A DNA stretch of 42,264 nt from Chloroflexota bacterium. Lineage in GTDB: Bacteria; Chloroflexota; Dormibacteria; Dormibacterales; Dormibacteraceae. The stretch is from contig VBEF01000075.1 of assembly GCA_005881275.1 (NCBI GenBank), positions 1 to 42,264 of the forward strand. The letters run 5' to 3'. Both the position numbers and the translations under genes were made by a program. Positions within the stretch are counted from its first letter, which is position 1. Each line of letters opens with the position of its first letter. The notes beneath the pieces were generated by a model. The model saw only the letters and a list, made by a program, of their open reading frames with translations, was not told where the DNA came from and did no database searches. Below are positions 1 through 42,264 of this stretch, piece after piece.

Positions 1-1301
1 TGCTGGCTCGCATGGAGCAGTACGTCGCGTCGCACGAGGTCTACACGCAGGATGTTTTTGCCTGCGCCGACCCTCGTTTTCGGCTCCGAGTGCGCGTCGT
101 CACAGAGCTGGCATGGCACAGCCTTTTCGCCCGCAACCTGTTCATCCGCCCGAACGCGGACGAGCTGATGAACTTCGAGCCCGACTTCACGGTCATCGCT
201 CTCCCGTCCTTCAATGCGGAGCCCGAACGAGACGGCACGCACAGCGAGACATTCATCCTGGTCAACCTCGGCCGGAGGATCGTGATCATCGGCGGCACCG
301 GTTACGCGGGGGAAATCAAGAAGTCGATCTTCACCGCGCTCAACTATCTGCTCCCCGCCCAGAACGTCTTTCCGATGCACTGCTCGGCCAACACCGATCA
401 GAACGGTTCGGACGTGGCGCTTTTCTTCGGGCTGAGCGGAACGGGCAAGACGACGCTCTCGGCCGATCCGTCACGTCGACTGATCGGGGATGACGAGCAC
501 GGATGGAGCGACCGCGGCATCTTCAACTTCGAGGGTGGTTGCTATGCGAAGACAATCCGCATCCACAAAGACTCCGAGCCGGAAATCTACGCGGCAACCG
601 AGAGCTTCGGCACGATCCTAGAAAACGTCGTTTACGACGCGCGCACGCGCGTACCGGATTACGACTCCGATGCGAAGACCGAGAACACGCGCGCGGCCTA
701 CCCCATCGATCTGATCCCGAATGCGGTGCTGACCGGCATGGGCAGCCATCCGCACAACATCATGTTTCTCTCGGCCGATGCCTACGGGGTGCTTCCGCCG
801 GTCGCGAGGCTGGACGAAGACCAGATCCGGCACTACTTCCTGAGTGGATACACCGCCAAGGTGGCCGGCACCGAGCGCGGTGTGACGGAGCCCGAGCCGA
901 TCTTCAGCACCTGCTTCGCGGCACCGTTCCTGGTGCTGCCTCCAGAGCGCTACGCCGACATGCTGATCGAGCGCGTGAAGCGGCACCACGTCGAGGTCTG
1001 GATGCTGAACACCGGATGGGTGGGTGGCCGATACGGCGTGGGCGAGCGGATGTCGATCGCGCACACGCGCGCGATCGTGCGCGCGGTCCTGGAAGGCGAT
1101 CTGCGCGGCGTTTCGACCCACATCGACCCGATCTTCGGCCTGCACATTCCGAACCGGATTCCGGGCGTGCCGCGCGAGGTCCTTGACACGCGGGACAGCT
1201 GGCCCAATCCTGAGGACTACGACCGCCAGGCGCAGAAGCTCAAAGATATGTTCGAGCGGAACATCCATATGATCGGCAAGAGCGCGTCCTCCGCCGGTTA
1301 G
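1..1301 (+). CDS. pckA: Phosphoenolpyruvate carboxykinase (ATP), 5'-truncated by window edge
   Basis: Converts oxaloacetate plus ATP to phosphoenolpyruvate and CO2, the entry step of gluconeogenesis, in the cytosol. The reading frame is open from the first base, and codons before the first internal ATG (12) already fit the family, so the real start lies upstream. Numbering from that ATG, the kinase-1a P-loop GLSGTGKTTLSAD is at about 140-152. The following RLIGDDEHGW (157-165) carries the metal-binding acidic residues, and GYAGEIKKS (98-106) is the conserved substrate-binding lysine region. The visible 429 residues are about 100 short of the usual 520-540, which fits a missing N-terminus. The gene ends directly against the next start codon. 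Family assignment is very secure; the GTP-type enzyme is excluded by the P-loop context. Confidence 0.96.
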   Translation, partial: LARMEQYVASHEVYTQDVFACADPRFRLRVRVVTELAWHSLFARNLFIRPNADELMNFEPDFTVIALPSFNAEPERDGTHSETFILVNLGRRIVIIGGTGYAGEIKKSIFTALNYLLPAQNVFPMHCSANTDQNGSDVALFFGLSGTGKTTLSADPSRRLIGDDEHGWSDRGIFNFEGGCYAKTIRIHKDSEPEIYAATESFGTILENVVYDARTRVPDYDSDAKTENTRAAYPIDLIPNAVLTGMGSHPHNIMFLSADAYGVLPPVARLDEDQIRHYFLSGYTAKVAGTERGVTEPEPIFSTCFAAPFLVLPPERYADMLIERVKRHHVEVWMLNTGWVGGRYGVGERMSIAHTRAIVRAVLEGDLRGVSTHIDPIFGLHIPNRIPGVPREVLDTRDSWPNPEDYDRQAQKLKDMFERNIHMIGKSASSAG

Positions 1302-1670
1302 TTGCGAGCCGCGATAGTAGGCAGCCGGCACTTCTCGGATCTGGCTCGCGTCACCGAGTACGTGAAGTCGCTCCCGCCCCGGGCCTCGATCATCACCGGA
1401 AGCGCAAGCGGTGTCGACGCGGCGGCGACCAAGGCCGCGCGCGAGAAGGGCATTCCGGTCCAGGTCCTCCCGGCATCGTTCGATGAACTGGCCGACCCAA
1501 ACAAAGCGGCCGCGCGGAACCAGCGCCTGGTCGACTCATGTGATGTCCTCGTGGCGTTTTGGGACGGCAGCTCGAAAGGCACGCGGTCCACTGTGGAGCG
1601 AGCGCTGGATTCGGGCAAAGAGGTCCACGTCTTTGTAGTGAGAGGAGTCGGCGAAGCCGACCCGCCCTGA
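1302..1670 (+). CDS. SLOG-fold (YspA/DUF2493-like) putative nucleotide-binding protein
   Basis: A 122-aa single-domain protein starting with TTG immediately after the pckA stop codon. Visible SLOG/Rossmann-like hallmarks are GSR near the N-terminus (7-9), SGVD-type glycine-rich segment ITGSASGVDAA (30-41), RNQRLVDSCDVLVAFWDG (about 73-90) and SKGTRSTVERA. These match the YspA-like branch of the SLOG superfamily, whose members bind nucleotides or nucleotide-derived ligands. The actual ligand is unknown. The close spacing suggests co-transcription with pckA, but no functional link is evident. The frame extends to a GEADPP tail without clear homology. Confidence 0.75.
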   Translation: MRAAIVGSRHFSDLARVTEYVKSLPPRASIITGSASGVDAAATKAAREKGIPVQVLPASFDELADPNKAAARNQRLVDSCDVLVAFWDGSSKGTRSTVERALDSGKEVHVFVVRGVGEADPP

Positions 1671-1726
1671 CGGCCGCGCGCCGCTGCTCACCTTCCGGCT
1701 CAAGAGCTTGCAAGTTTGTCGCTGAC

Positions 1727-1732
1727 TAAGAT
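1727..1732 (+). promoter_or_regulatory. -10 element TAAGAT for leaderless moaD
   Basis: TAAGAT lies exactly six bases before the GTG start of moaD. This places the expected transcription start on the start codon itself. No Shine-Dalgarno sequence is visible between it and the start. No convincing -35 is visible. Confidence 0.5.
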
Positions 1733-1738
1733 GGCCTT

Positions 1739-1999
1739 GTGGCGGTGGCGATCGGGGTTCGAGTGCGGTTGTTCGCGCGATTGCGCGAGCAGGCAGGCTT
1801 CGAGACCGAAGCTCTCGAGGTGGCTCCAGGTTCGACCCTCGGGGATGTTTACGACAACCTTCGCCGCAACCATCCCGCCCTTGAGCCCAACCGCGACGTG
1901 GTCCGCGGCGCCGTCAATCAGGAGTTCAGCGACTGGGACACCGTCGTGTCACAAGGGGATGAGGTCGCTTTCATCCCGCCCGTCAGCGGAGGGTTCTGA
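1739..1999 (+). CDS. moaD: MoaD-like molybdopterin synthase sulfur carrier
   Basis: Small (86 aa) ubiquitin-fold sulfur carrier that, as a C-terminal thiocarboxylate, donates sulfur to precursor Z during molybdopterin synthesis by the MoaD-MoaE complex. The length, the N-terminal VRLFARLREQAG strand and the C-terminal DEVAFIPPVSGG segment are typical. The GTG start at 1739 is favoured by the adjacent -10. The odd feature is that the protein ends in Gly-Gly-Phe and not Gly-Gly, so the terminal Phe would have to be removed before activation, or the carrier works differently. It abuts moaE with no gap. Confidence 0.88.
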   Translation: MAVAIGVRVRLFARLREQAGFETEALEVAPGSTLGDVYDNLRRNHPALEPNRDVVRGAVNQEFSDWDTVVSQGDEVAFIPPVSGGF

Positions 2000-2425
2000 G
2001 TGCGCTACGACGTGACGACGGGCCCCATCGACGCTCGTGAGCTGGAGGCGGCCGTCGCCCACCCCGGCGCGGGGGCGATCTGCACCTTCACCGGCATCGT
2101 CCGCGACAACTCACGCGGACAGAGCGTGACCCATCTCGACTACGAGGCCTTTGCCGAGATGGCCGTCCCCCAGATGCGCCACATCGGCCAGGAGATCAAG
2201 GACCGCTGGCCCGGAGCCCGCGTGGCGATGGCCCACAGGACCGGAAAGCTGGAGGTGGGCGAGGTTTCGGTCGTGGTTTGCGTCTCTGCCCCCCATCGAG
2301 AGGAGGCCATCGCGGCGTGCAAATGGGGCATCGACACGCTCAAGGAATCGGTGCCGATCTGGAAGAAAGAGCACGCCGCCGACGGGACCTACTGGATCGA
2401 GGGAGACGCAGCCAAGCCCGCCTGA
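2000..2425 (+). CDS. moaE: Molybdopterin synthase catalytic subunit MoaE
   Basis: Large subunit of molybdopterin synthase (141 aa). It inserts two sulfurs from MoaD thiocarboxylate into cyclic pyranopterin monophosphate to make molybdopterin in the cytosol. Family features seen are GAICTFTGIVRD (26-37), LDYEAFAEMA (47-56), the His-Arg-x-Gly-x-Leu-x-x-Gly-Glu stretch at about 81-90, and the KESVPIWKKE segment near residue 120 with the catalytic lysines. The GTG start follows the moaD TGA with no gap, so the pair is translationally coupled. Other molybdenum cofactor genes are absent from the window. Confidence 0.95.
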   Translation: MRYDVTTGPIDARELEAAVAHPGAGAICTFTGIVRDNSRGQSVTHLDYEAFAEMAVPQMRHIGQEIKDRWPGARVAMAHRTGKLEVGEVSVVVCVSAPHREEAIAACKWGIDTLKESVPIWKKEHAADGTYWIEGDAAKPA

Positions 2426-2537
2426 ACAAAATTCAGGTATCCAGACCGCCCATAAGTAGGTAGTTCTCCCGATGTCTGCGTCTGCGATTCAGGCAAAGCT
2501 GCTTGCATCAGATTCCACCCGGAGGAGGTCGACAAAA

Positions 2538-2753
2538 ATGCAGGCAAGACTCGAGATTCAGCGGTGTTCGGTGGTTCGGATCCTGGTCGCGTTCGGTGTC
2601 GCGGCGGCGCTTCTCATCGGACTGCAGCTTGGTTACGCGCTCAAGGCCACGACAGTAATCAGCGGCCCTTCGCGAGTCGTCGTCGTCAGCGCGCAGCCGT
2701 CGGCGCAAGACGACAACCGCTGCGTCTTCATCAACCGCGTCAAGGCCTGCTGA
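2538..2753 (+). CDS. Small single-pass membrane protein, unknown function
   Basis: A 71-aa protein with a basic N-terminus, one hydrophobic segment (about 14-32, ILVAFGVAAALLIGLQLGYAL) and a short polar tail with two cysteines (CVFINRVKAC end). I chose the ATG at 2538 over an in-frame ATG at 2472 because GGAGGAGGT ends eight bases before it, the strongest Shine-Dalgarno in this region. The tail would be periplasmic or extracellular if the N-terminus is inside. I do not recognise a family. It converges on the O-methyltransferase gene across a strong hairpin. Confidence 0.6.
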   Translation: MQARLEIQRCSVVRILVAFGVAAALLIGLQLGYALKATTVISGPSRVVVVSAQPSAQDDNRCVFINRVKAC

Positions 2754-2769
2754 CGATTTCGGGTGGCGA

Positions 2770-2794
2770 GTCCGGGGCCTGACCGGCCCCGGAC
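2770..2794. terminator. Bidirectional hairpin between convergent genes
   Basis: Perfect 10-bp stem (GTCCGGGGCC/GGCCCCGGAC) with a TGACC loop between two convergent genes. No T-tract follows on either side, so it resembles a GC-rich terminator or transcript-end stabiliser and not a classical intrinsic terminator. Confidence 0.5.
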
Positions 2795-2803
2795 CTCCCG
2801 GGC

Positions 2804-3448
2804 TCAGTCTTTGACCCTCGCGATCGACACCCCGTCACGGACCGGGATAACCACGCTTTCCAGGCGCGGATGCTTGGCCACGAGCTCGTTGAAGTGGGCA
2901 ACGTTACGCGCCTGCTGGTTCTTCGGCCGTACGACCTCACCCTGCCGGAGCGCGTTGTCCGCCATGAGCAGCGCGCCGGGCTGGAGCCGGTCCAGGCACA
3001 GCTCCAATGCCCGCCGAGTCATGTCCTCGGAGGGAAACACGTTCAGCAGGTCAATGAAACAAGCGTCGAATCGCTCGTCGAGCTTTTCCAATCCCCCGAC
3101 CGCGTCCTGCTCCAGGACGAGGGCCTGCTTCTCGAGGCCGGCGTCGGTGAAGTTCGCGCGGGCTCGCTCCGCGCGCTTGTGGTCGACCTCGAAGGTCGTC
3201 AGCGACCCACCTTCGCTGCCGCGCAGCAGCCAGATGCCGCTGTAGCCGATGGCCGTCCCCAGCTCCAGGATTCGCTTGGCGCCGGCGATCTTGACCAGGA
3301 GATAGAGCAGCATGCCCTCGTGCGCGTCGACGATTGGGATGTTCTCGCGATGCGCCTCCTCTTCCATGCGCGCCAGCACGCGATCGCGCTTCGGCAAGAG
3401 CCCATCCATGTATTCCTGCAGCTCGTCTGTCACTTCAACGGTTCTCAT
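2804..3448 (-). CDS. Class I SAM-dependent O-methyltransferase (Methyltransf_3 type)
   Basis: A 214-aa soluble methyltransferase of the catechol/caffeoyl-CoA O-methyltransferase-like family. The SAM-binding motif I is KRILELGTAIGYSG (58-71). The acidic end of strand 2 is TTFEVD (about 84-89), and a DACFIDLLN-type strand 4 (about 127-135) supplies the metal/catalytic aspartate region. The order of motifs and the length are normal. The real substrate cannot be told. The start ATG lies inside the 3' end of the upstream gene (14-base overlap), so the two minus-strand genes form an operon. Confidence 0.85.
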   Translation of the reverse strand: MRTVEVTDELQEYMDGLLPKRDRVLARMEEEAHRENIPIVDAHEGMLLYLLVKIAGAKRILELGTAIGYSGIWLLRGSEGGSLTTFEVDHKRAERARANFTDAGLEKQALVLEQDAVGGLEKLDERFDACFIDLLNVFPSEDMTRRALELCLDRLQPGALLMADNALRQGEVVRPKNQQARNVAHFNELVAKHPRLESVVIPVRDGVSIARVKD

Positions 3449-3881
3449 CGCGACTCCTCAAGAACTGCTCGAGCAGCGGCTGGAGCATGACGACGTACAA
3501 AGCCATGCACTCCACAGTGTGGCGGAGAACAGCGTCGTCAAGCCGCGCGGCGGGAAGCGTCTCGTAAAGCCTCGACCAACCCCGGTCCCATGGCTCGAGC
3601 TCGGCGTGCGGCAGGCTCGCCTTGACCTCCACCATGCGCGAACGGAAGTAGGCAAACGCGGCCTGGTTCTCGTCAGCAGAGGCTTCGAAGTGGAGCCCGA
3701 CCTCGATGCGACCCGCTCCAGTGTGGTGCCAGGCCTCGAAGTGGAACGCGGGCTCCCCGAAGTGAACCTTCATGAGCCGTCCGCGCCCGCGCGCGCTGCG
3801 GAACGTCCGCAGCCCGGGTGGCAGGCCGGCTTTCAGGCCTTTCCGCAGCCCGCCGAAGAAGTCAGATGGAGAGAGCAACAT
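3435..3881 (-). CDS. Conserved-looking hypothetical protein
   Basis: A 148-aa soluble protein that I do not recognise. It contains no signal peptide or membrane segment. Features are a basic N-terminus, a His/Glu/Trp-rich middle (FHFEAWHHTGAGRIEVGLHFEA, about 47-68) and a leucine-rich C-terminal helix ending in LLEQFLRSR. It overlaps the start of the downstream O-methyltransferase by 14 bases, so co-expression is likely. The histidines could serve a metal site, but this is only a guess from composition. Confidence 0.55.
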   Translation of the reverse strand: MLLSPSDFFGGLRKGLKAGLPPGLRTFRSARGRGRLMKVHFGEPAFHFEAWHHTGAGRIEVGLHFEASADENQAAFAYFRSRMVEVKASLPHAELEPWDRGWSRLYETLPAARLDDAVLRHTVECMALYVVMLQPLLEQFLRSRDENR

Positions 3882-3949
3882 TTATCGGTAGACGAGGTGG
3901 GGATGTAGGCCGGATCTATTCCGGCCGTCTCCCGAGCGTAACTTCCAGA

Positions 3950-4075
3950 CGCCTCCCAGACATGGCATGCCATGGAGGCGGCCCGCGGGGGAGGCCTGCC
4001 TCACCCGCGAATCCCCTCCCAGACATGGCGTGCCATGGAGGGGGCCCGCGGGGGAGGCCTGCCTCACCCGCGAAT
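3950..4075. repeat. Two tandem 63-bp units, each with two hairpins
   Basis: Copies at 3952-4012 and 4015-4075 match at 59 of 61 positions. Each unit holds hairpin A (3950-3980 and 4013-4043), with a 7-bp outer stem and an inner CATGGC/GCCATG stem. Each also holds hairpin B (3984-4009 and 4047-4072), CGCGGG-g-GAGGC-ct-GCCTC-a-CCCGCG. Position 3951/3979 is a G-C pair in copy 1 and a C-G pair (4014/4042) in copy 2, so pairing is kept. The only other change is in the loop (A3967 to G4030). The element ends 25 bases before the probable clpP start. Confidence 0.85.
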
Positions 4076-4100
4076 GCTTTCTCGTAAGCTGCCATCCAGA

Positions 4101-4721
4101 TTGGCTTACGTACCAACCGTCGTCGAGAACGAAGGCGGCAACCGCGAGCGGACTTTCGACATCTACTCTCGGCTGCTCAGAGACCGGATCATCCTGATCG
4201 GCCGCCCGATCGACGACGTCGTCGCCAACCTGGTTGTCGCTCAGCTCATGTACCTGGCGGCTGACGACCCGGAGAAGGAGATCCAGATCTACATCAACTC
4301 TCCCGGCGGCGCTGTCACCGCGGGCCTCGCCATCTACGACACGATGCAGTATGTCCGGGCGCCCATCTCGACCGTATGCATCGGCCGTGCCGCGAGCTTT
4401 GGCACCGTGGTGTTGATGGCGGGGGCGAAAGGCAAGCGGTTCTCCCTGCCTAGCGCCTCGATCCACATGCACCAACCCCTCATCGGGGGCAAGGGACTCC
4501 AGGGTCAAGCCAGCGACCTGGACATCCACGCCCGGGAGATCATCCGGATCCGGACGGTACTCAACGAGCTCATCGCCTTGCACACGGGCCAGCCCTTGGA
4601 GCGCGTCGAGCGCGATACCGACCGTGACTACTTCCTCTCGCCGGAGGAGGCAGTCGAGTACGGGCTGATCGACGGCATCATCGAGCAGACGCGTGTGCCG
4701 GTTCTGGCGACCCCCAAGTAA
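4101..4721 (+). CDS. clpP: ATP-dependent Clp protease proteolytic subunit
   Basis: Serine peptidase forming the double-heptamer chamber that degrades substrates delivered by Clp ATPases. From the TTG start it is 206 aa, normal for the family. Visible are the N-terminal axial loop/handle start ([16 protein letters not shown], about 16-31), INSPGG (about 66-71), the nucleophile Ser in GRAASFG, the catalytic His in HMHQP and the Asp in RDTDRD. The frame is open further upstream, with an ATG at 4074 at the edge of the tandem repeat. I prefer TTG 4101 because [10 protein letters not shown] fits ClpP N-termini and TAAGCT (4085-4090) lies ten bases upstream. No clpX or second clpP is adjacent. Its 3' end overlaps the convergent glycosyltransferase gene by 44 bases. 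Confidence 0.93.
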
Positions 4722-5829
4722 GGAGACCGGACGCCCGCAGGCAGACCCAGCCGACCCCGATCACGCCGATGATGGTCGGGACGGGTGGCGCGATCAACGC
4801 GGCGGCCAGCGCCACCACCGACAGGCCCAGCCACTCCCACCAACGTGCCTCTCCCCAGACCGCGAGCCCCAGCGCCACCAGAACGAGGTCAGCCGGCAGA
4901 GCATGCGGCGCCGCCAGCACCCCGCCCGCTATGAGGATCGCCGCGGCCGGCTGAAACTGGTCACGGCGCATCCTGGCCAGGGCGACCACCCCGATCACCG
5001 CCAGGGCGGTCAGCGTTGCAAGGACAACGCCCTGCATCGCAGCGGGAAGCAGAACGGCGAGGTGGGGCAGGTCGACCTCGCGGGCACCCGCCTGCACGGT
5101 GGATCGGGTCTGGCCGAGCCAGTCAAGGATCCAGTGGGGGTTGAGGATCAATGTCGGAACCAGGAGGGCCGCCCCCGCTGTCGCCCAGCCGGCGATGACC
5201 GTCCACCGGCGGGCCAGGACCAGGGTCACCCCGAGCGGCAGCACCAGCTGGGGCTTCATGAGGGTCAGGCCAAGGGTCAGACCGGCGAGATACGGACGCG
5301 ACCAGAGAGCGATCGCCCCGCCAACGCCCAGGACGACGACGCCGTCGAGCTGGGCGTTGAGCAGCAACAATGCGGTCGGGATGCCGGCAAAGGCCGGCAA
5401 GAGCCCCTCCGGCGCTGCGCGCCATCTCCCCACAGATGGGGAGGAGCCAACTTTCGGCCGCGTCGCCAGGTAGAGGCCGGCACCGAGGCAGAGGAGGCCG
5501 AACAGGATCCACAGCCGCCCACCGAGGTCGGTTCCCAAGGCTGCGAACGGGACCGCGAGCAGCGCCACCCAGGCCGGGGCAAGGAAGGGCAGGATCCCGC
5601 CGATGCCGAGCGTCACCAGGTGGCGGCCGCCGGTTACGTGATCCTGGAACCGGGACTGAGCATGCAAGTCGTAGAGCTGCCCGGGATCGTCGACGATCAT
5701 CAAGGCTCCGGTGGCGAAGGCGGGCCAGTCAGAGTTGATTACGTCCTCGTTAGGCAAGATCGGATAGAGGACGAACGCCAGCGCGACGCCGAGCAGGGCG
5801 ATGTGGCCCCGCCACCGCCATCGAGTCAT
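4678..5829 (-). CDS. GT87-like (DUF2029) integral membrane glycosyltransferase
   Basis: A 383-aa polytopic membrane protein with roughly nine to ten hydrophobic segments. The first lumenal/periplasmic loop contains [13 protein letters not shown] and a following GQLYD motif, as in polyprenyl-phosphate-mannose-dependent GT87/DUF2029 enzymes. [16 protein letters not shown] (about 185-200) matches the conserved K-P segment of that family. It probably adds sugars from a lipid-linked donor to an envelope glycan. An insert around residues 125-145 ([16 protein letters not shown]) is encoded by a palindromic repeat and looks foreign to the fold. The start overlaps the stop of the upstream MBL gene (ATGA), so it ends a ligase-MBL-GT87 chain. 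Confidence 0.7.
5404..5446. repeat. Palindromic repeat inserted in-frame in the GT87 gene
   Basis: CCCTCC, then GGCGC-TGC-GCGCC, then CTCCCCA-CAGA-TGGGGAG: two adjacent hairpins, the second with a perfect 7-bp stem and tetraloop (5426-5443). Its plan matches the intergenic element at 37098-37134. Within the gene it is read through in frame. Confidence 0.65.
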
Positions 5830-6563
5830 ATCTCGACCGTCATACCGTCGCGCGCGGCCAGGACCTCGATGCCCAGCCGCTGCGTCATGTCCGCCGCGAT
5901 CTCCGGCGGGTTGGCGCGCCAGACGGTCATCCCGTAATGGGTCAGGAACGCCAGGCGTGGCTTTGCGTCGCGGATGATGCGCTCCGCGTCGGCAAGGCAG
6001 AGATGAGGCAGCTCGGCGCGGCAGTGCAGCAGGACGGTGTGGATCACCATCACATCGGCCTGATGCTGCTCGGCGATGCCGTCGTAGTAGGCGGAGTCCG
6101 TGATCCAGCCCAGCTTTTCACCGAAACGGAACCCATACGTTTCGGCCTGGTGGACATGACGGGCGCTCGTCATGAAGGTCACGCCGTTGACCGAGTACGA
6201 GGTCTCGGGCGCGAGCCGGATGATCTCTTGCGGAAACCGGCGCAAATACTTGAGCACGACTGGATCTTCATCTAGCGCGTCTGATGGGCAGAACAGCTTT
6301 CCGCGATGCGCGAAGCCGCCGTCCGTCATCGCTTCGATCATCACGTTCACATCGCCGCTGTGATCCAGGTGCCGGTGGCTGACCACGATCGCGTCAAGGG
6401 TTGTGAGATCGATCTCGCGCTTCGCGTACTGAACGACTGCGCCCGGGCCAGGGTCGAGGCTGATTCGAGTGTTGCCCTCCTCGATGAACAATCCACCGGA
6501 CGCTGCGACCTGCTTGGCCACCATGAACCTGGCGCCGGCGGTCCCCATGAACGTCAGCCTCAT
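5826..6563 (-). CDS. MBL-fold metallo-hydrolase (RNase Z-like branch)
   Basis: A 245-aa soluble metallo-beta-lactamase-fold enzyme. HRHLDH (63-68) is the canonical HxHxDH di-metal motif. GDVNVM follows, with further ligand candidates at TSARHVHQAETYGFR (about 132-146), the aspartate in ITDSAYYD and FLTHYG (about 213-218). The arrangement resembles RNase Z and cyclic-phosphodiesterase-like members, but it is shorter than RNase Z and the substrate is not evident. Its start overlaps the end of the DNA ligase gene by four bases (ATGA), which ties it to that operon and makes a nucleic-acid or nucleotide substrate plausible. Confidence 0.8.
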   Translation of the reverse strand: MRLTFMGTAGARFMVAKQVAASGGLFIEEGNTRISLDPGPGAVVQYAKREIDLTTLDAIVVSHRHLDHSGDVNVMIEAMTDGGFAHRGKLFCPSDALDEDPVVLKYLRRFPQEIIRLAPETSYSVNGVTFMTSARHVHQAETYGFRFGEKLGWITDSAYYDGIAEQHQADVMVIHTVLLHCRAELPHLCLADAERIIRDAKPRLAFLTHYGMTVWRANPPEIAADMTQRLGIEVLAARDGMTVEI

Positions 6564-8215
6564 GTCTCCGCGACTTCAGACAGGGGCACCTCGGATCTTT
6601 CTCCGAAGTACCGGTCGTAGAGTTCGGCCACGCGTTCCAGCGTGTCGATCTCCTCGACGGGCTTGTCCTCGCGAATTCGCACAATCCGCGGAAACCGCAA
6701 GGCGTATCCGCTGAGGTGCCGGCCCGAGTGCTGGATGGAGTCGAAGGCGACCTCGAGGACGACCTCCGGGCGAACCAACCTCACGTGTCCGCGGTCCTCG
6801 ATGGTCATGTCGAGGAACCGCTTTGTGAACTCGGCTATCTCGGCGTCAGTCAGGCCGGTGTAGGCCTTACCGACGTTGACCAGGCGCCCATTGCTCGTAT
6901 CCCTCACGGCGAAGGTGTAGTCCGAGAGCACGCCTCTCCGCTTGCCGTGGCCCCATTCGACAGCCGTGACAACGACGTCGAGGGTGGCGAGGGGACGCTT
7001 CAGCTTCAGCCACGCCAGCCCGCGGCGTCCGGGCGTGTATGGGCTCAGCGGGTCTTTGACCATGAGCCCTTCGTTGCCGCGAGCGCGTGTCTCGGCGAAG
7101 ATCCGGTCGAGGTGGTCCGGGTCGGTCGCCTCCTCCAGCCGCGCCAGCAGGTATGGGTGCTCGAGTCCCAACCCCTCGAGCAGCTTGCGACGGGTCGTGA
7201 GCGGTTCGTCGAGGAGCGTGCGCCCGTCGAGCCACAACAGGTCGAAGATCACGAGCACGACGGGTACTTCGCGCCTTAGCTCGGGATCCACCTGCTTGCG
7301 TCCCAACCGGCGTTGAAGCTCGAAGAACCGAAGCACTCGTCCATCGCGATGGGCCAGCACCTCCGCGTCGAAAAGCACATCGTGCCCAATTGACGGCGCA
7401 GCTTCAATGAGCTCGGGAAATGCGGCGGTCGTTTCTTTCAGGTCGCGTGAGAAGAGCTCGACCCGGGACGCCTGGCGATGCATCTGGCACCGGACGCCGT
7501 CGTACTTCTCTTCGGTCCAGACCTTGTCGGCGCCCATGCGTTCGAACACTTCGTTTGGAGTTTCGACCGGGCTCGCGAGCATGAATCGAACCGGCTGAAA
7601 CAACGTGATGGTGCTGGCCTCGAACTCACCGCGCTTGCAGCGCGCGGCCGTCTCGCCGATGTCGCCGGTGACCAGGTGGAGCCGCTTGACCTGCGTGATC
7701 GGTACGCCGAAAGCCTCGGCGATCGCAGCCTCGACCAGCCCCTCGCTCAGGCCGATGCGCATCTCGCCGGAGATGATCTTGATGAAGAAGCGCGCCGATT
7801 CGGGGTCCATCCGCCGCAACATCGCTTCGAGCGGCGCCGCCTTGGCGTTGCCACGAGCGTTGCGAATCGCCTCTAGCGTCGCTTCGACGTCTTGCAAAGT
7901 CATTGGAGCGGGCTGCGTGCTCCCGTCAAGGGCTTCGCCGGCCCAGTCGCCGAGATCGGAGTGCTTGCGAAAGATCCGGCCCAGCTCCTGCTCGTCTCGT
8001 CGTGAAACCGAGGACACCACCTTGCTGAGCGTCGACCAGCCCAGGCCCAGGGTTCGCCGCCGGGATGGCGGAAATGCTCGTCCGCTCATGTACACGGCGG
8101 CGCGACGGAGATCTTCCTCGGTGAGGGTGCGGAAATAGGCGGCGAGTGTCCGCGTCTTCTCGAGCGTGGCGGAGGCCGCACCGACCGCGGCGCCGGCTTG
8201 GGAGAACTCAAGCAT
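6560..8215 (-). CDS. lig: ATP-dependent DNA ligase
   Basis: A 551-aa three-domain ligase that seals nicks in duplex DNA through a ligase-AMP intermediate. The N-terminal DNA-binding helical domain (about 1-200) includes RFFIKIISGEMRIGLSEGLVE. The adenylation domain has motif I EEKYDGVR with the nucleophile Lys at 237. It is followed by LFSRDLKETT (motif III region), EGLMVKDP (motif IV) and WLKLKR (motif V), then an OB-fold domain to the end. Full-length domain content places it with archaeal/eukaryotic-type LigB-like ligases and not the short LigC/LigD types. NAD-dependent LigA is presumably elsewhere in the genome. A -10 element TACGAT lies eight bases upstream, shared symmetrically with the divergent gene at 8237. 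Confidence 0.95.
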   Translation of the reverse strand: MLEFSQAGAAVGAASATLEKTRTLAAYFRTLTEEDLRRAAVYMSGRAFPPSRRRTLGLGWSTLSKVVSSVSRRDEQELGRIFRKHSDLGDWAGEALDGSTQPAPMTLQDVEATLEAIRNARGNAKAAPLEAMLRRMDPESARFFIKIISGEMRIGLSEGLVEAAIAEAFGVPITQVKRLHLVTGDIGETAARCKRGEFEASTITLFQPVRFMLASPVETPNEVFERMGADKVWTEEKYDGVRCQMHRQASRVELFSRDLKETTAAFPELIEAAPSIGHDVLFDAEVLAHRDGRVLRFFELQRRLGRKQVDPELRREVPVVLVIFDLLWLDGRTLLDEPLTTRRKLLEGLGLEHPYLLARLEEATDPDHLDRIFAETRARGNEGLMVKDPLSPYTPGRRGLAWLKLKRPLATLDVVVTAVEWGHGKRRGVLSDYTFAVRDTSNGRLVNVGKAYTGLTDAEIAEFTKRFLDMTIEDRGHVRLVRPEVVLEVAFDSIQHSGRHLSGYALRFPRIVRIREDKPVEEIDTLERVAELYDRYFGERSEVPLSEVAET

Positions 8216-8222
8216 GGCGGTC

Positions 8223-8229
8223 TATCGTA
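8223..8229. promoter_or_regulatory. Symmetric bidirectional -10 element TATCGTA
   Basis: In the 21-bp gap between divergent genes, TATCGT (plus) and TACGAT (minus) overlap in TATCGTA. Each hexamer ends eight bases before its own ATG (8237 and 8215). Both mRNAs would therefore be essentially leaderless. Confidence 0.5.
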
Positions 8230-8236
8230 GGACGGG

Positions 8237-8449
8237 ATGCGGCGGTGCCCTTACCTCGAGGAGCTGGTCAAAGACCAGCACGCCATGCTGCGGGTCTACC
8301 GCTTCGATTGCCACGTCGACCACCGCTCGAAAAAGAAGTACGCGCTGAGCGACAGCCCACCGATCTGCGTACGTAATTTCGAGGATTGCCCGTTATATCA
8401 GGCTGAAAAACGGCGCGAGGACCGCACAATTACCCGCTACACCGACTGA
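8237..8449 (+). CDS. Small four-cysteine protein, unknown
   Basis: A 70-aa protein with Cys at 4, 25, 44 and 51 plus His 26 and 29. The spacing (CPYLE ... CHVDH ... PPICVRNFEDCPLY) suggests a bound zinc or Fe-S cluster. The middle is basic (SKKKY). It has no membrane segment. It is transcribed divergently from the ATP-dependent ligase with a shared -10. It is followed closely by a zinc-ribbon protein, so a role connected with nucleic acids is plausible but unproven. I do not recognise a named family. Confidence 0.65.
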   Translation: MRRCPYLEELVKDQHAMLRVYRFDCHVDHRSKKKYALSDSPPICVRNFEDCPLYQAEKRREDRTITRYTD

Positions 8450-8474
8450 AACTGGATTCCTACCCGCCACACAA

Positions 8475-8831
8475 ATGAATTGCCCAGTCTGTTCCGCCCC
8501 GGCTCTGCCCATCGATGAGGCTTGCGTGTTCTGTCACGCGCCTCTGGTCGAGCGCGACGAACCTTTGGAGCTGCTCGATTACCTGACCGAACGGCTTCCC
8601 ATCGCCCACGCCAAGCGAGGGCCGCTGAATCGGGGCCCGATCACCGAGGTGGCCATCGACGTTGACGGGCGCAGCTTCCGGGCCAAAGTCAAAAACGAGG
8701 CGCTCGAGCTTGCGCCGCCGGTCGAGCTGGCCGCCTGGGTCGACCTCCTGCTGACCAAGCTCAGCGACGCGGCGGCAAAAGACCACGACCTGCGCAGGGC
8801 GGTCCTGCGCTCGGGCTGGGCCCTCCGCTAA
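8475..8831 (+). CDS. Zinc-ribbon-headed hypothetical protein
   Basis: A 118-aa protein beginning with two CxxC knuckles (C3/C6 and C17/C20), a typical N-terminal zinc ribbon. A roughly 90-residue alpha/beta domain follows (AIDVDGRSFRAKVKNEALEL, then a helical C-terminus rich in Leu and Arg) that I do not recognise. It lies 25 bases after the four-cysteine gene in the same orientation. It overlaps the stop of the convergent exonuclease gene by four bases. Confidence 0.6.
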   Translation: MNCPVCSAPALPIDEACVFCHAPLVERDEPLELLDYLTERLPIAHAKRGPLNRGPITEVAIDVDGRSFRAKVKNEALELAPPVELAAWVDLLLTKLSDAAAKDHDLRRAVLRSGWALR

Positions 8832-9796
8832 AGCGCGAGCGCCAGCTGCTCGTTCGCTTCCAGGGCCCAGGCACGCACGCCCCGCCTGCGCAAAAAGCGC
8901 GCGAAATCTTCGGTGTAGCCGTGAACGGTGTAGACCTGGTCGGCGCCTGAACGCTCGACGACCTCAACCAGCTCGTCGAAGTCGCAGTGGTCTGACAGGT
9001 CGAACGTGGCGTCGGCGCCGAAGAGGCGCGCGAAGTCGGCGTCTTTGGCCCAGCCGGAAACCAGCGCCGTGCGGTAGCGGCCCAGTCGCCGTATCTCGTC
9101 CTTGCCTGATGGCGGCGCGATCACGACGCGGCCCGGCGCCGGCTCGCCGTCCAGCTCGACCCAGCTCGGCAGCGAGCGGCCGGCGGCTGCGTAATCGCGG
9201 GCGCAGGGCGCGCACCGCTTTTCCAGCGCGAACTCGAACCCATAGGGGGCCAGAGCCAGCATGACCTCCTCGGTCTTGCCGAGGGCGTGGCACAGGAGGA
9301 CCGGCGTGGCGCGGCTGTCCAGCGCCAGCCGGCACCAACGGGCGATGGCCTCCACTGTCGAGTCGGGGTCGCCGAAGCGGAAGTGGGGCCTGCCGTACGT
9401 GCTTTCGAGAATCAGCACATCGGCCCTCGGCACATGCGTCGGCGGGGCGCCTCCCGGCTGGCGCAGCTTGATGTCGCCGGTGTAGAGCACGGAGGTCCCC
9501 TCGTGCTCGAAGTGGAGCTGTGCCGAGCCGAGCATGTGGCCGGCCGGGTACAGGGTGACCTTGCCGTCGCCACGCCGCATGGTCTCGCCGAAGCCCAGCA
9601 TTCTCCAGCCACGCGGCCGCCGCGATTCGGGGATGAGAGCCAACGTCTGCGGCGTGAGCAGAGCCTCTTTGTGCCGGCGGGCGTGGTCGGTGTGCGCGTG
9701 CGAGATGAAAGCGAAGCTGCGGACGACCAGGGGGTCAAGCCACATCCGGTGTCCTGGCAGCGAGACGCCGTGATCCCAGACAACGTGTCGAGTCAC
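8828..9796 (-). CDS. MBL-fold exonuclease, ligase-associated / Ysh1-like
   Basis: A 322-aa metallo-beta-lactamase/beta-CASP-like nuclease. HAHTDH (33-38) is the metal motif. YPAGHMLGSAQLHFE (about 81-95) is a strong signature of mRNA 3'-processing-type and ligase-associated exonucleases. It is followed by YTGDIKLR, LILESTYG and, near the end, LSDHCDFDEL and YTVHGY. The start is GTG 9796, whose GTGA overlaps the stop of nnrE; the frame is open for about 100 bases upstream but there it duplicates nnrE sequence. The family is known to occur with ATP-dependent ligases in DNA damage response operons, and such a ligase lies 600 bases away. Specific substrate is inferred. Confidence 0.85.
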   Translation of the reverse strand: MTRHVVWDHGVSLPGHRMWLDPLVVRSFAFISHAHTDHARRHKEALLTPQTLALIPESRRPRGWRMLGFGETMRRGDGKVTLYPAGHMLGSAQLHFEHEGTSVLYTGDIKLRQPGGAPPTHVPRADVLILESTYGRPHFRFGDPDSTVEAIARWCRLALDSRATPVLLCHALGKTEEVMLALAPYGFEFALEKRCAPCARDYAAAGRSLPSWVELDGEPAPGRVVIAPPSGKDEIRRLGRYRTALVSGWAKDADFARLFGADATFDLSDHCDFDELVEVVERSGADQVYTVHGYTEDFARFLRRRGVRAWALEANEQLALAL

Positions 9797-10473
9797 AGCC
9801 GGAGGCGGGCTCCCGATGAATACAGGCCGGACGGAACCTCGACTCCCGCCGCGGCGTAAGCCTCGAACGGAACGCCGATGTCCACCGCCCACACCTCCCC
9901 GGCAAGCCGGGGCCCGTCAGCAGTCAGGAGGCCGGGCTTGGGCAACCCGAGTGTCACCGTGACGTCAGCCCGCACAGTTGGAGCGTAGGCGACACCCGTG
10001 TCCGCGTCGAGTCCCGAGGGCACATCGACCGCCACGACGCGCTGTCCCGATGCGTCGACCGCCCTGATCCATTCCGCAAACCGCCCTTCGGGCGCGCGTG
10101 AAAGCCCCGTGCCGAAAATCGCGTCCACGACAAGATCGGCGCCCGCCACCGCCAGCTCGTCCTCCACCTCGACCCCAAGGAGCTGAAGCGCGTCGAGCTC
10201 GCGCGCCGCGGCGCCGCGCAACCGCGACGCGTCGATGCAGCAGACCTTGACGAGCTTGCCCCAGCGATGCAGATGCCTGGCCGCGGCCAGGCCGTCTCCT
10301 GCGTTGTTGCCAACACCGCAGATGACCGTGGTGGGTCGATCGCAGAAACCAGCCACCTGCCAGCCCGCCGCCTCCATGAGCCAGTCCACCGTGACGCCGA
10401 ATCGCTCCTGAGCGAGCGAGTCGACCTGTCTGACCTGGTCGCTACTGAGAGTTGGAAGGCCGCTGGACGACAA
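9793..10473 (-). CDS. nnrE: NAD(P)H-hydrate epimerase (YjeF_N domain only)
   Basis: Epimerises R-NADHX to S-NADHX so that a dehydratase can repair damaged NAD(P)H. This 226-aa protein carries only the YjeF N-terminal domain; the NnrD dehydratase domain that is usually fused is absent. Signature segments are VICGVGNNAGDGLAAARHL (50-68), VDAIFGTGL (about 115-123, metal-site aspartate), AVDVPSGLDADTG (about 148-160) and LGLPKPGL. The TTG start lies inside the end of the SufR-like gene (32-base overlap), and its stop overlaps the exonuclease start, giving a three-gene chain. Confidence 0.9.
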   Translation of the reverse strand: MSSSGLPTLSSDQVRQVDSLAQERFGVTVDWLMEAAGWQVAGFCDRPTTVICGVGNNAGDGLAAARHLHRWGKLVKVCCIDASRLRGAAARELDALQLLGVEVEDELAVAGADLVVDAIFGTGLSRAPEGRFAEWIRAVDASGQRVVAVDVPSGLDADTGVAYAPTVRADVTVTLGLPKPGLLTADGPRLAGEVWAVDIGVPFEAYAAAGVEVPSGLYSSGARLRL

Positions 10474-11074
10474 ATGAGCAGTAGGGGTCGCGGCGATGGA
10501 TCGAATCCGATTGCGAAACGGCCGCTCCGGTGAGGCGGGAGATGAGCTGCGGCGTGATGGTGCACACCTGGGGGAACTTGAGCGCCGTGTTGCGGAAGGG
10601 GCAGTTGTGGATGGTCACCCGGACGCCCTCGGGACCGTCCGACTGCTCGACCAGCGTCCCGGCCCGGCCGATCCAGCTCACCACCTTGCGGAGCTTGTCG
10701 TCGAAGTCCAGGCCCTCCAGGTCCTTCTCTATCGCCCCGGCGTGCCGAGCGGCGACCCGGGCAAAAACCTCGTCCAGCGCCTCCGGCCCGCCCATGTCCT
10801 GGACCTCCTGGAGGACCATGGTCGCGAGCTGGCCGTAGCGCTTCGGGAAGACAGCGTCGGCTCGCTCGGTGAGGGCGAAGAGGAGTGAGGGGCGGCCCCG
10901 GCCGCTGCGCTCAGGCTGGCTGACGACCAGGCCGTCGCGCTCGAGGTTGGTGAGGTGCTGGCGGACGGCGTTGGGCGTCACACCGAGGTCGTTGGCGATG
11001 GTTTCCGCGCTGCAGCGTCCCTTGCGCCGCAGCAGCTCCAGGACTTCCATGCGGGTCGAACGGCCGGCGATCAT
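10442..11074 (-). CDS. SufR-type Fe-S cluster-sensing HTH regulator
   Basis: A 210-aa winged-helix repressor of the DeoR/ArsR-like SufR family. The N-terminal HTH spans about 7-50 (ETIANDLGVTPNAVRQHLTNLE). The C-terminal half has Cys158, Cys171 and Cys199. The 13- and 28-residue spacings equal those I recall for the cluster-ligating cysteines of cyanobacterial SufR. An additional Cys21 lies in the HTH. I chose ATG 11074; TTG 11119 and GTG 11083 are alternatives. A minus-strand TGCTAGCAT (11110-11103) could be its extended -10, which favours 11083 or 11074. No suf genes are nearby; it faces a divergent unknown 104-aa gene. Confidence 0.82.
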   Translation of the reverse strand: MIAGRSTRMEVLELLRRKGRCSAETIANDLGVTPNAVRQHLTNLERDGLVVSQPERSGRGRPSLLFALTERADAVFPKRYGQLATMVLQEVQDMGGPEALDEVFARVAARHAGAIEKDLEGLDFDDKLRKVVSWIGRAGTLVEQSDGPEGVRVTIHNCPFRNTALKFPQVCTITPQLISRLTGAAVSQSDSIHRRDPYCSFVVQRPSNSQ

Positions 11075-11125
11075 GAGGGGCACATCCGGTCGCTTGTTCG
11101 GGATGCTAGCACAGGCCAAACCGGC

Positions 11126-11137
11126 TAAATCGATTTA
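11126..11137. promoter_or_regulatory. Perfect palindrome TAAATCGATTTA, candidate operator
   Basis: A 12-bp perfect dyad between the SufR-like gene and the divergent 11202 gene. It covers the expected -35 of the SufR-like promoter and lies 13 bp upstream of TTGACA of the other promoter, well placed to control both. It is the most AT-rich patch in the surroundings. Binding by the SufR-like protein is inference. Confidence 0.5.
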
Positions 11138-11150
11138 TTACAGGTGGTCC

Positions 11151-11178
11151 TTGACAAAAGGCCTTTGCCCTTTAAACT
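11151..11178 (+). promoter_or_regulatory. Sigma-70-type promoter of the 104-aa gene
   Basis: TTGACA (11151-11156, perfect -35), a 16-bp spacer and TAAACT (11173-11178). The start ATG at 11202 follows a GGAGGA Shine-Dalgarno at 11187-11192. This is the clearest consensus promoter in the window. Confidence 0.7.
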
Positions 11179-11201
11179 TGGTATGCGGAGGAGAAAGAGG
11201 G

Positions 11202-11516
11202 ATGCCAATGATCAAGCAGGCAAGCCGAGCCATTGAGCACATGACCGCTCGGGAGCGCCGGATCCAGCGGGCGAAGTATGCCCGCCGGAACAAGATGCAC
11301 TACATCGACAAGCTCCTGAACGAGCTGGAGATGCTGAACCTGGCCGACCAGCGGCAGATGCCGCCCGTCCTCTCGGTCGCGATCAACAAGGTGATCGAGG
11401 AGTCGCCGGAGGTCACCGTTCTGGCCCAGGCGAAGCCGGCCTCGGTGATGGAGGCGATGGATGCCCTGTACGAGATCCAGGACAGCCTCATGTACAACCA
11501 GATCGAGGACGAGTAA
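11202..11516 (+). CDS. Unknown 104-aa cytosolic protein with strong expression signals
   Basis: A charged, mostly helical soluble protein. The N-terminal third is strongly basic (ARERRIQRAKYARRNK, about 16-31). A leucine-rich amphipathic helix (DKLLNELEMLNL) and an acidic C-terminus ending in NQIEDE follow. It has no cysteines, signal peptide or membrane segment. It starts at ATG 11202 behind a good Shine-Dalgarno, a near-consensus promoter and a palindrome, and ends in a textbook terminator, so it forms its own well-expressed transcript. I do not recognise the family. The basic head suggests binding to nucleic acid or ribosome; this is inference. Confidence 0.7.
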   Translation: MPMIKQASRAIEHMTARERRIQRAKYARRNKMHYIDKLLNELEMLNLADQRQMPPVLSVAINKVIEESPEVTVLAQAKPASVMEAMDALYEIQDSLMYNQIEDE

Positions 11517-11541
11517 GACCCTGTTTAGCTGAAAACAGAAG

Positions 11542-11571
11542 GCCGGGCTCTCGGGGCCCGGCTTTTTCTTT
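11542..11571 (+). terminator. Rho-independent terminator
   Basis: GCCGGGC stem, 7-base loop, GCCCGGC, then TTTTTCTTT. It ends the 104-aa gene transcript and lies before the convergent TetR gene. Confidence 0.9.
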
Positions 11572-11576
11572 GTTGG

Positions 11577-12233
11577 CTACAGCAAGGCGGCGATCATGGC
11601 GTCGGCGACGAATCGACCGTAGGTCTTCAGTGGCATGCCCCGGCGCAGAACCAACAGCTCGTAAAGCTCTATTGAGCTGTAGGTCCACAGCACATTTGCG
11701 GCCTCGGCCACGGTGATGCCCGGCCGAAGATGGCCGGCGGCGGAAAAGCGCCGCGCGTTGTCGGTCATGCGGCGGAGTCGGTCCGCATGCATGTCCTCTA
11801 GAAGTGGCCGGAGCTCGGGATGACTTCCGGCGGCATCGCGAACCAGGAGCATGATCGGCGCAGCCAGGGGCGCGATCTCGGTGACGAACATTCCCCACCG
11901 CGAGATAAGCCTCCTAGGATCGCGCTCCAGGGCCTGCAGTTCGTCCGAGCGCTGCTCGGCAGGCACCGGACCCCTGCCCTCGAGCGCTCGGGCTCCCATG
12001 GCCCGGATCAGCCCCGGCTTGCCGCCGAATGATTTATAGATGGTGTCCACCGACACGCCCGCGTCCTCTGCGATGGCCGAGATCGTGGTGGGCCCGTAGC
12101 CGTCCCGGAGGAAGCGTCGCTGGGCCATTTCGATGATCCGATCGCGGCTCCGACGCGCCTTCTGTCGGCGCTGGCTGGCGTCATAGGAGCGCTTGCCCTT
12201 GACAGACCGCGTGATGCGGCTCATACTCGCCAT
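11577..12233 (-). CDS. TetR/AcrR family transcriptional regulator
   Basis: A 218-aa regulator. The N-terminal DNA-binding domain is at about 30-75: RDRIIEMAQRRFLRDGYGPTTISAIAEDAGVSVDTIYKSFG, shown here only as positions 31-70 with the recognition helix VSVDTIYKSF. A helical ligand-binding domain follows (APLAAPIMLLVRDAAGSHPEL onward). The frame opens further upstream, but ATG 12233 is preferred: TACACT lies seven bases before it and the sequence from there fits TetR N-termini. ATG 12224 is an alternative. It is divergent from a SnoaL-like/NmrA-like pair and probably controls that pair and itself through the intervening dyad. Confidence 0.88.
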   Translation of the reverse strand: MASMSRITRSVKGKRSYDASQRRQKARRSRDRIIEMAQRRFLRDGYGPTTISAIAEDAGVSVDTIYKSFGGKPGLIRAMGARALEGRGPVPAEQRSDELQALERDPRRLISRWGMFVTEIAPLAAPIMLLVRDAAGSHPELRPLLEDMHADRLRRMTDNARRFSAAGHLRPGITVAEAANVLWTYSSIELYELLVLRRGMPLKTYGRFVADAMIAALL

Positions 12234-12236
12234 TGG

Positions 12237-12252
12237 TTCCAGTGTACTGGAA
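12237..12252. promoter_or_regulatory. TetR-type operator TTCCAGTGTACTGGAA
   Basis: Seven-base arms TTCCAGT/ACTGGAA around a GT centre, between divergent tetR and SnoaL genes. It contains the minus-strand -10 TACACT (12246-12241) of tetR, so a bound repressor would block that promoter directly. Confidence 0.65.
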
Positions 12253-12270
12253 TGAAATAGGCAGATTGGG

Positions 12271-12693
12271 GTGAAAAGGGCAATGACGGGACCAATGGCG
12301 ACCATCGATCGGTTGGTCCGCGCGACGAACCAACATGACCTCGAGTCCATGGCAGCATGTTTTTCCGAGGACTACCACAACGAGACACCGGCGCATCCGG
12401 CTCGTGGCTTTCGCGGCCGGGCTCAGGTGCGCCGGAACTGGGAGCAGATCTTCGCGTTTGTCCCGGACATCCACGTCGAGGTGCTTCGGAGCGCCGCCAC
12501 GGGCGACACCGTCTGGACCGAGTGGGAGATGCGAGGCAGGCGCCGAGATGGGAAGCCTCATTGGACGCGGGGCGTCATCGTCTTCGGCGTGGACGGTGAC
12601 GTCATTCGCTGGGCTCGCTTCTATGTCGAGCCGGTAGACGAGAGCGAGACGACCGTCGACGACTTCATCCGCGAGCAGGTGGTGCGGCAGTGA
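12271..12693 (+). CDS. SnoaL-like / NTF2-fold protein
   Basis: A 140-aa (from GTG 12271) cone-shaped NTF2-like protein of the SnoaL polyketide-cyclase-like group. Members are small-molecule isomerases/hydrolases or ligand-binding proteins. Characteristic segments are LVRATNQHDLESMAACFSED (about 15-34), RGFRGRAQVRRNWEQIFAFVPD (about 45-66, here given as positions), WTEWEMRG and VIRWARFYVEP near the end. ATG 12283 or 12295 could be the real start. The next gene starts within its stop codon (GTGA), so they are coupled. Substrate unknown. Confidence 0.8.
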   Translation: MKRAMTGPMATIDRLVRATNQHDLESMAACFSEDYHNETPAHPARGFRGRAQVRRNWEQIFAFVPDIHVEVLRSAATGDTVWTEWEMRGRRRDGKPHWTRGVIVFGVDGDVIRWARFYVEPVDESETTVDDFIREQVVRQ

Positions 12694-13586
12694 TCCTGGT
12701 CGCCGGCGGCACTGGCCACCTGGGGATTGAGCTGGTTCCTCTTCTGACTGCCCGCGGCAACCTTGTCCGAGTCCTCACGCGTGATCCCGCCCGCGCGCGC
12801 CAACGCCTGGGTGAGACTCCGCAGGTCGCCCAGGGTGACGCGCGGCACCCTCAAACGTTGGAAGCGGCGCTGGAGGGGGTCGACACGGTGGTTTCGGCGA
12901 TGACAGGTTTTGGACCCGGCGCCCCCGGGCCCCGGGTGGTCGACTACGAGGGCAATCTGAACCTGATGAGAGCCGCGGAGAAGGCAGGTGTGCGCCGCTT
13001 CGTGCTCGTTTCGATCCACGGTGCTACCGCCGACCACGCGATCGAGCTTTGGCGGATGAAGCATCGCGCTGAACAAGCGCTCCGAGCCAGCCAGCTCAAT
13101 TGGGTCATCGTGCGTCCAAACGCCTTCATGGAGCTGTGGGCCGAGATCGTCGGCGAGCCGATATTCAGGGAGGGCAAAGCGACTGTGTTCGGTCGCGGCG
13201 ACAACCCGGTCAACTTCAACTCGGCCAAAGACGTTGCTCGTTTCATCGAGCTGGCTCTTTTCGATCCAGGGCTCAGCCGAACGATTCTTTCCGTTGGCGG
13301 CCCGGAGAACCTGACCTTAAACGAGCTGGTTGGTGCGATCGAGCGAGCGGCGGGGCGGAAGGCTGCAGTGAGACATGTTCCCCTGCCGATGATGCGGCTG
13401 ATGGCGTTGGTGATGCGACCCCTCAAGCCGGATGTTGCGACCATGATTCAAGGCGGGATCGCCTTCGACACGGTCGACATGACCTTTGACGCATCTGACC
13501 TTCGCCACCGCTTTCCCGATGTGAGGCTCACGCCGATGGCCGAAATACTCAGCGGGCAGCTAACCGCCGGCGCGGGATCAAGGTAA
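12690..13586 (+). CDS. NmrA-like atypical SDR NAD(P)-binding protein
   Basis: A 298-aa atypical short-chain dehydrogenase/reductase of the NmrA/SDR_a5-like group. The dinucleotide motif VAGGTGHLG is at 4-12, VRVLTRDPARA (about 26-36) follows strand 2, and GVDTVVSAMTG (about 63-73) follows strand 4. VSIHGATADHAI occupies the place of the catalytic serine/tyrosine region, as in NmrA-like proteins and NADH-ubiquinone oxidoreductase accessory-type epimerases. It may be a redox sensor or a reductase. It is coupled to the SnoaL gene (4-base overlap) and probably under TetR control. Confidence 0.85.
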   Translation: MILVAGGTGHLGIELVPLLTARGNLVRVLTRDPARARQRLGETPQVAQGDARHPQTLEAALEGVDTVVSAMTGFGPGAPGPRVVDYEGNLNLMRAAEKAGVRRFVLVSIHGATADHAIELWRMKHRAEQALRASQLNWVIVRPNAFMELWAEIVGEPIFREGKATVFGRGDNPVNFNSAKDVARFIELALFDPGLSRTILSVGGPENLTLNELVGAIERAAGRKAAVRHVPLPMMRLMALVMRPLKPDVATMIQGGIAFDTVDMTFDASDLRHRFPDVRLTPMAEILSGQLTAGAGSR

Positions 13587-13628
13587 GGCCAGCGATGAGT
13601 TTGGGGCGTCGGTACCGTCTGAAGAGGC

Positions 13629-14747
13629 ATGAGCAAGATGAAGACCGGCACCGACCTCCAGGAGCAAGTTCAGCGGGCCATCGATGAGATGGTCGAGTCC
13701 GGGACGGAGCGAGGACTCCAGGTCGCGATCTATGAACGTGACGAGCAGATCGTCGACGCCGTGGCGGGCGTTGCGGATCCGGCAGCGGGCCGGCTGTTTA
13801 CACCGGACACTCCCGTCTACTGCTACTCGGTCTGCAAGGCGGCAGCCTCGACCCTGGTCCACATGCTGGCCCAGCGCGGGGCCTTCGACTACGAGACCAG
13901 GGTCGCCGAGCTCTGGCCGGAGTTTGGCGCTCATGGCAAGGAGGGTGTGACCGTCCGCCACGTCCTCAACCACACCGCGGGCGTGCCGGGCATCCCCCTG
14001 ACGACGACGATCGAAGATCTTTGCGACTGGGACAAGATGTGCTCGGCGATCGCCGCCGCCGAGCTCTGGTGGGAGCCGGGCACCAAGATCGGCTATCACG
14101 CCTACACGTTCGGTTACATCGTCGGCGAGATGATCCGCCGTGTTACAGGCCAGCCCATCTCGCAGGTTCTACACGACGAGCTTTCGGTCCCGCTTGGCGT
14201 CGAAAAGGAGCTCTACTTCGGCATGCCGCGGTCGGAGCACCACAGACTGGCTGTGCAAGAGGACGCGCCGATGCCGCCCGATTTCCAGATGCCGCCGGTG
14301 CCGCCAGACCTCCCGATGTTCAAGGCCGCGCCCATGTCGTTGATGCCTAACGCGGCGTTCGGCAATCGCCCGGACACTCTGGCCGCGGACATTCCGGCCG
14401 GCGGCAAAACAAGTGCCCGCGCGATCGCGCGGATGTACGCCGCGCTGCTGGGTGAGGTCGATGGGGTACGGCTTCTCACGCCAGAGCGCTTGCGAGAGGC
14501 AACGACCGCACCGGTCAGTGGAGTCGACGAGGTCTTCGGCATGCCGACGACCTGGGCTCTCGGATACTCGATTGGGGTGCCCGGCGGCTCGCCTCAAAGC
14601 CAGACGGCGTTCGGCGTCGGCGGAGTCGGAGGCAGCTTTGCCTACGGCGACCCCGCCACGGGGATCGCTTTTGCCATGACCAAGAATCGGTTGGCGAACG
14701 ATTTCAACGCCGTGACGAAGGTCATCGGCCTGGTCACCAAAAATTGA
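13629..14747 (+). CDS. Serine hydrolase, class C beta-lactamase/EstB-like
   Basis: A 372-aa penicillin-binding-protein-fold esterase/peptidase. The SxxK nucleophile motif is SVCK at 67-70, the VLNHTAGVPG segment at about 112-121 is family-typical, and Tyr156 in GYHAYTFGY takes the position of the YxN tyrosine. The C-terminal GVGGVGGSFAYGDP stands in for the HxG/KTG strand. No signal peptide is seen, so a cytosolic esterase of the EstB type is more likely than a beta-lactamase. It stands alone, 43 bases after the NmrA-like gene. Confidence 0.88.
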   Translation: MSKMKTGTDLQEQVQRAIDEMVESGTERGLQVAIYERDEQIVDAVAGVADPAAGRLFTPDTPVYCYSVCKAAASTLVHMLAQRGAFDYETRVAELWPEFGAHGKEGVTVRHVLNHTAGVPGIPLTTTIEDLCDWDKMCSAIAAAELWWEPGTKIGYHAYTFGYIVGEMIRRVTGQPISQVLHDELSVPLGVEKELYFGMPRSEHHRLAVQEDAPMPPDFQMPPVPPDLPMFKAAPMSLMPNAAFGNRPDTLAADIPAGGKTSARAIARMYAALLGEVDGVRLLTPERLREATTAPVSGVDEVFGMPTTWALGYSIGVPGGSPQSQTAFGVGGVGGSFAYGDPATGIAFAMTKNRLANDFNAVTKVIGLVTKN

Positions 14748-14760
14748 GCCGGCCGCCGCG

Positions 14761-15156
14761 CTAGTCCGCCTCGGCCTGACGGATCCGCCGGCTCAGGGTC
14801 TGCAGCAGGCGGTAGGCCACCTCGGGGTGCTCCTTGAGGAACGGCTTGAAGTTCCATTCCGGGATCGTGGCCAGGGTCACATCGGTGTCCGCTTTGACCG
14901 TCGCGCTGCGGCCTTCCTGATCCAGAAGCGCCATCTCGCCGAATGAGTCGCCCTCGGCGAGCTTTCGCGTCTTGCCCTGTCCGGTCTTAACAGTGACAGA
15001 CCCGTCGGTGATCACCATGAAGCCGACGCCGCCTTCGCCTCGCAGAACGATCTCGTGGCCGGCGGGGTGCTTGACGATCTTGAGCTGCTTCTCGATCGAG
15101 CGGACCTCGGAGTCGGGAAGACCCTGGAACAGCTTCGCCTGCTTGATCTCCACCAC
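14761..15156 (-). CDS. Stand-alone cyclic-nucleotide-binding domain protein
   Basis: A 131-aa protein consisting of one cNMP-binding (Crp-like sensor) domain without HTH. Visible are LFQGLPDSEVRSIEKQL at the N-terminus, GHEIVLRGE, and the phosphate-binding cassette GDSFGEMALLDQEGRSATV (about 79-97) with the Glu and Arg that contact the cyclic nucleotide. Such domains often act as small regulatory subunits. The GTG start at 15156 has TAGTAT exactly six bases upstream. It converges on the serine hydrolase gene with 13 bases between stops. Confidence 0.88.
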   Translation of the reverse strand: MVEIKQAKLFQGLPDSEVRSIEKQLKIVKHPAGHEIVLRGEGGVGFMVITDGSVTVKTGQGKTRKLAEGDSFGEMALLDQEGRSATVKADTDVTLATIPEWNFKPFLKEHPEVAYRLLQTLSRRIRQAEAD

Positions 15157-15162
15157 GCCCGA

Positions 15163-15168
15163 ATACTA
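15163..15168 (-). promoter_or_regulatory. -10 element TAGTAT for leaderless cNMP-domain gene
   Basis: TAGTAT (minus strand) ends six bases before GTG 15156. A TTGTGG lies 18 bases further upstream as a possible -35. The element overlaps the stop codon of the Kelch remnant. Confidence 0.55.
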
Positions 15169-15311
15169 TGCGCCCGCCGCAGGACTCCACAAGGACCACG
15201 TCGAGCCGTCCCTGACCCAGGTCTCTGAAAACGGCTGCGGTTGGTCGGACGACCCGCCGTACAGGACGACCTGGCCGGTCGCCTCGTCGTATGCGGAGTG
15301 CCCGCCCGCGG
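15166..15311 (-). pseudogene. Remnant of a Kelch-repeat protein
   Basis: About 45 codons reading AYDEATGQVVLYGG, ETWVRDGSTWSLWSPA and then a stop. This is the characteristic Kelch-like blade of secreted actinobacterial/chloroflexal proteins (xYDxxxxxVVLFGG ... TWxxDGxxW). Only part of one or two blades remains. It has no start of its own and abuts the stop of the broken recombinase. A 120-codon frame runs through it, but the part upstream of 15311 is out-of-frame recombinase sequence. Confidence 0.6.
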
Positions 15312-16159
15312 TTACGACTCCTGCACCTTCTTCTTGCCGTCCAGGAATGCCTGGTAGAGGCGGTATGCCTCCTGCTTGCGGCTGTCGACGATCTTCGTAT
15401 AGCCCTGCAGCGTGTTGAGGTTGGCGTGCCCGAGGACCTCTTGCACCAGGCGGACGTCGCCCCCCGTCACCTCGAGCAGCGTCGTGGCCGCGGTATGCCG
15501 GGCCACATGCGGAGATTTGAACGACCACGCGCCGACCTGCTTGCGGATCAGCTTCACGATGTAGCGCGCGCCCGCGGATGTAAGGCGTCGCTCGCGGTCA
15601 TCGCCGGCTGCTTCGACCCCTTACCTGTGACCACGAGGCGGTTGCCCGAGCGTGGGAAGTCGGTGCGGTCGAGGGCAAGCGCCTCGGAGATGCGGCAGCC
15701 GGTGCTGACGAGGAACTGCACGAGCGCACGATCGCGCTTTTCGAGCGGCGTGTCACGCGGAAGTGCGGACAGCAGTCGCGTCAGCTCGTCGGGGTCAATC
15801 GGCTTGGGAAGTCGCTGTTCGAGCTTCGGCAGCGTGATTCCGTTGGAGAGGTCGCGCTCGATCAGTCCTTCGCGCGCAATCCAGCGCAGCCACGAGCGGA
15901 TCGCGACCAGCGCGCGGGCGCGCGACGCGGGACTCTTCAGTCGCGTGGCGAGATGGCGCTGGTACGCGCGCAGGTCTTCGTGACCCAGATCAGCGCTCTT
16001 GAGGGTGTGGCCGTGGCCGGCGAGAAATCCGAGCAGTTTCCGGATCTCGGATTCATAAGCGCGAACCGTGTTCGGGCTGCGGTTGGCTTCGAGTTGTAGC
16101 CAGCCGAGATATTCCGTCGCCGTGGCCTGCAGGTCGTCTGGCATGTCGAGGCCGGCCAC
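15312..16159 (-). pseudogene. Tyrosine recombinase (XerC/D-like), frameshifted with internal deletion
   Basis: Part one (16159 to about 15600) has the N-terminal SAM-like domain (YLGWLQLEANRSPNTVRAYE) and the first catalytic half, with Arg in STGCRISEAL and Lys in VTGKGSK, before running to a stop at 15554. Part two continues in another frame (about 15606 to 15312): RLTSAGARYIVKLIRKQ, then the HxxRH box HVARHT, the second His in VLGHANLNT and the nucleophile Tyr in GYTKIV. Relative to XerD about 30 residues between the Lys loop and RLTSAG are missing. All catalytic residues exist but not in one frame. A sequencing or assembly deletion is the alternative. Confidence 0.78.
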
Positions 16160-16176
16160 ATGATAATTGACGGGAG

Positions 16177-16992
16177 GTGGGGGCCCTTCGCGTAGTGAGT
16201 CCCAGCCGCCGGCTGGAACTCGAGAGCGACGGCTTCGGCTTTGACCCCGAATTCACCGAGCGCGTCAAGAAAATTGCGCTCTGGTTCTACCGCAACTACT
16301 GGCGGGTTGAGGTCGACGGTGTGGAAAACGTGCCTGCGCGCGGCCGTGCGCTGCTCGTCGCAAATCACGCTGGAATCATTCCGTACGACGGCGCGATGAT
16401 CAGAACCGCGATCATCGCGGAGCATTCGCATCCGCGCCACGCACGCATGTTGGTCGTGGATTGGGCGTTCGCCATGCCGTTCACCAACATGCTTCTGGTC
16501 AAGACAGGCAACGTCCTCGCGCACCCTGAGAATGCGAGGGCGCTCCTCGAGCGCGACGAGCTCGTTGGTGTTTTTCCCGAAGGCGTGAAAGGGGCGTCCA
16601 AGTCATACCGCGATCGTTATCGAATCCAGCGGCTTGGCCGCGGCGGCTTCGTCCAGGTGGCGCTTCGCACGGGAGCGCCGATCATCCCGGTTGCCGTGGT
16701 CGGGTCGGAGGAGATCCACCCGGTGATCGCGGACCTCCAGCCTCTGGCGCGTCTTTTCGGTCTGCCCACGCTGCCGATCACGCCCACGTTTCCGTGGCTT
16801 GGCCTCGGCGGCCTGCTTCCGCTGCCGTCGAAATGGTTCATCGCGTTCGGCAAGCCGCTCGAGGTCAAGCGGCATGGTCCTGATGCGGCCGGCGACGCCC
16901 GTCTCGTGCTGGAGCTGAGCGAGCAGGTCCGGGAGTGGATCCAATCGACGGTTTACCAGTTGCTGCCGCGCCGCCAGACAATCTTCTTTTAG
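16177..16992 (+). CDS. PlsC-like 1-acylglycerol-3-phosphate acyltransferase family protein
   Basis: A 271-aa membrane-associated acyltransferase of phospholipid synthesis. The HX4D motif appears as NHAGIIPYD (about 67-75), followed by the FPEG substrate motif (about 133-136) and IIPVAVVGSEEIHP (about 171-184). The spacing of motifs is normal. The N-terminus (VKKIALWFYRNYWRVEVDGVENVPARG, positions about 30-56) is typical of lysophospholipid acyltransferases related to hemolytic-type and bacterial PlsC. GTG 16177 is one possible start; GTG 16195 is another. The acyl acceptor cannot be determined from sequence. Confidence 0.85.
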   Translation: MGALRVVSPSRRLELESDGFGFDPEFTERVKKIALWFYRNYWRVEVDGVENVPARGRALLVANHAGIIPYDGAMIRTAIIAEHSHPRHARMLVVDWAFAMPFTNMLLVKTGNVLAHPENARALLERDELVGVFPEGVKGASKSYRDRYRIQRLGRGGFVQVALRTGAPIIPVAVVGSEEIHPVIADLQPLARLFGLPTLPITPTFPWLGLGGLLPLPSKWFIAFGKPLEVKRHGPDAAGDARLVLELSEQVREWIQSTVYQLLPRRQTIFF

Positions 16993-16995
16993 CCT
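16990..16995 (+). promoter_or_regulatory. -10-like TAGCCT before the 17002 lipoprotein
   Basis: TAGCCT ends six bases before ATG 17002 and includes the PlsC stop codon. The hexamer is weak, but the spacing equals that of moaD, pyrE, mntP and others. Confidence 0.35.
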
Positions 16996-17001
16996 GGATG
17001 G

Positions 17002-17643
17002 ATGACACGGGCGCTGATTGCCGTTTTCGTCGTCTCGTTTTGCTCTGCCGCCTGCGGAGGCTCGTCACCGCTGGTTCAGGGCCCGTTAGCGTCCAACGTC
17101 GCGATGCAGCAGAGCGATCTGCCGAGTGGAATGGTGCGGTGTGACCTGACGGGAGACATCGATAGTTTTCTGAACAAAGAGAAGAGCGCCGATCCGGCGA
17201 CGTACCAGTCGACAAAAACGGAGTGGAACGACGCCAAGTCCAAAGGCGCGACTGCCGCGTACACGGCGTTTTACACGGACAGCGCCGCGCACTGCGCGGC
17301 GATCAAGGCAAAGGGCTCCGATATCGGCTCGGCCACGTACAAGCTCGTCGTCAACTTCGTGCTCCAGTTCAAAGACGAGTCGAGCGCGGCCAAGGGCTAT
17401 ACGAGCGAGAAGCTATTCAACGTCAGCGCATCCGAGCTGCGCGCGAGCGGGCAACCCGTGGTCGAGGGCACGAAGACCGGCCTTTCGGCCAACTCCATCG
17501 TCCTGAACGCGCCGATTGCGAACCAGACCTACTACATCGCGGTCTGGCAGAAGAAGACGTTCATGGTCATCCTGGCGATCCTCAACATCGACGCGGCCGC
17601 CGCCAAGAAGGTTGCGACGTCGGAGAACGACAGGATCAAGTAG
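17002..17643 (+). CDS. Putative lipoprotein, paralogue of the 19703 gene
   Basis: A 213-aa exported protein. The N-terminal hydrophobic segment ends in a lipobox-like SAAC (15-18). The mature part contains LPSGMVRCDLTGDIDSFL, GATAAYTAFYTDSAAHCAAI, VNFVLQFKDESSA and a C-terminal AVWQKKTFMVILAILNID. The same order of elements occurs in the minus-strand gene at 19703-20335, so they are paralogues. Two cysteines in the mature part could form a disulfide. I do not recognise a named family; the fold may resemble PsiF/LpqN-like or heme-free sensor lipoproteins, but that is speculation. Confidence 0.7.
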   Translation: MTRALIAVFVVSFCSAACGGSSPLVQGPLASNVAMQQSDLPSGMVRCDLTGDIDSFLNKEKSADPATYQSTKTEWNDAKSKGATAAYTAFYTDSAAHCAAIKAKGSDIGSATYKLVVNFVLQFKDESSAAKGYTSEKLFNVSASELRASGQPVVEGTKTGLSANSIVLNAPIANQTYYIAVWQKKTFMVILAILNIDAAAAKKVATSENDRIK

Positions 17644-17697
17644 CCGGCGCGACTGAAGTAGTTCCTTTTACATGGGCGTGGCGCGCGGCCCACTAGA

Positions 17698-18642
17698 ATG
17701 ACGCGGCCGATCGCAAAACCCGCCAACGTCAAAGCCCGCACTCGGCGCCGGCAGGTATCTCCAAGCCTGTTACGCGCAGCGCTAGTCCTTGCGCTGGCGG
17801 CGTCCTGCGCCTTTGCCGTCCCGGTTGTCCTGGGTGCCCTGCGACCCGCGCAGTCGGCCGACGGCGCCGGGCTTCCACCGGTCCAGGTCGCGCTGAGCGG
17901 TCTGGCGGCGGGCGCGTGCATGAGCCTCAGCCCAAGCGGATCGAATGCGGGGAAGACGGTGTTCATCGATCCCGGGCACGGCGGGATGGATCCAGGCGTG
18001 GTCGGAACCGTTGGCGGTCGCCAGGTGCTGGAGAAGGACGTCACGCTGGCCGTCGGCACTCGGCTGGCGGCCCTGCTTCGCGCTGATGGCTATCGAGTCG
18101 TGCTGTCCCGCACGGGGGATTCGTCGGTGACAAAGCTCTCCGCGACGGACTCGGTGGCCGGGGCGATGACCGCATCGGCTGTGCACCGAGACCTCGTCAC
18201 GCGGACGCTGTGCGCCAACTCGGTCGACGCCTCGGTCCTTGTCTCGCTGCATTTCGATGCGTTCGACGATCCTGCGGTTGGAGGCACCGAGACGTTCTAC
18301 GACGCGGCGCGGAAGTTTGCCGCGGAGAACAAGCGCCTGGCCGTCGATCTACAGGCGGCCGTTGTGTCGGGTCTCGGGACGACCGACCGAGGCGTCTGGA
18401 CGGATGTCCAGCTGGCCGCGCCCACCCTGACCGCGTCCGGCAGCACATACGGCCACCTGATCGAGCTCGGCCCGGCGGCGACGGGCTGGGTCGACAGCCC
18501 GAGTGAGATGCCGGGGGTGCTCATCGAGCCGATGTTCCTGACCAATCCGGCGGAGGCTCGACTGGCCGCCGACCCGGCAGGTCAGCAGCGGGTCGCGTCG
18601 GTGATGCGGGCGGGTCTGCAGAAGTACTTCAGCGGCGCCTGA
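17698..18642 (+). CDS. N-acetylmuramoyl-L-alanine amidase (Amidase_3)
   Basis: Zinc hydrolase that cleaves the MurNAc-L-Ala bond of peptidoglycan outside the membrane. A basic head and hydrophobic segment (about 23-47) act as signal or anchor. The catalytic domain starts at about 87: VFIDPGHGGMDPG with zinc His94, Glu112 in VLEKDV, His185 in SLHFDAF and catalytic Glu277 in LIEPMFLTN. The length (314 aa) leaves no room for extra binding domains. It follows a lipoprotein gene with a 54-base gap, so an envelope-related pair is possible. Confidence 0.92.
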   Translation: MTRPIAKPANVKARTRRRQVSPSLLRAALVLALAASCAFAVPVVLGALRPAQSADGAGLPPVQVALSGLAAGACMSLSPSGSNAGKTVFIDPGHGGMDPGVVGTVGGRQVLEKDVTLAVGTRLAALLRADGYRVVLSRTGDSSVTKLSATDSVAGAMTASAVHRDLVTRTLCANSVDASVLVSLHFDAFDDPAVGGTETFYDAARKFAAENKRLAVDLQAAVVSGLGTTDRGVWTDVQLAAPTLTASGSTYGHLIELGPAATGWVDSPSEMPGVLIEPMFLTNPAEARLAADPAGQQRVASVMRAGLQKYFSGA

Positions 18643-18690
18643 CCGGCGCCCCATCCAGCGAGCGTCCACCCTCGCCCGGGAGTGCCGACA

Positions 18691-19590
18691 ATGCCCTCGA
18701 TGGAAAAGGCGGAAATCACGCCTGCCCTTGTCTCCAGCTTGGTCGCGGCTCAGTTTCCCCAATGGGCCGGCCTTCCGATCACGCGGCTTGAGGTCGACGG
18801 GAATGACAACACGACCTTCCGGCTCGGCGAAGAGATGTCGGTGCGCCTGCCAAGCGCCGAGCGCTACGTCGCGCAGGTCGACAAGGAGCAGCGATGGCTG
18901 CCGATCCTCGCCGGCCATCTGCCTCTGCCCATCCCGCAGCCCTTGGCCAGAGGAGCTCCCGGCAGCGGCTATCCGTGGCCGTGGTCTGTGTACCGATGGC
19001 TTGGCGGCTCTTCGGCGAGCGTTCAGACGATAGGAGATGAGGTCGAGCTCGCGACCACACTGGCGGACTTTCTGGCTGCCCTGTATCGAATCGACCCGGC
19101 GGGTGGACCCCCGGCGGGGCATGACAATTTCTTTCGCGGCGCGCCGCTTGCAACCTACGACGCCGAGGCGCGGAACGCGATCGACGTGCTGGGTCGCCGC
19201 ATCGATGCCGACGCCGCGACGGACTTGTGGGAGGCGTCCTTGGCCGCGACCTGGAACGGCCCAGCCGTCTGGGTCCACGGCGACGTCAGCGCCGAGAACC
19301 TGTTGGTGGAGCATGGTCAACTGAGCGCCGTCATCGACTTTGGATGCGCGGCCGTCGGCGATCCCGCCTGCGACACGACGATCGCGTGGACCTTCTTCTC
19401 AGGGGAGGGCCGAGAAGCATTCCGGGCCAACCTTCCGGTGGATGAGGCGACCTGGGTACGGGGTCGTGGCTGGGCCTTATGGAAAGCCCTGATCACCCTG
19501 ATCAAAGATCTGAAGACCAACCCTCAACGTGCGGCAATATGCCGTCGGATCATCGACGACGTCATCGCCGAACGCTTGGCCGGGATCTGA
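18691..19590 (+). CDS. Aminoglycoside phosphotransferase-family kinase
   Basis: A 299-aa APH/choline-kinase-fold small-molecule kinase. The catalytic loop is VHGDVSAENLLV (about 195-206) and the metal-binding DFG analogue is VIDFGCAAVGDP (about 214-225). The N-lobe ATP-binding part is NDNTTFRLGEEMSVRLP. I took ATG 18691, seven to eight bases after CGGGAG; GTG 18682 and ATG 18700 are alternatives. Many such genes in soil bacteria phosphorylate metabolites or macrolide/aminoglycoside-like compounds; resistance cannot be claimed. Confidence 0.88.
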   Translation: MPSMEKAEITPALVSSLVAAQFPQWAGLPITRLEVDGNDNTTFRLGEEMSVRLPSAERYVAQVDKEQRWLPILAGHLPLPIPQPLARGAPGSGYPWPWSVYRWLGGSSASVQTIGDEVELATTLADFLAALYRIDPAGGPPAGHDNFFRGAPLATYDAEARNAIDVLGRRIDADAATDLWEASLAATWNGPAVWVHGDVSAENLLVEHGQLSAVIDFGCAAVGDPACDTTIAWTFFSGEGREAFRANLPVDEATWVRGRGWALWKALITLIKDLKTNPQRAAICRRIIDDVIAERLAGI

Positions 19591-19615
19591 TCCCGGGGTC
19601 TGGGCGTAACGCGGA

Positions 19616-19691
19616 TGGTGCGCCTGGCAAGAATCGAACTTGCTGCCTCTTGCTCCGCAGGCAAGCGCTCTATCCGGTGAGCTACAGGCGC
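19616..19691 (-). tRNA. tRNA-Arg, anticodon GCG
   Basis: Complete cloverleaf on the minus strand: acceptor GCGCCTG/CAGGCGC, D-stem GCTC/GAGC, anticodon stem CTTGC/GCAAG with loop CTGCGGA, T-stem GCAAG/CTTGC with TTCGATT, discriminator A, encoded CCA. The anticodon GCG reads CGC (and CGU). It lies 11 bases downstream of the lipoprotein stop on the same strand. Its body matches the tRNA-Arg at 20369 at about 66 of 76 positions. A G34 arginine tRNA is unusual where bacteria normally use ACG. Confidence 0.95.
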
Positions 19692-19702
19692 TTAAGGAAA
19701 GC

Positions 19703-20335
19703 TCAGTTTAGGCGAGGGTCAATCGCGGCCGTCGCGGCCTTGAACGCACCGAGGTCGAGGTTGCTGACCACCACCAACGCGACAAACACAGAGCGATGCC
19801 AGCATGCCAATCGTACCGAGGGCCGGTCGTAGGTAAACGAGCTGAGGCCGAGCCCGGTGCTCGTTCCTCTCGTCAGCCCGGGCAACAGCAAGCCCGGCGG
19901 CGGGGGGGAGAATCCCAATATGCCCGACTGCCACGCCCGATCCGCCTCGCCCTCATCCGCAAACCGTGCGACGAAGCTCGAGATCGCTTGCACGCTGGTC
20001 GACGCGCCCAGCTCGGCCCTGCAGGCGGTCGGGTTCGTGGCGAACGTGGAGATGGCTCCCTCGGTCGCGCCCTGAGTCTGCATGACGCTCCACTGCTCGC
20101 TCAAACGGCTCGCCACCGCCGCATCGGCGCCTGCGAGCACCGACAGATACACGTCCATCGGGCCCGACCCAACGCAAACGTCGAGTCCGGCCGGCACGTC
20201 GCCTGATTGCAAGACGGCGGCCGTTGGCTGAGTGTGGGGTGACGGACTGGGAATCGGGCTGAAGGCAGGATGCGTGTTGCTCTGACACGCCACCAGCGAG
20301 GCCAACACGACGATCGCGGATAGGAACCGGCCCAC
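19703..20335 (-). CDS. Putative lipoprotein, paralogue of the 17002 gene
   Basis: A 210-aa exported protein (GTG start) with lipobox LVAC at about 14-17, then a Pro/Ser-rich linker (FSPIPSPSPHTQPT). The mature domain matches the 17002 product in order: VPAGLDVCVGSGPMDVYL, QGATEGAISTFATNPTACRAEL, SFVARFADEGEADRAW and a C-terminal RSVFVALVVVSNLD. Sequence identity is low but the cysteine pair and element order are shared. It lies exactly between two inverted tRNA-Arg genes. Function unknown. Confidence 0.68.
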   Translation of the reverse strand: MGRFLSAIVVLASLVACQSNTHPAFSPIPSPSPHTQPTAAVLQSGDVPAGLDVCVGSGPMDVYLSVLAGADAAVASRLSEQWSVMQTQGATEGAISTFATNPTACRAELGASTSVQAISSFVARFADEGEADRAWQSGILGFSPPPPGLLLPGLTRGTSTGLGLSSFTYDRPSVRLACWHRSVFVALVVVSNLDLGAFKAATAAIDPRLN

Positions 20336-20368
20336 GGGGGCCGGAGTTTAGACTGGGGACGACCTATC

Positions 20369-20444
20369 GCGCCTGTAGCTCACCGGACAGAGCGTTCGGC
20401 TCCGGACCGAAAGGCAGCAGGTTCGATTCCTGCCAGGCGCACCA
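20369..20444 (+). tRNA. tRNA-Arg, anticodon CCG
   Basis: Complete cloverleaf: acceptor GCGCCTG/CAGGCGC, D-stem GCTC/GAGC, anticodon stem TTCGG/CCGAA with loop CTCCGGA, T-stem GCAGG/CCTGC, discriminator A and encoded CCA. It reads CGG, a frequent codon in this GC-rich genome. It is divergent from the tRNA-Arg(GCG) at 19616-19691. Confidence 0.97.
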
Positions 20445-20465
20445 AAAATACCGCGGGGTACGAAA

Positions 20466-21263
20466 TTGGAAACCAAAACCACGCAACGCGCCCGTGTCAA
20501 CGGGATCGAGCTCGGTTACCAGATCACAGGCAAAGGCGAACCGCTCGTCCTTCTGCACGGTGGATTTGGATCGGTTGAGATGTTCGGTTCCAACGTGGAT
20601 CTGCTCGCGGCCAAGCGCCAGGTAATCGGCGTGGATCTCCAGTCGCACGGTCGATCACCCGCCGCCGACCGGCCGATGCGCTTCGAGACGATGGCCGACG
20701 ACATCGCGGAGCTCATCCACAGCCTCGGCCTCGAGCGCGCCGCGATCATGGGCTTCTCCCTCGGTGGAGCCGTAGCGCTGCGGACGGCGATCCAGCACCC
20801 CGACATCGTCCAGCGCCTCGTCCTTGTCTCGACTCCGTTCAAACGAAAGGGGTGGCATCCGGAGATGACCGCCGGCATGGACGCGATGGGACCGGAGACT
20901 GCCCAATTCCTGATGAACAGCCCGATGTACCAGGCGTACCAGCAGATCGCCCCGAAAGTGGAGGATTGGCCGGTCCTCGTCAGACAGCTCGTCGAAGCTC
21001 TGAAGATCGATTACGACTGGTCCGCGGCGATTCGCCGCCTGGCGATGCCGGTCATGCTCGTGATCGGGGATGCGGACGGAATACCGCCATCGCACGCTGT
21101 CGAGTTTTTCGAACTGCTCGGGGGTGGCAAGCACGACGCCGGCTGGGACCGTTCGGGGATGACCCAACACCGGCTGGCGATCCTTCCCGGCTTGACCCAC
21201 TACGACATCAACGTCGCGCCGGCGCTTTCCGCCGCCGTGATCCCGTTCCTCGACGGTGCCTGA
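20466..21263 (+). CDS. Alpha/beta hydrolase
   Basis: A 265-aa alpha/beta-hydrolase-fold enzyme. The oxyanion-hole HGG is at 31-33, the nucleophile elbow is GFSLGG with Ser98, the acid residue is probably in VIGDADGIPP, and the catalytic His is in LPGLTHYD near the C-terminus. The TTG start lies 21 bases after the tRNA-Arg(CCG), so the mRNA may be read through from or processed next to the tRNA. Related enzymes hydrolyse esters, epoxides or lactones; the substrate is unknown. It overlaps the ankyrin gene by eight bases. Confidence 0.87.
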   Translation: METKTTQRARVNGIELGYQITGKGEPLVLLHGGFGSVEMFGSNVDLLAAKRQVIGVDLQSHGRSPAADRPMRFETMADDIAELIHSLGLERAAIMGFSLGGAVALRTAIQHPDIVQRLVLVSTPFKRKGWHPEMTAGMDAMGPETAQFLMNSPMYQAYQQIAPKVEDWPVLVRQLVEALKIDYDWSAAIRRLAMPVMLVIGDADGIPPSHAVEFFELLGGGKHDAGWDRSGMTQHRLAILPGLTHYDINVAPALSAAVIPFLDGA

Positions 21264-21816
21264 CACTCAACCGGCGCAGGCAATGGTTGACGAGCTCGTC
21301 GGCAACGCCCACGGCAACCTCGCCCGGGTCCAGGAGCTGCTCGCCCAGCATCCCGAACTGTTGAACGCGAAAGCGACCTGGGACGAAACCCCGATCGAGG
21401 CCGGCACGCAGATGGGAAACCGGGCGATCATCGATGAGCTGGTCGCCCGCGGCGCGCCCGTGGACTTCTTCACGGCCCTTGTCCTCGGCGAGGTCGACCG
21501 GGCCGACCGAGAGCTGAAAGCCAATCCCGGCCTCGCTAACTCGCGAGGTGTGCACGACCTGCCGGCCCTCTATTTCGCCGCCATCGGCGGCGATACAGCC
21601 GTAGCCAGGCTATTGATCACCGCCGGCGCGGACGTAAACGCAAGAGCCCAGGCCGCCGCCCCGATTCACGGCGCGGTCATGGGCGGCAGCAGCGAAATGG
21701 TGCGCCTCCTGCTGAGCCATGGCGCCGACGCGTCAGCGCCGGACTACACCGGGCGGGACGCGCCCGCGCTCGCGCGCGAACTTGGCCGGACGGAGATCGC
21801 AGCTCTGGTCAGCTGA
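21256..21816 (+). CDS. Ankyrin-repeat protein
   Basis: A 186-aa soluble protein built of about four to five ankyrin-like repeats. Examples are TPIEAGTQMGNRAIIDELVARGAPVD, LPALYFAAIGGDTAVARLLITAGADVNA and APIHGAVMGGSSEMVRLLLSHGADAS, given here by their positions about 47-72, 105-132 and 136-161. Ankyrin repeats mediate protein contacts. The GTG start overlaps the hydrolase stop, so the two proteins are made together and may interact. No enzymatic motif is seen. Confidence 0.85.
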   Translation: MPDTQPAQAMVDELVGNAHGNLARVQELLAQHPELLNAKATWDETPIEAGTQMGNRAIIDELVARGAPVDFFTALVLGEVDRADRELKANPGLANSRGVHDLPALYFAAIGGDTAVARLLITAGADVNARAQAAAPIHGAVMGGSSEMVRLLLSHGADASAPDYTGRDAPALARELGRTEIAALVS

Positions 21817-21831
21817 CAAGGCGTCCGAGCG

Positions 21832-22044
21832 CTAGTTCGACTCGGGCACGTCCAGGCGGTCGAAGGTTTCCTTGTTCACGAACTTGAAGAGCTGGAGCGG
21901 CTTGCCGCCCTCGTGCACTTCAGCGATCACCGCGTAGCGCTCCTGGCGCTTGCCGCCGCTTGTGGTGCGAACGCTGCGTCGCTTCTTGAGCTGGTTGTCC
22001 GGGATTTCGACTTTCTGCTTCGTCTTGAGGTTGAAAAACTCCAC
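21832..22044 (-). CDS. Small basic protein, unknown
   Basis: A 70-aa protein starting at GTG 22044 with an AGGAGG Shine-Dalgarno six bases upstream, one of the best in the window. The sequence is MEFFNLKTKQKVEIPD, a basic patch (KKRRSVRTTSGGKRQ, 20-34), then beta-strand-like segments ending in FKFVNKETFDRLD. This looks like a small beta-barrel domain that could bind nucleic acid or protein. I do not recognise a named family. The stretch 22045-22209 upstream holds no gene that I can support. Confidence 0.65.
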   Translation of the reverse strand: MEFFNLKTKQKVEIPDNQLKKRRSVRTTSGGKRQERYAVIAEVHEGGKPLQLFKFVNKETFDRLDVPESN

Positions 22045-22209
22045 TGGCCGCCTCCTCGTGAATTGAACTGACGCCGACCCACAATACCCTGTCGAGCCGG
22101 GGGCGCGCCAGGCCGCCCCGACGCGTCCAAGTTGGAGAAGTGATCTCGAAGGCTCCGTTCGGGCGTACCGGGCTCTCCTGACGAGGACCGACGCCGACCC
22201 GCTTTTCGT

Positions 22210-22650
22210 CTACGCGCGATCGCGCATGCGGTAGCCGCGCGAGGGGCTCCACGACTCGATCACCAGGCGGTTGCGAGCCTCGTTGAGCCGCGTGACGACC
22301 ACCTCATCGATGTCGATGCGAAACGAATGGGCGTCGCTCTCGGATGCGACCTCGACCGCCCTCCCTGCGACCTTTGCCTCGCCGCGCCACGCGCCGCCCC
22401 TCGTCGGGTCGTGTGTCGGGCCGTGGATCGCCACGCGCGGATCACGCAGCAGGTCTTTGGCCTTGACCGCCAGCGGCATCGATCCGATCTGCAGCTCCTC
22501 ATCCGAAAACTGCACCTCCGTGCCGCTGATCCGCGGCGACCCGTCGCTCCGCAGCGTCGCCATCGTCAGGTGCTTGCGCGAGGACATCAGCTTGCGAACA
22601 CGCCTTGCGAAATCCGGTTGCGCCGTCTCGAATTCGGCCCACGAGGCCAT
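22210..22650 (-). CDS. Pyridoxamine 5'-phosphate oxidase-family FMN/F420-binding protein
   Basis: A 146-aa split-barrel flavin-binding protein. The core is SSRKHLTMATLRSDGSPRISGTEV (about 23-46, given as positions), GSMPLAVKAKDLLRDPRVAIHG (about 56-77) and a C-terminal VVVTRLNEARNRLVIESWSP. This pattern matches PNPOx-like and F420-dependent (DDN-like) small oxidoreductases more than true PdxH. The frame extends upstream, but ATG 22650 (MASWAEFE) fits the family start; residues before it lack homology. Cofactor (FMN versus F420) is not decidable. Confidence 0.8.
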   Translation of the reverse strand: MASWAEFETAQPDFARRVRKLMSSRKHLTMATLRSDGSPRISGTEVQFSDEELQIGSMPLAVKAKDLLRDPRVAIHGPTHDPTRGGAWRGEAKVAGRAVEVASESDAHSFRIDIDEVVVTRLNEARNRLVIESWSPSRGYRMRDRA

Positions 22651-22759
22651 GCCGCTCAGCAGGCGATGGAGGCGAAGGCAAACGCGGCCGCGAAGGCACT
22701 TGACCGCATCAAACCCAAACGTCCAAGCCGACCCGACTACCCGTACCCTGAAGTCGCGC

Positions 22760-23503
22760 ATGGGAGAGCCCGGCCCGGCGGCCGCAAGCCCGGAGAACGC
22801 CGTCGCGGCGAATCTCTTCGAGGATCTGCCGCCGCGCTACGACCGCCTGACCGAGGTCCTGTCGCTGGGCCAGAACGGCCGGTGGCGTCGCGAGCTGGTT
22901 CGTCATCTCGCTCGTTTCAAGCCGCGACGCATCCTGGACGTGGCGACTGGCACGGCCGGGGTTGCCATCGCGCTCGCCAATGCGACGGATGCAGACATCG
23001 TCGGGATAGACATCAGCGAGCCGATGCTCGACCGCGGCCGCCGGCGCGTCTACGACGCCGGGCTCGACCAGCGGATCAGGCTGCGGCTTGGGCGAGCCGA
23101 GGAGCTGCCCTTTCCAGACGCCTCCTTTGACGCGGTGTCATTCACGTACCTGCTGCGTTATGTCGCGGATCCGGCCGCGACGCTGGCCGAGCTCGGTCGG
23201 GTCCTACGCCCGGCGGGGGGGATGGCGAGCCTGGACTTCTACGTGCCGCCGATCGCCGTGTGGCGCGCCGGCTGGCGCCTGTACACGCGCCTCCTGATGC
23301 CGTCGGCCGGATTCGCGCTCGGAGGTCGCGCGTGGTGGAAGGCGGGGCGGTTTCTCGGTCCGAGCATCGAAGACTTCTACCGCCGCTGGCCGCGCCACCG
23401 CCTGTACGAGGCGTGGCGCGAAGCGGGCCTGGTCGACGTCGAAGAACGCATCCTGAGCCTCGGCGGCGGCTACGTGATGCGGGGCCGGAAGCACCATGCC
23501 TGA
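22760..23503 (+). CDS. UbiE/MenG-type SAM-dependent methyltransferase
   Basis: A 247-aa class I methyltransferase of the UbiE/COQ5 family, which C-methylates (demethyl)menaquinone or ubiquinone precursors. The N-terminus NLFEDLPPRYDRLTEVLSLG (18-37) resembles the UbiE start. The SAM motif is ILDVATGTAGVAIAL (58-72), with GIDISEPML and SFDAVSFTYLLRYVADP following. The C-terminal GGGYVMRGRK diverges from canonical MenG. TACCCT lies ten bases before the ATG. The next gene overlaps by eight bases and encodes a UbiA-like membrane protein, consistent with a quinone or prenyl-lipid step. Confidence 0.8.
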   Translation: MGEPGPAAASPENAVAANLFEDLPPRYDRLTEVLSLGQNGRWRRELVRHLARFKPRRILDVATGTAGVAIALANATDADIVGIDISEPMLDRGRRRVYDAGLDQRIRLRLGRAEELPFPDASFDAVSFTYLLRYVADPAATLAELGRVLRPAGGMASLDFYVPPIAVWRAGWRLYTRLLMPSAGFALGGRAWWKAGRFLGPSIEDFYRRWPRHRLYEAWREAGLVDVEERILSLGGGYVMRGRKHHA

Positions 23504-24236
23504 TGCTCCGACCCTCGCGCCTGCGTACTACGCGACTCGCGCGAGAGGTTGGCGCCGCGACATCTGGGCGCTGCTGCACCCGCCGTACACGGCATGGCAC
23601 CTCTCCTACGTCTTGCTTGGGGCCGGCCTGGCGGCGAGACTCGACGTCGCACGGCTGGTCGCCACGCTGCTCGCTTTTTTTCTTGCCGTTGGCGTTTCCG
23701 CGCACGCGCTCGATGAGCTGCGCGGACGGCCGCTGCAGACCGAATTGCCGGGAACTTTCCTGTGGACCGCCGCGATCATGGGGCTCGCCGGCGCGGTCGC
23801 ACTGGGTCTTGCGGGGGTATCGGCCCTCGGCATCGGACTCCTGCCCTTCATCGCGGCCGGTGTCCTGTTCGTGTTTGCCTACAACCTCGAGCTCCTCGGC
23901 GGACGTCTCCACGGCGACTACTGGTTTGCACTGTCGTGGGGAGCCTTTCCGGTTGTGACCGCCTATTTCGCGCAGACAGGTCGGATCTCAGTCGGGGCGT
24001 TCGCGGTGGCCGCTGCCGCCTATGCGCTGGCTTACGGACAGCGCGCTCTGAGCACGCCGGCGCGCCAGCTGCGCCGGAAGACGCGTTCGGTCTCTGGAAC
24101 GTTGATCCTCAACGACGGCTCCGAGCAGCATCTCGACGAGCCCGCCTTGCTCAGGCCGCTCGAGCTCGCCCTGCGAGCGTTTTCGTGGGGCGTCGTTCTG
24201 CTCGGGCTTGGACTTATCGCGTCGAAGGTTCTCTAG
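23496..24236 (+). CDS. UbiA-like polytopic membrane protein
   Basis: A 246-aa integral membrane protein with about six to seven hydrophobic segments. HALDELRGRPLQTELPG (about 70-86) resembles the R-x-RPL end of the first Asp-rich motif of UbiA prenyltransferases. The full NDxxDxxxD signature is missing and replaced by a shortened DE. YNLELLGGRLHGDYWFAL (about 128-145) occupies the second-motif position. It may be a diverged prenyltransferase or a non-catalytic relative. Translational coupling to the UbiE-like gene supports a quinone or lipid role. Confidence 0.55.
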   Translation: MPDAPTLAPAYYATRARGWRRDIWALLHPPYTAWHLSYVLLGAGLAARLDVARLVATLLAFFLAVGVSAHALDELRGRPLQTELPGTFLWTAAIMGLAGAVALGLAGVSALGIGLLPFIAAGVLFVFAYNLELLGGRLHGDYWFALSWGAFPVVTAYFAQTGRISVGAFAVAAAAYALAYGQRALSTPARQLRRKTRSVSGTLILNDGSEQHLDEPALLRPLELALRAFSWGVVLLGLGLIASKVL

Positions 24237-25756
24237 ACCGGGAACACGCCGTGCTTGCGCTCCACGCGCTTTTCGGCGTGCGTGGCGTAAGCGCGAAAGC
24301 GCACGATCAGCGTCTCCCGAAGCTGCTCGGGCTCCACCACATCGTCGACGATCAGGTTGGCCGCGAGCTTGTAGAGGTCGACGTTCTCGCGGTACTCATC
24401 TTCGAGCTGCTTGCGGCGAGCCTCGCGCTGGTCCTCGGGCAGCTCGGCCAGCTTGTTGTAGAAAACGGCATTGACGGCGGGCTCCGGACCCATGACCGCG
24501 ATCTGCGCGGAAGGAAGCGCTATCACCGCGTCAGAGTCGAACGCCGGTCCCGCCATCGCGTACAGGCCCGCCCCGTAAGCCTTGCGCACAATGACCGAGA
24601 TCTTCGGCACGGTCGCCTCCGAGACCGCGCTGATCATCTTCGCGCCATGCCGGATGATGCCCCGCTTCTCGACGTCGGTACCGATCATGAAACCAGGCAC
24701 GTCGGCGAGGAAGAGCAGCGGAATCTCAAACGCGTCGCACAGCCAGATGAAGCGCGCCGCTTTGTCAGCCGAATCGTTGAACAGCACTCCGCCTTTTTGC
24801 ATCGGCTGGTTGGCGACGATTCCCACGGGCTGGCCGCCCAGCCGAGCGAACCCGGTCAGCAGCTCCCTGGCGAACAGCTTTTTGATCTCGACCCAGCTGC
24901 CCTCGTCGATGAGCGCATCTATCACCTTGCGCATGTCATAGCCGCGGTTCGGCTCTTCGGGGATCAAATCGCTGATCGGCTTAGGGCTGGGCCGCGCCTC
25001 TCTTGCGTCGCAGTGCGCCGGCTTCTCGCCGGTTCGCTGCGGCATGTAACGGAAATAGGCCTTCGCGAACTCGATCGCTCCCTTGTCGTCGTCCACCAGC
25101 GCATCCCCAAGGCCGCTGTCGGTGGCATGCATCCGAGCGCCGCCCAGCTCCTCGAGCGACACTTTCTCGCCGACCACGACCTCGACCATGCGCGGAGAGC
25201 CGAGGTACATCGAGGCGTTGCCTTCGACCATGATCACGACGTCGCAGAAAGCAGGGATGTAGGCACCGCCTGCCGCCGACGGACCGAACAGCATGCAGAT
25301 CTGTGGCACCACGCCCGACAGCTGCACCTCGTTGAAGAAGATGCGCCCCGCATGGCGCCGGCCGGGGAACATTTCGATCTGGTCGGTGATGCGCGCACCT
25401 GCTGAATCGACAAGGTAGAAGAGGGGCACCCTGATTCGGCCTGCCGTCTCCTGGATTCGGATGATCTTCTCCACCGTCCGCGCACCCCAGCTGCCGGCCT
25501 TCACGGTCGGATCGTTCGCCATCACGGCGACCTGCCGGCCTTCGATCGTGCCGAGCCCGGTCACGACGCCATCCGCCGGAAGCTCCTCGGCAAGGACGTT
25601 GGCGAAAAGCCCGTCCTCGACAAACGAATCCTTGTCGAGCAGCAGGTCAAGGCGCTCGCGCGCGGTGAGCTTGTGCTGCTCGCGCAGCTTGGGCAGGTAT
25701 CGCGTTCCACCTTTCAGCGCTTTGCCGCGTAGCTCACGCTGCCGGGAATCAGCCAC
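24233..25756 (-). CDS. Acyl-CoA carboxylase, carboxyltransferase (beta) subunit
   Basis: A 507-aa carboxyltransferase of the PccB/AccD family that moves CO2 from biotin to an acyl-CoA such as propionyl-CoA. Seen are the N-terminal LTARERLDLLLD (30-41), the first crotonase half with oxyanion segment FGPSAAGGAYIPAF (about 157-170), and the second half with DVPGFMIGTDVEKRGIIRHG and VIVRKAYGAGLYAMAG. GPEPAVNAVF lies near the C-terminus. Length and order are normal. No biotin carboxylase alpha subunit is adjacent. It follows the enoyl-CoA hydratase gene by three bases and probably shares its transcript. Confidence 0.95.
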   Translation of the reverse strand: MADSRQRELRGKALKGGTRYLPKLREQHKLTARERLDLLLDKDSFVEDGLFANVLAEELPADGVVTGLGTIEGRQVAVMANDPTVKAGSWGARTVEKIIRIQETAGRIRVPLFYLVDSAGARITDQIEMFPGRRHAGRIFFNEVQLSGVVPQICMLFGPSAAGGAYIPAFCDVVIMVEGNASMYLGSPRMVEVVVGEKVSLEELGGARMHATDSGLGDALVDDDKGAIEFAKAYFRYMPQRTGEKPAHCDAREARPSPKPISDLIPEEPNRGYDMRKVIDALIDEGSWVEIKKLFARELLTGFARLGGQPVGIVANQPMQKGGVLFNDSADKAARFIWLCDAFEIPLLFLADVPGFMIGTDVEKRGIIRHGAKMISAVSEATVPKISVIVRKAYGAGLYAMAGPAFDSDAVIALPSAQIAVMGPEPAVNAVFYNKLAELPEDQREARRKQLEDEYRENVDLYKLAANLIVDDVVEPEQLRETLIVRFRAYATHAEKRVERKHGVFPV

Positions 25757-25759
25757 CAG

Positions 25760-26524
25760 TCACCGGCCCTTGAAGTCAGGCTCTCGTTTCTCGAAGAAGG
25801 CCTTGATGCCCTCTTTCGAATCCTCTGTCTGCGACACCAGCAGGAACTGGCCGTGCAGATAGTGGAGCGCGGCGCGAAAGTCCATGTCCTCCTGGCGGTA
25901 GAACGAATCTCGACCCAGCCGCATCGCGATCGGCGATTTCCTGGCGAGCTGCTTCGCGATCTCATTCACCGTTGGATCGAGCTGGTCGTGGGCCACGACG
26001 CGGTTGATCACGCCGAGCGACTGCAGCTGGATGGCGGTCCAGCGGTCACCGAGCATCTCCATCTCCAGCAGCACCTTGCGGGGGATGTTCCGGGAGAGGA
26101 TGGCCTGGATCATCATCGGCCAGATCCCGACGTTGATCTCCGGCGTGCCGAACGTCGCCGTGTCGATGGAGACGAGGATGTCGCAGGAGCAGGCCAGGCC
26201 GAGGCCGCCTGCGAGCGCGTGGCCGTTGATGCGGCCGACGATCGGCTTGCCGAGCTCGGCCATGAGGATGAACAGTTCGACGAAAAGGTCTCGGCTCCGG
26301 TAGCGCTCGAGGCCCGTCATCTCCCCGTCGAAGCTGCTGAGGTCGGCGCCCGCACAGAAAACGCGGCCAGCCCCCGTCAGGACGACGACCCGGACGTCGG
26401 TCTCCTGCCGGCACCATCGCAAGGCGGCGGCGAGATCCCGCAGCATCGTCGCCGAGAGAGGGTTGCGCTGGTCGGGACGGTTGAGGGTGACGGTCGCGAT
26501 GTGACCATCCGCGGCAAGAAGCAC
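25760..26524 (-). CDS. Enoyl-CoA hydratase/isomerase family protein
   Basis: A 254-aa crotonase-fold enzyme acting on acyl-CoA thioesters. IATVTLNRPDQRNPLS at the N-terminus, oxyanion-hole FCAGADLSSF (about 56-65) and GHALAGGLGLACSCDILVS (about 102-120) are diagnostic. The usual catalytic Glu is not clear at the second position (FGTPEINVGIWP has the family EINVG Glu). The start is uncertain: GTG 26524 is listed, but homology-like residues (AEKPSLEQ) precede it back to a CTG at 26551 just after an in-frame TGA. This start region is exactly where the truncated mntP ends. Confidence 0.9.
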   Translation of the reverse strand: MLLAADGHIATVTLNRPDQRNPLSATMLRDLAAALRWCRQETDVRVVVLTGAGRVFCAGADLSSFDGEMTGLERYRSRDLFVELFILMAELGKPIVGRINGHALAGGLGLACSCDILVSIDTATFGTPEINVGIWPMMIQAILSRNIPRKVLLEMEMLGDRWTAIQLQSLGVINRVVAHDQLDPTVNEIAKQLARKSPIAMRLGRDSFYRQEDMDFRAALHYLHGQFLLVSQTEDSKEGIKAFFEKREPDFKGR

Positions 26525-26548
26525 CTGCTCGAGGCTCGGTTTCTCGGC

Positions 26549-26957
26549 CAGTCACTGCCGCCAGCCAGATGTCGACGGGGTAAACCGCCAGCGCAAATCC
26601 CACGGCCAGGTTGTCGATGCTGAGCGCGAGCGCCGTGACCAGCAGGCTCCGGGCGGTCATCTCCGTGTGCTGGGTCTGGTCTTTCTTGAGGAACCGCTCG
26701 TGGAAGATCGTGTAGCCGCCCGTCAGGATCAGGATCGCTCCGCCGACGTACTTCCCGTAGCCGCCGAACAACCAGGCCACCTGATGCCCGAGAAGGAGCC
26801 CGATCGCGGGCATCAACGCCTCAAAGAACCCGAACGCGAGCCCAACCCGGATCCGCGTCTTGACGTCGATCCCGCTGAGGCCGATTCCGATCGCGCCGGC
26901 GAAGTTGCTCAGGCCGACGGAGACGCTGACCAGAAGTAGGCTGAGGAGCGCGTGCAC
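26549..26957 (-). pseudogene. mntP: MntP-like manganese efflux pump, 3'-truncated
   Basis: The first about 137 codons encode four or so membrane segments of the MntP family: LLLVSVSVGLSNFAGAIGIG, a second and third segment to GGYGKYVGGAILILTGGY, and LVTALALSIDNLAVGFALAV with the TM4 SxD motif. MntP proteins normally have about 185-190 residues and two more helices. Here family similarity stops at DIWLAAVTG, where the enoyl-CoA hydratase gene begins. The frame stays open to 26046, but that part is out-of-frame hydratase sequence. It has its own leaderless-type -10, so it may still be transcribed. Confidence 0.72.
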
Positions 26958-26963
26958 CGGCTA

Positions 26964-26969
26964 AGTGTA
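26964..26969 (-). promoter_or_regulatory. -10 element TACACT for leaderless mntP remnant
   Basis: TACACT on the minus strand ends six bases before GTG 26957. This promoter would also serve the downstream enoyl-CoA hydratase and carboxylase genes, for which no other promoter is evident. Confidence 0.5.
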
Positions 26970-26975
26970 TTGAGG

Positions 26976-27121
26976 CTACAAAAGGCCGCCAGGCGTCAAG
27001 GTGTTAGGCGATATGACCGCACTCTTTAACAAAAATACTTTGCCTGCCCCATTAGGGCCCATCAGAATTGCACCGAACCTGCAATCGATCCTGTCACCCA
27101 AAGTTAGGCTCGCAATCGCTT
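26976..27121 (-). pseudogene. Fossil of an ABC-type ATPase N-terminus
   Basis: A 47-codon stop-to-stop frame reading GDRIDCRFGAILMGPNGAGK then VFLLKSA. GPNGAGK (27041-27059) is a Walker A as in ABC ATPases, preceded by the usual beta-strand, but the Ser/Thr after Lys is Val. There is no start, no Walker B and no continuation. The stretch is more AT-rich than its surroundings. It occupies most of the mntP-hspR intergenic space, which otherwise holds no recognisable gene. Confidence 0.45.
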
Positions 27122-27152
27122 AAACCAGACAATTCGCCCACCCCAGAAAGCC

Positions 27153-27518
27153 ATGAAGGTCAAGTCACGCGACGCATTCGCGACCTCGGTCGCAGCCACA
27201 CACGACGGCTCGATCGATCTCGACAAGCCAATTTTCACGCTCAGCGTGGCCTCCGAGATCCTCGAAGTACATCCCCGCACCCTGATGATGTACGAGCACT
27301 TGAGCATGATTTCGCCCAAGCGCACCGTTACCAATCGCAGGCGCTACTCGCGCCGAGACGTGATGAAGCTACAGGCCATCCAGACATTGACAAGGGAGCA
27401 TCACGTCAATCTCGCTGGTGTTCGCTACATCCTCGCGCTGCTCAAACGGCTGCAGAACGCGGGAGTAGATGCCCCGGAGGCGCTCAAGAGCGTGGACGTG
27501 ACCCAGCTCGAGCTCTGA
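27153..27518 (+). CDS. hspR: HspR-like MerR-family heat-shock repressor
   Basis: A 121-aa MerR-type winged-helix protein. IFTLSVASEILEVHPRTLMMYEHLSMISPKRT covers about 28-59 with the HTH, then NRRRYSRRDVMKLQAIQTLTREHHVNLAGVRYIL (about 62-95). The NLAGV segment is typical of HspR, which represses dnaK and clpB operons in Actinobacteria and relatives. Usually hspR ends a dnaK-grpE-dnaJ operon; here it is alone. No HAIR-type dyad is visible upstream. A 30-residue N-terminal extension precedes the domain. Confidence 0.82.
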   Translation: MKVKSRDAFATSVAATHDGSIDLDKPIFTLSVASEILEVHPRTLMMYEHLSMISPKRTVTNRRRYSRRDVMKLQAIQTLTREHHVNLAGVRYILALLKRLQNAGVDAPEALKSVDVTQLEL

Positions 27519-27567
27519 GAGGCATCGAGGGAGCCCCGACATCAAGCAAAAACCTGGTTAGAGGGAA

Positions 27568-27762
27568 ATGTCAAAGAAAAGAAGGCGTCTAGAGATCAAG
27601 GTCGACCCGATTCCGGCGATGTACATGGAAGAGACCGCTTCGTGCCCCGTCTGCGGCCGCGACGCCCAGGCGATCGGCCGGCGCCACGTTCAGATCGTAT
27701 TTCGATGCGACGGCTGCAAGGTCGTCTTCAAACGAAACCGCCACTGGCCTTACATCTACTAG
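27568..27762 (+). CDS. Small zinc-ribbon protein
   Basis: A 64-aa protein with two CxxC pairs (Cys26/29 and Cys47/50) forming a zinc ribbon. It has a very basic N-terminus (SKKRRRLEIK) and an aromatic C-terminus (HWPYIY). AGAGGG upstream of ATG 27568 acts as Shine-Dalgarno. Small proteins of this type often bind RNA or ribosomes, but no family is recognised. It lies 49 bases after hspR in the same direction. Confidence 0.65.
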   Translation: MSKKRRRLEIKVDPIPAMYMEETASCPVCGRDAQAIGRRHVQIVFRCDGCKVVFKRNRHWPYIY

Positions 27763-27803
27763 TCCAACCTCGGATCGACTCAACCTCGTAGCCTGAAAGG
27801 GCG

Positions 27804-28883
27804 ATGAGGAGGTTCGGCCGGTCCGCCCTCTACGGCGTTCTTTTCGGTTTGGCGACGGCCGCCGTCGCCGAGGCGGTTCGTCCTCGCGGCGGCACGACGC
27901 TGCTCCTGGACTGGGACGAGGTGCGCCGCACGGCGCGAGCGCGCCTGGACGATCCAACCATGGAGCGCGGCGCGCTTGCCAACTCCGCAATGGGCTACCG
28001 GTCCCACGCCAAGAAACTCGAAAGGCCGTTGCTGAACTTTGTCGGGGGCCTGCCGCGGGGTGCTTCGATGCCCTCGTTCGAGGCTCTGGATCGGCAAGGT
28101 TGGATCGACCTGAACCTCACCATCCTTCGCCGCGTCGTCGATCCCGTGCTCGAGGCTGGGCGCATGCCGAACTCTTTGATCGTCGAGGTCGGCCGGATGG
28201 GCGTCGACCGGTACGTCGGCTACATGCTCGCCTTCCTCAGCCGTCGCGTCCTCGGCCAGTACGACCCTCAGCTGCTGGGCGCGGAGCCGATCGGCGGCGA
28301 GGGACTGTACCTGGTCGAGACGAACGTTGAAGAGTGGCAGCGCCACGCCAACCTGCCGGATGAGGATCTCCGTCGCTGGCTGATCCTCCACGAGATGACC
28401 CACGCTTGGCAGTTCGCCGCTCACCCGTGGTTGCGCCCGTACATGGAGGAGTCGATGAGGGTGCTGATCGACTCCGTCACGCGCAACGGCAACTCGGTTG
28501 CGCGGTTCGCCGCCTTCGCGGGGGTGCTGCCGGCGCAGTGGCGGGTCATGCGTCAGGTTCAGGGCACGATGTCGGTGATCGAGGGCTACAGCAACCTGGT
28601 CATGAACCAGCTCGGCCGGGAGCTCCTGCCGGGGTTCGAGCGCCTCGAGCGGGCCTACCGGGAGCGGAGCTCAGGCAAGAGCGCGCTCGAGGTCCTGATC
28701 TGGAAGCTGACCGGGCTCGATCTCAAGCTCCAGCAGTACCGGCGCGGAGAAGCCTTCTGTCAGGCGGTCTTCGATCGCCACGGGCTGGAGGTCCTGAACC
28801 GGGTGTGGTCCGGACCGGAGTCGATGCCGAAGCTCAACGAGCTGGGCAACCCGGACGCGTGGTACCGCCGGACTTCCGCTTAG
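27804..28883 (+). CDS. DUF2342-family zinc-dependent metalloprotease-like protein
   Basis: A 359-aa zincin-like protein of the family named zinc-dependent metalloprotease or coenzyme F420 biosynthesis-associated protein. The zinc motif HEMTH lies at 196-200 in ILHEMTHAWQFAAHPWL, with a downstream Glu in MSVIEGYSNLVMN (about 256-268) as possible third ligand. No export signal is obvious. The name's link to F420 comes from gene neighbourhoods and is weak; proteolysis is not proven for the family. The PNPOx-like protein at 22210 could also be F420-related. Confidence 0.85.
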   Translation: MRRFGRSALYGVLFGLATAAVAEAVRPRGGTTLLLDWDEVRRTARARLDDPTMERGALANSAMGYRSHAKKLERPLLNFVGGLPRGASMPSFEALDRQGWIDLNLTILRRVVDPVLEAGRMPNSLIVEVGRMGVDRYVGYMLAFLSRRVLGQYDPQLLGAEPIGGEGLYLVETNVEEWQRHANLPDEDLRRWLILHEMTHAWQFAAHPWLRPYMEESMRVLIDSVTRNGNSVARFAAFAGVLPAQWRVMRQVQGTMSVIEGYSNLVMNQLGRELLPGFERLERAYRERSSGKSALEVLIWKLTGLDLKLQQYRRGEAFCQAVFDRHGLEVLNRVWSGPESMPKLNELGNPDAWYRRTSA

Positions 28884-29329
28884 TCCCTCAGCTCTTCCTG
28901 GGCCGTTTCCTCGCTGATCGGCATCACCGCGACCGGCAGGTCGCTGATGTCGAAGTAGCGGATCGGCTTGTTGAGCCGCTTGGCGATCCCGACCTGGACC
29001 TTGACGCCGAGCGACAGCCGTCCGAACACCCACACCTCGTCGCTCCGTGACAGCAGGTTGTTCATCGCTTCGCGCACGACGTCCTTGTCCACGGTGTGCA
29101 TCAGGTAGTAGTCGAACAGCATGAAAGGGCTGACCGGGACCATCCCCGAGTCGAGCACGAACTTCTGGATGTGGGCGCGCCAGTAAAAGCTCCTGTTCGA
29201 CATCGCGACGTAGACGAGCCGCTTCGGATGACGCAGCGTCTCTTCGGCCTGGTCGCGCGCGCTGGGCTTGGTGGTGGGCTGGAAGATGCGCTCGAGGATG
29301 TCCTCGGCCGCTTTGCCGGTAATCGCCAT
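28880..29329 (-). CDS. SLOG/nucleoside-deoxyribosyltransferase-like protein (DUF4406-like)
   Basis: A 149-aa protein. KRLVYVAMSNRSFYWRAHIQKFVLDSGMVPVSPFMLFDY (about 36-74) followed by NLLSRSDEVWVFGRLSLGVKVQVGIAKRLNKPIRYFD (about 91-127) is the Rossmann-like pattern of nucleoside 2-deoxyribosyltransferase-like proteins. The central ...SDEVWVFG strand and a Gly-rich turn are present. The catalytic Asp/Glu pair of true deoxyribosyltransferases is not clear, so it may only bind a nucleotide. An AGGGG Shine-Dalgarno precedes the ATG. It overlaps the convergent DUF2342 gene by four bases. Confidence 0.65.
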   Translation of the reverse strand: MAITGKAAEDILERIFQPTTKPSARDQAEETLRHPKRLVYVAMSNRSFYWRAHIQKFVLDSGMVPVSPFMLFDYYLMHTVDKDVVREAMNNLLSRSDEVWVFGRLSLGVKVQVGIAKRLNKPIRYFDISDLPVAVMPISEETAQEELRD

Positions 29330-29364
29330 CTAACCCCTGGTCGAAAAATTAATTAGGTGGCGGC

Positions 29365-29370
29365 TATCGT
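29365..29370 (+). promoter_or_regulatory. -10 element TATCGT for leaderless SDR gene
   Basis: TATCGT ends seven bases before GTG 29378 and supports that codon over the upstream GTG 29357. Confidence 0.45.
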
Positions 29371-29377
29371 ATCAGTC

Positions 29378-30148
29378 GTGCCCGCAGGCTCCCTTTTCGA
29401 CCTGTCAGGGCGTGTCGCGCTGGTGACCGGAGCCAGCCGTGGCATCGGAAGCGCGATCGCCGAGATCCTCGCCGAGCATGGAGCCCAGGTCGTCCTCTCG
29501 AGCCGCAAGCAGGCGGACCTCGACACTGAAGCAGAGCGGATCAACGCCCTGTACCCGGAGAAGGCCGTGGCGATCGCCGCCCACGCCGGCAAGCAGGACG
29601 ACCTGGAGCGGCTCGTCCAGCAGGCCATGGAGCGCTTCTCCCGGATCGACATCCTGATCAACAACGCCGCCACCAACCCTTACTTTGGGCCGGTTCTGGG
29701 CGCCGAGCTGAGCGCATGGGACAAGACCTTCGAGGTGAACCTCCGCGGGATCTTTGTCCTGACGCAGCAGGTCTACCGGGCCTCGATGGAAGCGCACGGC
29801 GGGGCCATCGTCAACATCGCGAGCATCGGCGGCATCCGGCCCGGTCTCGGCCTTGGCGTCTACAACGTTTCCAAGGCGGCCTTGATCATGCTGACCCGCC
29901 AGCTGGCCCGAGAGCTCGGCGGACAGGTGCGCGTCAACGCGGTCGCGCCAGGCCTGGTCAAAACTCGATTCGCCGAAGCGTTGTGGGGCAACCAGGAGAT
30001 CCTCGACCGTGTCCTGGCGCAGAACCCGATGGGCCGGATCGGCGTACCCAGCGAGGTCGCCGCGGCGGTTCTCTTCCTGGCCTCCGACGCGGCTAGCTAC
30101 GTGAACGGTGAGGTGCTCGTCGTGGACGGAGGCGGCGGCGAGGTTTAG
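29378..30148 (+). CDS. Short-chain dehydrogenase/reductase
   Basis: A 256-aa classical SDR. The cofactor motif is TGASRGIG (about 17-24), NNAA is present at about 92-95, the catalytic Ser lies in NIASIGG, and Tyr-Lys in YNVSKAAL (about 159-166). RVNAVAPGLVKTRFAE follows, and the C-terminus VNGEVLVVDGGGG is typical. The R in SSRKQAD after strand 2 suggests NADP(H). Substrate unknown. GTG 29378 is chosen from the -10 element; an upstream GTG at 29357 would add seven residues. The 3' end overlaps the convergent epimerase gene by 56 bases. Confidence 0.92.
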   Translation: MPAGSLFDLSGRVALVTGASRGIGSAIAEILAEHGAQVVLSSRKQADLDTEAERINALYPEKAVAIAAHAGKQDDLERLVQQAMERFSRIDILINNAATNPYFGPVLGAELSAWDKTFEVNLRGIFVLTQQVYRASMEAHGGAIVNIASIGGIRPGLGLGVYNVSKAALIMLTRQLARELGGQVRVNAVAPGLVKTRFAEALWGNQEILDRVLAQNPMGRIGVPSEVAAAVLFLASDAASYVNGEVLVVDGGGGEV

Positions 30149-31247
30149 CCTCGCCAGGCGCCGCGGCCAGAACGGCATCAGCGCCGACCTCACCATCGCC
30201 ATTCGTCGATGCGACCTGGCGGCTGTGGATGAAGTCTTCCAGCTCCTTCTCGTACTGGTAAGCGTGTCGGTCCGGCTCGTAGCGAAGGACGCGGCGCTGC
30301 TGGATGAAGTCCTCGAAAGCGGCGCGGGTGTCGCGCGCGGCACGAAAGCCAAGCTCGCGAGCGGCCTTGGCTGTCGATAGGGTGCGTCCCCAGCGCAGCA
30401 GGTCGAGCAGCTGGGGCGAGAGAAAGGCGATGCCCGCCCTGCGGATGGCCAACGCGGCGAGGCCGAGCCCGAGAGGAGGGAGCAGCGGGGCATGCAGCTT
30501 GCCGGCTGAATCGAGCAGCGTAGACAGCGGCTCGTTGCCCGCCGGCGCGATGTTGTACGCCCCTCCCGGTCCTCGCTTGGTCGCCAGGACCATCGCATCG
30601 ATGCAGTCGTCGCGATGGATGAGCTGGACCGGCGGGTCGTAGCCGATCACCGTTGGCACCACCTCGAGGTCGAGGTACCGGGCAAGAGGCTGCGGCTCGT
30701 CTGGGTTCAGGCTGTTGCCGAACCTCAGGGCGAGGATGGTGATATGCGGATTGCGCACCGCGAAGTCGCTCGCATAGGACTCGACCTCGACGATGTCGCG
30801 CACGAACTGGTGCCGCGAGTTGATGTCGAGGCGGTGATCCTCGCGCAGGCCTGTCGGGAGGTCGAACCGCGAGCCGTACACGTGGCCTGAGGATTTCAGC
30901 ACGAAGCGACGTACCGGGCTGCCCTCGCTGGCACAGCCCGCGAGCAGGTTCAGGGTGCCGATGACGTTCATCTCGTGCGCTCGCGCCGGGTCCATATCGA
31001 ACGAGTCGACACGCGTCAGCGTGTGCACGACCGTGTCGATACCCACCGCGCGGACGAGCTTGCCGATGAGAGAGTGGCGGATGTCGAGCTTCAGGTAATC
31101 CGCGCGGCCGAGGTCGTAGCGAGGCTCCCGGATGTCGATCCCGATGATGTCCGCGACATCGGGATCTTCCGCCAGGCGCTGCACCACCAGCGCGCCCCAC
31201 CAGCGCGCCACCCCAGTGACGAGGACCCGCCTTCTCTTTGAGGGCAC
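30093..31247 (-). CDS. NAD-dependent epimerase/dehydratase
   Basis: A 384-aa extended SDR. The N-terminal motif VLVTGVARWWGALVV (8-22) has the strand and glycine turn but a modified GxxGxxG (GVARWWG). The IDTVVHTLTRVDSFD strand 4, the Ser in LKSSGHVYGSR and a Tyr-x-x-x-Lys-like position (ESYASDF, Lys absent) follow. The C-terminal extension is Arg/Ala-rich (RRRLRPRRAPHRSRS). The altered motifs suggest a non-canonical or regulatory member. It starts with GTG 31247; TAGACT lies nine bases upstream. Confidence 0.8.
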   Translation of the reverse strand: MPSKRRRVLVTGVARWWGALVVQRLAEDPDVADIIGIDIREPRYDLGRADYLKLDIRHSLIGKLVRAVGIDTVVHTLTRVDSFDMDPARAHEMNVIGTLNLLAGCASEGSPVRRFVLKSSGHVYGSRFDLPTGLREDHRLDINSRHQFVRDIVEVESYASDFAVRNPHITILALRFGNSLNPDEPQPLARYLDLEVVPTVIGYDPPVQLIHRDDCIDAMVLATKRGPGGAYNIAPAGNEPLSTLLDSAGKLHAPLLPPLGLGLAALAIRRAGIAFLSPQLLDLLRWGRTLSTAKAARELGFRAARDTRAAFEDFIQQRRVLRYEPDRHAYQYEKELEDFIHSRQVASTNGDGEVGADAVLAAAPGEAKPRRRLRPRRAPHRSRS

Positions 31248-31308
31248 TACCCCACCAGTCTATGAGGCGGGCCCCTCCGTTCGGCTTGGCCGAAGTTGCT
31301 CGTCAGCC

Positions 31309-33711
31309 TCAGTACGTTCGCTTGATGACGTCGCGTTCCATGAGGATCACGGCCTTCGAGGCGCTGTCGAGAAGAGGCGATTTGGCCTGTCTGAGCGCGA
31401 ACTCGAGCTGGCGCAGGAGCGAGTAGACGGCCTTCATCGCCTTGATGGCATCGCCGATGTCGACGTTCGCCGGCAGCGGGATCTTGTCGAGCGGCTCACC
31501 CGAAGACCACCGGTACGCGAAGTCGATGTAGTCGTGCGACGGCGAGCGTAGGTTGGGCTCATCCAGATCGCGCTCCATGTCGGCGAACCTGAAGTAGAGG
31601 GACCGGATGAGCCGTGCGGTTTGCGCGATCGCAGGTGTCGGATAGCGACGAGGTCCGCGCGACTGCCGGTCCCCGCGCCGCTCCCTGTCCTCGGCGGCCA
31701 GCATGACCATCACGCCGCACAGCTCTTCAGGCGTGAGCCCCTCGAACCAACCGAGCCAGACAGCTTCCGCCACCAGGATCGTGTTCTCGCCGTACACGCG
31801 GGCTGCGAACAGGCCCTTGTCGGTGGGCTTGTTCTTCTGGAGGAAGCCGGCCTCGTCAAGGATCCTCGCCAGACGCCGCAGCTTGCGCGGGTACTCATCC
31901 ATCTGGCCGGTGACCTCGCGCTGGCCTTTGTCCAGCTCTTGCTGCAGGGTGCGGATCTCGCCGTATTTCTGCAGGAGCTCGCCGAATCGTGGCGAGCGGA
32001 CCACCTTCAGCTTGCGCTGGCGCTCGAGCAAGCCCTTGGCCTCGATCTCGAGTCGCTGCGCCACCCTGCCCGCGTGGCCCGCCGACCGGTCCCGGCGCCC
32101 CCGGCGCCCCCGTCTCTCGGCGCCGGCCTCGCGGCGCAAGCGCTTGAGCTCGATCCGGATCGCGCGCCGGCGGTCCTCGATCTTGAAGTATTGCGCGACG
32201 TCCTCGATCGAGATCTGCGGGTCGTCCCACATTCGTTTGCTGTCCGCGAGCTGCTCGCGGACGTTGGCGAGCCGCTCCCCGGCGTCGGACGCGGCCAGCC
32301 TCTTCTGAAACTGTCCGAACGAGCGCTGCATCAGCTCCTCGGCCTCCTCGGGCGTGTAGACCCGAAGCAGGTTGAGCGCCATGTTGTAGCTCGGAAGGAA
32401 CTTGGACTCGACGACGAGCGTCGGGCCCATCGCGACCTCATAGATCGTTCCGACCTCGACGTCGGCCTCTTTGAGGATGGCGCCGTGGCCGATTACGTCG
32501 ATGCCGCGGCGCCCCGCCCGCCCCATCAACTGCGTCAGCTCGCCAGTGGTCAGGGTCGAGAAGTTGACGCCGTCGAACTTTGTGAATGACGAGACGACCA
32601 CTCCACGTGCCGGCATGTTGATGCCGAGCGAAAGCGTCTCGGTGGCGAACACGACCTTGATCAGTCCGCGCTGAAACAGCTCCTCGACCATCTCCTTGTG
32701 GTACGGCAGCAGCCCCGCATGATGCTCGGCGAGGCCGCGCCGCAGCAAACGCGCGTCCACCATGCGGCGGAAGAGCGCCTCTTCGTCCTTGTCCCTCAAC
32801 CCCTGCAAGCGCTCGGCGGCGACGCGGTCGATGGCTTCCTTCTCCGCCGCGGTCGTGAGGTCGAGCTCGTGATACGCGCACCGCTGAAGCGCTTCGCGGC
32901 AGCCACGGCGCGAAAAGATGAAGTAGATCGCCGGCAGCATCTCGAGGCGGCGCAGCTCAGGGATCACGTGCAGCAGGTCGTTCGACGGAAGGCCGCGATA
33001 TCCGCCTATCCGGTAAGACGCTTCCTCCTCCTGGGCCGCCCTGCTCCAGGTGCGCTGGTCGATGGCGCCGTCGTCCTTGAACAGCGGATGGAAGCGGTTG
33101 TTGATCGCGAGCCACATCTTCAGCTCGACCGGACGCACATCGTGGAACACCGTCTCCATGCCGCCGCGGTTTTCGGCCATCCAGTCGGCGATCTCCCGGT
33201 AGTTGCCGATCGTCGCCGACAGGCCGACGAGCTTGATCGTGCGCGGCGCCTGGATGACGATCTCCTCCCACACCGACCCGCGTGGGAAGTCGTCGATGTA
33301 GTGCACCTCGTCGAGCACGACGTAACGGACCAGGTCGAGGCGCGCGGGGTCTTCGTAGATGAGGTTGCGCAGGATCTCCGTCGTCATCACGACGACCGGC
33401 GCGTCGTCGTTGATCGTGTTCTCGCCGGTCACGAGACCGACCGTGCCTTCGCCGTAGGCGCGGACGAAGTCGTGATACTTCTGATTGCTCAGCGCCTTGA
33501 GCGGAGTGGTGTAAAGGACTTTCCCGCCGTCTCGGAGCGCCCTGAAGATCGCGTATTCCGCCACGATCGTCTTGCCGCTCGAGGTCGGCGCGCTGACCAG
33601 CACCCCGCCTTGCCCACGATCGAGCTTCTCGATGGCTTCGCGCTGGAAAGGATCGAGGTTGAAGGGCAGCGATTCCTCGAACTCTTCGATCAGCGACTCG
33701 ATTGCTTTCAC
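31309..33711 (-). CDS. Ski2/Mtr4-like (HelY-type) superfamily 2 helicase
   Basis: An 800-aa ATP-dependent RNA/DNA helicase. Motif I is APTSSGKT (41-48), Ia TPLKALSNQKY, the DExH box DEVH at 134-137, motif III GLSATIGN, and motif VI QLMGRAGRRGID near 400. The C-terminal part (about 600-800) resembles the DSHCT domain of Ski2/Dob1, and the middle is charged (RRRAIRIELKRLRREAGAERR). HelY of mycobacteria is the nearest named bacterial relative. Such proteins probably unwind structured RNA. It overlaps the upstream DUF503 gene by four bases, so the two are co-transcribed. Confidence 0.92.
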   Translation of the reverse strand: MKAIESLIEEFEESLPFNLDPFQREAIEKLDRGQGGVLVSAPTSSGKTIVAEYAIFRALRDGGKVLYTTPLKALSNQKYHDFVRAYGEGTVGLVTGENTINDDAPVVVMTTEILRNLIYEDPARLDLVRYVVLDEVHYIDDFPRGSVWEEIVIQAPRTIKLVGLSATIGNYREIADWMAENRGGMETVFHDVRPVELKMWLAINNRFHPLFKDDGAIDQRTWSRAAQEEEASYRIGGYRGLPSNDLLHVIPELRRLEMLPAIYFIFSRRGCREALQRCAYHELDLTTAAEKEAIDRVAAERLQGLRDKDEEALFRRMVDARLLRRGLAEHHAGLLPYHKEMVEELFQRGLIKVVFATETLSLGINMPARGVVVSSFTKFDGVNFSTLTTGELTQLMGRAGRRGIDVIGHGAILKEADVEVGTIYEVAMGPTLVVESKFLPSYNMALNLLRVYTPEEAEELMQRSFGQFQKRLAASDAGERLANVREQLADSKRMWDDPQISIEDVAQYFKIEDRRRAIRIELKRLRREAGAERRGRRGRRDRSAGHAGRVAQRLEIEAKGLLERQRKLKVVRSPRFGELLQKYGEIRTLQQELDKGQREVTGQMDEYPRKLRRLARILDEAGFLQKNKPTDKGLFAARVYGENTILVAEAVWLGWFEGLTPEELCGVMVMLAAEDRERRGDRQSRGPRRYPTPAIAQTARLIRSLYFRFADMERDLDEPNLRSPSHDYIDFAYRWSSGEPLDKIPLPANVDIGDAIKAMKAVYSLLRQLEFALRQAKSPLLDSASKAVILMERDVIKRTY

Positions 33712-34010
33712 AGCGGAACCCGCTCCGTGGAGACGTCGGTGATCCGGGCGCCGTCGGCGTGCGCCTCGATATACGTGAGCGCGGCTGCCAGGACGCGATC
33801 CGCCTGGCGAGCGTCACCGCTGACGGTCGCTATCGCGATCTCCGCCAGCTGCCAGCGATCCAGCTCACCGACTTCGGCCGCCGCCACCTTCAGCTCCTGA
33901 CGCAGGCGGCGAAGCAGCCCGCTGATCACCTGCCGCTTCGATTTCAGGGATCCGCTTTCGGGCATGTGGATGACGACGCGCATGAGTCCGACCGTCAGGG
34001 CAGCAGGCAT
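33708..34010 (-). CDS. DUF503 family protein (YlxP-like)
   Basis: A 100-aa ferredoxin-like small protein. VGLMRVVIHMPESGSLKSKRQVISGLLRRLRQEL (about 7-40) and the VAAAEVGELDRWQLAEIAIATVSGD block (about 42-66) match DUF503/YlxP. That family is often near nusA-infB-rbfA and linked to ribosome or RNA function. Here it leads a two-gene transcript with an RNA-type helicase, which fits an RNA role. A minus-strand TAATCT lies nine bases before the ATG, within the symmetric element shared with pyrE. Confidence 0.88.
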   Translation of the reverse strand: MPAALTVGLMRVVIHMPESGSLKSKRQVISGLLRRLRQELKVAAAEVGELDRWQLAEIAIATVSGDARQADRVLAAALTYIEAHADGARITDVSTERVPL

Positions 34011-34018
34011 CCTTCAGC

Positions 34019-34025
34019 TAGATTA
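34019..34025. promoter_or_regulatory. Symmetric bidirectional -10 element TAGATTA
   Basis: TAGATT (plus) ends six bases before pyrE GTG 34031. TAATCT (minus, 34025-34020) ends nine bases before the DUF503 ATG 34010. Both hexamers share the same 7 bp in a 20-bp divergent gap. Confidence 0.55.
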
Positions 34026-34030
34026 GGTCG

Positions 34031-34564
34031 GTGAAGGCGGGGGCTGAGTTGCGCGAGCTTGGGCGCGACCTGGTGAAGGCTTCATACCTCAAAGGCGATT
34101 TCGTGCTGCGGTCAGGCCGCCGCTCGAATCGCTACTTCGACAAGTTTCTGTTCGAAACCGACCCTGTGCTGCTCAAGCGACTGGGACATCATCTCGCGGG
34201 GCTCGTGCCCCAAGAGACGCGGCGCCTCGCCGCGCCGGAGCTGGGTGCGGTTTTGCTAGGTGGCGCGGTGTCGATGGAGACCGGCTTGCCTCTTCTGCTC
34301 GTGCGCAAGGAGGCGAAAGGCTACGGCACCGCGAAACAGCTCGAGGGCCGCTTCACCGAAGGCGAGCGCGTCAGCGTGATCGAGGACATCGTCACCACCG
34401 GCGGTGATTCGCTGCGCTCGGTGCAAGCTCTGCGCGAGGCGGGCCTCGAGGTGATCCACCTGATCGTGGTCCTCGATCGAGGTGAGGGTGGCGAAGAAAA
34501 CATCCGCGAGGCCGGCATCCCATACGCGCCGCTCTTCCGCATTCAAGACCTTGAACTTGACTGA
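34031..34564 (+). CDS. pyrE: Orotate phosphoribosyltransferase
   Basis: Transfers ribose-5-phosphate from PRPP to orotate to give OMP, the fifth step of pyrimidine synthesis. The 177-aa protein contains FVLRSGRRSNRYFDKFLF (24-41, orotate-binding), LLVRKEAKGYGTAKQLEG (about 89-106, catalytic-loop lysines) and the PRPP loop VSVIEDIVTTGGDSLRS (114-130). The GTG start has TAGATT exactly six bases upstream, so the mRNA is probably leaderless. It overlaps pyrC by eight bases. Confidence 0.95.
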   Translation: MKAGAELRELGRDLVKASYLKGDFVLRSGRRSNRYFDKFLFETDPVLLKRLGHHLAGLVPQETRRLAAPELGAVLLGGAVSMETGLPLLLVRKEAKGYGTAKQLEGRFTEGERVSVIEDIVTTGGDSLRSVQALREAGLEVIHLIVVLDRGEGGEENIREAGIPYAPLFRIQDLELD

Positions 34565-35921
34565 GCTTCTGATTCGGGGTGGGACCGTTTATACGCCCGA
34601 CGGCCCGCGCCAGGCGGATGTGCACGTGACCGATGGCGTGATCACTCGCGTGGAACCTCGGCTCGCCGCGAACGGCAAGGCCGTCGACGCCACTGGCATG
34701 TACGTTCTGCCGGGCGCCGTCGACGTCCACGTCCACAGCCGCGATCCCGGGTTTACCGAGAAGGAGGACTTTGGAACGCTGACCGCAGCCGCGGCAGCCG
34801 GCGGCGTCACCACCGTGGTGGATATGCCGAACACCGTGCCGGCCGTCGACAGCGCGGGGGTGCTGGAGTCAAAGGCGGCGATGGCCCACAGCAAGGCGCG
34901 TGTCGACTTTGGGCTGTGGGGCCTGCTGCGGTCGGGCACGACGCCCGAGCAGCTGGAGGACATGGCCGCCGCGGGGGCGGTCGGTTTCAAGGCCTACCTG
35001 GCCTACTCGTTCAGCCTGAGTCGCAAGCAGGTCCTCTACTCACCTGGCGTCGAGGATCCCGACCTCGAAGCGCCCGCCGATTACGGCACGCTGGCCCGCC
35101 TCGCGCCGGTGGTCGCGCAGCTCGGCCTGCCGCTTGCAATCCACGCCGAAGATCCGACGGTTCTTGCCGCGTTTCGGCGGCCGCTGCTCACCTACGACGA
35201 CCTTCTCGAATCGCGGCCGCCCGACGCCGAAGCAGTGGCGGTCTCGGCGGCGGCAGCCGTAGCCAGGGAATCTGGCGTTCACCTTCACATCGCGCATCTC
35301 TCCAGCGCGCTCGGATTGCAGGCGGCGGAAGATGCGATGCAAGTTGGCACCTCGATGAGCCTCGAGACCTGCCCGCAGTTCCTGCTCCTGACCTCGCAGG
35401 ACTTCGATCGGGTTGGGACGGCGATGAAGATGCTTCCGCCGATCCGAACCGCGGCCGACCGCGACGCTCTCGTAGACGGGTTGAGGAGAGGCGTCATCAG
35501 CATCGTGAGCACCGACCATGCGCCGCACACCGACGAGGAGAAGTCGCAGGACTTCGAGCGGGCGCCTGCCGGCAGCCCGGGCGTGCAGACGCTGTATCTG
35601 AGCTGCTTGCAGCTGGCGAAAGACCTGGGCGATGTGTGGAGGGCGCCGCGATGGGCCAGCCAGGCCCCCGCGGAGCTCGTCGGGCTGGGCGAACACAAGG
35701 GAGCGATCGCGCCGGGATTTGACGCGGACATCGTGATCGTCGATCCCAGAGGCAAGACCAGCGTCCAGGCCGAGCACATGCGCTCCCGCCAGCGCCATGC
35801 CGCCCTCGCCGGCAAGGAGTTCGATTTCGAGGTCAAGGAGGTTTTCCTGCGCGGCGAGCCGGTCACGCGCGGATCCAGAACCCGGGGTCGGATGGTTCGC
35901 CCGGCGATGGTCGCGGGATGA
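34557..35921 (+). CDS. pyrC: Dihydroorotase (class I, AllB-like)
   Basis: Zinc amidohydrolase closing carbamoyl-aspartate to dihydroorotate in pyrimidine synthesis. From TTG 34557 (inside the pyrE stop region) it has 454 aa. Metal ligands are His58 and His60 in DVHVHSRDPG, the carboxylated Lys145 in GFKAYLAY, His in LAIHAEDP, His in HIAHLSSALG and Asp in VSTDHAPHTDEEK. Related allantoinases and hydantoinases look alike; the pyrE context decides for dihydroorotase. The frame is open upstream to an ATG at 34482 that would overlap pyrE by 83 bases, which I reject. Confidence 0.93.
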   Translation: MTELLIRGGTVYTPDGPRQADVHVTDGVITRVEPRLAANGKAVDATGMYVLPGAVDVHVHSRDPGFTEKEDFGTLTAAAAAGGVTTVVDMPNTVPAVDSAGVLESKAAMAHSKARVDFGLWGLLRSGTTPEQLEDMAAAGAVGFKAYLAYSFSLSRKQVLYSPGVEDPDLEAPADYGTLARLAPVVAQLGLPLAIHAEDPTVLAAFRRPLLTYDDLLESRPPDAEAVAVSAAAAVARESGVHLHIAHLSSALGLQAAEDAMQVGTSMSLETCPQFLLLTSQDFDRVGTAMKMLPPIRTAADRDALVDGLRRGVISIVSTDHAPHTDEEKSQDFERAPAGSPGVQTLYLSCLQLAKDLGDVWRAPRWASQAPAELVGLGEHKGAIAPGFDADIVIVDPRGKTSVQAEHMRSRQRHAALAGKEFDFEVKEVFLRGEPVTRGSRTRGRMVRPAMVAG

Positions 35922-36382
35922 AGATCCTGCTCCTTGGCGTTGCCGGGGTGATATTGACATTGGCCTGCTCGATCCCCGGCGCCTCAACCGCGTCCCCTGC
36001 AGCCTCCGGGAGCCCGCCGGGCACACCGCTCGCCAAAGCCTCAGGCTCGCTTGGCGCGCAGGTTCCGATGCCGCCGGATTTCCCAACGGACGTTCCGATC
36101 TATCCCGGTGCTCGCCTGACCGCGGGCGCCGGCTTTACGTCGACGGGCCAGGAGGCGTGGGGGATGGAGTGGCAGACGCTGGACGGCGTCGCCAAGGTTC
36201 AGCCCTTTTACGCCAAGCAGCTCAACCAGGGTGACTGGCTGGTCAAGTTTGCGGACAGCCCACCAGGCTCGTTCAAGGGGACGTTCGCGCGCAAGAGCAA
36301 TTCCCGCGTTTCGGGCACCCTGTCGGCCGGCACCTCGTCGGGCGTGACCAAGATCCTGATGACCCTGGTGATGCCGCGCTAG
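35918..36382 (+). CDS. Putative lipoprotein, unknown
   Basis: A 154-aa exported protein with signal segment MKILLLGVAGVILTLAC (lipobox Cys17), a low-complexity Ser/Pro/Ala linker (20-50) and a folded domain from PPDFPTDVPIYPGARL. The FPTDVPIYPGA motif recurs in many secreted proteins of soil bacteria and starts a small alpha/beta domain; KVQPFYAKQLNQGDW is the helix of that domain. The ATG overlaps the pyrC stop (ATGA). The function is unknown and unrelated to pyrimidines as far as visible. Confidence 0.72.
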   Translation: MKILLLGVAGVILTLACSIPGASTASPAASGSPPGTPLAKASGSLGAQVPMPPDFPTDVPIYPGARLTAGAGFTSTGQEAWGMEWQTLDGVAKVQPFYAKQLNQGDWLVKFADSPPGSFKGTFARKSNSRVSGTLSAGTSSGVTKILMTLVMPR

Positions 36383-36386
36383 CTCG

Positions 36387-36974
36387 CTAGGCTCTCGCTC
36401 CGGCACCCCTGAAGATCGGATTCTGGGCCAGCTCCCTCTCCAGGCTCGTGGCCGGGCCGTGGCCGGGGTAGAGCGCCGTGGAGGGTGGCAGGCGGAGGAG
36501 CTTGGTGCCGATGCTCATCATCTGACGGCGAAGATCGGTTTCGGGCATCTGCCGTCCGATGCCGCCCGCCAGGATCGTGTCGCCGACGAACGCGTGGTTG
36601 GCGATCACAAAGCACAGGCTGCCCGGCGTATGCCCGGGCGTGTGGAGGACCTGAACTTTGAGGTCGCCGAAGTCCAGCTCGTCGCCGTCCACCAGGTAGC
36701 GGTCGGCTGAGCGAAGGAACTGCTTGGCGTCGGCGGAGTGGATCCCCGTCTCACCTCCGGTCGCGGCTTTGACACCGTCTTTTCCGCCAACGTGGCCGGG
36801 GTGTCCGTGCGTCGCCAGGATGTACTTGATGGTCAGGCCGGCCGCCTGCTCGACGATCTTGTCGGCAGGCTGGCCTGGGTCGATCACAACCGCTTCTTTG
36901 GAGCTCGCGTCCGAGACGATGTAAGAGTTGACCTCACGGTCGAGCTTGACCTTGACGATGCTGAGCTTGGCCAC
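36387..36974 (-). CDS. MBL-fold hydrolase (glyoxalase II-like) with altered metal motif
   Basis: A 195-aa protein of the glyoxalase II/MBL family. LATHGHPGH (53-61) stands where THxHxDH is expected. The first three His positions are kept, but the metal-2 Asp is Gly60 (codon GGC instead of GAC). Other elements are normal: HTPGHTPGSLCF (about 111-122), FVGDTIL (Asp bridging) and LYPGHGP near the C-terminus. Loss of that Asp usually removes the second metal, so it may be a one-metal or inactive variant. GTG start; convergent with the lipoprotein gene at four bases. Confidence 0.88.
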   Translation of the reverse strand: MAKLSIVKVKLDREVNSYIVSDASSKEAVVIDPGQPADKIVEQAAGLTIKYILATHGHPGHVGGKDGVKAATGGETGIHSADAKQFLRSADRYLVDGDELDFGDLKVQVLHTPGHTPGSLCFVIANHAFVGDTILAGGIGRQMPETDLRRQMMSIGTKLLRLPPSTALYPGHGPATSLERELAQNPIFRGAGARA

Positions 36975-36981
36975 AGATCAG

Positions 36982-36987
36982 TATTTA
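36982..36987. promoter_or_regulatory. Shared AT-rich -10-like element TATTTA/TAAATA
   Basis: TATTTA lies six bases before ATG 36994 (plus). Its complement TAAATA lies seven bases before GTG 36974 (minus) in a 19-bp divergent gap. It matches the plan of the 8223 and 34019 elements but the hexamer is less canonical. Confidence 0.35.
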
Positions 36988-36993
36988 CCGCAA

Positions 36994-37095
36994 ATGGAGC
37001 GCGCAGCGGTGGTTGGCTTTGCGATCTTGCTGCTCTTGATCTGCGCGTACTGGACGTACGGCTACTTCAGGCGCCGTTCGAGAAAGCGTTTCTAG
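36994..37095 (+). CDS. 33-residue single-pass membrane microprotein
   Basis: ATG 36994 opens a 33-codon frame: MERAAVVGFAILLLLICAYW, then TYGYFRRRSRKRF and stop. One hydrophobic helix (5-20) is followed by an aromatic collar and a very basic tail, a positive-inside pattern implying N-out/C-in. TATTTA lies six bases upstream. Such peptides often modulate membrane complexes. It is too short for homology by eye; coding status rests on composition, promoter position and a clear fit between flanking elements. Confidence 0.5.
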   Translation: MERAAVVGFAILLLLICAYWTYGYFRRRSRKRF

Positions 37096-37097
37096 GA

Positions 37098-37134
37098 CCC
37101 TCCGTCCGGCTTCGCCGGACACCTCCCGAGGAGC
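37098..37134. repeat. Intergenic palindromic repeat element
   Basis: CCCTCC then GTCCGGC-TTC-GCCGGAC (37104-37120), ACCTCCC and GAGGAG. It has the same plan as the element inside the GT87 gene at 5404-5446, with a different first stem. It follows the stop of the microprotein directly and may also end its transcript. Confidence 0.65.
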
Positions 37135-37150
37135 AGCGACGAGCCGCCGG

Positions 37151-37450
37151 CTAGTGCTCCAGGGCTTCCTGGATCCTCAGCCGAAGGGCGTCAAGCGAAT
37201 CGAACTTGTCCAGCGGTGGCTTGGCGCGCGGGCGGTCGGGGTACTTGGCAACCTGGACCGCCTCGAGCAGCAGCTCGATCTCGTCCGGCGAGAAGTTCAT
37301 GGTCTTGAGGACGACGGGCTCCTCCTTTACTTTGCCGGGGCGGTCGACTGCATCCTTGATCACGTCGTCGGTGTCGGACACCACCTGCGGCCGCGTGGGC
37401 CTGAAGAGGTCCTCCGAACCAACCAGTGCTACGCGCTTGAATGTCGGCAT
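37151..37450 (-). CDS. Small acidic protein, putative ParA partner
   Basis: A 99-aa protein downstream of the parA-like gene with a 17-base gap. Its N-terminus is basic (MPTFKRVALV ... FRPTRPQVV) and the rest is acidic and helical (SPDEIELLLEAVQVAKYP, then FDSLDALRLRIQEALEH). It lacks a ParB HTH. Short basic N-termini that stimulate the ATPase are common among partners of orphan ParA proteins, so a partner role is a reasonable hypothesis. No family is recognised. Confidence 0.6.
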   Translation of the reverse strand: MPTFKRVALVGSEDLFRPTRPQVVSDTDDVIKDAVDRPGKVKEEPVVLKTMNFSPDEIELLLEAVQVAKYPDRPRAKPPLDKFDSLDALRLRIQEALEH

Positions 37451-37467
37451 TTCTTCAGTTGACCCCT

Positions 37468-38241
37468 TTAATCCTGGACTCGGTGATTCTCAATTACCTT
37501 CGCCGCCAACGCGCGATACGCCTTGGCTCCATCGGACTCCTTCGCGTACTGAAGTATCGACTGCCCTGCGAGCGGCGTTTCCGCAAAGCGGATCGAGTCG
37601 GTCACTCCGAAGTCGTACACCTTGTCGCCGTACTTCTCCCGCACCGCGGCCAGCACCTCTTGCGAGTGCAGCGCGCGGTGCTTGTATAGCGTCGGCAAGA
37701 TCCCGATCAGCTCCAGCCTCGGATTGAGCCTGCGCTTCACCCGCTCCATCGTGATGAGCAGCTCCTGCATGCCTTTGAGGGCGAGGAACTCAGCCTGCAA
37801 CGGGACGAGCACCTCGTCCGCCGCAACCAGCGCATTGATGACGATGAGGTCAAGCGACGGCGGGCAGTCGATGATGATGAAGTCGTAGCGCCCCTTCGCG
37901 GCTTCGAGCTTGTCGCGAAGGATGCTCTCACGCCCGATCTCGTTGATGAGCTGGTTTTCCGCGCCCGCAAGCTCGATATCGGCGGGGATGTAGTGGACGC
38001 CCATCTGCGGCGCCTCCTGGACGACGTCGGTCACCGTGGTCTCAGGGTCGACCAGAAGGTGGTAGATCGTCTTCTCGAGTTCGCCGGACGGTTTCATGTA
38101 GAGCGTCAGGTGGCCCTGTGCGTCGAGGTCGATGAGGAGGACGCGCTGTCCGACCTCGGCCAGTGCTGCGCCCAGGTTGACGGCGGTGGTGGTCTTGCCA
38201 ACCCCGCCCTTCTGCATCGCGACGGCGATCGTTCGGGCCAA
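37468..38241 (-). CDS. ParA/Soj-family ATPase (orphan)
   Basis: A 257-aa deviant-Walker ATPase. KGGVGKTT (11-18) is the deviant Walker A with the signature Lys, DLDAQGHLT (about 38-46) is Walker A', and IIIDCPPSLD (about 117-126) is Walker B. It positions DNA or protein cargo on the nucleoid. The TTG start at 38241 puts AVAMQKGG where ParA proteins begin, with TAGACT ten bases upstream; an ATG at 38295 would add an unrelated tail. No parB or parS-like dyad is present, so it is not the chromosomal partition locus as seen here. Confidence 0.88.
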   Translation of the reverse strand: MARTIAVAMQKGGVGKTTTAVNLGAALAEVGQRVLLIDLDAQGHLTLYMKPSGELEKTIYHLLVDPETTVTDVVQEAPQMGVHYIPADIELAGAENQLINEIGRESILRDKLEAAKGRYDFIIIDCPPSLDLIVINALVAADEVLVPLQAEFLALKGMQELLITMERVKRRLNPRLELIGILPTLYKHRALHSQEVLAAVREKYGDKVYDFGVTDSIRFAETPLAGQSILQYAKESDGAKAYRALAAKVIENHRVQD

Positions 38242-38314
38242 GAGCGATGCGAGTCTAACTGAAGATCGGCAAGAAGGGGTTCCGGGGCCCGTCATCTAGA
38301 ATGGCGCCCGACCT

Positions 38315-39112
38315 GTGATCATCGACATCCTCGTCGTCCTGGTGCTGGTGATCGCGCTCATCACCGGATTCCAGCGCGGCGTAATCCAGCCGCTGATGGC
38401 CGAGATCTTTTTCTTCGGCACATTGCTCGTGGTTTTTCGGTTCCACGAGCAGTACACGAATGAGATGCAGAAGCTGCTGCACCTCACGCCCGTGTTGAGC
38501 GTGTTCGTGGCCCTGATCATCGCGGTGGTGCTGGGAGCGGTCGGGGGAGCCATCGGGGGCGCCTTTCACCGCATGGAGGCGATCCGAGGGGTGGACGGGC
38601 TGCTCGGGGTCTTCGTCCATGTGGCGGTGAGCCTGGTCGTGATCTACCTGGCCCTGTCGGCCCTGGTCACACTCGACAATGCATTCGAGCCCGCGCTGCG
38701 CACCGCCAACCTCACCGTCGCGCAGGTCAACGACCTCGAGAGCAAGATCCTCTCCAACCCGATCACGGCCGCGATGGTCTCCAAATCGGATCTGCAGGCT
38801 CTCAAGGCCGCCGCGGCCAAGAACAACGCCGCCCACCTCGACTCGGTCGGCGGCATCCACCAGCTGCAGCAGATCTACACCGACTTCCTGCAACCGCAGC
38901 TCCATGGCTCGAGGACGGCCACATTCGTCCTGAGCATCGGCCACCGGCTGCCGTTCATCGGTCGCGTCGGTCCGGACGATCTCAAGCCGATTCCGACCAG
39001 CAGCCCCGCGACCTGCCCGTCGCCTACGCCCAAGGCCGGCGCGACGCCCAGCCCCAGTCCCAAAACAAGTCCCACGCCCGTCGTGTGTCCGACTCCTACG
39101 CCGACGAAGTAA
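38315..39112 (+). CDS. CvpA-family membrane protein
   Basis: A 265-aa protein. The first 125 residues contain four hydrophobic helices in the CvpA/colicin V production pattern (VIALITGFQRGVIQPLMAE, then GAVGGAIGGAFHRMEAIRGVDGLLGVF). An exposed helical region (about 130-215) and a Pro/Thr/Ser tail with three cysteine-proline segments (TPKAGATPSPSPKTSPTP) follow. The tail looks like a cell-wall spanning linker. GTG 38315 is the start, with TAGAAT twelve bases upstream. The stop codon TAA lies within the -10 of the next gene. Confidence 0.78.
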   Translation: MIIDILVVLVLVIALITGFQRGVIQPLMAEIFFFGTLLVVFRFHEQYTNEMQKLLHLTPVLSVFVALIIAVVLGAVGGAIGGAFHRMEAIRGVDGLLGVFVHVAVSLVVIYLALSALVTLDNAFEPALRTANLTVAQVNDLESKILSNPITAAMVSKSDLQALKAAAAKNNAAHLDSVGGIHQLQQIYTDFLQPQLHGSRTATFVLSIGHRLPFIGRVGPDDLKPIPTSSPATCPSPTPKAGATPSPSPKTSPTPVVCPTPTPTK

Positions 39113-39115
39113 CTT
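39110..39115 (+). promoter_or_regulatory. -10 element TAACTT for leaderless acyl-CoA dehydrogenase gene
   Basis: TAACTT ends six bases before GTG 39122 and includes the cvpA stop codon. Confidence 0.5.
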
Positions 39116-39121
39116 AGTCGC

Positions 39122-40321
39122 GTGCTCGACCTAGCCCTCACTCCTGACCAGGAGCAATTGGTTGCCGCCGTCCGCGATTTCTGCGCCCGGGAGTTCGCGC
39201 CCCGGATCGCCGCCGACGACCGCGCCGGGCACCACGACCCGGAGATCTTCGCCAAGCTTGCGTCGCTGGGGCTGCCCGGAGTTTGCTTCCCCCAGCGTTA
39301 CGGCGGCTACGGTCTCGATTACCTGTCGCTGGGTCTCGTGTGTGAAGAGCTCGAGTACGTCGACACCGTCTACCGGACCGTCCTCTCTGTGCATGTCGGC
39401 CTGGTAGGGATGGGTCTCTACACATGGGCCACCGAGGACCAGAAGCAGCGGTGGCTCGTGCCCATGGCCTCCGGCAAGAAGCTTGCGTGCTACGGCTTGA
39501 CCGAACCGAACGCCGGCTCGGATGTCGCCTCGATGCAGTCCACCGCGCGCCGCCGCGGCGACGCTTACATCCTGAACGGGCAGAAGGTCTGGGTGTCTGA
39601 TGCGGACACGGCCGACTACATGCTCGTGTTCGCGAAGACCGATTCGAAAGCCGGCGGCCGCGGCGTATCGGCCTTCATGCTCGACCGCGAAGCGTGTGGC
39701 AATGCCCTGCGCACCGAGCCGATCGAAAACCGGCTCGGCATTCGTGCGGGGGACGTCGGTTCGATCTTCATGAGCGACCTCGAGATTCCGGAGACAAACC
39801 GCATCGGTGACGAGGGCGACGGCTTCAAGATCGCGATGAGCTGCCTCGACAACGGGCGCTACACGGTCGCCGCCGGCGCGACCGGTACCGTGCGGGCGTG
39901 CCTCGACGCCTCGGTCAAGTACGCGCGCGAGCGCAAAACGTTTGGCCAGGAGATCGGGCGCTACCAGCTGGTCCAGCAGATGATTGCGCGCATGTCACGA
40001 GACCTCGAGATCTCCAGGCTTCTCTATTTCAAGGTCGCGTGGATGAAGAACACCGGCGCACGGCACACACGCCAGGTCTCGATGGCCAAGCAGTACGCGA
40101 CGGATGCCGCATTCAACGCCGCGCATGACGCGATCGAGGTGCACGGCGCGTATGGATATTCGGCGGAGTACCCGGTCGAACGTTTCCTGCGCAACGCCCG
40201 CGCGCCGATCATCTACGAGGGCACGCGCGAGGTGCACACGATCCTGCAGGGGGAGTACGCGCTTGGCTATCGCGAGGACCGGCCCGTCAAGAGGTCGCTG
40301 CCCCCTTACCAACCGGATTGA
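39122..40321 (+). CDS. Acyl-CoA dehydrogenase, glutaryl-CoA dehydrogenase-like
   Basis: A 399-aa FAD flavoenzyme oxidising acyl-CoA to enoyl-CoA. CYGLTEPNAGSDVASM (about 121-136) and VWVSDADTADYMLVFAKT bind FAD and substrate, RKTFGQEIGRYQLVQQMIA (about 270-288) is the dimer/FAD segment, and the catalytic Glu366 lies in IIYEGTREVHTILQG. The YEGT-x-x-VH-type end is closest to glutaryl-CoA dehydrogenases, but the decarboxylating Arg/Tyr set cannot be checked here. Together with the hydratase and carboxylase at 24-26 kb it indicates acyl-CoA metabolism. The MFS gene starts within its stop (TTGA). Confidence 0.92.
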   Translation: MLDLALTPDQEQLVAAVRDFCAREFAPRIAADDRAGHHDPEIFAKLASLGLPGVCFPQRYGGYGLDYLSLGLVCEELEYVDTVYRTVLSVHVGLVGMGLYTWATEDQKQRWLVPMASGKKLACYGLTEPNAGSDVASMQSTARRRGDAYILNGQKVWVSDADTADYMLVFAKTDSKAGGRGVSAFMLDREACGNALRTEPIENRLGIRAGDVGSIFMSDLEIPETNRIGDEGDGFKIAMSCLDNGRYTVAAGATGTVRACLDASVKYARERKTFGQEIGRYQLVQQMIARMSRDLEISRLLYFKVAWMKNTGARHTRQVSMAKQYATDAAFNAAHDAIEVHGAYGYSAEYPVERFLRNARAPIIYEGTREVHTILQGEYALGYREDRPVKRSLPPYQPD

Positions 40322-41658
40322 CGGTCGCGGCTGCGGCTGCGCCGCCGAAGCGGCTGAACCATTTCGATTTCGTCGTTCTCTCGCTCTACTGGGTGGCGAT
40401 CGGGTACCTGTGGAACAGCCTGACCGCGCTGATCCTCCCTGACCTGATCATCCAGCTCGTCGGCCGGGAACATGAGGGCCTGGCCGCGAGCTTTCTCAAA
40501 TCACTCGGGACGCTGGTGGCGATCCTGTGGCAGCCGGCAATCGGAGGCATTTCTGACCGCACCATCACTCCGTGGGGACGCCGGCGTCCCTTCATCGTCG
40601 CCGGCACGGCCGGCGACGTGCTCTTCCTGACCGGAATCGCGCTCGCGGGCAACTACTGGTGGCTGGTCGCGTGCTACTTCCTGCTGCAGCTGGCGTCCAA
40701 CACCGCGCAGGCTCCGTATCAGGGGCTGCTCCCTGATGTGGTGCCCGTCGAGCAGCGCGGCACGGCGTCCGGCTACTACGGCGTAGCCAACCTCGTCGGT
40801 ATCGCGAGCGGCACAGTCGGCGCGGGCCTGCTGCTCGCGCATTTCGGGCGGAGCGCGGCGGTGACGTCGATCGTCGTGGTTCTCGTCACAACGATGCTCG
40901 TGACAGTGCTTGTCGTGCCGGACCGTGCGGCACCGGTCGAAGGGCAGTTTCGCAGCGCACGTGAGCTGCTGTCGAAAACGTTCGCGGTTCCGTTTCGCAA
41001 TCGGGACTTCCTGTGGCTCATGGTCTCGCGACTGCTCATCTTCATGGGCTTTGGCGGACTTCAGAACTTCGCTTTCTTCTACTTCGACAACGTTTTCTTT
41101 CAACATGACCGCAAGGCCACGACCATCGCCGCTTCAACGTTGTTGGGGCTTTCGATCGGCGTCGCGGCGCTGATCACATGGCCCGCATCCAGGCTCTCCG
41201 ATCGCATCGGACGCAAGCCGCTCATCTTCACCTCCGGCCTTTTTGGAGCTGCCGGCACGCTGCTCCTCGTGTTCAGTCACTTCTTGTGGGTCCCGGAAGG
41301 CTTGCTGTCGCCCCTTGCACGCTTGCTCAAGGTCCCGGACCTGGCCGCCCAGGCCACGCTCAGCGGCCTGGTCATCGGCCTCGGGCTTGGCGTTTTCTTC
41401 TCGGTGGACTGGGCTTTCATCCAGGACATAATTCCGCCGAACGAGGGCGGCCTCTACATGGGCTTCTCGAACATCGCCACAGCCGGCGCGGGCATCATCG
41501 CGGTGTTCATCGGCGGGCCAATCCTCGACACCTTCAACGCCGGACCGCGGCTGCTCGGGCTTCCGGGTGGTTTTCCCGTCGTCTTCGGCCTCTTCGTGGT
41601 GTGGTTTGTGATCGGGTCGCTTAGCATCCTCAAAGTGCCGGAGAGGAGACGGGTGTGA
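40318..41658 (+). CDS. MFS transporter, SLC45/GPH sugar-transporter-like
   Basis: A 446-aa transporter with about 12 membrane helices. GGISDRTITPWGRRRPFIVAG (about 76-96) is the motif-A variant of sucrose/proton SLC45-like and GPH symporters, and the repeat WPASRLSDRIGRKPLIF (about 283-299) is its second-half copy. A charged loop (VVPDRAAPVEGQF, about 200-212) separates the halves. The likely cargo is a sugar or glycoside, by proton symport. TTG 40318 overlaps the acyl-CoA dehydrogenase stop, and its own stop overlaps the next start, so a three-gene operon results. Confidence 0.88.
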   Translation: MTVAAAAAPPKRLNHFDFVVLSLYWVAIGYLWNSLTALILPDLIIQLVGREHEGLAASFLKSLGTLVAILWQPAIGGISDRTITPWGRRRPFIVAGTAGDVLFLTGIALAGNYWWLVACYFLLQLASNTAQAPYQGLLPDVVPVEQRGTASGYYGVANLVGIASGTVGAGLLLAHFGRSAAVTSIVVVLVTTMLVTVLVVPDRAAPVEGQFRSARELLSKTFAVPFRNRDFLWLMVSRLLIFMGFGGLQNFAFFYFDNVFFQHDRKATTIAASTLLGLSIGVAALITWPASRLSDRIGRKPLIFTSGLFGAAGTLLLVFSHFLWVPEGLLSPLARLLKVPDLAAQATLSGLVIGLGLGVFFSVDWAFIQDIIPPNEGGLYMGFSNIATAGAGIIAVFIGGPILDTFNAGPRLLGLPGGFPVVFGLFVVWFVIGSLSILKVPERRRV

Positions 41659-42264
41659 ACCTGGACGGACTGCGCCCATGGGGAGGCTTGGGGGGCGGTG
41701 AGCCTGCCGACTTCGTGGTCGCGGGCATTCCTTACGACGGCTCGGCGGTGTATCGCAAGGGGGCGGCTGTCGCGCCTCAGCGCATCCGCCAGCTCTCGGC
41801 GGCCATGCCCCCGGTCACCGAAGAGGGCCACCTCCTGGCGGGCCTCCACGTCCAGGACATCGGCGACCTCGACGCGGGCGGCGATATCGAGGCCGGCTGG
41901 ATGCGGCCCATGGAGCGGCTCGCCCGGGTCTCGCCCAACGCTTTCCTGACCGTGCTCGGGGGCGACCACTGCACCGCGATCGCCACGCTGGCCGCTCAGG
42001 TGCGGAGGCACCCGGGCCTGTCGGTGCTTTGGGTCGACGCGCATCCCGACCTGTGCGACTTCTCACGTGGGGGCCACTGGACCTGTGGGTGCGCGCTGAG
42101 GCGTGCCCTGGAGGCATCAGGCATCGAGCCGGCGCGAGTTGTCATCGCGGGCGGCCGCGACTACGACCCGGAAGAGCTCGAGTTCATCGCCGCGAACGGA
42201 ATGCTGTTGGTCTCCGCGGTGGAGATCGCCCGGGACCTTGACGGCGCCGCGAGAAAGGTCGCGG
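41655..42264 (+). CDS. Arginase/agmatinase-family ureohydrolase, 3'-truncated by window edge
   Basis: GTG 41655 lies within the MFS stop, and 203 codons are open to the window end. VVAGIPYDGSAVYRKGAAVAPQRIR (about 22-46) and DIGDLDAGGDIE match the family start. LTVLGGDHCTAI (about 109-120) corresponds to GGDHS and VLWVDAHPDLCD (about 135-146) to DAHxD, giving the Mn ligands. The next expected motif, HGTPFR, appears as GHWTCGCALRRAL with two Cys in place of Gly/Thr/Pro. Substrate could be agmatine, guanidinobutyrate or another amidine; the altered loop leaves it open. Confidence 0.85.
   Translation, partial: MNLDGLRPWGGLGGGEPADFVVAGIPYDGSAVYRKGAAVAPQRIRQLSAAMPPVTEEGHLLAGLHVQDIGDLDAGGDIEAGWMRPMERLARVSPNAFLTVLGGDHCTAIATLAAQVRRHPGLSVLWVDAHPDLCDFSRGGHWTCGCALRRALEASGIEPARVVIAGGRDYDPEELEFIAANGMLLVSAVEIARDLDGAARKVA

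Follow-up and report, generated by a model that had tools for sequence, protein, structure and literature searches.

The repeat beside clpP in the window (the whole stretch of DNA that was analyzed, 42,264 nucleotides from genome G000) is probably, with a likelihood of about 75%, a copy of a clade-specific, non-coding, and non-autonomous mobile repeat of the REP/BIME type. The element is about 120 nt in length, and its right half has been tandemly duplicated at this site. It is best read as a member of a new REP/BIME-like repeat family in one family of uncultured Ca. Dormibacterota.

A 61-nt core is present twice in the window, at 3952–4012 and 4015–4075, with 97% identity and a start-to-start spacing of 63 nt. 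The original prediction of a two-copy repeat upstream of clpP, in which each copy folds as hairpins A and B, was confirmed in the sequence, together with the three differences between the copies (A3967/G4030 in a loop, C3979/G4042, and G3951/C4014). The unit motif has 2 matches in the window versus 0.00 expected in shuffled sequence, and thus the tandem repeat is not due to chance. The full 63-nt units are assigned to 3952–4014 and 4015–4077 on the forward strand, which also carries the hairpins described below; this boundary is suggested by the identity of C4014 with C4077 and by the single-unit orthologues. Hairpin A spans 3950–3980 in the first copy (outer stem CGCCTCC/GGAGGCG of 7 pairs, inner palindrome CATGGCATGCCATG of 4 pairs) and 4013–4043 in the second. 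Hairpin B spans 3984–4009 (CGCGGG.GAGG-CCTG-CCTC.CCCGCG) and 4047–4072; its single mismatch (G·A) is as described previously, and the stem has 6 + 4 pairs rather than the 11 that had been counted. The folding of a single unit is modestly unusual (z of −2.2 and −1.9 for the two units), and the larger z of both units together is due to the copies pairing with each other. Other members of the genus have one A-B unit only in the clpP-side element, and thus the arrangement in the window is a partial tandem duplication, which includes hairpins A and B and not hairpin C (see below). Another short tandem repeat (27 bp, 2 copies, 80% matches) is found in the window at 14266–14318.

The right-hand neighbor, clpP, lies outside of the element at 4101–4721 on the forward strand (Pfam CLP_protease, 2.7e-75), with a start assigned by coding score and conservation. 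The likely start codon is the TTG at 4101–4103, which agrees with the 25 bases given earlier as the distance from the repeat to clpP; relatives do not share the upstream in-frame ATG at 4076. It is plausible that clpP is leaderless or has a very short leader. The adjacent stretch at 4078–4103, TTTCTCGTAAGCTGCCATCCAGATTG, is conserved at filled and empty sites and delimits the insertion on its right side. The divergent left-hand gene (3435–3881, reverse strand) is also outside of the element and is conserved, with no Pfam match.

The 63-bp unit forms the right-hand portion of a dispersed element of ∼120 nt with a left edge near 3890. A covariance model, R1, was built from 43 copies of the element. 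The full-length copy in the window (3890–4010, forward strand) is matched by R1 with 113 bits and an E value of 1.9e-26 in its own genome, and the boundaries of this copy recur in relatives. The order of the parts is a left arm (AGACGAGGTGG...), hairpin C followed by GTC, a variable middle that contains hairpin A in the window copy, GGAGGGGG, and hairpin B. Hairpin C (3908–3926, GGCCGGA-TCTAT-TCCGGCC) is conserved family-wide, and the CGTC at its end (3926–3929) is present in 93 of 106 copies. R1 detected the element in 35 of the 37 genomes that represent the host's family; among the other families of the class, 1 of 24 genomes gave a single weak match. The genomes compared are MAGs, and the named matching contigs belong to MAGs labelled Chloroflexi bacterium or Candidatus Dormibacterota; depth-labelled scaffold names suggest that these are from soil. 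There are about a dozen copies in G000 and up to ∼50 in other genomes (roughly 10–50 per genome), and head-to-tail tandem arrays are common at many loci. The family has no counterpart in Rfam at the gathering score, and the matches below that score (miRNA families) were attributed to chance. A pattern search of viral contigs gave no match, and carriage of the element by viruses was rejected for this reason. No literature on repeats of this kind in Dormibacterota was found.

Several variants were observed. Two tandem copies on contig C94 of G000 (L154, 3044–3360; also L105 and L106) contain a few tens of extra bases inside the tip of hairpin B, the outer stem of which is still paired. A lone hairpin C without hairpins A and B is found at L256 (G002:C94), which is orthologous to L262 14944–15060; at this site the element is present in G013 and missing from G003 and G010. 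A stem that resembles an ordinary terminator, GAGCCTCCT...AGGAGGCTCGT, adjoins several copies of the element (L037, L044, L068, L076, and L197).

The pair G3951–C3979 in the first copy and C4014–G4042 in the second had been taken as covariation. In alignment A4, which contains both window copies and five clpP-locus orthologues, this pair (columns 6 and 34) is G–C in copy 1, C–G in copy 2, and an unpaired G·G in all five orthologues. The duplicated unit is 63 nt, and C4014 equals C4077; C4014 is therefore the junction base and not a compensating change, and the only base change required is that at position 3979 in copy 1. As judged from these alignments, the claimed compensatory pair is an artefact of the duplication junction rather than two compensating substitutions. 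The inner part of hairpin A shows weak covariation, with three double-changed pairs in the small sample of clpP orthologues. Over 113 copies, the fold of the hairpin A region is no stronger than that of shuffled sequences (mean z of −0.26), and hairpin A is not conserved family-wide.

The proposal that the paired form is under selection is borne out for hairpins C and B across the family and not for hairpin A as a conserved part. In hairpins C and B, 98.6% of the cells are paired across 43 copies. Double-change cells number 22, compared to 6.7 in shuffles. Six pairs have double changes, versus 1.1 in shuffles and ≤2 in slid registers, and the true register outscores every slid register. The paired cells amount to 99.7% for hairpin C, with double changes at 2 of 7 pairs, and to 97.9% for hairpin B, with double changes at 4 of 10 pairs. 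The tips of hairpin B differ strongly in sequence yet stay complementary (AGGCCTGCCT, GATCCTGATC, and AGGACAGCGTCCT). Pairwise identities among the clpP orthologues are 95.5% for hairpin C, 92% for hairpin B, and 68% for the middle with hairpin A, compared to 75% for the left gene, 85% for clpP, and 65% for clpP third positions; hairpin A diverges here about as fast as the latter. Since hairpins C and B are conserved and covary and the middle is free, C and B are the conserved parts of the element and hairpin A is mostly local. The high identity of C and B could alternatively be caused by homogenization between copies.

Mobility of the element is well supported by the comparison of orthologous sites. 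The clpP site is filled in G000, G002, G003, G007, and G010, and partly filled in G001 (hairpin C and the left arm are lost). In G014 the copy is degenerate, G012 retains a remnant of it, and G016 may carry a scar. The site is cleanly empty, with clpP intact, in four congeners (G005, G008, G011, and G013). At the empty sites the start codon of the left gene abuts TTCTCGTAAGC, or TTTTCGTAAGC in G005. Empty orthologous sites also exist elsewhere, including the RKHGNIPL-stop locus of G004. Filled and empty genomes interleave in a tree of clpP and the left gene (G002 with G005, and G010 with G008), and recombination or deletion of the whole intergenic region could account for part of this patchwork. 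TTTCT flanks the element on both sides at the clpP site of G002, and most empty sites contain a single TTTCT. Flanking direct repeats are mildly above shuffles (mean 4.8 versus 4.0, a figure inflated by tandem copies), and the duplication length is not constant. At L034 (G004:C18) and L204 (G007:C56), the 3′ ends of genes are partly duplicated across the element over about 20 nt; these may be long target duplications.

The placement of 100 element blocks was examined: 36 are in convergent gaps, 51 in co-oriented gaps, and 8 in divergent gaps, with the rest undefined. Several of the 8 divergent-gap blocks are the clpP orthologues. The co-oriented blocks are divided 28 versus 23 by element orientation, which is no preference, and the ends of the element are typically 0–12 nt from stop codons. 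When gaps of ≥100 nt without the element at these loci serve as the reference, convergent gaps are favored over divergent gaps with an odds ratio of 24 (p = 9e-7) and divergent gaps are depleted of the element (p = 9e-4), against a baseline that is local and approximate because the loci were chosen as element-bearing and the genes were called by our own codon-score script. Selection against harm at promoters may contribute to this placement. In G026 (L189, 2900–6200), elements are located at the start of large ORFs, and the predicted N-termini run through the element. The neighboring ORFs at L189 appear to be tandemly duplicated; by eye, the genes between neighboring elements are surface/pilus-like large ORFs, and no transposase was recognized among them.

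The wobble pairs in the stems bear on which strand folds. On the strand that reads from hairpin C to hairpin B, G·T occurs 36 times and A·C 8 times, compared to 47 C>T and 55 G>A changes in unpaired conserved columns (Fisher p = 5e-5, a value that is too optimistic since the copies share ancestry, some of the events are related by descent, and a wobble-aware model was used to fit the alignment). At sites where the flanking genes transcribe the opposite strand only, the counts are 12 versus 0. The bias is thus also present where the genes read the other strand. This pattern argues for a constraint on one strand of the element and against one on the 3′ end of a host mRNA; the folded single strand would be DNA during mobilization or an RNA of the element itself.

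The main rival is that the element is a bidirectional terminator or 3′-end stabilizer, in which transcripts from either side would end at hairpins B and C or be protected by them and selection would retain the element at gene ends. This explanation is possible, if rather doubtful. It accommodates the marked bias toward 3′ ends and convergent pairs near stop codons and the stable, GC-rich hairpins, and published REPs share this placement and have been proposed to act as RNA (PMC3733652) or to aid Rho-dependent termination (PMC2817692). However, no U-run follows the stems in the window, and 0 intrinsic terminators were found at its positions 3800–4200, where a promoter scan also found none. In the same loci, convergent pairs that lack the element are for the most part directly adjacent or overlapping (median gap of −4) and so manage without it, orthologous gene ends are cleanly devoid of the element, and wobble is tolerated on one constant strand regardless of the strand transcribed. 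A terminator or 3′-end role may be a side effect. The original prediction had offered a regulatory RNA, an mRNA 5′ element, or a protein-binding repeat of the BIME kind, with a cis-regulatory RNA or promoter-proximal element of clpP as its main option. The BIME neighborhood was upheld, and clpP regulation is now very improbable, even with the position just before clpP kept in several congeners and the inner pairing of hairpin A retained through its double changes. Four congeners lack the element beside an intact clpP, G001 lacks hairpin C and the left arm here, the family is mostly at gene 3′ ends rather than upstream of genes, without orientation bias, and 5 of 5 orthologues have a mismatch at the outer hairpin A pair from which the idea arose. 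With a gap of 25 nt from the repeat to the TTG and a short or absent leader, the element may not be cotranscribed with clpP.

A classical DDE-type MITE, an internally deleted insertion sequence moved by a resident transposase, would explain the length of ∼120 bp, the empty sites, the TTTCT duplication in G002, and some of the longer flanking repeats. It is distinctly unlikely, given that AGACGAGGTGG at one end and (complement) GCRCGGGGGAGG at the other do not form an inverted repeat and the duplication length is not constant; inspection of the aligned ends by eye revealed no terminal inverted repeats. The Y1_Tnp domain (RAYT, IS200) gave 0 matches in G000 and in all of the element-bearing family members, which are incomplete MAGs, and control genomes were positive. 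The sole Y1-rich member of the family, G027, does not carry the element. RAYT/Y1_Tnp was rejected as the mobilizer on the basis of this absence, and Y2_Tnp because it is too rare and nearly absent. The clade-specific mobile repeat favored here probably spread as folded single-stranded DNA without a RAYT. Its unit is hairpin C with CGTC at its end and then hairpin B, in fixed order with a freely evolving middle between them. In this favored reading, the top strand would become single-stranded, and both hairpins would be recognized by a trans-acting enzyme other than Y1_Tnp. Copies that land after stop codons would survive because they do the least harm there. One copy would have landed between the two divergent genes at clpP, and its A-B half would then have been duplicated in G000. 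A more specific version, in which the folded top strand is moved by an enzyme outside of both the Y1 (RAYT/IS200) and the typical DDE transposases and is targeted to DNA just behind stop codons, is unlikely as a whole.

The element shares GC-rich extragenic palindromes, convergent or co-oriented gaps, and tandem amplification with REP/BIME sequences, including the GTAG- and CGTC-tagged REPs (Di Nocera 2013, PMC3733652). It is a dispersed extragenic palindromic repeat with 3′-end placement in convergent or co-oriented gaps at 87 of 100 sites, and REPs are mostly <20 bp from 3′ ends (PMC3733652). It differs from REPs in its length of ∼120 nt, in its two unlike hairpins in fixed order, and in its roughly 10–50 copies per genome; head-to-tail arrays, common here, are reported to be rare for REPs (PMC3733652). 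Full units of ∼120 nt are the rule, versus 20–40 bp for REP units, a size that hairpin C alone would fit. CGTC-tagged REPs share with the element a CGTC beside a short-loop palindrome and have an unpaired CGTC at one end, an 8–9 bp stem that starts with A-T pairs, and a CCA tail (PMC3733652). In the element, the CGTC is on the 3′ side and shares the last pair of the stem, which is GGCCGGA. GTAG directly 5′ of the palindrome, as in GTAG-tagged REPs, is present in 27 of 106 copies, and the element does not qualify as either tagged kind. REPINs and RAYT-mobilized REPs (PMC3116915, PMC2817692) share the two-hairpin unit, the signature of single-strand folding, and the presence/absence dynamics, whereas the hairpins of the element are unlike each other and do not form an inverted doublet, and its host genomes in the family are without Y1_Tnp. 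The bacterial MITEs ERIC, RUP, and NEMIS (PMC2229807) are likewise 70–300 bp, non-coding, intergenic, and strongly folding, with empty sites, but the element has no visible terminal inverted repeats or fixed target-site duplication.

As a general caution, what looks like covariation between tandem copies may instead reflect the junction of a duplication. The same-strand wobble signature provides a testable clue to the selection of structure in DNA. CGTC-tagged REPs have already been noted to be without a cognate transposase (PMC3733652), and the published view of REPs leans on such an enzyme, whereas the family described here would be a case without a detectable RAYT. As best read, it broadens the range of REP-like repeats to include a family-level clade of uncultured Dormibacterota.

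Follow-up and report, generated by a model that had tools for sequence, protein, structure and literature searches.

Among the described systems closest to the gene pair treated here, the partner proteins of TP228 ParF-ParG and pSM19035 delta-omega have the RHH fold, and in PomXYZ the activator is an N-terminal peptide and PomX a large scaffold. In ParB and McdB it is the N-terminal ~20 residues that touch ParA or McdA, according to the cited parts of a paper and a preprint (PMC12462528; preprint PMC12204374), and many ParA/MinD ATPases are called orphans, their partners being unidentified, in the part cited of another source (PMC10241942). An earlier note on the DNA analysed here (the window, a stretch of 42,264 nucleotides that is contig C20 of a 2.9 Mb genome, 86% complete) had likened an orphan ParA gene and the small gene behind it to cargo-positioning systems of the McdAB kind. 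We follow the pair through related genomes and hypothesize, at a probability of about 0.6, that it is a two-gene ParA-type positioning module, in which a nucleoid-bound ParA would work with an adaptor carrying a trigger box and a cargo hairpin.

The gene pair and its distribution in the Dormibacteria

Both genes lie on the minus strand. The ATPase (37468..38241, 257 amino acids when read from TTG 38241) matches AAA_31 at 2.2e-58, and the partner, an ORF of 99 amino acids (37151..37450, starting at ATG 37450), belongs to a family without a database name in the Dormibacteria. The 17 nucleotides between the ParA end at 37468 and the partner's ATG (37451..37467), a spacing that the earlier note had given correctly, include a ribosome-site-like AGGGG stretch as read from the sequence. 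The longest ParA ORF runs from ATG 38295 to 37468 on the same strand. A -10-like hexamer, TAGACT (38252..38257, minus strand), which is a putative promoter, falls within this longer frame about 10 nucleotides 5' of the TTG; as the block TTAGACT it occurs in 20 of 22 aligned upstream regions in the window's family, those of loci L008 and L026 being without it, and the stretch between ATG 38295 and TTG 38241 carries indels among relatives. Because of the block inside the longer ORF and the indels between the two starts, TTG 38241, the start first proposed, is the better one, and with a -10-like hexamer so near it the parA transcript may be leaderless. Across the 64 pairs measured, the gap between parA and partner ranges from -17 to +22 nucleotides, with 34 pairs overlapping and 30 at 0 to 22 nucleotides; these counts leave out L077, L061, L031, L026 and L073 (a mis-set start, a broken frame or, in L031, a duplicate of the window), and single gaps may be off, some starts having been picked by nearness to the expected one.

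Conservation of the pair had been named as one of the things to check. At E<=1e-3, 91 of 101 genomes, the window's own included, contain a relative of the partner; at E<=1 the number is 93, with the matches in genomes G005 and G085 at chance level. When a family profile was run against a draw of 400 genomes from the phylum, no more than 12 candidates being scored in each genome, it found the partner at E<=1e-3 in 53 of 55 Dormibacteria and in none of 345 others, so that within this draw the family looks restricted to the class. Scanning one genome per species with the pattern GS[ED][ED]LFR[PS]T, which finds only partners carrying that form of the box, gave 61 stretches, 48 of them relatives; the stretches come mostly from soil MAGs labelled Candidatus Dormiibacterota or 'Chloroflexi bacterium', one (L105) being labelled Bacillota, and NCBI taxonomy places Candidatus Dormiibacter in the class Candidatus Dormibacteria, which we assume to be the class of the genomes compared here.

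The earlier note had also allowed that the small gene might prove unlinked to parA in relatives. Of the 69 loci that match the partner, a count that includes the window, 67 have parA immediately 5' of it in the same orientation (L075, chosen as a pair locus, has no such match), the exceptions being L070, a second copy in genome G023, and L077, a fragment at a contig end. A same-strand ParA match is likewise present in 46 of the 48 pattern-scan loci, whose genomes overlap those of the 69-locus set; two of their gaps come out at 782 and 270 nucleotides, values that we take to be artefacts, caused by an upstream stop and by masked bases. Since relatives occur in 91 of 101 genomes and adjacency holds in 67 of 69 loci, the pair is not a product of chance. 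The second partner copy of G023 (L108:6001-6285, the same as L070) has no parA match in its locus and lies just 3' of a 511-amino-acid glycosyltransferase-like ORF. Genome G046 (91% complete) has no partner and a single ParA at 1e-50, at the canonical level, while the other 30 of 31 class genomes show two or three; partner and orphan parA are thus absent together in this one genome.

The genes around the pair differ from family to family. Matches to CvpA occur in 26 of the 36 loci of the window's family against 1 of 33 (L061) in the other three families, and matches to MBL in 32 of 36 against 11 of 33, while DUF503 (0 of 36 against 22 of 33) and the helicase (0 of 36 against 21 of 33) show the reverse, with locus lengths that vary and make the absences soft. 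In the f3 loci read, HemE/HemH-like and ABC-transporter-like ORFs, named by reading, lie nearby. As the neighbours vary in this way, the conserved unit is the ParA/partner pair itself, and the divergent CvpA gene, present in the window as described, is no class-wide pointer to a cargo. In the window, genes for a Ski2-like helicase and DUF503 (31309-34010) lie on the same strand as the pair, and in many f2 and f4 loci they sit downstream of it, which suggests an older cluster of helicase, DUF503 and pair that has been broken in the window by pyrE/pyrC-like genes.

Anatomy of the partner and residues of its ATPase

By alignment and predicted structure, the partner has three parts: an N-terminal box that is conserved, a linker that varies and a helical hairpin at the C-terminus. 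The box (residues 1-19, 37394..37450, minus strand; consensus F[KR]R..L.GS.ELF[RQ].T) holds five of the six invariant columns of a 41-row alignment, and mean column identity falls from 0.75 in the box to 0.36 in the linker and rises again to 0.55 over the C-terminal part (residues 47-99, 37154..37312, minus strand). The partner sets leave out L077, L061 and L031. Residues 1-20 carry a net charge of +2 in the window and of +2.0 on average over 66 distinct homologues, so the N-terminus is basic as first described, if weakly, with a range of 0 to +3; the remainder of the protein is acidic, with a mean charge of -3.9 in the same homologues. AlphaFold2, run with 40 rows, predicts an extended stretch followed by helices at 55-69 and 80-98, with block pLDDT values of 78-88 from residue 51 on and of 54-63 before it. 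The C-terminal part may be a dimerisation or cargo-binding hairpin, and the box, since known partners bind ParA or McdA via their N-terminal 20 residues, is the natural candidate for the peptide that contacts ParA.

Family searches placed the protein nowhere firmly. The window's partner has no NCBIfam match and no match over cut-off to Pfam or to any HTH family, in agreement with the absence of an HTH reported before; a Myb-like match at residues 51-66 stays below threshold at E 0.23. Over 41 family members the best Pfam match reaches E 0.0025, in one member only, with no ParB family among the Pfam matches listed. When the hairpin was compared with known structures, Foldseek gave no match at E<=0.001 (best E 1.9) and VIA a best Z of 3.6 over 42 residues, with just 9 chains, and neither showed an RHH entry, an absence that does not speak against that fold.

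A partner without cargo, serving purely as a regulator of ParA (or, by way of ParA, of transcription or replication), would account equally well for the adjacency of the genes and for their overlapping starts, and no cargo gene is linked across the families. The hairpin is separately conserved, however, with 6 columns at >=90% within residues 47-99, which suggests a second binding surface, and we regard such a cargo-free role as decidedly unlikely.

Turning to the ATPase, the deviant Walker A motif with its signature lysine (KGGVGK) and the equivalents of Asp60, Arg209 and Arg238 in M. xanthus numbering are present in all 63 orphan ParA rows; positions were transferred via the aligned solved chain 8ray, and the counts are not dereplicated. 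The protein keeps its catalytic and DNA-binding residues, Arg209 presumably being one of the latter, and is predicted to be an ATPase and DNA binder. At the positions tested for the ParB-peptide pocket of M. xanthus ParA, as given in the cited part of PMC12462528, all 63 rows retain Leu150 and Leu192, 62 retain Leu152 (the other has Val), and position 155 stays aliphatic. The equivalent of Leu187, by comparison, is Arg in 63 of 63 orphan ParAs against Leu in 45 of the 48 canonical ParAs of the class. In the window's family, though not in f2-f4, Val116 is replaced by Asn, Thr, Gly or Ala and Gly151 by Asp, Ser or Asn.

In a midpoint-rooted tree of 105 ParAs all orphan ParAs from the class fall together (support 100/100), and its canonical ParAs form a separate group (100/90); ParA matches of fewer than 190 residues, L061 among them, were left out of the tree and the residue counts, and L074 and L073 are unlabelled in the tree. 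The canonical parAB genes of the window's genome lie on another contig (L032), and because a canonical ParB match is present in 96 of the 101 genomes, ParABS is a system separate from the orphan pair. The changed pocket fits a separation from canonical ParB in the same cell, but the Arg is not special to the orphan lineage, as it also occurs in canonical ParAs (8 of 25 from other members of the phylum and 1 of 48 from the class).

A conserved, linked pair, restricted to the class in the phylum draw, with intact ATPase residues, one changed pocket residue and a three-part partner, is what a mechanism has to explain, and for the positioning module we infer ATPase activation, dimerisation, cargo binding and crosstalk avoidance. 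With ATP, ParA would form dimers that bind the nucleoid irrespective of DNA sequence, and the box of the partner would dock at the ParA dimer interface and so bring about ATP hydrolysis and release. The C-terminal hairpin would dimerise and hold the cargo, which would thereby be spread over the nucleoid or centred on it. Such a module would run beside the canonical ParABS, with the Arg at the M. xanthus Leu187 position limiting crosstalk between the two. Points against the module are the outcome of the ParB-box test described below, the partner copy of G023 that has no parA beside it, and the occurrence of the same Arg in some canonical ParAs.

Candidate cargoes, DNA sites and relatives outside the class

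An McdAB-like system serving a bacterial microcompartment would share with the locus a ParA gene and, behind it, the gene of a small partner whose N-terminus is charged, the arrangement given for McdAB in the cited part of PMC8262871. Set against this, the BMC shell family PF00936 is present in 1 of 61 Dormibacteria genomes and not in that of the window, which already refutes the idea as a general function in the class, and Trp occurs anywhere in 1 of 66 partners, that of the window ending in IQEALEH, while the C-terminal Trp of McdB is invariant according to the part cited of PMC11321042. The chance of this reading is close to nil, and membership of the pair in McdAB is not supported; the wider likeness to cargo positioning that the earlier note had drawn is partly supported, by a conserved and linked pair and by the N-terminal 19 residues, which are the most conserved of the partner, as would be expected if they contact ParA. 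The sole BMC shell-protein genes among the 61 genomes are in G064, on contigs C79 and C82.

Microcompartments (1 of 61 genomes), chemoreceptors, the cargo in ParC/PpfA-type positioning (MCPsignal, 8 of 61, none in the window's genome), and bactofilin (53 of 61) were each rejected as an obligatory cargo on these counts; bactofilin is missing from the four f4 genomes G050, G054, G056 and G058, in which the partner is present nonetheless. Placement of division or polarity, in a role like that of MipZ, PomXYZ or MinDE, would be a special case of the positioning module with its cargo named. MinC (PF03775) was found in none of the 61 Dormibacteria genomes against 6 of 14 control genomes, and a core role would require a presence as wide as the partner's 53 of 55 class genomes. 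On the other side, the search covered MinC alone, and no division gene was noticed among the ORFs read beside the pair in the part of the loci that was annotated; we think it quite unlikely.

Outside the class, the ParAs that score best against an orphan ParA, from G110, G240 and G262, stand in a grouping (support 98/91) that includes the orphan clade. The partners read beside such ParAs, in 40 loci that are part of those found, are of several kinds: a membrane protein in L206 (N-terminus MPRRVSLKGKGAEIF), a long RHH-like protein in L207 (MPRNQRVSIRGKGSDIFF), another membrane protein in L208 (MRKKRASIRGRGSELLGRGVDALF), nine short RHH-like proteins within the same grouping (M.[KR]R..[VL]P[ED]GK..F) and, also within it, ParB-type proteins with ParB_N and HTH_ParB in L231 and L236, where 'RHH-like' and 'membrane' are readings of sequences with no Pfam family over cut-off. 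A further branch holds L228, with ParB_N and HTH_ParB, together with L222, L229 and L244; L208, L236 and L231 are long branches, and the inner order of this second-ParA lineage is unsure. A parB beside orthologues, which the earlier note had named as a refuting find, was not seen in the class loci read; these cousins outside the class do adjoin ParB-type genes, and so the lineage probably descends from partition systems or swaps partners with them.

Several observations on these relatives stand by themselves. The membrane-type proteins with a partner-like box (L206:2958-4574 and L208:2139-3506) each adjoin a ParA, and their family occurs in 6 of 301 phylum genomes, L206 and L208 among these; a similar box is present in L258 and L259, with no ParA within loci of ~3.7 kb, and in L260 and L261, of the membrane family, the box is not seen. 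The short RHH-like proteins (by eye) of L218, L219, L226, L230, L232, L235, L239, L240 and L243 make up another family of small proteins that pair with ParA. This family was detected in 11 of 301 genomes of the phylum, in one of these weakly, and in no Dormibacteria; the ParAs next to its nine members carry KGGSGK, with Phe at the 150-equivalent and Asp or Glu at the 187-equivalent, in 9 of 9 cases. A second ParA with a ParB-type partner, assigned by tblastn and by Pfam for L228 only, is found in L222, L228, L229 and L244, the partners being without a GLGRGL-type box (for example MARPDFRAAAARRLSE in L228).

By eye, the partner N-terminus strikingly resembles a ParB box (LRGSDELF against GLGRGLDALF), a likeness that was not supported when an HMM of 21 distinct Dormibacteria ParB boxes ranked the partners with background: the best of them reached -0.6 bits, at rank 99 of 736 reported (955 given), and default weighting gave the same outcome. 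In the reverse test the partner-box HMM was run against 889 other N-termini (881 background ORFs and 8 typed ones, with L206 and L208 counted twice each, their typed copies duplicating background entries). An unrelated ORF came first (11.0 bits), ahead of the membrane partner of L206 (4.3), a background ORF (3.9) and the membrane partner of L208 (3.3, tied with another background ORF); neither L206 nor L208 is significant alone, and the short RHH-like partners are not among the 35 matches listed. L208 does carry a ParB-type box, at 9.5 bits, exceeded only by N-termini that by eye have such a box. A box common to the cousin partners is a pattern seen by eye, to which the tests gave weak or no support.

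The hairpin raises the question of whether the pair is a second DNA-partition system, its partner a diverged RHH centromere-binding protein like ParG or omega and its cargo a chromosomal DNA site. The nearest ParAs outside the class pair with ParB_N and HTH proteins or with RHH-like ones, besides membrane proteins, and in the hairpin two helices come after an extended stretch, with the C-terminal end of the L207 partner resembling it by eye; one of 41 members matches a PHROG called Arc-like repressor (0.009, the best PHROG match), and 6 of 41 have weak Myb-like matches (best 0.017). Homology of the hairpin to RHH proteins was nevertheless not significant, with hhalign giving a probability of 0.2% and P 0.25 against the RHH-like partners and a C-terminal HMM giving L207 just 3.5 bits and E 11, 44th overall against a background that includes L176-L205, which contain the partner itself. 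A centromere-like repeat array was sought around four pairs (window, L047, L052 and L058), where only two-copy families appeared. Scanned with what we take to be the parS consensus, neither the window nor the 70 pair loci contain a site at <=2 mismatches, a search to which just 7 of 50 canonical parAB loci are positive, so that the absence weighs little, and the window has none at <=3. Outside its box the partner is acidic, and none of the four pairs is surrounded by a repeat array; for these reasons DNA seems to us a less likely cargo than a protein or a component of envelope or division, and we regard a second partition system as unlikely.

Returning to the positioning module, a broader reading may be put forward tentatively, though we are more inclined to doubt it than to adopt it: the phylum's second ParA lineage would keep one activating box ([KR]R.[SAV][LIV]..G...[LI]F-like) and repeatedly swap the cargo end, which would be ParB-type, RHH-like, an integral membrane domain or a new helical hairpin, and the Dormibacteria module would place an undescribed universal cargo, for example the division site or an envelope complex in bacteria where no MinC was found.

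The pair among described ParA systems

The comparison defines, throughout a class, a family of ParA partners that has no database name and a single conserved box; a pocket residue sets the orphan ParA apart from the canonical ParA of the same cells, and cousins carry other cargo domains. On this basis two questions become testable: by what means ParA systems that share a cell escape crosstalk, and how their partners come to exchange one cargo for another. If the cargo were the division site the pair would tell how bacteria without MinC place division. A literature search, thin on subscription journals, turned up no paper that we recognised as describing the pair.

With ParABS (Soj/Spo0J) the pair shares the ParA fold, the Walker motifs, the DNA-binding arginines, a partner gene directly downstream and an N-terminal partner peptide proposed as activator. 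It differs in a partner that has neither a ParB_N or HTH_ParB match nor a GLGRGL-type box, in Arg for the pocket Leu187, in the lack of any parS seen and in coexisting with a canonical parAB elsewhere in the genome. McdAB is arranged similarly, with a ParA-type ATPase and, encoded downstream, a small non-ParB protein whose N-terminus is charged and which includes a disordered stretch, but the partner here is without the C-terminal tryptophan, its hairpin is predicted with fair confidence and 60 of 61 genomes have no microcompartment genes. The partners of TP228 ParF-ParG, of pSM19035 delta-omega and of the RHH-like cousins resemble it in an N-terminal tail and a C-terminal extended stretch with two helices; unlike those of ParA-RHH systems, this partner is acidic and accompanied by no centromere-like array, and the C-terminal homology is not significant. 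From PomXYZ, with PomX as its large scaffold, the pair differs in its small partner and in being linked here to no division gene. The two have in common a ParA/MinD ATPase and a non-ParB partner, which in Myxococcus activates the ATPase according to the part cited of PMC7993993. By the features tested the pair is neither McdAB nor ParABS, and its mechanism is of a known class; what looks new is the partner family, together with its fixation in the Dormibacteria.
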